Below are positions 1 through 39,310 of a stretch of 39,310 bases of DNA, piece after piece. The notes under the pieces are model-generated. The model saw only the letters and a program-made list of their open reading frames with translations, was not told where the DNA came from and made no database searches. Source of the DNA: Syntrophobacter sp. SbD2 (GTDB lineage Bacteria; Desulfobacterota; Binatia; UBA9968). The stretch spans positions 1-39,310 of the forward strand of contig CAMDBU010000041.1 of NCBI GenBank assembly GCA_945889495.1, read 5' to 3'. The translations under genes and the position numbers were made by a program. The stretch's first letter is position 1; each line of letters opens with the position of its first letter.

Positions 1-37
1 AACCCTTCTCCTTCTTTCGTCTCGTCGGTTTGCTCAT
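1..37 (-). CDS. Possible start of a gene running off the left edge
   Basis: On the minus strand an ATG at 37 is preceded by GAGGAG about five bases upstream and opens a frame beginning MSKPTRRKKEKG that reaches the window edge without a stop. The basic start gives no family clue. Only about 12 codons are visible, so this rests on the ribosome binding site alone and could be chance. Confidence 0.3.
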   Translation of the reverse strand, partial: MSKPTRRKKEKG

Positions 38-162
38 GCGGCTCCTCGCTCTGCGATCGTTGCGTCCTCCTCACTATGAAAAACCTAATCGCAATCTTGT
101 CAAGTCTGCCGCCCAAAATTAGCTGGAGTTTCTAGAGGTGCCCTTAAGAAGCTCGGAGATTT

Positions 163-296
163 GGCCGCAAAGAACGCAAAGTACACATAGTTCGGAAACC
201 TGTTATTCAGCTTGACTGCGCGCTATCGCCTCTTCCTCGGTCATTTCGAGCCCCCGGCGAGAAATCTATTTTTGCGCCCTTTGCGTTCTTTGCGGC
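163..296. repeat. Inverted pair of 9-bp-period dispersed repeats
   Basis: An A-rich arm (163-181) and a T-rich arm (271-296) are near-perfect reverse complements over 18 bases. The T-rich arm is built of CTTTGCGNN units repeated every 9 bases. About 90 bases with no convincing gene separate the arms. The pair lies just past the stop of the UbiD-family gene and belongs to the same family as repeats at 22808, 26461, 35554 and 36832. Confidence 0.75.
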
Positions 297-304
297 TATT
301 CTTC

Positions 305-1723
305 CTATCCGAGAAAATCTTCCAACCTGACATTCACCAGCCCCTGCGGTTTCACCGGTTCGAAATAATTGCGCAGCTCTTCGGTCAACGCTGGCCCCTT
401 GGTCGCGTCGATTAGCATCTTCGAGCCGATGCGCGGATGAAAGCCCATGTGATCGCCGGGATTGGGCAACAGTTCGGCCGTCAGATCGCCGGTGTGACAG
501 AGTGTATCGGGGATGATGAAGACGTCCGACTTGGGATTTACCCGGGTCGACATGGCGTACATGATCGATTGGGCATTGTGCGGGTCGATGTCTTCGTCCA
601 CCGCGATGCCGATCTTCGGATGGAGATAAGGGCTCGACAGCAAAGCCATCAAAGTGCTGCGCACCTCGCCCATCTTGCGCGGTGTCATTTGCACGACGAT
701 GATATGGCTGCCGCCGGCGTAGGGTAGCGAAACGACATCTTTGACGTCGATGAAGCCGCCGACATCCTTGATCCGCGCGTAGAGCACCAACTCCATGGGA
801 AAGCCGTCGAGCGGCTGGGACTCGGAGATCGGCCGGCCGCCCTGGAGCGCGTAGTAGATCGCGTTCTTGCGCATGGTGATGCATTTGACGTTGATGATCG
901 GGTGCTGCAGCGTGCCATGGGTCATGCCGGCATGCTCGCAGAACGGCCCCTCGTCTTCCATGTAGTTCGGCGGGATCTCACCTTCGATGACGATCTCGGC
1001 ATCCGCCGGCACCATCACGTCGCTCGTCTCACAGCGCACCATGTTGACCGGCTCTTGCAAGAGCGCGCCGGTGATATCGATCTCGTCGGTGTCATAACCG
1101 GTGGTCCAGGTGGACGCGATGTAATAGGCCGGGTGATGACCAATCACGGTGGCCACCGGCATCGCCTTACCCTGTTTCCAGTACTTCTGCATACAGATAT
1201 CGGTGTGGCGTTTGGGATGGACGAAGATACCCATCTTACGCGGCCCCTTGATGTGATCGCGCTGCAGGGCGATGTTCTGCGTGCCGGTCTCGGGATCTTT
1301 GACGAACTGCATGGCCGAGCCGATAAACGGCACGTCGCGGTCGCTGTCGGAATGAACGTGGATCGGAATCCGCCCGAGATCGGCGTCGTCGCCTTTCCAG
1401 ATGATCTCTTTGACCGGCCCGTCTTTGACGATCTTCGGCTTGATCAATCCCTTGGCGATACGCCCGCCCAACTCGGTCAACGCCTTATCCTTGGTCGTGC
1501 CCAATCCCAGCGCCATCTTCTCCCGGCTGCCGCACATGTAACTGACCGCCGACCAGTTGGGGTAACCTTTCAAGTTGTGAAACATGGTCGCCTTGCCCTG
1601 CTCGTTCTCGCCGCGGTAGGCGAGGCCAGCCAAGTTGGTTAGCGGGTCGACTTCTTTTTTGATCTCGAGCAACAACTTTTTCTGGCGAATCAGTTCAATG
1701 TAACTGCGCAAATCCTGCGGCAT
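305..1723 (-). CDS. UbiD family (de)carboxylase
   Basis: A 472-residue protein of full length for the UbiD/Fdc family, cytoplasmic enzymes that use prenylated FMN to decarboxylate (or carboxylate) aromatic or unsaturated acids. The catalytic triad can be placed: N150 and R155 in NIALQRDHIKGP correspond to the Fdc N-x4-R motif, and E258 and E263 in EDEGPFCEHAG match the paired catalytic glutamates. The ATG has GGAGA upstream. It lies downstream of the SBP and the racemase-like gene on the same strand, with 158 bases before its start, so it could share their transcript or have its own promoter. No ubiX-like flavin prenyltransferase is in the window, so cofactor must come from elsewhere. Substrate is unknown; an aromatic acid is an inference. 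Confidence 0.93.
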   Translation of the reverse strand: MPQDLRSYIELIRQKKLLLEIKKEVDPLTNLAGLAYRGENEQGKATMFHNLKGYPNWSAVSYMCGSREKMALGLGTTKDKALTELGGRIAKGLIKPKIVKDGPVKEIIWKGDDADLGRIPIHVHSDSDRDVPFIGSAMQFVKDPETGTQNIALQRDHIKGPRKMGIFVHPKRHTDICMQKYWKQGKAMPVATVIGHHPAYYIASTWTTGYDTDEIDITGALLQEPVNMVRCETSDVMVPADAEIVIEGEIPPNYMEDEGPFCEHAGMTHGTLQHPIINVKCITMRKNAIYYALQGGRPISESQPLDGFPMELVLYARIKDVGGFIDVKDVVSLPYAGGSHIIVVQMTPRKMGEVRSTLMALLSSPYLHPKIGIAVDEDIDPHNAQSIMYAMSTRVNPKSDVFIIPDTLCHTGDLTAELLPNPGDHMGFHPRIGSKMLIDATKGPALTEELRNYFEPVKPQGLVNVRLEDFLG

Positions 1724-1835
1724 GAGACGATCTCCTCTGGATGGAATTGATAGGCTTGTTGTAATGCAAGCGGACGGCTAAATGCAATCGAAGCGGAGTC
1801 CAATGAACCCTGGCATGGCGCGCCCTGTCCTAACT

Positions 1836-1866
1836 AACCCGAAACAGGAAACCCAAAACCCGCAAC
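1836..1866. repeat. AACCC/GAAAC degenerate heptamer tract
   Basis: In the gap between the SBP stop and the UbiD start lies a short run of roughly 7-base units of the AACCCGAA / AAACCCA kind. It resembles other low-complexity dispersed tracts in this window but has only three or four units, so membership in a repeat family is uncertain. Confidence 0.35.
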
Positions 1867-1881
1867 AGCGCACCCAGCGCG

Positions 1882-2937
1882 CTATTTTCCGCCGAAAATC
1901 TCGTGAAAGGTCTTAGCGTAGCCTTCGAAGTTCTCAAACACTTCGTTGGGCGCGAAGGCAGGTTTGACGCCTTCAATAAAGCGCGGCTGTTCCGGCGGCG
2001 TATCGATGCGATCGGGGATGCGGTTCATGCCACGCACGAGCTCTTGGCCGCGCTTGGACAGCACGAAGTCGATAAACAGCTTCGCGGCATTGGGATGGGG
2101 AGCCTTGGCCGCGATGCTGACCGGATGGGTGTTGGCGAACACCGGATTTAAATAAATCCAGTCCACCGGCGCACCCGCCGGCTTCAACTGTTCGAACTGC
2201 GCCGAATAGGTGCTGAGCGAGCCTTTGTACTCCCCGGCGGCGACCAGCTGAGCGAGAATCGTCCGGCCGTTGCGCAAACCAACTTGCTTGGACAGTTCAC
2301 GCATGTAGGCCAGCCCCTTTTCATCGCCCATGGCCTTAACCATGGTGGCAAACCATTCATAGGCGCGGCTATCGAGACCGATGTTGCCCTTCCATTCCGG
2401 CTTCAATAAATCTTGATACGTTTTGGGAATGCTGGCGCGCGGCACCGTCCGGGTATTGAAACCGAAGGCGCCATAGTTGGTGTAGATCGACGTCCAAGTC
2501 GCCTGGGGATCTTTGTAACCGTCGCGATAGAACTTGCGCTCCGGCGAATCGTAACTCGCCAACAGGCCGCGCTTCTTGAGATTGTAGCCGTAGTAGCTGG
2601 TGCTCATCACCACATCCCAGAGCGGCCTGCCGGCGCGATTTTCGGTGAGGATGCGCTCCATCAACTGGGCGTCGGTAGCGCGGTAAAAGCTCGCCTCGAT
2701 CTTCGGATAGAGCTTCTGAAAGCCGTCGGTCAAGGTTTTGGTATCGCTGGCATTGAACGCCGCGTAGAAAACCAGCTTACCTTCCGCCTCGGCCAGCGAT
2801 TTTACGTCCTGCGCCGAAGCTGGAACCGCGATCAAGGCAAAATAAAGAATGCAAAGTGCAAAAGTCAAAATTGTCGGAGTCCGGAAATTTTGCCTTTTAC
2901 CTTTTGCATTTTGCCTTTTGCCTTGCGCCTCGCTCAC
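1882..2937 (-). CDS. Extracellular solute-binding protein (Fe(III)/AfuA-like family 1)
   Basis: A 351-residue periplasmic binding protein of the type-2 fold. After a signal peptide ending near VPASAQ it shows GKLVFYAAFNASD, a WDVVMSTS segment, LLKPEWKGNIGLD and HPNAAKLFIDFVLSKRGQELV, all typical of family-1 and ferric-type binding proteins. Many family members bind organic ligands, so iron is not implied. The start is a GTG at 2937 whose GTGA overlaps the stop of the upstream racemase-like gene by four bases, implying translational coupling. The unusual point is the N-terminus: both the basic n-region (about residues 6-17) and the hydrophobic core (about 22-36) are encoded by the two arms of a heptamer repeat hairpin. 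No permease or ATPase gene adjoins. Confidence 0.88.
   Translation of the reverse strand: MSEAQGKRQNAKGKRQNFRTPTILTFALCILYFALIAVPASAQDVKSLAEAEGKLVFYAAFNASDTKTLTDGFQKLYPKIEASFYRATDAQLMERILTENRAGRPLWDVVMSTSYYGYNLKKRGLLASYDSPERKFYRDGYKDPQATWTSIYTNYGAFGFNTRTVPRASIPKTYQDLLKPEWKGNIGLDSRAYEWFATMVKAMGDEKGLAYMRELSKQVGLRNGRTILAQLVAAGEYKGSLSTYSAQFEQLKPAGAPVDWIYLNPVFANTHPVSIAAKAPHPNAAKLFIDFVLSKRGQELVRGMNRIPDRIDTPPEQPRFIEGVKPAFAPNEVFENFEGYAKTFHEIFGGK
2836..2922. repeat. Heptamer-period hairpin repeat inside the SBP signal peptide
   Basis: Two 37-base arms, 2836-2872 (A-rich) and 2886-2922 (T-rich), are imperfect inverted copies separated by a 13-base loop. Each arm is five 7-base units of the kind TTTTGCC or its complement plus a terminal AATT. 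The element lies wholly within the coding sequence of the SBP at 1882-2937. Read in the gene's direction, the A-rich strand encodes K/R/Q/N residues and the T-rich strand encodes F/L/I/A/C residues. Confidence 0.8.
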
Positions 2938-3656
2938 GGCATCTCCGCCAACAACCGCCCATAACCCAGCAACGGTTCGTTCAAGTTCAAGATCTTTTTC
3001 GTCGCCCAGACCTGCGCCGGGATGCTCGATAGCACGGTGGTCTTCAAATCCTTTTCCAACATCTCGATCACCGGCAGGTTATGCCAGCCGGCGCCGAGCA
3101 TGTAGATGCCGTCGGCCTTGCCGGCTTCGAGAAAAGTCTTCTTGGCGAAGTTGTAAATCGCCTCGGGCGACAACTTGCCGGCATCCTTGAACGGCACCTC
3201 GATGCCCTCCATGGCTTTCACTTCGAAGCCGTCGTCCTGGAGAAATTTAGCGAAACGCTGGTTCATTTCGCCAGTGAAGTAAGTAATGCCGACCAATTTT
3301 TTCATGCCCAGGGCGCGAAACGCGTCCACCTGCGCGATGGTCGCCACGGTGACCGGGATTTTATATTTCTTGGTCAGCGAGTCGGCGATCTGCCGGTCCG
3401 CGCCATGGCCGCGCACCATGGTCGGCGGCGCGCCCATGATCATCACCACGTCAGCGCCGAGTTCGGCCAAGCGCGCGACTTTCTTCTCGGCGACGGTCAG
3501 TGCTTCTTGCAATTCTTTCTCATTGCCCGCCCGCACCCCGGCATGAGCTGGAATGAAGCCGACGCCCTCGGGCATGAGCTTGATAAAACTCTCCATCGAA
3601 CCGGGCCGGTAGGTTGGTTTAACAAGACCGACAATTCCGCGTGATCCGTAGTACAT
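2934..3656 (-). CDS. Asp/Glu racemase superfamily protein (maleate isomerase / arylmalonate decarboxylase-like), no cysteine
   Basis: A 240-residue protein with the layout of the Asp/Glu racemase superfamily (maleate cis-trans isomerase, arylmalonate decarboxylase, hydantoin racemase). It has an N-terminal GSRGIVGLVKPTY, a central ELGADVVMIMGAPPTMVRG at the first active-site loop, and GIYMLGAGWHNLPVIEMLE at the second. These enzymes use one or two cysteines at those loops; here both are Gly/Ala and the whole protein contains no cysteine. It may use different chemistry or bind ligand without catalysis. The ATG has GGAGAA upstream. It is the first gene of a minus-strand group and overlaps the SBP start by four bases, suggesting the two handle the same compound. 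Confidence 0.75.
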   Translation of the reverse strand: MYYGSRGIVGLVKPTYRPGSMESFIKLMPEGVGFIPAHAGVRAGNEKELQEALTVAEKKVARLAELGADVVMIMGAPPTMVRGHGADRQIADSLTKKYKIPVTVATIAQVDAFRALGMKKLVGITYFTGEMNQRFAKFLQDDGFEVKAMEGIEVPFKDAGKLSPEAIYNFAKKTFLEAGKADGIYMLGAGWHNLPVIEMLEKDLKTTVLSSIPAQVWATKKILNLNEPLLGYGRLLAEMP

Positions 3657-3761
3657 AATGGATTCTCCTTTTATACGTTCGTGAGGCTTTTTCCGACAAC
3701 CGAACGCCGCATACGTAACCTATAATCGCACCGATCAGGCGCTGACATATCATAGTCGTTC

Positions 3762-3845
3762 GGCGATTTCACCGGCTGACGGTGCCCGTAGGCATGAATA
3801 ATCGCCCCAGGTCGCTACCCCAAGCATCACCGGTGAGAAATCGCC
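3762..3845. promoter_or_regulatory. Inverted repeat, possible structured leader or operator before the pilus operon
   Basis: The 421-base gap 3657-4077 holds no convincing gene. It contains a long imperfect inverted repeat: GGCGATTTCACCGG at 3762-3775 pairs with its complement at 3830-3845 apart from a two-base bulge. A small perfect hairpin, TGCC-CGTA-GGCA, sits inside it at 3783-3794. The element could be a structured 5' leader of the pilus transcript, a binding site, or a dispersed repeat. I compared it from memory with FMN, cobalamin, c-di-GMP and ZTP riboswitch cores and could not match any. No clear -35/-10 pair was found. Confidence 0.4.
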
Positions 3846-4077
3846 AGCGCCAACCCCTGCGAACACTACCCTGAAGATGACCAATCGAATACGTCAAGTT
3901 CTCGCCTAAAGTCCGTCAAAACATCGCCGATAATCTATCAACGGGACAAGAAGTTCCACCGACTAAAAACCAGAGAGGAAGATATATGTCTATTTTTAAA
4001 GGTACTTAGCGATGACCAGTTGAACTTTTCAGGGCGAAACTAAGGATGTGAACGATTCTTGCACGGAGGATTTAGTT

Positions 4078-4599
4078 ATGAAGTTATTAGTCATGTTACG
4101 CGGGGTAGCAATCTTAGCCGCAGCGGTATTTAGTGCTGTGCTGCCATTCAAGGCGGCCTGGGCGGCGGGATCGTCTCAGGACAATCTAGATATATCTGCG
4201 AGCATAGCGGCGAATTGCACGATCAACGCGGGAACTGTGGCGTTCGGCGCCTATGATCCGATCGTCGCTAACGCCACGACCGACCTGCCAGGTACCGGAA
4301 CCGTGAGTGTCACCTGCACCGCCGGAGCGACCAGCTTAACCATCGAATTAGGACTCGGACTTAATGCCACCGGAAGCACTCGGCGCATGCTCGCCGGCGC
4401 AGGCGAGTATTTAACTTATGAGCTTTACCAAAACGTCGGCCACACGACCCTATGGGGCACTACTACCGACGCGCGAAGTGTTGCCACGGGTACTGGCAGT
4501 GCACAGCCCTACACGGTTTACGGACTTATCCCGCAAGGGCAGAACACTGCTGTAGTCGGTAGCTATACCGATACCGTCGTTGCGACGATTAATTTCTAA
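4078..4599 (+). CDS. Spore coat U domain pilin (archaic chaperone-usher pilus rod subunit)
   Basis: A 173-residue secreted pilin of the spore coat U / Csu family. The signal peptide runs to about AWA-AG (residue 30). The mature start, NLDISASIAANC, alternates hydrophobic residues ahead of Cys47, as expected of a donor strand that completes the neighbouring subunit. The domain has two cysteines (ANCTIN, VTCTAG), the FGAYDP turn, STRRMLAGAGEYLTYELY, and the C-terminal GSYTDTVVATINF strand. The ATG at 4078 was chosen because GGAGG lies eight bases upstream; an in-frame GTG at 4048 lacks such a site. It is the first gene of a four-gene plus-strand operon flanked by minus-strand genes. The donor strand suggests it is the polymerising shaft subunit. 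Confidence 0.85.
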   Translation: MKLLVMLRGVAILAAAVFSAVLPFKAAWAAGSSQDNLDISASIAANCTINAGTVAFGAYDPIVANATTDLPGTGTVSVTCTAGATSLTIELGLGLNATGSTRRMLAGAGEYLTYELYQNVGHTTLWGTTTDARSVATGTGSAQPYTVYGLIPQGQNTAVVGSYTDTVVATINF

Positions 4600-4617
4600 C
4601 AGCCACAGGACAAAGCC

Positions 4618-5439
4618 TTGAAACAAGCCACTCCAATCTGGGGCTCCAGAAAGACGCCTTGGCCCGGTTTTAGCGCCGGACCAAGGCGCCGGCGGTTTGG
4701 CATGGGCTGCGTCATCACAGTCTTTTTACTCGCCGGTACCACCCTATGGGCGGCCAATTTCCAGGTGAACCCGGTTAACATTTCACTTACGGCCAGAACT
4801 AGCAGTGCACTCTTGGCGCTGCGTAACACCAGTTCGGAAAGCTTGCGCTTTCAGGTCAGCACCTACGCTTGGGATCAATCCCCTCAAGGTGAAGTTCTGC
4901 TCAGTCCGACGGAAGATATCGTGGCTTTTCCCGGTCTGGTCACGCTGCCTCCAGGCGAAGAGCGCAAGATCCGCATCGGTAGGATTACCGGCATTAGTGC
5001 CGTTGAGAAAAGCTACCGCATCTTTATCGAGGAGTTGCCACCCCGAAACGACCGAGACAAGGACGACAAAACGCAAATCCAATTTCGCACCAAAATGGGC
5101 GTGCCGGTTTTTCTCCAGCCCCAAAAACAAATTGTCGAAGCTCGGCTCGAAGAGACGGCCGTGCGCAAAGGGTTTCTCACCTTCAAGCTCCGCAACACCG
5201 GCAACACTCACTTCGTCACCAAAGAGATCAACGTCAAGGGGCTCGGACCACAGAGCGAAACGCTTTTCGTTCAACAGCCAAAGGCTTGGTACATACTCGC
5301 GGGCGGATACCGGGCATACCAAATCGAACTTCCAAAACAGGACTGCGGTAAATCTCTGAGCGTGGCGGTGGAAGCTATGATCGGAGCGACCATCCTCAAG
5401 GAAAATTTGCCAATGGCGCCAGGTTTCTGCGCCGAATAG
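4618..5439 (+). CDS. Periplasmic pilus chaperone (PapD/CsuC-like)
   Basis: A 273-residue PapD-type chaperone. Such proteins hold pilin subunits in the periplasm by donating a strand and pass them to the usher. After a basic stretch (RRRR near residue 25) and hydrophobic signal core the mature part starts NFQVNPVNISL, followed by LLALRNTSSESLRFQV, LPPGEERKIRIG, SYRIFIEELP and KTQIQFRTKMGVPVFLQP, the usual first-domain landmarks. A second domain ends in a conserved cysteine region. The frame opens with TTG at 4618, 18 bases after the pilin stop with AGGA upstream; an ATG at 4702 would give a more compact signal peptide and is a real alternative. It lies between pilin and usher as in csu operons. 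Confidence 0.85.
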   Translation: MKQATPIWGSRKTPWPGFSAGPRRRRFGMGCVITVFLLAGTTLWAANFQVNPVNISLTARTSSALLALRNTSSESLRFQVSTYAWDQSPQGEVLLSPTEDIVAFPGLVTLPPGEERKIRIGRITGISAVEKSYRIFIEELPPRNDRDKDDKTQIQFRTKMGVPVFLQPQKQIVEARLEETAVRKGFLTFKLRNTGNTHFVTKEINVKGLGPQSETLFVQQPKAWYILAGGYRAYQIELPKQDCGKSLSVAVEAMIGATILKENLPMAPGFCAE

Positions 5440-5462
5440 CGCTCGGGGCAAGGCAATGACCC

Positions 5463-5753
5463 ATGCTGGACCGGTCAAGCTCCATCGGTCGGGATGTCTC
5501 TGTCGCCACCAGACTGCTTCGCGCCTTGCCCGCAATCTGGCTACTCATACATCCCTGCACCAGTGCAGCATCCAACGAGCAACGCGCCGTGTTGCGTTTA
5601 CGCGTCAATGAAGTCGAACATGGCGACCTGCTGGTCTTGATCGGTGCCAAGGACGTCCTAGCTCGTCTCACGGAGCTCAATCAAGCCGGCATTAAAAGCT
5701 CAAGCGGCGAGCAGCTTACCGTCGGCAAAGATAGCTTCGTATCGCTCGCCTAG
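5463..5753 (+). CDS. Outer-membrane usher, N-terminal part ending at an in-frame TAG
   Basis: A 96-residue frame with a hydrophobic signal peptide (ALPAIWLLIHPCTSA) followed by the N-terminal domain of a Csu-type usher: LRLRVNEVEHGDLLVLIG, LTELNQAGIKSSSGEQLTVGKDSFVSLA. It stops at TAG (5751-5753), and the same frame continues at once with LAPMLKWDVDEKDLVLRITA, which is the expected continuation of the family. A single base change, such as CAG to TAG, would explain it. The product would be a periplasmic chaperone-subunit-binding domain without a pore unless the stop is suppressed. The start lies 23 bases after the chaperone stop, with a purine-rich GGGGCAAGG upstream. Confidence 0.7.
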   Translation: MLDRSSSIGRDVSVATRLLRALPAIWLLIHPCTSAASNEQRAVLRLRVNEVEHGDLLVLIGAKDVLARLTELNQAGIKSSSGEQLTVGKDSFVSLA

Positions 5754-5762
5754 CTGGCGCCG

Positions 5763-7793
5763 ATGCTCAAATGGGATGTCGACGAGAAAGACCTGGTCTT
5801 ACGCATCACCGCGCAACCGGAACTATTAACGACCACGGTACTACCGCTCCAGCGCAATCGACCACCCAACATAATTTACGGCCAAAATCTTAGCGGTTTC
5901 GTCAACTACGCGGTCAATTTGTCCAACTTCAAAGACGTCGAAGCCGTCACCGAGGCCGGGGTGAGCTACCAAGGCAATTTACTGCTGAGCAGTGTCACAC
6001 GCAAAGCCGACGGCCAGGTCGTCCGCGGCCTGACCAGCGCGTATATCGACAATCGCGAGAAGTTAACACGCTGGGTCATCGGCGATAGCTTCCCCCGATC
6101 GGTAGATGCTCTAGGTGGCAATGTCACGCTTGGCGGAGTGAGTTATGGGCGCGAGTTCAGTTTGGATCCGTATTTTATCCGTTATCCGACTCTGGGATTG
6201 TCCGATGCCGTAATGACGCCTTCGCGGGCGGCGATTTACGTCAACGGCTTGCTAGTGCGCGAGGTCGCCTTACCGCCCGGGCGATTTGAGCTCAAAGATC
6301 TGCCGCTGGCTTCCGGCGCCGGAGTTACTCGCGTGGTGATTCGCGATGCCTTCGGTCACGAGCGGGAAATCGTCTCGCCCTATTATTTCACCAGCAGTAT
6401 TTTGCAGCCGGGATTACAGGAATTCAGTTACAACCTCGGGGTTCGCCGCAACCACGTCGCCAGCGCAAGCTGGGATTACGACCGGCCAGTATTTCTTGGC
6501 GTTCATCGCATCGGCCTGACCGATGCGCTTACCGCCGGCCTGCGCCTCGAAGCCGATTCGGCGATGGTGAGCGCCGGCCCGACCGGGACTGCATTGTTGC
6601 CCTACGGTCAAATTGAGTTTTCCGCCGGTGCCAGCCGCGCGGGCAGCCTGAGCGGTATCGCCACTTATATGGGCTATAGCTATCGTCAGGCTGGGTTTGG
6701 ATTTGGCGCTTCGGTGCGCGGCATGAGCGATCATTACGCAAACTTGAGTCAGAGGGCTTCGGACGATCGCGCCCATGTCGAAACCAATTTTTTTAGCGGG
6801 GTTCAGATAACACCACGTACCAGCCTTGACCTCCAATATTCATTTTCCAATTCCCACGCCAAAGGTGCCATGCAGAGAATATCGCTCTCCGGTAGCACCC
6901 GGCTCAGCGATACCTTGAATCTTGTATTGACCGGCCGCCACTCGCGCAGCAGAACCGGCAGCGTCATCGAGATGCTTGCCAACCTCGGCATACGCTTAGG
7001 CAGCGCCACTGCGAACTTATCGTATCAACGCAATAAAGAGGAAAATGCCGGCGGGTTTACGCTCCAGGAGTCGCTGCCGGTGGGATCGGGATTCGGTTAC
7101 CGGGTTCAGGCATCGGGCACCAAATCGAATTACCAGGCGACCGGCATAGCACAGTACCAAGGGCCTTGGGGCCGTTACGAAGCACGCTACGATCGGACCA
7201 ACCAACAAAACTTGCACATGCTCAGCGCGGCGGGAGCACTTGTCGGCATCGGTAACAGCATCTTCGCCAGCCGTCCGATACTCGATGGATTTACCCTGAT
7301 CAATGTCCCAGGGACCGAGGGAGTACGAGGCTACGCGAGCAATCAGGAAGTGGGACAAACCGATGCCCATGGCAATCTGCTGATTCCCAACCTGCTGTCC
7401 TATTACGGCAATCGAATTCGCGTGGCCGACGAAGACATCCCCATCGACTACCGAATCGAATCTGTCGAGCAAATCGTCGCGCCGCCCTACCGCGGCGGCA
7501 CGGTGGCGACCTTTCCCGTGCAACGCATACAGATTCTTACCGGCAGGATTATTCTTGAAAGCGGCGCGCAATTAACGGTCCCGGCTTACGGTGGGATGGC
7601 GGTCAGCGCCGACGGCAAACAGTTTGAAACGCCGCTCGGCATGCAAGGCGAATTTTACCTCGAAAACGTTCCCGCCGGCCGCCATGAAGCGATCGTCGAA
7701 CATGAGAGTTCGGTCTGCCGGTTTACTATCGTGGTACCCAGCCTCGACACGCGAGAAATTAAATTGGGCACCTTGCGTTGTCCGGCTCAGTGA
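5763..7793 (+). CDS. Outer-membrane usher (CsuD/FimD-like), main part after the TAG
   Basis: A 676-residue frame in the same phase as 5463-5753; together they would make a 776-residue usher of normal length. Ushers form an outer-membrane beta barrel with a plug and secrete and assemble pilins. Visible landmarks are the barrel opening IYGQNLSGFVNYAVNLS, IYVNGLLVREVALPPGRFELKDLPL, DAFGHEREIVSPYYFTSS, a glycine- and aromatic-rich strand region, LIPNLLSYYGNRIRVADEDIP (plug/C-terminal border) and a final cysteine domain ending LGTLRCPAQ. The ATG at 5763 has no ribosome binding site, so independent initiation looks weak. Everything after the TAG looks intact, which argues for a recent mutation, readthrough or a base-calling error rather than old decay. 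Confidence 0.82.
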   Translation: MLKWDVDEKDLVLRITAQPELLTTTVLPLQRNRPPNIIYGQNLSGFVNYAVNLSNFKDVEAVTEAGVSYQGNLLLSSVTRKADGQVVRGLTSAYIDNREKLTRWVIGDSFPRSVDALGGNVTLGGVSYGREFSLDPYFIRYPTLGLSDAVMTPSRAAIYVNGLLVREVALPPGRFELKDLPLASGAGVTRVVIRDAFGHEREIVSPYYFTSSILQPGLQEFSYNLGVRRNHVASASWDYDRPVFLGVHRIGLTDALTAGLRLEADSAMVSAGPTGTALLPYGQIEFSAGASRAGSLSGIATYMGYSYRQAGFGFGASVRGMSDHYANLSQRASDDRAHVETNFFSGVQITPRTSLDLQYSFSNSHAKGAMQRISLSGSTRLSDTLNLVLTGRHSRSRTGSVIEMLANLGIRLGSATANLSYQRNKEENAGGFTLQESLPVGSGFGYRVQASGTKSNYQATGIAQYQGPWGRYEARYDRTNQQNLHMLSAAGALVGIGNSIFASRPILDGFTLINVPGTEGVRGYASNQEVGQTDAHGNLLIPNLLSYYGNRIRVADEDIPIDYRIESVEQIVAPPYRGGTVATFPVQRIQILTGRIILESGAQLTVPAYGGMAVSADGKQFETPLGMQGEFYLENVPAGRHEAIVEHESSVCRFTIVVPSLDTREIKLGTLRCPAQ

Positions 7794-7809
7794 GAAAGTA
7801 GGAGCTTCG

Positions 7810-8265
7810 ATGAGAAAACTTTTCTTGACGTTGGGGATCGCAGGAGTAGCAGGATTATTGTCGTCGGTCGCAGCGATAGCGGCCACTTGTTCGATCGGCA
7901 CGACTCCGGTGAGTTTCGGTGCCTATGATGTTTTCTCTACCATTCCAGTCGATATTACGGGGAGCATCACTTTCAATTGCGACGCCGCGGCCAGTGTGTC
8001 GGTCGTACTGAGCAAGGGCGGGAGCTCGACTTACAATCCGCGGCGCATGCTCTCGGGCATCGAGCAGTTGAACTACAACCTCTACCTCGACGCGGCGAAA
8101 TCGACGATCTGGGGTGACGGCACCGGAAGTACCAGTATCTATTCCAATCCCAGCACACCGGTTAATCAGAATGTTACGGTGACCATCTATGGCAGCGTAC
8201 CGGCACGGCAGAACGCCAAGGTCGGTTCCTACTCGGATACAGTGACGGTGACGATCAATTACTGA
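7810..8265 (+). CDS. Spore coat U domain protein, candidate pilus tip subunit lacking a donor strand
   Basis: A 151-residue secreted spore coat U domain protein, last gene of the pilus operon, 16 bases after the usher stop with GGAG upstream of the ATG. The domain matches the first pilin: FGAYDVFSTIP, two cysteines (ATCSIG, FNCDAA), PRRMLSGIEQLNYNLYLDAAKSTIWGDG and the terminal VGSYSDTVTVTINY. Unlike the first pilin, the signal peptide (ending AAIA) runs straight into the first cysteine at residue 26, leaving no N-terminal extension to act as a donor strand. By donor-strand logic such a subunit could accept but not donate, placing it at the tip. Known Csu tip adhesins are longer two-domain proteins, so this is inference. 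Confidence 0.83.
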   Translation: MRKLFLTLGIAGVAGLLSSVAAIAATCSIGTTPVSFGAYDVFSTIPVDITGSITFNCDAAASVSVVLSKGGSSTYNPRRMLSGIEQLNYNLYLDAAKSTIWGDGTGSTSIYSNPSTPVNQNVTVTIYGSVPARQNAKVGSYSDTVTVTINY

Positions 8266-8344
8266 ACGCTGTCTTTACCTGGCCGCTGGTCCGGCGCCCA
8301 TGGGCTGATCGGGCCATCGAGCATTCAGAAGATACGAGCTCAAC

Positions 8345-9784
8345 CTAGTTTTGCAATCCCAACTCCCCGGCCACCGCCCGCTCCACCACGGTACCCTTGA
8401 AGAAGTCTGGGTTATTGCGCGTGTGCAGCGCGGCGGCGTTGGTGAAGGTAAACTCGCGAAAATCGTCGTCGGTGATGTACCCCTTCTCGACCAGCTCGAA
8501 GGCTTCGGGGATCACATCGGCGAAGCTCGGCACGTCGAAGTGAGTGAAGTCGGAGCTGAACACCGGCCGGAGCCGCACGCCCATGCGTTTGTCGAAGGCC
8601 CACATGGTGGCGCGGTCGTCGGCCTCGCAGCCGAAGAAAAAGTGGTTGGCGAAAACCCCGCGGACATCGTCTTTGGAATTGACCCCAGAGGCTTCGAAGT
8701 CGTCGGTGACAAACTCGGGACGGCTCAATTCTTCGATGCTGCACTCGGGACGAAATGCGTCGAGGCTATTCATGAGCGCATCGGCGTTCGCCTTCAAACG
8801 CTGATCGCCATAGCGGTCGATGAACTGGCGCATCTCGGCGACGTTGGTGCTGTTCGGATATTGCAGACCGGCGCGGCGGCGCTTCTCCCAGTGTTCGATC
8901 AAGTCGAGGCACATCTGGCAGGCCCAGCTGATGCCGCCCTCCATGAAACCGAAGTTGAGCTTCGGGTGGCGCCGCACCAGGCCGCCCAGGAACACGCTGC
9001 GGGCGAAGGCATGATTGGATTCGGCGAAATGGCCGACATGGTTGTAGGTGAAGTTGTTGATCGACGCGCGGTCCATCCAGCGGCCGCTGCCCGAGTGTTG
9101 GGTCACCGCGACGCCGAGCTCAGCGCAGCGCTTCCACACCGGCTCGTAGTCATAGGGACTGTCGAGCGCGATGCTATCGACATACCAAGAAGCTTTTTTC
9201 GCATCGATGCCTTCGGCGGCGCCCGGGATCGGCCGCTCCTGGTTGCCACGCAGCATGATCGCGCGGTAACCGCGCTTTACCACAGCAAACTCCAACTCCT
9301 CAAGCGCTTGAGCCGGCGTCTGCGACGGAATGATCGCGATCGGCGCGAACCGATCGGCGTAGGGCGCGAACATATCGGCGGTCATCATGTTGTAAGCCCG
9401 CGCCGCCACCAAGTGCAGTTCGGTTTCCGTCATCCCGTTGATGCTCAGGCCGAAGGTCGGATAGATCAGCGCGAAGTCGATGCCCAATTCCGGCAGCCGC
9501 TCGTTGAGCAACTTCGGCAACAGCGCGGTGGCCTTATCGTAAGTATCCGTGGTGATGCCCCACCAGATGGCGCGCCGGATACGATTATGTTTGCGCTCCT
9601 CGGGCGTGGCCCGGTACCAGGCGTCCCGGCCTTTCCAGAGCTTGCGGATTTGGTCCACCGACTGCGCCCCGCCCACTTCGCGCAGATATTCCAAAAAGAC
9701 CGGTATCGGTTCCATCCAATGGCCGTCGCCGTCGATCACCGGATGCTTCAACCCATCGTGAATTTCCACCGCTCGATTTGCCAT
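8345..9784 (-). CDS. Amidohydrolase_2 family metal-dependent hydrolase/decarboxylase (paralogue 1)
   Basis: A 479-residue TIM-barrel protein of the amidohydrolase_2 (ACMSD-like) family, which includes decarboxylases and hydrolases of aromatic ring-cleavage products. Metal-site motifs are visible: DGDGHW near the N-terminus (D-x-H), TQHSGSG in the middle, GFMEGGISW and SSDFTHFD towards the C-terminus. It is longer than many members because of an insertion rich in charged and aromatic residues after residue 45. The second ATG (9784) is taken as the start because GGAG lies seven bases upstream of it and only one base from the ATG at 9790. It is closely similar throughout to the gene at 15712-17172 on the opposite strand. 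Substrate is unknown. Confidence 0.88.
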   Translation of the reverse strand: MANRAVEIHDGLKHPVIDGDGHWMEPIPVFLEYLREVGGAQSVDQIRKLWKGRDAWYRATPEERKHNRIRRAIWWGITTDTYDKATALLPKLLNERLPELGIDFALIYPTFGLSINGMTETELHLVAARAYNMMTADMFAPYADRFAPIAIIPSQTPAQALEELEFAVVKRGYRAIMLRGNQERPIPGAAEGIDAKKASWYVDSIALDSPYDYEPVWKRCAELGVAVTQHSGSGRWMDRASINNFTYNHVGHFAESNHAFARSVFLGGLVRRHPKLNFGFMEGGISWACQMCLDLIEHWEKRRRAGLQYPNSTNVAEMRQFIDRYGDQRLKANADALMNSLDAFRPECSIEELSRPEFVTDDFEASGVNSKDDVRGVFANHFFFGCEADDRATMWAFDKRMGVRLRPVFSSDFTHFDVPSFADVIPEAFELVEKGYITDDDFREFTFTNAAALHTRNNPDFFKGTVVERAVAGELGLQN

Positions 9785-9865
9785 GGTCATGCTCCTGTCA
9801 ATGAATTGCCTAATCTATAATCGCTAAGGTGGTGATTCGTCAATCACAACGAAGCTCGCGCGCCG

Positions 9866-11407
9866 TCACAGCGGCGCGATTTTCCGCCGTCTAAAAATGT
9901 TCGCCAGCGCATCACGGTGTCGACCGCCATAGAGATGACGGTCGGCGTCCATAATGGCGCGCGCGCCGCGGTCAAATTTGGTAAAGCCATCGAGCTGAAA
10001 GTGGCTTTCGATGATGATCTTGTCGGCGACCGGGCGGGTGAGCGCCGCGCGAATTTCCCACAGCGTCGCCGACCAAATGACGCCGTTGTCATGCTCGTCA
10101 CCGTCCTCGACAAAGTCCGTGAAAGTAAGCGCGCTGTCCAAGCGCCGCAGACCGGGCGGCTCGGTGCGGCTGCTAAGCCCGAGCAAGAGCCCGTCCCAGC
10201 TCATCACCGTGTCGTGGTAACGCGGCGGTTTGCGCTCGGCGAAAAAACTCGCGGCGAAATAGTCGCCAAACCCCTCGCCCATGGCGGCGGCTTGGTCCGA
10301 TTGTCCGAAACCGGGACAGATGGCGTCCTGGATGGCGTGGCCAAGTTCATGAAGAATGGTTTCGCCATCCTCGGCGTCGTCGATGTCGCCGGTGCCGAAG
10401 GTGAGCATTTGCTCTTCGGGGCTGTACCATGAGTTGTCGTCGCGGCTGCCGTTGACGTTAACCGGCACCGGCTGGCGAAAAATCGCCCGGGCGCCGCGGT
10501 AGCCAAGTTCTTCGAGGTAACGCAGCGCCGCGTCGACGTGGTAGTACACCATCACTTCCTCAAAACCGCGCTCATGGGCGCTCAGCAAGAACTTGCCATT
10601 GGCGCTCCGCACTCGCCGGCGCGTCGGTTGGGTGCTGACCCTGTCGCCGCTCAGCGTACCACTGGTATCGAGCCCAAGCAGGGAAACTTCGCGATAGGCC
10701 ACCGGCGGTGGTTGGCGTGCGCGTTTTTTGGGCGTCAGCAGAAGTCGATGATCGCCCAGTGCGGTAACCGGATTGGGGTCGAAGACCAGGCCGCGCCCGG
10801 TGGAGGCCTGGGCGAGATTGTCATAGCTGCTGAGATTGAAGCCGGTGCGCGCATCGAGGTAAACCAGCCATTCTTCGCGCGGCGCCTGGCGGGTCAGGCG
10901 AACCTTCCAAGCGAGTACAAGCTTCGCTTCCACTGGGAACCAAACAAGCTTGGCGCTGCGCGCCTTGGCGAGCCGTTGCTTCTTCGGTAGAGAATGACGC
11001 GCTCTACGCACCGCCGCGTCCCGATCGAGGCGCTTTTCGAACCGGTCGGGTAGCAAGCGCGCCGGCACCGTGCGGTTCTTGACTAGAAACACCCGTCCCG
11101 CCCGATCCATGTGCACGCTGATGTAGCCGCGATGAATGCTGCGCCCCTTGTGCGCCTGCCTGAGAATAACATGGGTCGCGCCGAGACTCTGGATTACCCG
11201 TTGGATTTCCAGGCCGGCGAGACCTTGCTCAATCTCGAACAAGTCGGTGTTGGCGTTTAGAAATTCCCTGGCGATGGCGCGCGGCGCGCCGCTGGCCGCC
11301 TTGGTGCGAAAACCCCAGACCTCCTTGGGCGTGCCATAGTTCTCGCCGTGAACCTGTTTGTAAGCGCCGCGTTTGAGCTGCCAGGTTGGCCTGCCGGTAA
11401 GGCTCAT
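9866..11407 (-). CDS. Thermolysin/fungalysin-like zinc metallopeptidase with propeptide
   Basis: A 513-residue metalloprotease. The N-terminal half resembles an FTP/PepSY-type propeptide (EFLNANTDLFEIE, LAWKVRLTRQ, EEWLVYLDARTG), and the catalytic half carries HELGH (H353, E354, H357 from this start) with the third zinc ligand in GEGFGDYF (E378). This fits the M36/M4 gluzincin families. The ATG at 11407 has GAGGAGGG upstream; an upstream in-frame start at 11449 lacks a good site. No signal peptide is visible from either start, which is odd for a family that is normally secreted, so export may use another route or the enzyme is intracellular. It lies between an amidohydrolase and an oxidoreductase with no evident functional link. 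Confidence 0.78.
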   Translation of the reverse strand: MSLTGRPTWQLKRGAYKQVHGENYGTPKEVWGFRTKAASGAPRAIAREFLNANTDLFEIEQGLAGLEIQRVIQSLGATHVILRQAHKGRSIHRGYISVHMDRAGRVFLVKNRTVPARLLPDRFEKRLDRDAAVRRARHSLPKKQRLAKARSAKLVWFPVEAKLVLAWKVRLTRQAPREEWLVYLDARTGFNLSSYDNLAQASTGRGLVFDPNPVTALGDHRLLLTPKKRARQPPPVAYREVSLLGLDTSGTLSGDRVSTQPTRRRVRSANGKFLLSAHERGFEEVMVYYHVDAALRYLEELGYRGARAIFRQPVPVNVNGSRDDNSWYSPEEQMLTFGTGDIDDAEDGETILHELGHAIQDAICPGFGQSDQAAAMGEGFGDYFAASFFAERKPPRYHDTVMSWDGLLLGLSSRTEPPGLRRLDSALTFTDFVEDGDEHDNGVIWSATLWEIRAALTRPVADKIIIESHFQLDGFTKFDRGARAIMDADRHLYGGRHRDALANIFRRRKIAPL

Positions 11408-11501
11408 GGATTTGCCCTCCTCATCGGTTCGAAGTGAAACGAACCACATCCACGTACAAGGCGCGTTGCCCAGCCGTTACCACGGGCATCGCCGCCGCCG
11501 A

Positions 11502-12608
11502 CTAGGACACCACCTTCTGCCGCTGCCCAGTGGCCGACGCGCGCACGATGGCGTCGAGCATCCGATGGCGGCGCACGGCATGATCGAAGTCTGGATCAAC
11601 CGGCGCACCACTGCGAATCGCTTCGGCGAACTTGACCCACATCTGGCCAACATCGTAAGCAGCGCCACCGGTTCGAACCGCCTCCGGCACCCATTTGAAC
11701 TTGTCCGGCACCGTCAACTCTTGCAGCGCCTTGTCGTCTTTGTGGCCGCCCAAGAGTTTGCGGCTGCGCTCCTCGCCACCCTCGCCGCCGCCGATCATCA
11801 TCAGCGTCCCTTCCTTGCCATAGATCTCAAATCGATGGCCACTGCCGTGATACGGCTGGACACCGCAGCTGGCGTTGACCACGGCGCCGTTTTCGAGCCG
11901 GCCCTGGACGATAATATTGTCCGGCGATGTAACGTCGAGATATTTTTTTGTATCGGTCTCGAACCACTGCGGCACCTGGGTGCTGACCACGGCGGACAAC
12001 TCGGTCAATTCGCCCACCACCATGCACAGGGCGTCGAGCACATGGGCGAAGGTGATCGTCAAGGTATTCGCTCCCAGCGTCACATCGCGCTGCCAGGTGC
12101 GATCCGACGGCCGGGTGAGCACGCCGCTGTTGATCAGCGTCATATGCACCGACAGCACCTGGCCGACGTAACCCTGTTGGATGAGTTCGCGCATGTACTG
12201 GTAAGCGGGCGACGCGCGCCGCTGCAAACCGACCATGGTGCGCAAATTATTTTTGCGCGCCAACGCGGCCAACTCTTCGGCCTCTTGGGTATTGGCGCCG
12301 AGCGGCCATTCGCAGAAGACATGCTTGCCGGCTTCGAGAGCATTTTTGGCCAGCTGATAGTGCGCCGGCACCCGCACCGCCACCGCCACTGCTTCGACGC
12401 GTTTGTCGGCGTTGAGCGCCGCATCGCTGCCATAGGCGCATTCGACGCCAAACTTTTGCGCCGCCGCCTGGGCGGTCTCCGCGTGCGCCGTGCACATGGC
12501 GAACAGCTCGGTTTCCGGAATTCCCTGCAACGCCGGCACATGCGCCCGTGGCCCCCATCTGCCACCAGCGCCGATCAGACCTACGCGTAAGGGATTGGCT
12601 TGGGACAT
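11502..12608 (-). CDS. Gfo/Idh/MocA family oxidoreductase with EWP motif
   Basis: A 368-residue cytoplasmic NAD(P)-binding protein. The Rossmann start RVGLIGAGGRWGP and the later HVFCEWPLG, GLQRRASPAYQYMRELI and C-terminal alpha/beta domain mark the Gfo/Idh/MocA family. Typical enzymes have EKP where this one has EWP (E100-W101-P102); the lysine normally takes part in catalysis. EWP occurs in Gal80-like members, so a binding or regulatory role, or altered chemistry, is possible. The ATG has GAGGAG upstream. It ends about 95 bases before the peptidase start on the same strand. Confidence 0.88.
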   Translation of the reverse strand: MSQANPLRVGLIGAGGRWGPRAHVPALQGIPETELFAMCTAHAETAQAAAQKFGVECAYGSDAALNADKRVEAVAVAVRVPAHYQLAKNALEAGKHVFCEWPLGANTQEAEELAALARKNNLRTMVGLQRRASPAYQYMRELIQQGYVGQVLSVHMTLINSGVLTRPSDRTWQRDVTLGANTLTITFAHVLDALCMVVGELTELSAVVSTQVPQWFETDTKKYLDVTSPDNIIVQGRLENGAVVNASCGVQPYHGSGHRFEIYGKEGTLMMIGGGEGGEERSRKLLGGHKDDKALQELTVPDKFKWVPEAVRTGGAAYDVGQMWVKFAEAIRSGAPVDPDFDHAVRRHRMLDAIVRASATGQRQKVVS

Positions 12609-12734
12609 AGATTTTCTCCTCTGCGTTTGAGCTCTGGCGCCACTGCGAAGACGACGGTGGATCGTAGCAAGCGCATGGTCAGAGGTTTACGTCACGACAA
12701 TGTGAAAAAGCAATCCAGATTAAGCGAACGGCTG

Positions 12735-13118
12735 TCAACGCATCGTAATGTAGCCGCCCTTGAAATTAAGTCGCAAGTCAAATTTGCGTAGAAAATTGAG
12801 GCCCAGCAATCCATCAACACGACTGGTTGGGGGCAAGGTGTGGCATAGAGCTTCAAGACCGACGACTTTCTTGCCAAGTGCCTCAACCTTTTTAAGGGTC
12901 AACTTCGCGCAGTATTCCACCCCGCTCCCGGTGGTGATCGCGGTTCTTGGTTGAATCGAAGCAGGGTCGTACCCCACCAGCACCGCAGTTTCCCAACTCA
13001 CCAGCGTCCAGGTAGCGCCGGTATCCAAAGCGAGATTGACGACCACATCGCCACGCGGGCCATACAACTTTACTTTAACCAGAATCAGGCCAGCCTTTGG
13101 ATCAAGATGATAGCTCAC
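12735..13118 (-). CDS. Retropepsin-like aspartyl protease
   Basis: A 127-residue protein with one copy of the retroviral-type aspartyl protease fold: LALDTGATWTLVS (catalytic D32-T33-G34) and the later hydrophobic VDGLLGLNFLRKFD segment. Enzymes of this kind act as homodimers, each giving one DTG. No signal peptide or membrane segment is visible. It starts at GTG (13118), overlapping the stop of the small gene upstream by four bases (GTGA), so the two are translationally coupled. Natural substrate unknown. Confidence 0.8.
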   Translation of the reverse strand: MSYHLDPKAGLILVKVKLYGPRGDVVVNLALDTGATWTLVSWETAVLVGYDPASIQPRTAITTGSGVEYCAKLTLKKVEALGKKVVGLEALCHTLPPTSRVDGLLGLNFLRKFDLRLNFKGGYITMR

Positions 13119-13342
13119 AGGACCGCAACCATGTCTTCCGGGAGTTTGCCGACGTAGAGAACCGCCGTGTGAGCGGCCTGAAGCTTGAGAGCTTGCCGAT
13201 AGATCTCGCTGCGGTCCTTACTGTGACGCACCAGTTCGCCACGAACGATTTCGAAATCCTTGTTCTGAACCGGGTTAAGCAAAAGAATCCACTCGCCGGA
13301 GTATCGACTCTCAAGTTGTTTCATGGTCAGTACAGTTTTCAT
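13115..13342 (-). CDS. Small protein coupled to the retropepsin-like gene (DUF5678-like)
   Basis: A 75-residue protein starting at the ATG at 13342, chosen because GAGGGAGA lies immediately upstream; a longer frame to 13432 lacks such a site. The pattern GEWILLLNP...EIVRGELVRHSKDRSEIYRQAL resembles small DUF5678-type proteins often found beside retropepsin-like genes. No transmembrane segment or metal motif is seen. The four-base overlap with the following protease gene suggests a functional pair, possibly a substrate, inhibitor or dosage partner; nothing in the sequence decides which. Confidence 0.7.
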   Translation of the reverse strand: MKTVLTMKQLESRYSGEWILLLNPVQNKDFEIVRGELVRHSKDRSEIYRQALKLQAAHTAVLYVGKLPEDMVAVL

Positions 13343-13456
13343 GTCTCCCTCGCCAACCAAGATGATGACGGTTGTTTCGATAACGTCGATCGTAGCGTAG
13401 CCATTTCGGCCAAGGCCTGTCAAATTGCGCAAAGTTCGAATGCCGCCATAGCCCCG

Positions 13457-14494
13457 TCACTTGATCCGGAATATCTCGCGGTAACTTTTGGCGTATTGCT
13501 CCAGGTTGGTCTCGACTTCGTCGGGGACGCGGCGCCATTTGATTCGCGCCGGCTCCATTTTCGCCAGCGGCGCTTGGACGTCCTTGCGCGCCGGGTTGCG
13601 CGGATTGCGTTGGCTGCCGCGCACCACGGTCTGGCCTTCCTTGGAGAGAACGAAGTCGATGAACAGCTTGGCGGCGTTGGGATTTTTCGCTTTGGCGCTA
13701 AGACCGATGCCGCCCAACTCCACCACCACCGGATTGAAACTTTCGATCCACTCCAGCGGCGCGCCCTCTTGCTTCATGGTTTCGACGCGAAAGCTGTAAA
13801 CCCATCCGAGGGGAAATTCTCCCGCCGCCACCAGCTGGGCGATCAACGCATGACCGCGGCGAAACTGCGGCTCCTGCTGCGCCAACCGTTTCATGTAGCG
13901 ATCGGCGTTGTCCCGGCCCCACACCGCCGAGAGCGTGCCGTACCAAGTATAGTCCCGTTCATCCATGCCGAGCTTGCCCTTCCATTGGGGATCGAGCAGG
14001 TCGGCGTAGTCTCTCGGCGCGTTTTTTTCCGCAACCAGTTTGGTGTTGTAAGCGAGCACGACGTTGTTGTGATAAACGCCGGTCCACAGCCCCTTGGGAT
14101 CCTTGAAATCGTCGACGAAGGCTTCCCGTTCCGGCGACAGATAGGGAGCGAATATGTTGCGCTTGACCAAAGCGTCCATGCCGAGCACGGTGACCGCGTC
14201 AAACTCCCACTTGCCCGCCAAGGTCTCGGTGGTGATACGGTTGATCATCTGCACCGTGCCGAGGCGAACATAGTTGACCTTGAGGAAGCCATATTTTTTC
14301 TCGAAGGATTCCGCCACCGGCCTTGCCGCATCCACCGACATCGCCGTGTACCACACCAGCGAGCGCTCCTTCTTAGCCGCATCGAGGAGCTTGGCTTCAT
14401 GGGGCGACTGGCCCCAAGCCGGCAGGGCGCTAAGAACGGCCAATGCAAACCAGAGGAGAAAAATGCGCCGTCCAGCGCTTGTTGGAAATTTCAT
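13457..14494 (-). CDS. Extracellular solute-binding protein (family 1)
   Basis: A 345-residue periplasmic binding protein paralogous in layout to those at 1882 and 25195: signal peptide RRIFLLWFALAVLSALPAWG-Q, then KKERSLVWYTAMSVDAARPV, EKKYGFLKVNYVR, DLLDPQWKGKLGMD, GHALIAQLVAAGEFPLG and NPNAAKLFIDFVLSKEGQTVV. The ATG at 14494 is preferred over an upstream TTG at 14506 because GAGAG precedes it. No transporter membrane or ATPase gene is adjacent. It lies upstream of the small retropepsin pair with about 115 bases between. Ligand unknown. Confidence 0.88.
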   Translation of the reverse strand: MKFPTSAGRRIFLLWFALAVLSALPAWGQSPHEAKLLDAAKKERSLVWYTAMSVDAARPVAESFEKKYGFLKVNYVRLGTVQMINRITTETLAGKWEFDAVTVLGMDALVKRNIFAPYLSPEREAFVDDFKDPKGLWTGVYHNNVVLAYNTKLVAEKNAPRDYADLLDPQWKGKLGMDERDYTWYGTLSAVWGRDNADRYMKRLAQQEPQFRRGHALIAQLVAAGEFPLGWVYSFRVETMKQEGAPLEWIESFNPVVVELGGIGLSAKAKNPNAAKLFIDFVLSKEGQTVVRGSQRNPRNPARKDVQAPLAKMEPARIKWRRVPDEVETNLEQYAKSYREIFRIK

Positions 14495-14648
14495 CTGTAC
14501 TCTCAAGAAGAATCGTCCAACCCGATCCGTGACCCCGGCGTAACGGATCGGGTTGTCGCTTGGCCTTCGCCGGGCAATGAACGTCGGCGCGGAAGATCGA
14601 CGGTGCTCGCTTTCAGCTAGTCTGGGATTCGACCGCCAAACACGCGCG

Positions 14649-15422
14649 TCATTTCATCGCGGTCTTTTCAAGTTTGGCGAAGGTCGCGTCATCGAGCCCG
14701 CCGGTGGGTGGCAGACCGGCGCTTTTTTGAAACGCCACCAGCGCCTTCTGACTTTGGTTGCCGAAGATTCCGTCGACGTCGCCGGCGTAGAGGCCAAGAT
14801 ACATCAGGTAGACTTGGGTATTGCGCGCGCGCAGGTTGGGCAGCGGTCCGACCTTGAACTTCTCGTGGGCCATGGCGAGCTTTTGGTCGTATTTGTTCTT
14901 TTGAAAGTCCGGTCCGTTGTAGGCGCGGGCGAAGCTGACCCAATCGCCTCTCTTTAGCGCCGGCGCTAGTCCGTTGTTGGCGATGAAGCCGACCATGGCT
15001 TTCATCTGCGCATCTTCCGAGTCGCACATCGCGGCGACCATCTTTTCGACATCGCCGAAGCCCACCGCTTTAGCGTTGAAGCCCATGACCTGGCCCAGCC
15101 CCCATGACGTGCTCTCCAGAGCCGCTTTGCGATCGAGCTTGATGGCGCGCTGCAGCCGCGCATGTTGGTTCGCCCCGGCGGCGCCGTAGCCGCCCCATAT
15201 CGGGTTACTGAGATCGGGCGCCGCGCCATCGAATTTGCCCCCGGTGAGCTTGCGAAACCAATGGCGCTCGAACAAAATCACCGGCCGGCGGTCAGCCAGA
15301 AAGCCGCAGCCTTTAGTCTCCACCGTCATCACCGCCAGCAGCGCCGGCACCCCGACACCGAGGGACTTGCCGGCTTCTTTGACACCGTCCACTGAAACCG
15401 GCTTGCCTTTGCCTTCAAACAT
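14649..15422 (-). CDS. N-acetylmuramidase with C-terminal peptidoglycan-binding domain
   Basis: A 257-residue murein hydrolase. The N-terminal part (about residues 10-180) matches the N-acetylmuramidase (DUF3380) fold: VPALLAVMTVETKGCGF with the likely catalytic E35, RPVILFERHWF, and STSWGLGQVMGFN. The C-terminal 60 residues are a PG_binding_1 domain (YLGLYAGDVDGIFGNQSQKALVAFQ). The ATG at 15422 has a strong AAGGAGG site. No signal peptide, as in phage endolysins that need a holin, but no holin or other phage gene is nearby. It could be a prophage relic or a domesticated lysin. Confidence 0.86.
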   Translation of the reverse strand: MFEGKGKPVSVDGVKEAGKSLGVGVPALLAVMTVETKGCGFLADRRPVILFERHWFRKLTGGKFDGAAPDLSNPIWGGYGAAGANQHARLQRAIKLDRKAALESTSWGLGQVMGFNAKAVGFGDVEKMVAAMCDSEDAQMKAMVGFIANNGLAPALKRGDWVSFARAYNGPDFQKNKYDQKLAMAHEKFKVGPLPNLRARNTQVYLMYLGLYAGDVDGIFGNQSQKALVAFQKSAGLPPTGGLDDATFAKLEKTAMK

Positions 15423-15711
15423 AGGTCCTCCTTCATGACGGCGCCGAACCTGCGCCGAGTTATGCCCGCGGAAAGCCGCGGGACGGATTGTAATCAAACC
15501 GATAAATTCCTAGCCATTTCCCCATGAGTAGTGCATCGGACAATTTGCATACTACGTTATTCTACGCGTGAATGTCACAGCGACAAGCGCCGAAAAGCTA
15601 CACGATGGGCGCCAACCGAGAGCAGGCGGAGCGCAATTGCGCGCGGCGCCGTTTGACGGCTCACCGGCGAAGCGATTATAGAAGTTGAACGACATGACGG
15701 GAGTCCTGACC

Positions 15712-17172
15712 ATGAACAATCGCGCCGCGCAAATCCACGACAGTCTGAAACATCCAGTGATCGATGGCGACGGCCACTGGCTGGAGCCGGTGCCGGTGTT
15801 TCTGGAATATTTGCATGAAACGGGCGGCGCGCAATCGGTCGACCGGATGAGAGCGCTGTGGCAGCGCGGCCACGCCTGGTACCGAGCGAGTTGGGAAGAG
15901 CGCCAGCGTAGCCGCACTCGGCGCAGCAACTGGTGGGGTGCCACCAGCAACACCCTCGACAAAGCCACCGCGCTCTTGCCGGCGTTGATGAACGAACGGC
16001 TGCCGGAGCTGGGCATCGACTTCGCGCTGATCTATCCGAGCCTTGGCCTCGCCCTAAACGGCATCGCCGATGACGACCTGCGCCGCGCCGCGGCGCGCGC
16101 CTACAACATGATGACCGCCGACATGTTCGCGCCCTACGCCGCGCGCTTCGCGCCGGTGGCGATCATTCCGGTCAATTCGCCGGCGGAAGGGATCGACGAG
16201 CTCGAATACGCCATCGGCAAGCTGGGCTACCGGGCGATCATGTTGAAGGGCAACCAGGAGCGGCCGATCCCCAGCGCGGCACAAGGCAGCGATGCCAAGA
16301 ACGCGCCATGGTATGTCGACACCATCGCGCTCGACAGCCCGCTCGATTACGATCCATTCTGGCAGCGCTGTGTCGACTTGGGCGTCGCCGTCACCCAGCA
16401 CTCGGGCAGCGGCCGCTGGCCCGATCGCGGCTCGATCAGCAATTTCACTTTCAACCATATCGGCCACTTCGCCGCCTCGAACCACGCGTTTGCGCGGGGA
16501 GTTTTCTTGGGCGGTTTGACGCACCGCTATCCGAGCCTCAATTTCGGTTTCATGGAAGGCGGCGTCAGCTGGGCCTGCCAGCTATGCGCCGATCTGATCG
16601 AACACTGGGAGAAGCGCCGCCCCGCCGGCTTACAAAACCCCTTGGCCACCGACCTCCCAGAGCTGCGGCAATTGATCGCCAAGTACGGCGACCCACGGCT
16701 GCAAGCCAACACCGACGCGATCATGAACAGTCTGGATTTTTTGCGGCCGGAATGCAGCGTCGAAGAACTGGCGCGGCAGGAGTTCGTCACCGACGACTTC
16801 GCCGCCGCCGGCATCCAGTCCAAAGACGATATCCGGACGACCTTCGCTACCAACTTTTACTTCGGCTGCGAGTCCGACGACCGAACCACCATGTGGGCCT
16901 TCGATCCGCGCATGGGCTTTCGCCTGCGCCCGGTGTTCAGCTCCGACTTCACCCACTTCGACGTGCCCGATTTCCGCGAGGTGATTCCCGAAGCATTTGA
17001 AATGGTCGAGAAGGGCTTCGTCACCGAGCAAGATTTCCGCGAGTTCACCTTCACCAATGCCGCCACCCTGCACACGCGTAATAATCCGGACTTCTTTAAA
17101 GACACGGTGGTCGAGCGGGCGGTGGCGGAGGAGCTGGGTGTAAAGGCGGCGATGCCGAGGGCAAGTACGTAA
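15712..17172 (+). CDS. Amidohydrolase_2 family metal-dependent hydrolase/decarboxylase (paralogue 2)
   Basis: A 486-residue protein colinear with paralogue 1 from the first residues (NNRAAQIHDSLKHP versus ANRAVEIHDGLKHP) to the end (NPDFFKDTVVERAVAEELG versus NPDFFKGTVVERAVAGELG). It has the same metal motifs: DGDGHW, TQHSGSG, GFMEGGVSW, SSDFTHFD. The ATG at 15712 is chosen for its GGGAG eight bases upstream and because it aligns with the start of paralogue 1. It is transcribed in the opposite direction, so the two form a gene-scale inverted repeat around about 5.9 kb. It stands alone on its strand. Substrate unknown; an aromatic-derived acid is an inference from the family. Confidence 0.88.
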   Translation: MNNRAAQIHDSLKHPVIDGDGHWLEPVPVFLEYLHETGGAQSVDRMRALWQRGHAWYRASWEERQRSRTRRSNWWGATSNTLDKATALLPALMNERLPELGIDFALIYPSLGLALNGIADDDLRRAAARAYNMMTADMFAPYAARFAPVAIIPVNSPAEGIDELEYAIGKLGYRAIMLKGNQERPIPSAAQGSDAKNAPWYVDTIALDSPLDYDPFWQRCVDLGVAVTQHSGSGRWPDRGSISNFTFNHIGHFAASNHAFARGVFLGGLTHRYPSLNFGFMEGGVSWACQLCADLIEHWEKRRPAGLQNPLATDLPELRQLIAKYGDPRLQANTDAIMNSLDFLRPECSVEELARQEFVTDDFAAAGIQSKDDIRTTFATNFYFGCESDDRTTMWAFDPRMGFRLRPVFSSDFTHFDVPDFREVIPEAFEMVEKGFVTEQDFREFTFTNAATLHTRNNPDFFKDTVVERAVAEELGVKAAMPRAST

Positions 17173-17236
17173 GCGAATTAATTCCCCCCGAACTTTTCCG
17201 CGCCCGCGGTAGGCTACCGAGAAACGCTGACAGAGA

Positions 17237-17314
17237 CCCTCGACGGTGCTCAGGACGAACGAAGTAGATTTGATTTCTCTGATCATTTCCGTTCATGCTG
17301 AGCTTGTCGAAGCA
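17237..17314. repeat. Inverted pair of the TTCGAC-AAGCTCAGC dispersed element
   Basis: Arms at 17237-17261 and 17290-17314 are related reverse complements: CTCGACGGTGCTCAGGA and the complement of GCTGAGCTTGTCGAAG. This short element is common in many proteobacterial intergenic regions. Here it fills the gap between the end of the amidohydrolase and the convergent DUF2103-like gene and could form a hairpin at both transcript ends. Confidence 0.7.
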
Positions 17315-17339
17315 TTCTGTACCTTCTGTCAGTCAACCG

Positions 17340-17621
17340 CTAAGAAGCTGTGAATTGTTCAGTCACCCACTCAATCGCTTTCTTCGCATCGGAACAGATC
17401 AGAAAGACTTCTTGCACCGTGTTCGGGCCGACGTAGATACACTTTACCCCGGCCGCCGTTTCATATTGGACTTTGAAGCTCGACGCGGTTCTGCCGCTGC
17501 GGCGGGAGATTCGCCCAGGCACGATTCGTGACACATGCGGGCAATCGCGGACGATCAGGCTGAGCAGTTGATCCAATCCGCCGACACGTCCGTGCTTACG
17601 TTTGATTCGGCCGTATTTCAT
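17340..17621 (-). CDS. DUF2103-like small protein
   Basis: A 93-residue protein whose pattern GRIKRKHGRVGGLDQLLSLI, VSRIVPGRISRRSG and GPNTVQEVFLI matches my recollection of DUF2103, described as predicted metal-binding with no known function. It is basic and has no signal peptide. The ATG at 17621 has only a weak GGGCGAG upstream. It follows the TauD-type gene on the same strand with 46 bases between them, so it may be co-transcribed. Confidence 0.65.
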   Translation of the reverse strand: MKYGRIKRKHGRVGGLDQLLSLIVRDCPHVSRIVPGRISRRSGRTASSFKVQYETAAGVKCIYVGPNTVQEVFLICSDAKKAIEWVTEQFTAS

Positions 17622-17667
17622 CTCGCCCAGTCACCGGAATTTCGGGCGGGATCATGGGGTAAGAGAA

Positions 17668-18522
17668 TCAAGCGAATGGCTCGTCGCCGATCGTCGAGGT
17701 ACGATGCATCAAGCGGATATCGTCCATCGCGTAGCCACCGCAGGCCTGGTGATTGAGGCTGCGGTTGTCCCACATTACGAAATCGCCGAGAGTCCATTTA
17801 TGGCGATAGACATTGCCAGGCGCGGTCTGGTAGGCAAATAGCGTGTCGAGCAACGGCTGCGCCTCGGCGTCGTCCATGCCTTCGATGCCGACGGTAAAGC
17901 GCGGCGAGACATAGAGTCCCTTGCGGCCCGTGACCGGATGGGTGCGGACCATGGGATGAAGCACGTTATTGGCCGCCTTGCGCTGGTAATACTCCTCGCC
18001 GCCTTCGCGGGTCACCGCTACTCGATGATTGCCCAACTTACTGCGCTGATTAATCCCCATGCGCCCTTCGATGCGCTTCTTAATTTCATCGGGCAGGCTT
18101 TCGTAGGCGCCATGCATGTCGGCGAATTCGGTATCGCCGCCGATCTTGGGTATCTTGTGGGCGTAAAGCATGGTCGCCAGCGAAGGCGTTTTTCTGTAGG
18201 ACTGATCCGAATGCCAGAAATCCCCCGCCGCGACCACGCCGATGAATTTCCCAGCGACCTTCTCATTGGAGAGGATCGCGACTTCCGGAAAGCCCGCCAC
18301 CCGTTGATCGTCGTCGAACAACATTTCCAGCGGACCAAACTTCCGGCTGAAGGCAAGTTGATGTTGCGGTTCGATATGTTGATCGCGAAAAACCACCACC
18401 TGCTTCCTGACGAAGATATCGACGATCTCATCGAAAAGCTCTTGGTCCAGCTCTTTCGACAAGTCCACGCCGGTAATAGCCACAGCGAACTTGTCTGACA
18501 GAGGTTGTGCATTTAACGCCAT
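17668..18522 (-). CDS. TauD/TfdA family 2-oxoglutarate-dependent dioxygenase
   Basis: A 284-residue cytoplasmic non-haem iron oxygenase, full length for the family. The facial triad is H104 and D106 in DFWHSDQS and H258 in RSLNHQA; R270 or R274 in DIRLMHRTS would bind 2-oxoglutarate. TauD, TfdA and relatives hydroxylate sulfonates, aryloxyalkanoates and similar acids, releasing the side group. GGAGG precedes the ATG. It is divergent from the binding-protein gene at 18847, and the two could share a regulatory region and substrate, although the actual substrate cannot be read from the sequence. Confidence 0.9.
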   Translation of the reverse strand: MALNAQPLSDKFAVAITGVDLSKELDQELFDEIVDIFVRKQVVVFRDQHIEPQHQLAFSRKFGPLEMLFDDDQRVAGFPEVAILSNEKVAGKFIGVVAAGDFWHSDQSYRKTPSLATMLYAHKIPKIGGDTEFADMHGAYESLPDEIKKRIEGRMGINQRSKLGNHRVAVTREGGEEYYQRKAANNVLHPMVRTHPVTGRKGLYVSPRFTVGIEGMDDAEAQPLLDTLFAYQTAPGNVYRHKWTLGDFVMWDNRSLNHQACGGYAMDDIRLMHRTSTIGDEPFA

Positions 18523-18846
18523 CGATTCGTCCTCCGCTGTTTATCTCGACAGCAAATAGGAATCAGCCGTCACGCCACCATCTTGAGTTCACAACCGTTA
18601 AAAAATCAAGGCCAGGCACAATCGCCCATCTCCGAAGCGTAGCACGCGCACGATAACCTGAACTTCTTCAGCTGTTCGTCGATTCATGAGGACTAGTGCT
18701 CCCGCGGTTAATTGCGACCACGTCGCTATTGACATCACCTGGTCATTGGTTATTCGTAGGGTTCGCTCTAGAGGCCGAGCGAATTTTCTTGGCGGAAGAA
18801 CAGAAACAAGCAGCGACTCGAAAAGCAGTGTCCGGATGGAGTTGAA
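18523..18846. other. Divergent intergenic region
   Basis: About 324 bases between the start of the TauD-type gene and the start of the TctC-type binding protein. It presumably holds both promoters. I see no clear operator palindrome and no RNA gene. A weak 86-codon minus-strand frame covers much of it but has no family resemblance. Confidence 0.5.
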
Positions 18847-19905
18847 ATGAATAATCACAGTAACACGGTCTTTATTCTTGGTGTTTTATTGGGTCTGATG
18901 CATCTCTTGCCTGGCGTTGTGCCCGCTCAGGCACCTTTTTATCAAGGCAAGACACTAACGGTGATACTCAGCACCGATCCCGCGGGAACGTCGTCGGTGC
19001 GCCTGAGGCCCCTGATTCCCTATCTACGCAAACACATCCCGGGCAACCCAACCATCGTCGTCGATTACATGGAAGGTGGCGGCGGCCGAAAGGCGGCGAA
19101 TCATATTTTTAGAAGCGTTCGCGCCGACGGCCTGACGGTGGGCGCCTTGAGCGGCTCGGTCATCGCTCTGAGCCTTCTGGGCGAGAGCGGGGTCATGTAC
19201 GACATCAATAAGTTGATCTATCTCGGCGCCACCGAAGGCATCGCCCATCAGGTCTTTTACACGAGAAAGGAACTGGGTCTGGACAGTTTGGAAAAGGTGC
19301 GGGCGGCGACCGGCATCAGATTGGGCTCCCAGTCCGTGGGCCATTCCGGCTACATCGCCGGACGGGTCTTTGCCTACGTGATGGGTTTAAAAGAACCGAA
19401 ATTTCCGACGGGCTATACGGGCCCCGAACTCGACGTGGCGCTGCTCAGCGGCGAGATCGATGCACGGTCGAATCTGGTAACTTCAGTGATGATGCGGAAT
19501 TCAGATTGGCTGGACAAAGGGATCATGAACTTCCACGCCATCGTGAATATACCCAAGGGAGAGAAGCATCCCCGTTTCGCCAACCTCCCCGAGCTCGAGA
19601 GCTTTGCCAGATCGGATACCGATCGCAAACTCGTTACCGTGTTTCGCTCCTTCAGAAATGCCGGGGCGCCGTTCGTTGTGCCCGCTGGAACGCCCAAAGA
19701 CCGCGTAGAGATACTGCGAGAGGCGATGCGGCGGGCATTTAAAGATCCCGAATTTCTCGCCGACTACAAGAAAATTATCCGGGAGGATTTCGAACCGATC
19801 CTGCCGGATGAGGTAGACAAAGCGATCCGAGAGATCCCGCGCGAACCCGAGGTTAACGAATTGATCAGAAAACTCTCCGGCGCGGGTCCCATGCCTCCCA
19901 GATGA
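18847..19905 (+). CDS. Tripartite tricarboxylate transporter (Bug/TctC-like) substrate-binding protein
   Basis: A 352-residue periplasmic protein of the Bug/TctC family, which delivers carboxylates to TctAB-type transporters or acts as a sensor. A signal peptide (VFILGVLLGLMHLLPGVVPAQA) is followed by FYQGKTLTVILSTDPAGTSSVRLRPLIPYLRKHIPGNPTIVVDYMEGGGG, the usual opening. VPAGTPKDRVEILREAMRRAFKDPEFL is the typical C-terminal helix region. GGAG lies just upstream of the ATG. No TctA or TctB gene is nearby. It is divergent from the TauD-type gene. Confidence 0.87.
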   Translation: MNNHSNTVFILGVLLGLMHLLPGVVPAQAPFYQGKTLTVILSTDPAGTSSVRLRPLIPYLRKHIPGNPTIVVDYMEGGGGRKAANHIFRSVRADGLTVGALSGSVIALSLLGESGVMYDINKLIYLGATEGIAHQVFYTRKELGLDSLEKVRAATGIRLGSQSVGHSGYIAGRVFAYVMGLKEPKFPTGYTGPELDVALLSGEIDARSNLVTSVMMRNSDWLDKGIMNFHAIVNIPKGEKHPRFANLPELESFARSDTDRKLVTVFRSFRNAGAPFVVPAGTPKDRVEILREAMRRAFKDPEFLADYKKIIREDFEPILPDEVDKAIREIPREPEVNELIRKLSGAGPMPPR

Positions 19906-19956
19906 CGACGGCGCTTGGTACGGGAAGTTAAACGCGCCTGCGCGCAGAACATCGTC

Positions 19957-19977
19957 AAAGGGCTTTCAGCCCCCTTT
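19957..19977 (+). terminator. Possible weak terminator after the TctC-type gene
   Basis: AAAGGGCT at 19957-19964 can pair with AGCCCCCTTT at 19968-19977 with a two-base bulge and a three-base loop, 51 bases after the stop. There is no U-run, so a role as intrinsic terminator is doubtful. The rest of 19906-20405 holds no gene I can support apart from the repeat at 20153-20197. Confidence 0.3.
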
Positions 19978-20152
19978 CGCGGTGTCCGTTAAACCGGGGA
20001 TAGCTCAACTTGCCCCCCTACTGTGTTGTGTATTCACTAATGCAGGCCGACGATTCTTCTTATACGTAACTCAATCGTCGTGTTGGGAATTAGATAAGTG
20101 ATGAGAACGTGGCGAGTAGGGCCTCATTTCACGCGAGAATTCTATCCTCAAT

Positions 20153-20197
20153 GGTCACATCAAAACCGGCCATTAGTGGTCAGGGCAAAACCGGCCA
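20153..20197. repeat. Two direct 20-bp repeats, possible IS21-type end remnant
   Basis: GGTCACATCAAAACCGGCCA (20153-20172) and GGTCAGGGCAAAACCGGCCA (20178-20197) match at 17 of 20 positions with 25-base spacing. Multiple GGCCA / ACCGGCCA repeats of this kind resemble the transposase-binding repeats at the ends of IS21-family elements. No istA/istB-like gene is present, so this would be a solo relic. The match to IS21 is from memory. Confidence 0.4.
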
Positions 20198-20405
20198 ACG
20201 GAGAGCGTCCGAGACGGGGTAGTATTAGCCTTTTGTCACCTGGTCAAGCAAGTCCATTTTAGTTCTCCAACTGCGCGGGCCGCATTTGAGGACGTGCCCG
20301 TGATGGAGCAAGAGGATCGGATAAAGGGTCGGGAGTCTTTTCTATTACAATCTCTTTCACGCGGTTCCATCGCGCTAAACAAGTAACGATACTAAGCCCA
20401 CCCAA

Positions 20406-20662
20406 TCAGTCGTAAACAGCCGAGCAAATAAAAACTCCCTTCTCCACTATAATATCCACGCAGCGATCGGCGAGCTTTCCTTCGATATCGGCGATGTCCT
20501 CATCCGCAAGCCCGCAGGCGGGTAAACTCGCACATGACCGTCCTCGTCTTCGAATGCCTCCGTGGTGGCTTCGATCTTCGCTTCGGGGCAGAGCCGCTTC
20601 GCAAGCAAACTCAGTTCGGTAAGATAAAGATCGACCAGGGTCTTTCTTTCGGAGGACGACAT
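20406..20662 (-). pseudogene. Small third gene of the toxin-antitoxin operon, frameshifted
   Basis: From the ATG at 20662 the frame reads MSSSERKTLVDLYLTELS...EDEDGHVRVYPPAG, then diverges. Near 20511 a missing base moves the natural continuation, LADEDIADIEGKLADRCVDIIV...CSAVYD, into another frame that ends at TGA 20406-20408. Joined, the product would be about 85 residues, acidic and helical. In the present frame it ends at 20447 with an unlike tail. An alternative start at 20704 would add 14 residues. It follows the YgiT-type gene on the same strand. Function unknown; no family recognised. Confidence 0.6.
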
Positions 20663-20707
20663 CGATTTACAACCCGCCCTTCGCCAATTTCTACCGGTCC
20701 CCATGGC

Positions 20708-20947
20708 CTAGCCAAGGGAGACAACTTCTACTTCCAAACGTTTCTTTCTTGCGGCGTCGACGATGTCTTCGAGTTGTTTAGCAACATGGTCGTCGATCCA
20801 GTCCGCTCCGCACTGGCCGCACACCGTGGCCGGCACCTTGCGCACCACCACAATTCCAAAATCTAAATCGGCCGTGAAAGTGGTGGTCCCATCGGTCTTT
20901 TTCCCGGCGCACAGAGGGCACAAACTCTTGCTGTGTTTTCTTGTCAC
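20708..20947 (-). CDS. YgiT-type zinc finger antitoxin (MqsA N-terminal-like)
   Basis: A 79-residue protein with the YgiT/MqsA-type zinc finger: CPLCAGKKTDGTTTFTADLDFGIVVVRKVPATVCGQCGADWID, giving CxxC-x(n)-CxxC, followed by a short helix (VAKQLEDIVDAARKK). It lacks the DNA-binding HTH domain of full MqsA. In two-gene loci such proteins act as antitoxins for DUF4258/MqsR-like RNases. It begins at GTG 20947 with GAGGAGG upstream, overlapping the DUF4258 stop by four bases. Confidence 0.82.
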   Translation of the reverse strand: MTRKHSKSLCPLCAGKKTDGTTTFTADLDFGIVVVRKVPATVCGQCGADWIDDHVAKQLEDIVDAARKKRLEVEVVSLG

Positions 20948-21258
20948 CTTTTCCTCCTCGTCCGGAAATCTGCCTCGAAGTGTTCCAAATCAGGCTCATA
21001 AGCCGTGATGATATGAATCTCAGGAACCGTTTCGTCCAAGGCGGCTACAACATGCAACGGAAGGTCTTGGTTCCAGCCATAGAAAAGTGCGCTGGGATAA
21101 GGGTAATCGTTGGGATAATCCTCAATGCAATCTCCGGCCCCGAGCACTTGTAACACTCCATTTCGAGATATGTTTCGCGTAATCAGCCTTTCGAGAACAT
21201 GCCTTTCCCATTGAATGTTATGACCAGAAAGAGCTGTCCTCAGTTTCGCTAAGTTCAC
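20944..21258 (-). CDS. DUF4258 family protein, probable RNase-type toxin
   Basis: A 104-residue protein whose pattern NIQWERHVLERLITRNISRNGVLQVLGAGDCIEDYPNDYPYPSALFYGW...PLHVVAALDE...IHIITAYEP matches DUF4258, a RelE/MqsR-related group. Conserved H, R and the ITAYEP strand fit an mRNA interferase fold. It begins at GTG 21258 and is first in an operon with a coupled YgiT-type antitoxin (four-base overlap). Toxin-first order is usual for mqsRA-like loci. Activity is inferred from family and context. Confidence 0.78.
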   Translation of the reverse strand: MNLAKLRTALSGHNIQWERHVLERLITRNISRNGVLQVLGAGDCIEDYPNDYPYPSALFYGWNQDLPLHVVAALDETVPEIHIITAYEPDLEHFEADFRTRRKR

Positions 21259-21385
21259 GTGAAATTCAATTCCAGCCCACTTTACTCGACTAAGGACAAC
21301 TTCCTCGATCTCCCGTTAGCTATCCTAATTTCCCCGCACCACCCCCGCAATTCGCCGGTGTATATGTTTGACAAGCGCACGAAGC

Positions 21386-22780
21386 CTAAGCCCCGTGCAA
21401 TGGCGACCGAAGAATCCCCATCAGCGCCCCGACATCCCCCACCTTCTCCAACCCGCGAACCAACCCGGCGCTACGCTCGATATCGTCCTGGCGCAGCTGG
21501 CCGCGCGCACAGTCCTGATATTTCTCCAACAGTTCGTCGTCGGTGAGCGGTAGCGAGGCGTCGCCGCGCGGTATGTCCACGCGTGCACTTAAACTCCGCC
21601 CATCCGTCGTCCGGATCGTCACCGGGTTGCCGACGAACTCGGTGTCCGGGCCGACGTCCGCTAGGCCGGGCCAGATGGGGACATCGGGGAAGGAAAGCTG
21701 AACTTTTTTGCGGGCCGCGACGATATTGCCATCGTTGAGTTTGGCGTCGGTGAAAGTTTCCAGCGTCACCGCGTGGTCAACCACCGCGGCGGCGATGCAG
21801 TGGGGCATGCTGAACTTGGCTTGGTACGCCGTTGCCGGTTCGGAGAACGCGAGCACGCGCAAAGCGCGCTCTGAAGTGCCGACATCGACTGTCGCGATAT
21901 CTTTGTCGTCGAGATGGTGTTCGCCGAGCAATTTGAACACGCCATCGAGCGCGCGGTGGGTGTGGTAGCAGCTCGGATACATTTTTAAACTGATGCCCGG
22001 TGACTCGATGTAAAACGGCTTGCCCAAGCCGTCGGCCATGCGCTCGGCGTCGTATTGGCCGGGGCCGACCAGGGTGTCGTAGAAACCGTTCTTGCCTTCG
22101 ATGATATCGGCGTTGGCGGTGATCCCCGCTTGCGCCATCAGCGCCGCGGTGACGCCGTTGCGGCAAGCGTGGCCTGCCGCCATGGCGCCGGCCATGCTGC
22201 CGTGGTTGGCCGACAATCCGCAGGCGGAATTACCGGCGAGGCCCAACGCCATTCGAGTTCTCGAGACATCCAACTTGAGCAGCTTGGCGCAAGCCGCCGC
22301 CGCGCCGATGGAACCGTACCAGGTCTGATGATTGAGGCGCGCCTGCATGAGCTTGAAGTCCGCATGGAGCGCCAGCTTGCCCTCGACTTCGAGTCCGACA
22401 ACGTAAGCCGCGAGCAAATCCTCACCCGACGCACCGACATGCTCGGCGAGACTCAGCAAAGCCGGCAAAACCAACACACTCGGATGGCCGATCTTCACGC
22501 CGCAGTCGTCATAGTCGAGCGCGTGGGCGATGGTGCCGTTGGCCAGCGCCGCGTCGGCCACCGCGACTTTGACTCCCGCGCCATAGACGGAAGCCTGCGC
22601 CGCGCCGCCAAGCTTAGTTACGTAGCTAGTGACGGTCTGACTCACCGGCTCGGTAATCCCAGCCAAGGAAGCCGCCAAGCAATCCAGCGCCGAGCGCTTG
22701 GCCTTGTCGACGACATCGCGCGGCAGATTCTGGTACTTCGTATCGACTATGAACTGTGAGATCTTTTCAGTAGCACCCAT
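21386..22780 (-). CDS. MmgE/PrpD family protein
   Basis: A 464-residue cytoplasmic protein of the MmgE/PrpD family (2-methylcitrate dehydratase, cis-aconitate decarboxylase and many uncharacterised relatives). Family landmarks: AKRSALDCLAASLAG, VYGAGVKVAVADAALANGTIAHALDYDD, GHPSVLVLPALLSLAE, GLSANHGSMAGAMAAGHACRNGVTAALMAQAG, and KMYPSCYHTHRALDGV. No other methylcitrate-cycle gene (prpB or prpC) is close, so a propionate role is not supported. Upstream lies a repeat hairpin and a truncated PIN gene. Confidence 0.9.
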   Translation of the reverse strand: MGATEKISQFIVDTKYQNLPRDVVDKAKRSALDCLAASLAGITEPVSQTVTSYVTKLGGAAQASVYGAGVKVAVADAALANGTIAHALDYDDCGVKIGHPSVLVLPALLSLAEHVGASGEDLLAAYVVGLEVEGKLALHADFKLMQARLNHQTWYGSIGAAAACAKLLKLDVSRTRMALGLAGNSACGLSANHGSMAGAMAAGHACRNGVTAALMAQAGITANADIIEGKNGFYDTLVGPGQYDAERMADGLGKPFYIESPGISLKMYPSCYHTHRALDGVFKLLGEHHLDDKDIATVDVGTSERALRVLAFSEPATAYQAKFSMPHCIAAAVVDHAVTLETFTDAKLNDGNIVAARKKVQLSFPDVPIWPGLADVGPDTEFVGNPVTIRTTDGRSLSARVDIPRGDASLPLTDDELLEKYQDCARGQLRQDDIERSAGLVRGLEKVGDVGALMGILRSPLHGA

Positions 22781-22807
22781 GATTCACCTCAGAATACAGA
22801 ATAAAAA

Positions 22808-22887
22808 AACCACGAAAAACACGAAAGTCACGAAAATAAGAATTCAATGTCACTCCCCTTTTCGTGTGTTTCGTGTCTTTCGTGGTT
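22808..22887. repeat. Inverted pair of 9-bp-period repeats beside a truncated PIN gene
   Basis: Arms at 22808-22840 (AACCACGAA units) and 22858-22887 (TTTCGTGNN units every 9 bases) are reverse complements at most positions, with a loop of about 17 bases. The whole element could fold as a long hairpin. It sits between the MmgE/PrpD start (22780) and the premature stop of the PIN gene (22896), only nine bases from that stop. Confidence 0.8.
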
Positions 22888-22895
22888 AATCTCAC

Positions 22896-23039
22896 TTATT
22901 CGAAAAATACCGGAGCTATAAGTTCCTTGCCGGCATCCGCCCACTCGTCAAACAGCGAGTCCGCTTTGTCACTGTCCGGCTCCGCGACAACGACTTTCAC
23001 CACCAAGCTCGCGTCGACGCAGACTTCGCTCGCCGACAT
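22896..23039 (-). pseudogene. PIN-domain (VapC-like) toxin, truncated after the first quarter
   Basis: The 47-residue frame reads VCVDASLVVKVVVAEPDSDKADSLF and ends LIAPVFFE, the start of a VapC-type PIN ribonuclease with the first catalytic aspartate (D9) and, as the last residue, the glutamate of the second acidic position. Normal members have 130-140 residues; the remaining acidic residues are absent. The stop falls nine bases from the 9-bp-period repeat hairpin, so the rest of the gene seems to have been replaced by or deleted with it. The start overlaps the stop of the upstream antitoxin by one base (TGATG). Confidence 0.72.
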
Positions 23040-23258
23040 CAGCGGCTCGCCCGCCCTTCTCGCAATTGCCACAGGGTATCTACGGAATCGGCAGTCACAG
23101 GGAGCTGCGCCCTGAGTTGACGAGCTCCCTGCAACCAGGCGTGAAGCGAAGTGGCAGCAGGCTGTTCGAGGACCACACTAACGCGAGTTCCCTCGGGGGA
23201 GCGCAACGTTGCCTTCCAATTCGATAACCCCTCTCCTGGCAACTCCACTATACGTCAT
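23039..23258 (-). pseudogene. Antitoxin partner of the PIN gene, frameshifted in a C run
   Basis: An ATG at 23258 with GGGGAGG upstream opens MTYSGVARRGVIELEGNVALP, an antitoxin-like start with alternating strand residues. At a run of five C (complement of 23195-23199) the frame fails and stops soon after; removing one C restores LPEGTRVSVVLEQP and the remaining sequence to TGA at 23039, giving 72 residues. The opening resembles DUF104/AbrB-like antitoxins (GVV..G.I.L....LPEGT.V.V). The pair is therefore damaged in both genes. A homopolymer base-calling error cannot be excluded for this half. Confidence 0.65.
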
Positions 23259-23272
23259 CGTTCCTCCCCGAA

Positions 23273-23298
23273 CTTTGCGCCTTCGCGTCTTTGCCGGA
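23273..23298. repeat. Single T-rich copy of the CTTTGCG-type repeat
   Basis: CTTTGCGCCTTCGCGTCTTTGCC lies between the antitoxin start and the stop of the D-aminoacylase-like gene. It is one arm of the family seen at 29917-30054, without a clear partner. Confidence 0.55.
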
Positions 23299-23313
23299 GA
23301 CAATCCGAATTTT

Positions 23314-25029
23314 CTACGCCGCCGCTTGCAGCGCCGTATTGTTGCCGCCACCGAGCACCGTGCCTGGCAATGCGCCAGAGTGCTTTTCTTTTTCCACCAG
23401 CACTTGGCCGTTGACGATGGTCATCTCGATGCCCACCGCTTTTTGGATAAAGCGCTTCTCGTTGCCCGGCAGGTCTTGGACCATCTCGGCGTCGCACTCG
23501 CGCACCGTCGCCGGATCGAACAGACAGATATCCGCCGCCATGCCGCGACGTAGTAGGCCGCGATCGGGCAGGCCGAAGATCGACGCCACCATGAAGGTCA
23601 GCTTGCGCACCGCTTCTTCGGTGGTCATGATCTGTTTCTCGCGCACCCAGTAGCCCAACAGGCGCGTCGCATAGCCGAAGCCCGCGTCGTAGATCAAATG
23701 CGCGCCGGCGTCGGACTGGCCGACCAGCACATAGGGGCTCTTGATGATTTCCGCCACGGCTTTTTCATCGCCATTGGTGCTAGAGGTTTGGAACTCGGTG
23801 TCCAATCCTTCTTCCAAAGATAAATCCAAGAAAGCGTCGATGACATCTTGATTGCGAATCTGGGCGATCTCGGCGACGCTCTTTTTCTCCAGCCACTTGT
23901 TCTCCGGCTTCACCGCGTTGATCAAATAGACCAAATCCCAGCGCCGCGAGAAGCGCGACGACTTCTTTTCTTCCACCGCTTCGTAGCGCATCTTCTTACG
24001 GGTCTCGGGGTCTTTGAGCGCTTCAATGCGCGCTTCCAGCGGCAGGAAGAGAATCGTCTTCCAGGTCGGCAGATCGTCGAACACTTGGGCGGTCTTCATG
24101 GTCAAGCGGTTGTTGAACAGGCGCGCGTTGCACAATGGATAGGACTGCACACCGCGGCTGATGGTCTCGCCGGCCAGGTCCAAGAGCTCGCGCCATTCGT
24201 TGGGTTTGTCCCAACGATGGGTGATGCTCTGCCAGATCACCGGCCGACCGGAACGGGACGAAATCGCCTCGAACAACTTCACGCTGTCAGGCATCGACAC
24301 CGACACGCCCAACGAGCCGCGGGAAATCTGCACCACGCCCTGATTGATCTCGCCCATGGCGCAGGCCAGTTCGATGATCTCCTCGTCGGTGGAAAACCGG
24401 CTCTGGATCGGCGTGCCGTCGGCGTACATGTGAACCGGATTTTGATTGGTCGAGAAGCCCGCCGCGCCGGCGCGGATGCTCGCCTTCAAGACTTCTTTCA
24501 TCTGATGGATTTCCGCCGGCGTGGCGGCGCGCTCGATGGATGCTTCGCCCATGACGTATTGGCGCAGCGCGCAGTGGCCGACCAAGGACGCCACGTTGAC
24601 GCCGAGATTGCCGCGCATGGTGTCCAGATATTGGCCGAAGGTGGTGAAACCCCAGGGCACGCCGGCCTTCAAAGCCGGAAAGGTGATCGCCTCGACGCGC
24701 TCGAAGCTGCGCAAGATGGTATCGCGATCCGCTTCCTTGCACGGCGCCAGGGACAAGCCGCAGTTGCCCGGGATAACCGTAGTCACGCCGTGATAACAAG
24801 AAGAAGTCGCCAACGGGTCCCACAGTAATTGCGCATCGAGATGGGTGTGAAAGTCGATGAAGCCCGGCGACACCGCCAGACCATCGGCATTGACCACTCG
24901 CTTGGCGCTGCCGTTGATGCGCCCGGTCTCGACAATCTTTCCGTCCTGCACCGCCACGTCGCCGAGGTAAGACGGCAGCCCGCTGCCGTCGTAAATCCGT
25001 CCACCTTTGATCAAAATATCGTAAGCCAT
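23314..25029 (-). CDS. D-aminoacylase-like amidohydrolase (N-acyl-D-amino-acid deacylase family)
   Basis: A 571-residue cytoplasmic metal-dependent hydrolase. It opens YDILIKGGRIYDGSG, has the beta-sandwich residues GDVAVQDGKIV, the metal motif PGFIDFHTHLD (H61, H63), GNCGLSLAPC, VGHCALRQYVMG, and VLVGQSDAGAHLIYDAGF carrying the late catalytic aspartate. It ends with GMAADICLFDPATV. These are features of D-aminoacylase and related amidohydrolases that cleave N-acyl bonds, but many family members have unknown substrates. The ATG at 25029 has GGAGGG upstream; an upstream extension to 25125 lacks support. It is divergent from the SBP at 25195. Confidence 0.9.
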   Translation of the reverse strand: MAYDILIKGGRIYDGSGLPSYLGDVAVQDGKIVETGRINGSAKRVVNADGLAVSPGFIDFHTHLDAQLLWDPLATSSCYHGVTTVIPGNCGLSLAPCKEADRDTILRSFERVEAITFPALKAGVPWGFTTFGQYLDTMRGNLGVNVASLVGHCALRQYVMGEASIERAATPAEIHQMKEVLKASIRAGAAGFSTNQNPVHMYADGTPIQSRFSTDEEIIELACAMGEINQGVVQISRGSLGVSVSMPDSVKLFEAISSRSGRPVIWQSITHRWDKPNEWRELLDLAGETISRGVQSYPLCNARLFNNRLTMKTAQVFDDLPTWKTILFLPLEARIEALKDPETRKKMRYEAVEEKKSSRFSRRWDLVYLINAVKPENKWLEKKSVAEIAQIRNQDVIDAFLDLSLEEGLDTEFQTSSTNGDEKAVAEIIKSPYVLVGQSDAGAHLIYDAGFGYATRLLGYWVREKQIMTTEEAVRKLTFMVASIFGLPDRGLLRRGMAADICLFDPATVRECDAEMVQDLPGNEKRFIQKAVGIEMTIVNGQVLVEKEKHSGALPGTVLGGGNNTALQAAA

Positions 25030-25194
25030 CAGAGACCCTCCTTGGGTTGTCGGCAATTTTCCTGAGCTTAGCGAGACAATGGCGCTACTGTCAACCGAAA
25101 GCCCCGGCGTAAATTCTTGCGCCAACTAGAGATTTCCACTAATCTCGGCAACGAACCCAACGCCAATCCAAACCAAACCAAACTGGAAATCCCT

Positions 25195-26241
25195 ATGAAA
25201 CTTCGCACCGCCATCGCGATCAGCTTATCCCTCGCCGCCGCTCCGGCCTGGAGCCAGACCCCAAAAACCGCCGCCGAACTGGGTGCCTACAGCGGCACCG
25301 ATCGGGAGAAAATATTGTTCGAGGGCGCCAAGAAAGAAGGCAAGTTGGTCTGGTACACGACGCTCGCCACCGATCAGAACAAACAGATCTCCGCCGCCTT
25401 CGAGAAAAAATATCCCGGCGTCGCCGTCGATACCTTCCGCACCGGCTCGAGCGCGTTGGCGCAGCGGCTGCTGACCGAAGCCAAAGCGCGCCGTTACATC
25501 GCCGACGCCATCGAGACCACGCCGCCCGGGCTGATGACCTTTCGCGACAACAAGTTGCTACTGCCCCTCACCTCGCCCCATCTCGCCGCCTTTCCCGAGG
25601 ACGCCAAAGAGCGCGCCAACAAGACCCTGGTCTACTGGACCACCGTGCGCGAATCCTACGTCGGCCTGTCCTACAACAAGCGCCATCTGAACGCCGCCGA
25701 CGTGCCGAAAAACTTCGACGGCCTGATGCGTCCGGCGTTGAAAGACAACTTGGGCATCGCCGGCGAGGACACCGGCGCGCGCATGATCGGCGCCATGGTC
25801 AAAGTCAAAGGCGAGCCCTGGGTGCGCAAGCTCAAGGAACAAAACATGCGCATCCACATGATGGCCGGCAGCGCGCTCACCCAACTGGTCGCCGCCGGCG
25901 AAATCTACGCCTCGCCGAGCCAGTTCTACAGCGCGACCAATGTTGCCGCCAAGCGGGGTGCGCCAGTGGCCTGGATGCCGATGGACTTGGTAGTCGCCAG
26001 TGCCGGTGGCGCCGCCGTATCGGTCAGCGCGCCTCACCCTCACGCCGCGTTACTATTCACCGACTTTTTGATGAGCCCGGAAGGCCAGAAGTTATATGAA
26101 GACCTATTCTTCGGCGTCGCCCAAAAAGACTACGGCTGGAAAAAATGGTACCCGGAAAAAGCCGGCACCCTGGCGCAATACGAAGAAGCGCTGGACGGCT
26201 GGCATAAGCTAATGAAGGAGATCACCCGCAAGGGGCCGTGA
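25195..26241 (+). CDS. Extracellular solute-binding protein (family 1)
   Basis: A 348-residue periplasmic binding protein with a clear signal peptide (KLRTAIAISLSLAAAPAWSQ). It shows GKLVWYTTLATDQNKQISAAFEKKYPGV, a TGSSALAQRLLTEA segment, LMRPALKDNLGIAGEDT and HPHAALLFTDFLMSPEGQKLY. It shares the architecture of the SBPs at 1882 and 13457. The ATG at 25195 follows CTGGAAAT; a longer frame from 25117 would bury the signal peptide. It is divergent from the D-aminoacylase-like gene and has no transporter partner nearby. Confidence 0.88.
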   Translation: MKLRTAIAISLSLAAAPAWSQTPKTAAELGAYSGTDREKILFEGAKKEGKLVWYTTLATDQNKQISAAFEKKYPGVAVDTFRTGSSALAQRLLTEAKARRYIADAIETTPPGLMTFRDNKLLLPLTSPHLAAFPEDAKERANKTLVYWTTVRESYVGLSYNKRHLNAADVPKNFDGLMRPALKDNLGIAGEDTGARMIGAMVKVKGEPWVRKLKEQNMRIHMMAGSALTQLVAAGEIYASPSQFYSATNVAAKRGAPVAWMPMDLVVASAGGAAVSVSAPHPHAALLFTDFLMSPEGQKLYEDLFFGVAQKDYGWKKWYPEKAGTLAQYEEALDGWHKLMKEITRKGP

Positions 26242-26247
26242 CGGAAG

Positions 26248-26310
26248 TCGTGATCGTGGTCGTGATTCGTGGTCGTGATTCGTGCTCGTGCTCGTGATTC
26301 GTGTTCGTGG
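26248..26310. repeat. TCGTGN tandem tract
   Basis: About ten units of TCGTGA, TCGTGG, TCGTGC or TCGTGAT run in the same direction directly after the SBP stop. The 6-7 base period and lack of coding potential mark it as a low-complexity tandem repeat. Confidence 0.7.
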
Positions 26311-26365
26311 GACCGGAGCGAACGTGGGTAAAGTTTGCAGCTGGCAGATCGATCGCTAATCCGTC

Positions 26366-26385
26366 ATACCGGCGCAGGCCGGTAT
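26366..26385. repeat. Perfect hairpin ATACCGGC-GCAG-GCCGGTAT
   Basis: An exact 8-bp stem with a four-base loop, in the context GTCATACCGGCGCAGGCC. This is the GTCATTCCCGCGNAGGCGGGAAT type of dispersed palindrome found in many bacterial intergenic regions. Confidence 0.75.
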
Positions 26386-26421
26386 CCATCCGATTCAAAT
26401 ATCGCGCAATCCAGAAAATGC

Positions 26422-26443
26422 TGGGTTACGCTCCGCTAACCCA
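26422..26443. repeat. Hairpin TGGGTTA-CGCTCCGC-TAACCCA
   Basis: A 7-bp perfect stem with an 8-base loop, followed by ACCTAC. It matches the widespread GTTGGGTTACGCTNCGCTAACCCAAC dispersed element. No gene overlaps it. Confidence 0.7.
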
Positions 26444-26460
26444 ACCTACAAAGTTTTAAT

Positions 26461-26541
26461 TTTTTGCGCCCTTTGCGTTCTTTGCGGCCAATCCCCAATT
26501 CCGACTCCCCTACTTTGTGCCCTTTGTGCTCTTTGTGGTTA
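26461..26541. repeat. Two same-strand 9-bp-period repeat copies
   Basis: T-rich arms at 26461-26489 (CTTTGCGTT units) and 26513-26541 (CTTTGTGCT units) lie in the same orientation, unlike the usual inverted pairs, and end ten bases before the stop of the SNF2 gene. The whole gap 26242-26550 thus holds four repeat families and no gene. Confidence 0.75.
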
Positions 26542-26550
26542 CCTCTCCCC

Positions 26551-29500
26551 TCACGACAGCAGCAACTCCAGATCGTCCCGCGTCAAATTGCGCATCACGC
26601 TGTTATCCGCCGTGATAATTGCATCGGCCAAGTCGCGCTTGGATTTTTGTAGTTCCAAGACTTTTTCTTCCACGGTGTCGCGGGCGATCAATCGGTACGC
26701 GAAGACCTTGCGGGTCTGGCCGATGCGGTGGGCGCGGTCGATGGCCTGGGCTTCGACCGCGGGATTCCACCAGGGATCGAGTAGATAGACATACTCGGCG
26801 GCGTGCAGGTTCAAGCCCAGGCCGCCGGCTTTCAAGCTGATTAAAAACAATTTCGCGTTGGGATCGTTCTGAAACTCCTCGACCTTGGCCTGGCGATCGC
26901 GAGTGCGGCCGTCGAGGTAGACGTAGGGGATATTTAGCTTGTCCAGGCGGCTGCGTAGGATCGCCAGCAGGCTGGTGAACTGGGAAAACACCAGCGCCTT
27001 GTGATTTTCATCGAGCACCTGTTCGAGCTGGGCGAGCAGCGTATCGATCTTGGCGCTGGGCTCGCCGACTTTCTTCTTGTCGATCAAGCCCGGATGGCAA
27101 GCCGCTTGGCGCAAACGCAAGAGCGCTTCGAGGACTTGAATCTTGTACTGCCCCGAGCCTTCGCCGGCGCCGTTTTTCAACAGGCGCGCCCGGTAGAAAT
27201 CGCGCAGCTCGTTGTAAAGCTTTTTGTCGTTGCCTTCGAGATCGCAGTAGATCGTCTGCTCGGTCTTCTCCGGCAGCTCCGGCGCCACCTGCGCCTTGGT
27301 ACGCCGCAAGATAAACGGCCGCAGCGCCTTGCCGAGTACCTGGCGCGTGCTGTCGTCGGGATTCTTGCCGGCGCGGCCGAACACAGACGCGCTGCCGAGC
27401 ATGCCGGGATTGAGGAATTCAAACAGGCTCCACAATTCGCCTAAATGATTTTCCACCGGCGTGCCGCTCATCGCCAAACGGTGATCGGCCTTGACCAAGC
27501 GCACCGCCTTGGCCGCCAGCGTGCTGGAGTTCTTGATCGCCTGGGCTTCATCGAGGATGCAATAATCGAAACGAACGTCCTTGAACGCCACGACATCGCT
27601 GCGCAACGTGCCGTAGGTGGTGAGCACGACATCGTAGTTGTCGAAATGTTCGCCCGGCTTCAAACGCGCCGCGCCGGTGTGATCCAGGATGGCGAGCTTA
27701 GGCGTAAAGCGCGCCGCTTCCTGCTTCCAGTGAAAGATCAACGAGCGCGGCACAACGACCAAGGCGGGCGGCGGCGAGTTGTCCGGGTCGGTGCGGCGCA
27801 GCTCCCGGCGCGCTTCGAGATGCGCTAACACTTGAATGGTTTTGCCCAGCCCCATGTCGTCGGCCAGACAGCCACCGAAACCGAAGCGCTGGAGAAACTG
27901 CAGCCAACCCAAACCTTCGAGCTGATAGTGGCGCAGCTCGCCGTGGAACTCGCCGGCCGGCGCCGCCGCGGCGACGCCGGAAAAATTCTGTAGCTCTCGG
28001 CGCACCCGCTCGAACACGGCATCGAAGGATATCGCCGGCTCGCTGGCGAGCAGGGCATCGAGCAGTCCGGCCTGCGAGCGCGCGAAATGCACGCCGTCGC
28101 CCTCGAAGGTGCCGAGGCCGGCGAGCATGCTGTATTTGGTCAACCACTCTTCGGGAATGATGCCGAGCGAGCCGTCGTCCAAGCGCACCGTTGCGTCGCC
28201 TTGCTTGATCGCCCGCAATAAGCGCGGCAAACCGACCTTGGTGTCGCCGAACTCGGCGGCGCCGTCGATACCGAACCAATCGACCCCCGAGTTCACCTGC
28301 ATGGTCAGGGCGCCGGCGTTGCGATACAAGCTGCCCTGAGCTTCGATATGCCAGCCTTCGGCCGATAGCACGCGCACCACCCGGCCCAACTGATCCGGCG
28401 CGATCTGTAAGTCGACCCGGTCGTATTCCCAACCCTTGCGAAAACCCAACTGCTTGAGGCGCGCCAGGGCGCCCTCCTCGGCCGCGCGATCGCGGGTCAC
28501 CAGGCGGCGTTGTTCCTTTTGATAAAAGCCACCGCCGCGATCCTGCTGCGACACCAACGCGCCGCCGTAGTCGAAGGACAGCTCGGCGGTGAGTCGCTCG
28601 CGGCTCCAGCTATTGCGCTTGCCGGGTTTTAAAAACAGCCGCGGCCGCGGCGCGCCGGCGACGGTTTCGAACTGCAACTCGGCGGGCAACTCCAGCCGTG
28701 GCCGGTTGGGGATCGACACCAATTCGTCGAGAAAGACTTCGCTATCCTCGGCGGCAAAGGTTACCGCCACCGGCCCAATCAACACCGACACCCAGGCAAA
28801 GGCGCCGTGATCGTTCAAGCGCGCGATACGACCATCGTGAAAGATCAAACCACCGGGTATCAACAATAGTGGCTCCGACAAACTCAATTCCGCCGCGCCG
28901 CGGCGCAGCGAGCCGGCCAGCCGGTAGCGCCCACCATCGCTCTCGCGCTCTACGGTCAAACACAGCTCCCAGGCCGGGCCATCGTCCCATTGCAGAGGCG
29001 TATCGCTGTGCAACTTCGGACTGCGCAACAGGCAGCGGCCCGACTGGCACATGAGCGGCAGCGCCAGCTCCCAGAGATTTTCCGGCACGGCGAACAACGA
29101 CGGCGCGCTGTCGTAATAAGAAGAATAACTGTAACCCAAGTCCTGGCGCGCGCCGAACAGCATGGCGGCGATGCGCCGGTCGGTGGCATCGGTGAGCGCT
29201 TCGACTTCGCGCGAATAAAGCCGTTGGCTTTTCAGCTTGCCCCAGTCGCCGTTGGTCTTGCGCTCGCGTCGGGCGACTTCGATGGTCAACTTGCCGCGGC
29301 TCACGGTGTAGTCGACATCGATTAAATAAAATAACTCGCGCTCCGGCGTCGGCCGGTCATCAAACGGCGTCACCGCCGGGGTCAAGGCATAGCGCAGGGT
29401 CTGGAGCTGCTGTTGCCAGCCCGGCGCTTGGCCCTTGGGCGGCCGAGACCGCGCCACCACCGGTCCGCCCGGAAGTAAACTAGCGCGGCGCTCACCCAGA

Positions 29501-29802
29501 TAATCTTCGGAATCGAGAATTTTTTTCAGGCAGCCGCGTTCCTCCGCCGCCAACGCGGTGGCCCAGATATGCTTGCAGGCATTCGAGTCGCCGGTGAAAA
29601 ATGGACAGGTACACGAGTAGTCGAGAAAGCCGTCGGCCACCGACAAGCTGACCCGGTAAACCTGCGAGCCTTGCACCCGGGCCGACACCGCGCGCTCGCC
29701 GGCGTCGAGCAAACGCACCGCCCCATGGCCGTAATAAGTGCGCCCGCGCTTCTGCGTGATCGTCGCGGTCTCGGCGTCGAGTTCGTCGGTGAGGTAACCC
29801 AT
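26551..29802 (-). CDS. SWIM zinc-finger SNF2-family helicase
   Basis: A 1083-residue ATP-dependent DNA translocase. An N-terminal SWIM zinc finger is visible (C64, C66, C76, H78 in CTCPFFTGDSNACKH). The helicase core starts with HYQLEGLGWLQFLQRFGFGGCLADDMGLGKT (Walker A near residue 650), DEAQ box near 750, and SGTPVENHLGELWSLFEFLNPGMLG. The second lobe shows LVFSQFTSLL, SLKAGGLGLNL and RAHRIGQTRKVFAYRLI. This layout matches bacterial SNF2 proteins such as HepA/RapA relatives with SWIM fingers, implicated in transcription or repair. The ATG has no clear ribosome binding site. Its neighbours give no functional hint beyond an Mrr-type nuclease about 2 kb away. Confidence 0.93.
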   Translation of the reverse strand: MGYLTDELDAETATITQKRGRTYYGHGAVRLLDAGERAVSARVQGSQVYRVSLSVADGFLDYSCTCPFFTGDSNACKHIWATALAAEERGCLKKILDSEDYLGERRASLLPGGPVVARSRPPKGQAPGWQQQLQTLRYALTPAVTPFDDRPTPERELFYLIDVDYTVSRGKLTIEVARRERKTNGDWGKLKSQRLYSREVEALTDATDRRIAAMLFGARQDLGYSYSSYYDSAPSLFAVPENLWELALPLMCQSGRCLLRSPKLHSDTPLQWDDGPAWELCLTVERESDGGRYRLAGSLRRGAAELSLSEPLLLIPGGLIFHDGRIARLNDHGAFAWVSVLIGPVAVTFAAEDSEVFLDELVSIPNRPRLELPAELQFETVAGAPRPRLFLKPGKRNSWSRERLTAELSFDYGGALVSQQDRGGGFYQKEQRRLVTRDRAAEEGALARLKQLGFRKGWEYDRVDLQIAPDQLGRVVRVLSAEGWHIEAQGSLYRNAGALTMQVNSGVDWFGIDGAAEFGDTKVGLPRLLRAIKQGDATVRLDDGSLGIIPEEWLTKYSMLAGLGTFEGDGVHFARSQAGLLDALLASEPAISFDAVFERVRRELQNFSGVAAAAPAGEFHGELRHYQLEGLGWLQFLQRFGFGGCLADDMGLGKTIQVLAHLEARRELRRTDPDNSPPPALVVVPRSLIFHWKQEAARFTPKLAILDHTGAARLKPGEHFDNYDVVLTTYGTLRSDVVAFKDVRFDYCILDEAQAIKNSSTLAAKAVRLVKADHRLAMSGTPVENHLGELWSLFEFLNPGMLGSASVFGRAGKNPDDSTRQVLGKALRPFILRRTKAQVAPELPEKTEQTIYCDLEGNDKKLYNELRDFYRARLLKNGAGEGSGQYKIQVLEALLRLRQAACHPGLIDKKKVGEPSAKIDTLLAQLEQVLDENHKALVFSQFTSLLAILRSRLDKLNIPYVYLDGRTRDRQAKVEEFQNDPNAKLFLISLKAGGLGLNLHAAEYVYLLDPWWNPAVEAQAIDRAHRIGQTRKVFAYRLIARDTVEEKVLELQKSKRDLADAIITADNSVMRNLTRDDLELLLS

Positions 29803-29916
29803 TTTGAACTGACAAGGTTAACCCACACACCGAAAGAAGTCCACGATTGTGGCTACGAAACTATCGATTGGCGCGGTAAATAGTTGATTGCGCGGGCTGA
29901 ACCGGAATCGGAGTAG

Positions 29917-30054
29917 CTCTCGCAAAGGCGCGAAGGCGCAAAGTGACGGGCCACGGCCCGTCAGTCGGAAAAGAAACAACCGAACTGGAGAAGGCGTTTC
30001 CTAGGATCGAAGGATTCCTTATCTTACCTTAGCGTCTTTGCGCCTTTGCGAGAG
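29917..30054. repeat. Inverted repeat pair with internal perfect palindrome
   Basis: Arms at 29917-29943 and 30028-30054 are reverse complements built of CTTTGCGC / CGCAAAGG units of 8-9 bases. Between them, 29944-29963 is a perfect 9-bp stem, TGACGGGCC-AC-GGCCCGTCA. The gap 29803-30143 (341 bases) between the divergent SNF2 and amidohydrolase genes is mostly this element. Confidence 0.75.
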
Positions 30055-30143
30055 AAATTCCGACTTGACCAAAGACCGCCATCGGATTGACAACTCAGCG
30101 CGGCGCGTGCGACAAAATCTCTGAACAATTTCCTGGAGGCAGC

Positions 30144-31178
30144 ATGAAAAATAGCAGCCAGCGCATCATCGACGCCGACGGCCATGTGCGCGAGACCGAC
30201 GAAGAAATCATCGAATTCATGTCCGCCGGTTACCGCAACCGGCGCGACGCCATGCTGTATTTTCCGCTGACGCCGCACCATGGCTGGCATCGGTCGATAC
30301 CGGCCAACGATTTCCGGCCTTCAGACTTCCGCGTGCCCGATTGGCGCGAATGGGCGGCGAAACTCGACGAAGGCGGTTTTGAATTGACCGTGCTCTACCC
30401 GACCCGCTTCATGCATATCGGCCAGATCGGCAATCCGGTCTACGCCATCGAACTGTGCCATGCCTACAACGATTATCTGCATGAGCGCTTTTTGCGCCAC
30501 GACCGGCGCTTTCGCGGCATGGCGATTTTACCCTTGCAAGATCCCAAGGCAGCGGTGAAAGAATTGCGCCGGGTGGTTAAGCGCTATGGTTTTGTCGGCG
30601 GCATTTTGCCGGCCGATGGCTTGCAGCTGCCGTTGGGCCATAAACAATATTGGCCGGTGTACCAGGAAGCCGACCGGTTGGGCTGCGTGCTGTCGGTGCA
30701 TTCGTGCAACTCCCTGCGCGACAACGACCGTTATCTGGTGCCCAATGAAGCCGCTACGCTGACGCACGTGATCCCGCAAATGCGCCAGTTCACCAACATC
30801 ATGTTTTCCGGCGTGATGAATAAACTGAAAAAACTCCGCCTGGGATTTTTGGAAGCCGGCAGCGGCTGGGCGCCCTACCTGATCGACAAGATCGAAGATC
30901 GCTTGCAGCGCGTGCCGCCGTCCGAACGCCCCGTGCTGCCGAGCGAGCTGTTAGCGCGCAAGCAGCTCTATTTTCAATGCGGCGAGGAGATGACTACCAA
31001 GCGCGACGTCGAACTATTGGGCGACGACTGTCTACTCTGGGCCTCCGACTTCCCCCACGAAGCGACCAGGACCGACATGAAAAAGTTAGTGCGCGAACAT
31101 TTTGCCAGAAAAGATTTGAGCCCGGCGGCAAAAAAGAAAACCATCTACGACAACGCCAAGCGGTTCTACGCGCTGTAA
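30144..31178 (+). CDS. Amidohydrolase_2 family protein (shorter type)
   Basis: A 344-residue TIM-barrel hydrolase or decarboxylase of the amidohydrolase_2 family. Motifs: RIIDADGHVRETDE (D-x-H), GGILPADGLQLPLGHKQYWPVYQEA, LSVHSCNS, RLGFLEAGSGWAPYLID and WASDFPHEATRTDM. It is shorter than and distinct from the ~480-residue pair at 8345 and 15712, lacking their N-terminal insertion. The ATG at 30144 has TGGAGG upstream; an earlier start at 30087 lacks a site. It stands alone on the plus strand. Substrate unknown. Confidence 0.88.
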   Translation: MKNSSQRIIDADGHVRETDEEIIEFMSAGYRNRRDAMLYFPLTPHHGWHRSIPANDFRPSDFRVPDWREWAAKLDEGGFELTVLYPTRFMHIGQIGNPVYAIELCHAYNDYLHERFLRHDRRFRGMAILPLQDPKAAVKELRRVVKRYGFVGGILPADGLQLPLGHKQYWPVYQEADRLGCVLSVHSCNSLRDNDRYLVPNEAATLTHVIPQMRQFTNIMFSGVMNKLKKLRLGFLEAGSGWAPYLIDKIEDRLQRVPPSERPVLPSELLARKQLYFQCGEEMTTKRDVELLGDDCLLWASDFPHEATRTDMKKLVREHFARKDLSPAAKKKTIYDNAKRFYAL

Positions 31179-31245
31179 GCGGGTAACAAGGGGTGGGTAT
31201 TGACGCACACGACGGCTACCGGCACTGCCCTTCTCAACGCGATGG

Positions 31246-31419
31246 TTAGCTTCCGGTAGGTTTCAGCCGCAGCTTGGGTGGACGGGATACGACCGGGTGG
31301 GCGGATTCTTTTTCTTTCTTTTTCAAGTCGGCACAGATCGCCGACAAGTCGTAGTTGAATTTTGCCGCATGGACTTCTCTGGCCTTGCGAACTTCATCTA
31401 CTATGGGATCTGATTTCAT
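31246..31419 (-). CDS. Small antitoxin-like protein after the PIN remnant
   Basis: A 57-residue protein, MKSDPIVDEVRKAREVHAAKFNYDLSAICADLKKKEKES..., followed by a basic tail ending KPTGS. This pattern, DPI(V)xEVRKARExHAAxFNYDLxAI, is a recognisable small family commonly encoded beside PIN-domain genes. It starts at ATG 31419, overlapping the PIN fragment stop by four bases (ATGA), with GGGAGG upstream. An antitoxin or accessory role is inferred from context. It appears intact while its partner is not. Confidence 0.72.
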   Translation of the reverse strand: MKSDPIVDEVRKAREVHAAKFNYDLSAICADLKKKEKESAHPVVSRPPKLRLKPTGS

Positions 31420-31650
31420 GGTTCACCGCCTCCCAATTCTTCGGGCGAACAAATAACCGGGCTCTCATACCCCGCCGCTTCGATGACGGCTCTGATTCGT
31501 GCTTTCATTTCGGCGTTGTTGATATGGCGAAAATTCCAAGTCAAAAGAAAATCCATTCCGTGCACGGTCGCCAGTGCTATATGCAACGCATCTTCGGGAC
31601 TCGCTAAAGGTATCGCTCGATCATCCAACAACCGCTTGGCTAATGAATCA
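31416..31650 (-). pseudogene. PIN-domain toxin, C-terminal half only
   Basis: The frame carries LAKRLLDDRAIPLASPEDALHIALATVHGMDFLLTWNFRHI and AGYESPVICSPEELGG, the C-terminal half of a PIN protein with the EDALH and MDFLLTWN acidic positions. Upstream of about 31650 the frame is out of phase with anything PIN-like; the first catalytic aspartate and N-terminal half are missing. The 5' border is fused to a truncated YgiT-type zinc-finger gene read in another frame. The junction coordinate is approximate. Confidence 0.65.
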
Positions 31651-31750
31651 TGGGAATGTCCCCGATCACGACGAGACTTTCGCCGCGGCCAAAGCTCTTG
31701 GTCGTCTTCTTGGCAACGGCCGCTTGGGCTCCACAAAGTTCACACTTCAT
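31640..31750 (-). pseudogene. YgiT-type zinc finger antitoxin, truncated
   Basis: ATG at 31750 opens MKCELCGAQAAVAKKTTKSF and continues GRGESLVVIGDIPMIH before a TAG at 31640, 36 residues in all. This is the first half of a YgiT zinc finger with only the first CxxC. The expected second CxxC would follow exactly where the sequence switches into the PIN fragment, so two toxin-antitoxin loci seem to have been joined by a deletion. Confidence 0.6.
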
Positions 31751-31892
31751 GATTCTTTCGTTACGAAAAGACTCCCGACCCTTTTCCTCACTCTGGCTGC
31801 GGGATAACTGCTTACCGTTCAGCGGCAGCCGCATCAGATAACAGAACCCGACGCGCGCACACAATAGCGACTGTCACACTGCAACAGTTTGG

Positions 31893-32816
31893 TTAACTCG
31901 CATCGAGACCATCGAAGTAGTCTTCATCCTGCTTCAGGATCTTTATCTCTTCGGCTGGCGACACGCCGATGTGAGCATCCATCATAAGTTCAACCAACAT
32001 GCGACCGTCTATCAGGACGATTGAGATCTGCAAATTGGATGCGTACGCGATCGCGTCTGCTGAAAATGTCGAGGTCGTGATGAAGATGCCCTTTCTTGCG
32101 CGCTGGCCCTGCAGCGCGCCAGCGAAACGTTGAATCTCTGGCCGGCCCACCGTGTGTTGCCACCGCTTGGCTTGCACGTAGATGGAGTCCAGGCCAAGGC
32201 GATCCTCCTTGATGATGCCATCAATCCCCTCATCGCCGCCACCACCGACTACCTTTCCTGCATCTACGAGCGAACCGCCGTATCCGAGGCCCACAAGGAC
32301 GTCGATGACTAGCTGCTCAAAGCTAGTAGGAGTGACCGCCTTAACCCGCTCGAGCAACTGGACGCCCAGCGACTCGCGCAGGCGTTTGTAGCCTGCACGA
32401 ATCTGTTCGTCTGGCGTGAGCTCCTGTGAAATGATCGCTGCGGGCGCAGGCACATCAGGGGTGGCTTCAGCCGGCGGCTGGCGGAACGCCTGAAACTCCG
32501 GGAACCTCGACAAAAATGGAATGTCGATTCGCTTCGGCTTTTCTGCAAGGATTCCTCGACCGCGTTCCGATATCTCATAGACACCTCGTTTTGGTGATCC
32601 GATGAGCGCTGCCTGTTTAAGATACGAGTAGGCCCAGGCAACACGATTAGCGAACGTGGTCTGCCGACCACTGGGCAGAAGTTCCGCAAGATCCTGCTCT
32701 GTGAGACTGAACTCTGAAGCGAGTGCGTGGCGCACCTCGACGGACGTACGTGGCGATTGTTGGCCAAGTAGTTGAAGAGCGGGGAGCATCAAGGTTTGGA
32801 AATCGGGAACTGGCAT
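31893..32816 (-). CDS. mrr: Mrr-type restriction endonuclease (type IV)
   Basis: A 307-residue protein, full length for Mrr. The N-terminal Mrr_N winged-helix domain (about residues 5-95: LMLPALQLLGQQSPRTSVEVRHALA, AWAYSYLKQAALI, GVYEISERGRGIL) is followed by the catalytic domain: FEQLVIDVLVGLGYGG (E167), GGGDEGIDGII (D199) and IYVQAKRW (Q215-x-K217), the D-QxK nuclease signature. Mrr cleaves methylated foreign DNA. No modification methylase is adjacent, consistent with type IV. It sits next to toxin-antitoxin remnants. Confidence 0.9.
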   Translation of the reverse strand: MPVPDFQTLMLPALQLLGQQSPRTSVEVRHALASEFSLTEQDLAELLPSGRQTTFANRVAWAYSYLKQAALIGSPKRGVYEISERGRGILAEKPKRIDIPFLSRFPEFQAFRQPPAEATPDVPAPAAIISQELTPDEQIRAGYKRLRESLGVQLLERVKAVTPTSFEQLVIDVLVGLGYGGSLVDAGKVVGGGGDEGIDGIIKEDRLGLDSIYVQAKRWQHTVGRPEIQRFAGALQGQRARKGIFITTSTFSADAIAYASNLQISIVLIDGRMLVELMMDAHIGVSPAEEIKILKQDEDYFDGLDAS

Positions 32817-32944
32817 TGCATCCTTAAGGTGTCGAACTAACCATTGCGTGAACAGACCTCGTATTTTGGATACCCAACGATCATCAATTCGAAACTACTC
32901 CTGCAATCAATAAGTTGTCAATTATCGCCGTCGCTCCCGCCCCT

Positions 32945-33943
32945 CTACTGCTGAAGCGATTTGATAAATCCACTCTGGTCCAATTCCCTAACGATCCGCC
33001 CATCGGCATGATCCTCTGGCTTCGACCCTTTGGCTTTTGGATTCGATCCTTCGAGCCCTTTCAACAAACTGGCAACGCCGGTCACTGACGGATGGGGCGG
33101 GACGACGAAGTTGTTTTTGATGATCAGGTCGTAGCTCTCGTCCAGCAGCTCGCGGTCGTCGGTGCGGAAAATTTTACCCATGGTCCTGACCGCGAAGGCT
33201 TTGTCGCGTTGGCCGCGCACCGCGCCTTCGATGTAGGCGCGCAGGAAGCGGCGCACGGTGTCTTCGTTGCTGCGCAAAAACTTGCGCGTCGTCACCACAC
33301 CATTGATGTGGTACTCGTTGTCGAGCTTGGACATGTCGAGGAGCTCGCGCAGCTTGGCCTTCTTGGCTTGCAGCGTCGCCGGCGGGCTGAGGGCGGCGGC
33401 TTGAATCCTCCCTGTGGCGATCGCCGTGACGGTTTCCGCCGGCCCGGCGGTTTGGGTCATGGTGATATCGCGCTCGGGATCGATGCCGTGCAGTTGCAAC
33501 GCGAAGCGCGACGCCAGATCGGACAAGGTGCCGAAACGCGTCGTGCCAAATATTTTGCCTTTCAGATCCTCCATGCGGCGGATATCCTGCCGGCTGTAAA
33601 TCCAGAAGAGAAACTTTTTGACGATGGTGGCGATGATCACCGTGTCGGCGCCGGCCAAATTGGCCTGGATCGACGCCGCGCCGCCGAGCTGAATGATCGG
33701 CAACTCGCCGGCGAGCATCGCTTGCAGCGCCAGCGAACTGCCGGGAATGCTGATCGCCTCGACGGCGAGCCCATTTTTTTCAAAGTAGCCGCCCTCTTTG
33801 GCCAGCCACATCGCCATCTGGGTCGCCGAAGTGGAACCGCCGCCGATGCGCAGCCGCTCCAACTTTTTTTCCTGCGCTTCAGCGCCGGGCGCCATCAGCA
33901 ACCATGCCACGACCATCGCGCATGCCATCGATATTCTAATCAT
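32945..33943 (-). CDS. NMT1/SsuA-like ABC transporter substrate-binding protein
   Basis: A 332-residue periplasmic binding protein of the NMT1/THI5-like (TauA/SsuA) family. A signal peptide (MACAMVVAWLLMAPGAEAQ) leads to LRIGGGSTSATQMAMWLAKEGGYFEKNGLAVEAISI, ALQAMLAGELPIIQLGGAASIQANLAGADTVIIA, and LKGKIFGTTRFGTLSD. It starts at ATG 33943 (or GTG 33946), overlapping the stop of the preceding gene, so it is translationally coupled to the cluster starting with the Rieske oxygenase. Such proteins bind sulfonates, pyrimidines, aromatic acids and similar; ligand unknown. No permease or ATPase is near. Confidence 0.88.
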   Translation of the reverse strand: MIRISMACAMVVAWLLMAPGAEAQEKKLERLRIGGGSTSATQMAMWLAKEGGYFEKNGLAVEAISIPGSSLALQAMLAGELPIIQLGGAASIQANLAGADTVIIATIVKKFLFWIYSRQDIRRMEDLKGKIFGTTRFGTLSDLASRFALQLHGIDPERDITMTQTAGPAETVTAIATGRIQAAALSPPATLQAKKAKLRELLDMSKLDNEYHINGVVTTRKFLRSNEDTVRRFLRAYIEGAVRGQRDKAFAVRTMGKIFRTDDRELLDESYDLIIKNNFVVPPHPSVTGVASLLKGLEGSNPKAKGSKPEDHADGRIVRELDQSGFIKSLQQ

Positions 33944-34362
33944 CACTCACCTTCCTTAGCGCCAAGCTCATAGAAACCATCATCCTTGGCGCGCTCGGCG
34001 ACGCTCTTTTTACTCCACAGCTTCCACGGCCAGGGCGCCGGCAAGGTGCCGCACCACTGCTGACTGCGCGCCTGGTTATCCGCCAACAGTTTTTCGTAGA
34101 GCCGGACAAACTGCTCGACATCATAATCGGCGGAGCTCGCCACCACTTGCCGCGAATGCCGATTGACGATCACCCGGCGCGGCATTGCCGCCGCGCTAGT
34201 CTCGCCGCCGCTCACGGCGATCTCGAAAACCCAGCCGAAGACGCGTTCGCTAGTACTGCCAGAAACAATCGACAGCTCGGCCGCCGGGCAACGCGATTTC
34301 ACACGGGCGAGCACCAACGCCTCAGCTTCGGACTTGGTTAACGCTTCCGGCGACTCGGTCAT
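33943..34362 (-). CDS. YrhB/Imm35-like small domain protein
   Basis: A 139-residue cytoplasmic protein. LTKSEAEALVLARV, the GWVFEI strand, MPRRVIVNRHSRQVV and YDVEQFVRLYEKLLAD resemble the YrhB / immunity-protein-35 fold, named after immunity proteins but also found in other contexts. The C-terminal tail is rich in W, K and P. Its start overlaps the hydrolase stop (ATGA) and its stop overlaps the next start, so it is embedded in the catabolic operon. No toxin is present. Function unknown. Confidence 0.6.
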   Translation of the reverse strand: MTESPEALTKSEAEALVLARVKSRCPAAELSIVSGSTSERVFGWVFEIAVSGGETSAAAMPRRVIVNRHSRQVVASSADYDVEQFVRLYEKLLADNQARSQQWCGTLPAPWPWKLWSKKSVAERAKDDGFYELGAKEGE

Positions 34363-35165
34363 TTGGTTTGCAGAAAATCGCTCACCAGCCGGTTAAATCT
34401 TTCCGCCTGATCCCACTGCACCCAATGAGCGCACTGGTCGAACAGATGAAACTCGGCGTGTGGAATCAGTTGAAACAACAACAGCCCCCGCTCCACCGAC
34501 ACGCCGCGGTCCTGGTTGCCCCACAGCAGCAGCGTTTTGGTTTTGAGCTTGGGCAGTTCGTCGACCAGCGAGCGCGGCGGCTTGACGCCTTTGCGCGCCA
34601 GCGCGGCCTCCTGGTTTTTACCGATGCTCGCCTCATAGCGCGCCCGCACCAACTCTTCGGTCACCAGCTCTTTGCGGTGCAGCGTGCCCAAGGTCAGCGT
34701 GCGCATGTTGTCCAAGCTGGGAATATATTCGCGCAGCTCCTCGGAATGTTTCTGCCCCAAGGCTTGCGACTCGGCCGAACCTTTGGGCGCTAACGTGCCG
34801 CTCGTCGTCGTGACGAACTTGCCGACCCGCGGATCTTCCAACGCCAAGCGCGCGGCGATGTAGCCGCCGACCGAATTGCCGATAACATGATAACGGTCGA
34901 GCTTGAGCGCATCGATGAAAGCCCTGGCGTGGCGCACGCGGTACTCGATGGACAGGTCGGCGGGATTGTCGCTCCGGCCGTAGCCCGCTTGGTCGTAGGC
35001 GTAGACGGTGAAGCCGGCGGCGGCCAGCGGCTCGATGTTCAACTGCCAATTGACCTGCGCCGACGCTCCCGGCGCGGCACCGTGAAACATGACGACGGGA
35101 AAGCCGCCGCCTGCTTTGACGTAGAAAGTTTTCAGCCCGTCGGCGTCGATGAATAACTCTTCCAT
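34359..35165 (-). CDS. Alpha/beta hydrolase (meta-cleavage product hydrolase-like)
   Basis: A 268-residue alpha/beta-hydrolase. PVVMFHGAAPGASAQVNW supplies the oxyanion region, YDQAGYGRSDNP precedes the nucleophile elbow GNSVGG (S98), the acid is in LLWGNQDRGV and the base in QCAHWVQWDQ. This arrangement is close to the C-C bond hydrolases of aromatic meta-cleavage pathways (BphD/MhpC type), though esterases share it. The ATG at 35165 directly follows the cupin stop by one base (TAGCATG); a longer frame to 35252 would run into the cupin gene. Position after a Rieske oxygenase and cupin suits an aromatic pathway, which is inference. Confidence 0.85.
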   Translation of the reverse strand: MEELFIDADGLKTFYVKAGGGFPVVMFHGAAPGASAQVNWQLNIEPLAAAGFTVYAYDQAGYGRSDNPADLSIEYRVRHARAFIDALKLDRYHVIGNSVGGYIAARLALEDPRVGKFVTTTSGTLAPKGSAESQALGQKHSEELREYIPSLDNMRTLTLGTLHRKELVTEELVRARYEASIGKNQEAALARKGVKPPRSLVDELPKLKTKTLLLWGNQDRGVSVERGLLLFQLIPHAEFHLFDQCAHWVQWDQAERFNRLVSDFLQTK

Positions 35166-35166
35166 G

Positions 35167-35487
35167 CTACTTGCCAATGCCCGCCTCGGCGTAACGCAGC
35201 ACCTTGCCGCCTTTAGGCGCGCGGGTCGGCCCGTAGGGCGTGTTTTTTTCAATGTAGATGCACGAGCCGGCGGTGTAAGTTTTGCCGTCGATCTCGACCT
35301 CGCCTTCGAGAACGTAAAACATCTCGTGGTAGGGATGGCTGTGCACCGGAATATCGGTATCCGGCCCCCAGTTACGGATCATCATCTCCGGCCCCGCCCC
35401 GCCGGGCGAGACATGCAGCCACTTGGTAAAACCGCGGCCGCTTTTTATTTGCTCGACATTATTTTCGTTAACGACATGTATTGCCAT
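35167..35487 (-). CDS. Cupin domain protein
   Basis: A 106-residue single cupin barrel. PVHSHPYHEMFYVLEGEVEIDG gives the metal-binding H-x-H...E-x6-G motif and YTAGSCIYIEKNTPYGP the second motif region. Small cupins may act as dioxygenases, isomerases or sensors of small ligands. GGAGG lies upstream of the ATG. It is separated from the Rieske oxygenase by about 100 bases containing repeats and coupled by a one-base gap to the alpha/beta hydrolase. Confidence 0.86.
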   Translation of the reverse strand: MAIHVVNENNVEQIKSGRGFTKWLHVSPGGAGPEMMIRNWGPDTDIPVHSHPYHEMFYVLEGEVEIDGKTYTAGSCIYIEKNTPYGPTRAPKGGKVLRYAEAGIGK

Positions 35488-35511
35488 TATTCCTCCTGCG
35501 CAATTTCAGAA

Positions 35512-35583
35512 GGGCAACCACAGGGGATTGCCCCTACAATTCCGAGTCCCATATTTTGTGACCTTTGTGCTCTTTGTGGTTAA
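35512..35583. repeat. GGGCAACC hairpin and T-rich 9-bp-period repeat
   Basis: 35512-35533 can form a GGGCAA / TTGCCC hairpin; its sequence GGGCAACCACAGGGGATTGC belongs to a common dispersed element. 35554-35583 is a copy of the CTTTGTGNN repeat. Both lie between the Rieske and cupin genes, inside what otherwise looks like one operon, so they would be transcribed. Confidence 0.7.
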
Positions 35584-35589
35584 ATTTTC

Positions 35590-36813
35590 TTATCCGACCG
35601 CCGCCGTCTGTCCTAGATTCCGCTCGCTCTCCGGCACCCACTTCTCGTAAGCCGGGATGACTATCATCTGGTTCTTCGCCGGATCGCGCACCACGCAGCG
35701 CGGATCTTCGCCGCGCTGGACTTTTTCGACTTCGCGCAAATACATCTGGCGCAGCTTGATAATGCCATCATCGATGGCCGGCCCAAGGTTTTCATTTTCG
35801 CGGTCGGCGATCGACGGCATGCTGTCGACCACCATGCCGTCTTCGATGAAATGGAGCGGTGGGATCGGATAGCCCAACTCGGGATTGTCCGATTCCATGT
35901 ATTCCTTGTACGGCGCGATGAACACCTGCGGCGGCTTCCAACGTTTGCTGAATGGATCGCCTTCGTACTTGCCCGGATTATCCGCCGGCTTGAAGCGCAC
36001 GCGCATGAGCAGCGTATGGGTGTCGTCGATGGGCACGCTCCAGCGCGCCGCCGACACCGGCGTGTTGGCGTTCTCACCCGACAGATAGCGCCCGCCGCTA
36101 CCACCGCAGCTGACGCCGGGCATGAGCAAGTGGTGTTCGCGGTAGTTTAAGATGCCGGGCTCCTTGGTGTTGCGATAGGCTTTGTAGACCATGCCCCACT
36201 CGGTTTCGTGGAAGCCCAGCTCCGGCTCGGTGCTCATGATGTCCGGCCAGGCGCCGCCATGGGTGAAACTCGGATGCACCGGGTCCATGCCGTTCTCGAC
36301 GCATTGCAGCCAGTTGCAGTTTTGAATCCCTTGAACGGTAATATAAACCTCGCCGTCGCCGACGAGAAAATTATAGCGCGGCACCAGCGGCACCGGCTGC
36401 GGCCCAAAGTAAGCGAAGATCAAACCGCCTAACTCCTCCACCGGATAGGCCGGCAGCTTGATCGATTCTTTTTTCAGCTCGCTATTAGGCGGCTCGCCGG
36501 GAATCTGCCGGCACTGGCCGTCGCGATCGTAGAGCCAACCATGATAACGGCAGCGCACGCCGTCCTTCTCGACGTCGCCGAGGCATAAATTCGCCCGCCG
36601 GTGCGCGCAGTAAGCGCCGATGACGCCGACCTTGCCGTTGCCGTCGCGAAACAAAACCAAATCCTCGCCGAACACGCGAATGAAGGTCGGCTTGATTTTC
36701 AAATGCGCCGAAATCCCCACCGGCCACCAATAGCGGCGCAAAAACTCCCCCATCGGCGTCCCCTTGCCGGTGCGCGTGAGGATCTCGTTTTCTTCCTTGC
36801 TGGTCTTGTACAT
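35590..36813 (-). CDS. Rieske non-haem iron oxygenase, large subunit (phthalate dioxygenase-like)
   Basis: A 407-residue aromatic-ring oxygenase. The Rieske cluster ligands are C69, H71, C88 and H91 in CAHRRANLCLGDVEKDGVRC followed by YHGW. The mononuclear iron site is NGMDPVHPSFTH (D177, H180, H185). Length and motifs match the phthalate 4,5-dioxygenase / vanillate demethylase alpha subunits, which need a separate ferredoxin reductase. No reductase gene is present in the window. GGAGG precedes the ATG. It is first in a minus-strand cluster with cupin, hydrolase, a small protein and an SBP. Aromatic acid substrate is inferred. Confidence 0.9.
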   Translation of the reverse strand: MYKTSKEENEILTRTGKGTPMGEFLRRYWWPVGISAHLKIKPTFIRVFGEDLVLFRDGNGKVGVIGAYCAHRRANLCLGDVEKDGVRCRYHGWLYDRDGQCRQIPGEPPNSELKKESIKLPAYPVEELGGLIFAYFGPQPVPLVPRYNFLVGDGEVYITVQGIQNCNWLQCVENGMDPVHPSFTHGGAWPDIMSTEPELGFHETEWGMVYKAYRNTKEPGILNYREHHLLMPGVSCGGSGGRYLSGENANTPVSAARWSVPIDDTHTLLMRVRFKPADNPGKYEGDPFSKRWKPPQVFIAPYKEYMESDNPELGYPIPPLHFIEDGMVVDSMPSIADRENENLGPAIDDGIIKLRQMYLREVEKVQRGEDPRCVVRDPAKNQMIVIPAYEKWVPESERNLGQTAAVG

Positions 36814-36831
36814 GGAATTGCCTCCGGAGAT

Positions 36832-36969
36832 TTAACCACAAAGAGCACAAAGGTCACAAAGAATTAATCTCGGAATGTGTATCGGCCCGCAACCCTTTAC
36901 GTCCCTTGCGGCCACTTTCCCAGTCCGAACCGGTCCCAACTTTGTGCCCTTTGTGCTCTCTGTGGTTAA
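36832..36969. repeat. Inverted pair of 9-bp-period repeats upstream of the Rieske gene
   Basis: Arm 36832-36861 (TTAACCACAAAGAGCACAAA...) and the complement of 36940-36969 agree at 28 of 30 bases. About 78 bases separate them, including a more degenerate T-rich copy near 36893. The element fills the gap between the end of the TctC-type gene and the Rieske start, so it overlaps any promoter for the Rieske gene. Confidence 0.82.
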
Positions 36970-36978
36970 TTTCTTTTC

Positions 36979-38052
36979 CTAATGTCCCAATATCTTCTTC
37001 ATCCGCTCGATCACATCTGCCGGTTGGGTCATGACTTTGCGGCCGATGGCGGTTAATTCTTCGCCGGTAACCGGCTCGATTTCCCAGCCGCGGCTCTTGG
37101 CTTCGGCGACGAACTCGCCGTCCACCAGCGCCTTGTTGAAAGCGTCGCGCAACATCTTCACCCGCTCGACGGGCACGCCCGGCGTGGTCGCCAGCGGCCG
37201 GCCGATGTAGTCCGGCGATAACAAGACCGTCGCCAAACGGCGCGTCACTTCGGGCGCTTTGCGTTTGTCCATCAGCTCATGGAGCGTGGCGACGTCTGGA
37301 ATTCGCCCGTCGCGCTTGGCGCCGCCGGTGATGAGAATCCGCGCGAAGCCGCTCTTCGCCCAGCTCTTACTCGGTTCGCTGCCGAAGTAGCCTTCCAGAC
37401 TGCCGGCGCGGCACTGCACTTCGTTTTTCTGAATCGCCAGGTCGATCTCCGCCGCGCCTGGATAGCCGAGCACGAGATTGAACTTGACGCCCAGTGCTTC
37501 CTCCACCAGGCGCGGAAAGTAATGGCCGACGGTACCCAGTGCCGTGGCGCCGCAGCGCGGCCCCTCGGCGGCGCCGCGCATGTCCTCGATGGTTTTGAAC
37601 GGCGAGTCGCCGCGGATGTAAATAATCCTCTGAGTCTGCTCCGGCGAGCCGATCCAGACAAACTTGGTCCAATCGAACAGCACTTCTTTCGAACCGATCA
37701 GCTGATTGAAAAATAACCCAGGGGTGAAAAAGCCCAGGGTCAAGCCGTCCGGCTTGGCGACGCTGTAGAGATAATTCGCCGCGGTCAGCGAACCGGCGCC
37801 GGGCATGTTGTGTAAAATAATTTGCGGCTTGCCCGGTATATACGAGCTCATCGCCCGCGACAGCACCCGCCCCCAGAGATCGCTGATGCCGCCGGCGGAA
37901 AAGCCCAGCACCAGCCGAATGGTTTTACCTTCGTAGAAATCGGCCTGCGCCAGCGCGGAACCGCTCATGCAAGTAAGCCAGACCAACACGCCAAGTCCAC
38001 GCCGCAGGTGCGCCCAGGTTACGCGGAAAATCGCCCACGGAAACTTATCCAT
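36979..38052 (-). CDS. Tripartite tricarboxylate transporter (Bug/TctC-like) substrate-binding protein
   Basis: A 357-residue periplasmic protein of the Bug/TctC family. After a signal peptide (GVLVWLTCMSGSALAQ) it reads FYEGKTIRLVLGFSAGGISDLWGRVLSRAMSSYIPGKPQIILHNMPGAGSLTAANYLY, the characteristic opening with the ligand-binding loops, and RPLATTPGVPVERVKMLRDAFNKAL near the C-terminus. It lies upstream of the Rieske gene on the same strand. No TctA or TctB is near. It is divergent from the propeller gene at 38172. Confidence 0.88.
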   Translation of the reverse strand: MDKFPWAIFRVTWAHLRRGLGVLVWLTCMSGSALAQADFYEGKTIRLVLGFSAGGISDLWGRVLSRAMSSYIPGKPQIILHNMPGAGSLTAANYLYSVAKPDGLTLGFFTPGLFFNQLIGSKEVLFDWTKFVWIGSPEQTQRIIYIRGDSPFKTIEDMRGAAEGPRCGATALGTVGHYFPRLVEEALGVKFNLVLGYPGAAEIDLAIQKNEVQCRAGSLEGYFGSEPSKSWAKSGFARILITGGAKRDGRIPDVATLHELMDKRKAPEVTRRLATVLLSPDYIGRPLATTPGVPVERVKMLRDAFNKALVDGEFVAEAKSRGWEIEPVTGEELTAIGRKVMTQPADVIERMKKILGH

Positions 38053-38171
38053 AGGCTACTCGTTTATAGCTGGTTAACCTTCTCGTCAAGCACGAGAGCG
38101 GATAAGTTGCATCGCGCTTGACAGAAAAATTTCCCGGTGGAATGGTGACGCAAGTCTCGGAGGGCATCACT

Positions 38172-39206
38172 ATGACCATCGGCTTATCCCACGGCGGCAC
38201 GACCATCTACAGTTCGACCGCGCCATCGAATCGAGTTCTCGTCGGCACCCGCGAAGGCGTCGTCGCCATCGAGCGCGACGCGCCTGGTGCCACCTGGCGC
38301 GTCAGCCATCGCGCGGCTATCGAAAAGCATATTAGCTCCATCATCAAAGAACCCGAAAGTGGCCTGCTCTTCGCCGGCGCCTTCAAGGGCGGCGTCCTGG
38401 TCAGCGCCGATGAGGGCAAAAGCTGGCAAGCGCGCAATCACGGCATGAGCCAAGAGGATGTCTATTCCTTGGCGGTAAAGAACATTGACGGCCGGACGCA
38501 CCTATTCGCCGGCACCGAGCCGGCGCATCTGTTTGTCAGCGAAGATCTCGGCGCCAACTGGCGCGAGCTAGCAAATCTCCGTTCGGTGCCCAGCGTTGCC
38601 AACTGGAGCTTTCCGGCGCCGCCCCATATCGGCCATGTCAAACATATCAACTTCGATCCCGACAATCCCAACACCATCTACGCCTCCATCGAAGTCGGCG
38701 CCCTGCTGCGCAGCACCGACGGCGGCGAGAGCTGGGAAGAAATCACCGGCCTTTACGAAGACGTGCATCGGCTGATGATCCATCCGAGTAACGGCAATTT
38801 TCTCTACGCCGTCACCGGCCGCGGCCTCTATGCCAGTCAAGAACGGGGCGCCCAGTGGGAACAATGGACTCGGCGCGAAGATGACATCGGTGGCTACCCG
38901 GATGGCTTGGTGTTTCGCCCGAGCGATCCCAAGTTGATGTTCATGACCGCCGCCCACGACGCGCCCGGCACCTGGCGCAAGAGCCACTTCGCCGGCGCGC
39001 GCATCTCGCGCAGCCAAGACGGCGGCCGTAGCTGGGAAATTTTAAAGAACGGTCTACCCGACCGGCTGCAAGCGAGCATCGAAGCGTTCTGCCTGGAGGA
39101 AGCCGGCGCATCCACGGAAATCTTTGCCGCCACCACCGCCGGCGAAGTTATCTACAGTAACGACCTAGCAGCCCGTGGTAGAAGTCCGATTTTCACAAAA
39201 CGCTAG
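38172..39206 (+). CDS. BNR/Asp-box repeat beta-propeller protein (sialidase/VPS10-like fold)
   Basis: A 344-residue propeller. Asp-box motifs S-x-D-x-G-x-x-W recur: SADEGKSW, SEDLGANW, STDGGESW and SQDGGRSW, alternating with blade strands (LFAGAFKGGVLVS, TIYASIEVGALLRS, LMFMTAAHD). This gives a six- or seven-bladed barrel of the WD40/YVTN/BNR-like class. No signal peptide is seen. The ATG at 38172 has GGAGGG eight bases upstream; an earlier in-frame start at 38118 is weaker. Such proteins are often called exo-alpha-sialidase or glycosyl hydrolase, but the catalytic residues of sialidases are not evident, so a binding or scaffold role is as likely. Confidence 0.83.
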   Translation: MTIGLSHGGTTIYSSTAPSNRVLVGTREGVVAIERDAPGATWRVSHRAAIEKHISSIIKEPESGLLFAGAFKGGVLVSADEGKSWQARNHGMSQEDVYSLAVKNIDGRTHLFAGTEPAHLFVSEDLGANWRELANLRSVPSVANWSFPAPPHIGHVKHINFDPDNPNTIYASIEVGALLRSTDGGESWEEITGLYEDVHRLMIHPSNGNFLYAVTGRGLYASQERGAQWEQWTRREDDIGGYPDGLVFRPSDPKLMFMTAAHDAPGTWRKSHFAGARISRSQDGGRSWEILKNGLPDRLQASIEAFCLEEAGASTEIFAATTAGEVIYSNDLAARGRSPIFTKR

Positions 39207-39233
39207 GCATCAGTGCGAGGCGGTGACGAGAGA

Positions 39234-39310
39234 TCATAAATATTCTCCGATCGAGTCCTCGGCGCCGATGAGCAGCGACTTGGTCACGTAGTCGCACCCA
39301 CAGAGCAAAA
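39234..39310 (-). CDS. Possible C-terminal end of a gene entering from the right edge
   Basis: On the minus strand a frame open to the window edge ends LCGCDYVTKSLLIGAEDSIGEYL and then TGA (39234-39236). The last 25 codons look coding in composition (CDYVTKSLLIG...) but are too few to name a family. It would converge with the propeller gene. Confidence 0.35.
   Translation of the reverse strand, partial: LLCGCDYVTKSLLIGAEDSIGEYL

Follow-up and report, generated by a model that had tools for sequence, protein, structure and literature searches.

Heptamer repeats of intergenic type encode most of a predicted SBP signal peptide and recur in the leaders of other exported proteins

Introduction

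Signal peptides tolerate many sequences, and the natural DNA that feeds their turnover is rarely caught in the act. The start of an SBP gene in the 39,310-nt stretch of DNA analyzed here (the window) raises the question of whether intergenic repeats can provide such material; at this locus the source DNA is visible. The original prediction held that a dispersed inverted repeat with 37-base arms encodes the entire signal peptide of this SBP, and that intergenic repeats give rise to secretion signals in this way.

Results

The SBP gene and its start codon

The SBP gene (positions 1882 to 2937, minus strand; 351 aa; SBP_bac_6 by Pfam) is predicted to begin with a GTG that, as originally proposed, overlaps the preceding gene: 4 nt are common to its ORF and that of an arylmalonate-decarboxylase-like gene upstream (2934 to 3656, minus strand; assigned by Pfam). 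A Shine-Dalgarno-like GGAG (2943 to 2946, minus strand) lies 5 nt 5′ of the GTG, within the 3′-terminal part of the upstream gene, and the same GGAG-ATGCC-(A/G)TGA arrangement was found at the SBP orthologues of six genomes (G001, G002, G003, G008, G017, and G020). Other arrangements were also seen, including (i) a plain stop codon that ends the upstream gene, with the SBP start further downstream (G014, G015, and G016); and (ii) a stop-overlapping ATG that is out of frame with the SBP, the start of which again lies further downstream (G005). Given the upstream Shine-Dalgarno-like sequence, the 4-nt overlap, and the six orthologues alike, the GTG is a well-supported prediction of the start. 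A crude gene finder picked a TTG within the repeat (2866 to 2868, minus strand), in which case the A-rich arm of the repeat would be 5′ untranslated. This start was rejected as highly improbable because it has neither a Shine-Dalgarno sequence ahead of it nor a basic n-region, and because the upstream arrangement recurs in six orthologues; no sign of translation beginning downstream of the repeat was seen. Even with the TTG start, most of the SBP hydrophobic core would be repeat-encoded.

The inverted repeat and the leader it encodes

The inverted repeat (2833 to 2925) has two arms of 46 nt each, longer than the 37 bases first proposed, which are 78% complementary and separated by 1 nt. Positioned in frame with the SBP gene at its 5′ end, it encodes residues 5 to 35 of a predicted signal peptide of 42 residues, VSEAQGKRQNAKGKRQNFRTPTILTFALCILYFALIAVPASA, followed by QDVKSL. 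Read on the minus strand, the A-rich arm (2880 to 2925) provides residues 5 to 19 and part of residue 20, which form the n-region, and the T-rich arm (2833 to 2878) provides part of residue 20 and residues 21 to 35, including most of the h-region. The proposal that the arms yield an n-region plus an h-region was borne out, whereas the word 'entire' was too strong: residues 1 to 4 come from the gene junction, and residues 36 to 42 (IAVPASA; 2812 to 2832, minus strand), with the end of the h-region and the cleavage region, come from unique sequence.

The arms are built mostly from degenerate 7-nt units, which are AAAAGGC-like in this SBP gene. With up to 3 mismatches allowed, the heptamer pattern was detected five times in the window, always inside the element, compared with 0.03 expected in shuffled sequences, and the transcript of the element was predicted to fold at −45.9 kcal/mol (z −4.65; none of 200 shuffles folded equally well). 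A chance origin of the heptamer pattern and hairpin was ruled out by the shuffle, fold, period, and junction counts, the last two of which are given below. The window gave no Rfam match at gathering scores, and a promoter/terminator scan found nothing above shuffle levels; one weak promoter-like match lies inside the element.

The leader has the features of a Sec/signal peptidase I substrate, including (i) a positive n-region, with a net charge of +5 that falls within the range of five orthologous leaders; (ii) a hydrophobic core in the usual range of about 10 to 15 residues, ALCILYFALIAV, with a mean hydropathy of 2.83 over the best 12 residues (2.32 to 3.07 in the five orthologous leaders); and (iii) small residues at −3 and −1, identified by eye as ASA|QDV, with a mature start that matches the aligned orthologues. 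Small residues (A-X-A) precede the signal peptidase I cleavage site at −3 and −1, and this rule together with the aligned orthologues leads us to expect cleavage at ASA|Q. The observation of a repeat-encoded signal peptide is confirmed, with signal peptide function predicted from composition and alignment.

The element and period-7 arrays in the same genome

The genome to which the window belongs (G000; 5.64 Mb, 239 contigs) was searched for the element by similarity and by pattern. At E ≤ 10, 34 matches were listed, several of which are the two strands of one place and the weakest of which may be chance; the repeat is dispersed, as first suggested. Five other long copies were found (on C3, C15, C60, C189, and C232), and half copies and single arms were common. 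Read in context, all five lie between genes. The end of an upstream ORF reaches 27 nt into the C60 copy, and longer ORFs pass through the copies on C15, C60, and C189 as N-terminal extensions. These extensions were judged by eye to be probably untranslated because a protein-typical start lies downstream, at the position that we assume from the N-termini of such proteins. The six long copies share the order of A-rich arm, spacer, and T-rich arm, with a mean column identity of 68%. A spacer with G+C-rich words (TCGGA, CCGG) lies between the arms in the window (2868 to 2888), C3, C15, C189, and C232, and such spacers, flanked by A-rich and T-rich arms, look somewhat like bidirectional terminators.

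Tandem periods were surveyed in an 839-kb sample of this genome that includes the window. Period 7 was the commonest short tandem period, with 10 arrays compared with 0 to 2 at every other period from 2 to 24, and a Markov control of the sample gave none. At a looser threshold 31 arrays of many different units were detected: 20 have no contact with a called gene, 7 overlap one by 2 to 8 nt (the array of the window among these), and 4 lie inside called genes. The four comprise (i) L094, with an array at 17196 to 17237, well inside an ORF of 318 aa; (ii) L095, with an array close to the 3′ end of the ORF; (iii) L099, a second SBP encoded in this genome (SBP_bac_1 by Pfam), the likely n-region of which contains an AATCCAA-like array; and (iv) L105, where a heptamer array precedes an SBP. 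L105 was not counted as a leader case because its SBP leader can start after the array. The arrays of this genome are head-to-tail 7-nt units, dispersed and mainly intergenic; the single fixed unit sequence of described heptamer repeats was not found, the units being many and degenerate.

Leaders of SBP orthologues

The SBP was searched for in 145 genomes, with matches at E ≤ 1e−30 in 32. Junctions were compared for the best 22 of 34 rows, which left 18 after four duplicates were removed (one, L075, is cut to 55 nt); the other 12 rows, with identities of 40% or less, were set aside as likely paralogues. The proteins are 60 to 84% identical to the SBP of the window over the aligned part, and their leaders are unrelated in sequence. 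The alignment agreed with the original prediction in that the signal peptide sequence differs where the repeat of the window is absent, and at none of the 22 junctions do non-repetitive codons encode the same signal peptide. When named genomes were scanned, possibly without the genome of the window, four SBP loci were returned (all from Deltaproteobacteria bacterium MAGs), and none had the leader of the window.

A period-7 score of at least 20 was found at 6 of the 18 junctions (the window, G002, G001, G003, G017, and G007), a score reached by 1 of 3,948 interior coding windows and 1 of 548 called gene starts in the G000 sample. The array lies in the leader at five of these junctions and upstream of the ATG in G007, such that 4 of the 17 other orthologues have a leader array of a different heptamer, with GTTTCGG-like units in G002 and G003, AGTTTTT-like units in G001, and GTTTCAG-like units in G017. 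The junction of G015 (L065) scored 20 at period 8.

The unit length has consequences for the reading frame. A 7-nt unit covers all three frames in 21 nt and, because 7 and 3 have no common factor, a stop-free heptamer array gives the same cyclic peptide in every frame. By computation, the peptides are KRQKAKG for AAAAGGC and AFCLLPF for its complement; for AAAATGC, a unit that offers a start codon in every frame, they are KMQNAKC and, from the complement, AFCILHF. Openness alone is not special, since about half of all heptamers (8,264 of 16,384) are stop-free on both strands; the special property is the split of A-rich units into a basic and a hydrophobic peptide. The congeners G010 (L068) and G017 (L070) differ by exactly one 7-nt unit at the SBP junction. 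The overlapping ATG of G017 reads into the SBP; in G010 the GTG/ATG at this place runs to a stop after 33 to 34 codons, and the SBP frame is left with TTG starts only. A phase-variable leader, in which gain or loss of a unit shifts the frame and toggles export, would account for this start being in frame in one congener and out of frame in the other. However, this is a single pair of consensus MAG sequences, and the arrays are presumably less prone to slip because they are degenerate; we regard such switching as very unlikely.

Leaders of other exported proteins

Two further types of exported protein, LptE and pseudopilins, were chosen after loci found by the repeat itself (see below) had suggested both; related genomes are not independent samples, and the counts are given without significance values. 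For each of the two, the 25 genomes of the family were taken as they came. LptE (Pfam PF04390) gave 23 loci, and period-7 arrays were found in the leader-coding region of 10 (L227, L230, L232, L234, L235, L236, L239, L241, L243, and L244), from nine genomes and five genera. The LptE of G024 (L243) has AAAAGGC-like and then TTTTGCC-like units, as in the SBP of the window, and that of G009 (L236) has AGGCAAC-like and then GCCTATT-like units. Seven of the 10 array-bearing genes start within 4 nt of the leuS stop, and the 13 repeat-free loci are similar (1 to 6 nt); the other three (L230, L234, and L235) start at the edge of the array or inside it.

Pseudopilin-like leaders are recognizable by a cleavage motif, and this pattern yielded 63 in 22 loci. 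Arrays were present in 17, all ending within 8 nt of the codon for the cleavage glycine and, by eye, mostly single-arm in the leaders listed. Four neighboring pseudopilin-like genes of type II secretion in G007 (L175, positions 1 to 2014, the same as L265) each have a leader array, with differing units; three of the proteins match Pfam N_methyl and the fourth matches nothing. Arrays are rare in interior coding DNA: across the 75 loci chosen by Pfam (L222 to L296), with 240 nt at the start and 90 nt at the end of each called gene excluded, they were found in 0 of 510 windows of 173 nt and 0 of 838 windows of 113 nt.

Starting from the repeat, we fetched 29 loci by pattern (some are one place twice, and further places exist). 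Repeat-coded leaders of exported proteins were found in four (L133, L147, L150, and L155), with those of L147 and L150 being the LptE leaders of L227 and L244 and to be counted once. At 8 of these loci there is overlap between the pattern and a called gene, mostly away from leaders. Another family of the class (f6), approached in the same repeat-first way, led to a YNCE-like beta-propeller (G122 and G070), MltA (G077), and LptE (G112). A further 60 stretches held 100 arrays, of which 57 have no contact with a long ORF; overlaps were N-terminal in 22 cases, C-terminal in 15, and internal in 8. Many of the 22 appeared by eye to be untranslated extensions of cytosolic genes. The clear leader cases in these stretches were the four genes of the pseudopilin cluster (L175), LptE (L189), and the YNCE-like beta-propeller (L194). 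Thus heptamer repeats do occur at other exported-protein starts in related genomes, as anticipated, with many unit sequences. Heptamer arrays also encode C-terminal tails (L207, L208, L210, and L173) and internal protein stretches (L185, L190, and L094).

Cytosolic control genes

Three cytosolic families were used as controls, with the N-terminal motif found in 26 of 30 MnmA-type loci (a set that includes other enzymes sharing the ATP-binding motif), 18 of 20 GatB loci, and 15 of 30 KsgA loci; the remaining loci were left uncounted. Arrays within 170 nt upstream of this motif were found at 13 of the 59 genes (five MnmA-type, six GatB, and two KsgA), where the short stretch from start to motif leaves less room for an array. 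Eleven of the 13 arrays finish before the nearest plausible start, and the other two reach this start or may overlap it, by 7 nt at most; arrays are almost absent beyond the start codon. The six GatB and two KsgA arrays all finish ahead of the expected ATG, in one GatB by 3 nt. Among the MnmA-type loci, the array (i) ends 3 to 4 nt ahead of the ATG in L277 and L281; (ii) overlaps the ATG by 1 nt in L280; (iii) ends before one ATG in L272, with a coding overlap of 7 nt if translation begins instead at an ATG 21 nt upstream; and (iv) lies just ahead of possible starts in L288, the N-terminus of which is not that of MnmA. At gatB (L297 to L315) and mnmA (L277, L280, and L281) loci, arrays of various units finish at or shortly before the start codon.

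Discussion

We consider it likely that intergenic-type heptamer repeats recurrently overwrite cleavable leaders, with the arrays at cytosolic genes mostly stopping at the start codon. At the locus in the window, a heptamer-repeat hairpin would have settled at the junction of two tightly coupled genes and come to be translated because the SBP start codon is tied to the stop codon that ends the upstream gene. The basic n-region would then come from the A-rich arm and most of the h-region from its T-rich complement, with the cleavage region and the mature SBP kept while the repeat took over the leader. More generally, heptamer repeats of many units may accumulate in weakly selected DNA and mostly stop where strong selection starts, which would be the start codon of cytosolic genes and the cleavage site or h-region of exported genes, as a cleavable leader needs composition rather than sequence; an inverted repeat of A-rich units would supply the basic and then the hydrophobic segment. 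We infer three things: these leaders are functional, the repeat took the place of an earlier leader, and the cause is weak selection on the sequence of leaders. Since orthologues without the repeat have other leaders, the simplest reading is that the repeat replaced the leader of a protein that was already exported, and thus that existing signals turn over rather than that secretion is born. The idea that intergenic repeats give rise to secretion signals would hold in that repeats are recurrently read as leaders, and not as an account of the origin of secretion.

Other explanations of the hairpin were weighed against this one. It could be a dedicated mobile element, of MITE or Rickettsia palindromic element type, that was inserted whole and has an incidental peptide content; the element does combine an inverted repeat, dispersal, and in-frame fusion to an ORF, and the six long copies are alike in order and shape at 68% mean column identity. 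Several unrelated heptamer units nonetheless behave in the same way, and many copies are halves or single arms, for which local repeat growth is a better fit than one transposable unit; we find a mobile element possible though doubtful. The strong fold directly after the start codon (z −4.65) would suit a hairpin kept for RNA-level control, either attenuation of SBP translation or intra-operon transcription, with coding as a by-product. This explanation seems decidedly unlikely, as orthologous junctions have other repeats or none, the scan detected no terminator-like site at the element, and the pseudopilin-like leaders mostly have a single arm (by eye). Leader overwriting might also be taken further, to A-rich stop-free hairpins that act as portable, frame-independent leader cassettes. 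Such a cassette would provide a functional n-region and h-region at any place after a start codon, the lineage would keep rewriting the leaders of core envelope proteins, LptE among them, and gain or loss of a 7-nt unit could switch export. We consider this extension unlikely.

If leaders are overwritten in this way, the findings suggest one route to the fast turnover of secretion signals, with the 7-versus-3 arithmetic as a simple reason why heptamers are tolerated in coding leaders. One junction can be compared across species that carry different repeats. The point where a repeat ends seems to coincide with the limit of selection, at the start codon for cytosolic proteins and the cleavage region for exported ones. 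Gene callers may misplace starts at loci with repeat leaders.

Our literature search, which covered mostly titles and the openings of abstracts with subscription journals sparsely represented, returned no report of signal peptides made from heptamer repeats. The nearest precedent is RU-2, a single element, about 168 bp long, that is reported from a small number of putative proteins, where related proteins of other genera carry signal sequences unrelated to RU-2, according to the available portion of the source (PMC2229807). In comparison, the arrays described here have many heptamer units, occur in the leaders of LptE, pseudopilin-like proteins, and SBPs, and add frame independence. The Rickettsia palindromic elements found in protein-coding genes (Ogata et al. 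2000; 105 to 146 bp), many of which sit in conserved proteins according to the same partial account (PMC2229807), are likewise dispersed palindromic DNA that is translated in frame within real proteins and tolerated; unlike these elements as described there, the arrays form mainly leaders, tails, and a few internal stretches. Heptamer direct repeats are also known from Beggiatoaceae, where TAACTGA is mostly intergenic and near starts, and translated copies lie mainly at protein ends. It is one fixed unit with a proposed regulatory role, and the available part of that account mentions no signal peptides (MacGregor 2015; PMC4679880); the arrays described here differ from TAACTGA, as presented there, in having many units and in encoding signal peptides. 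The GGGAATC and GGGGA(C/T)T heptamers of Xanthomonas and Nostoc, which the accessible text describes as over-represented in non-coding and under-represented in coding regions, are fixed G-rich units with proposed quadruplex formation (PMC4692102); our arrays resemble these heptamers, as far as that text describes them, in being dispersed but have no fixed G-rich unit. Partial precedents are known, and to these the present analysis adds the finding that such repeats recur in several genera and protein families, the boundary rule, and the argument from reading frame.
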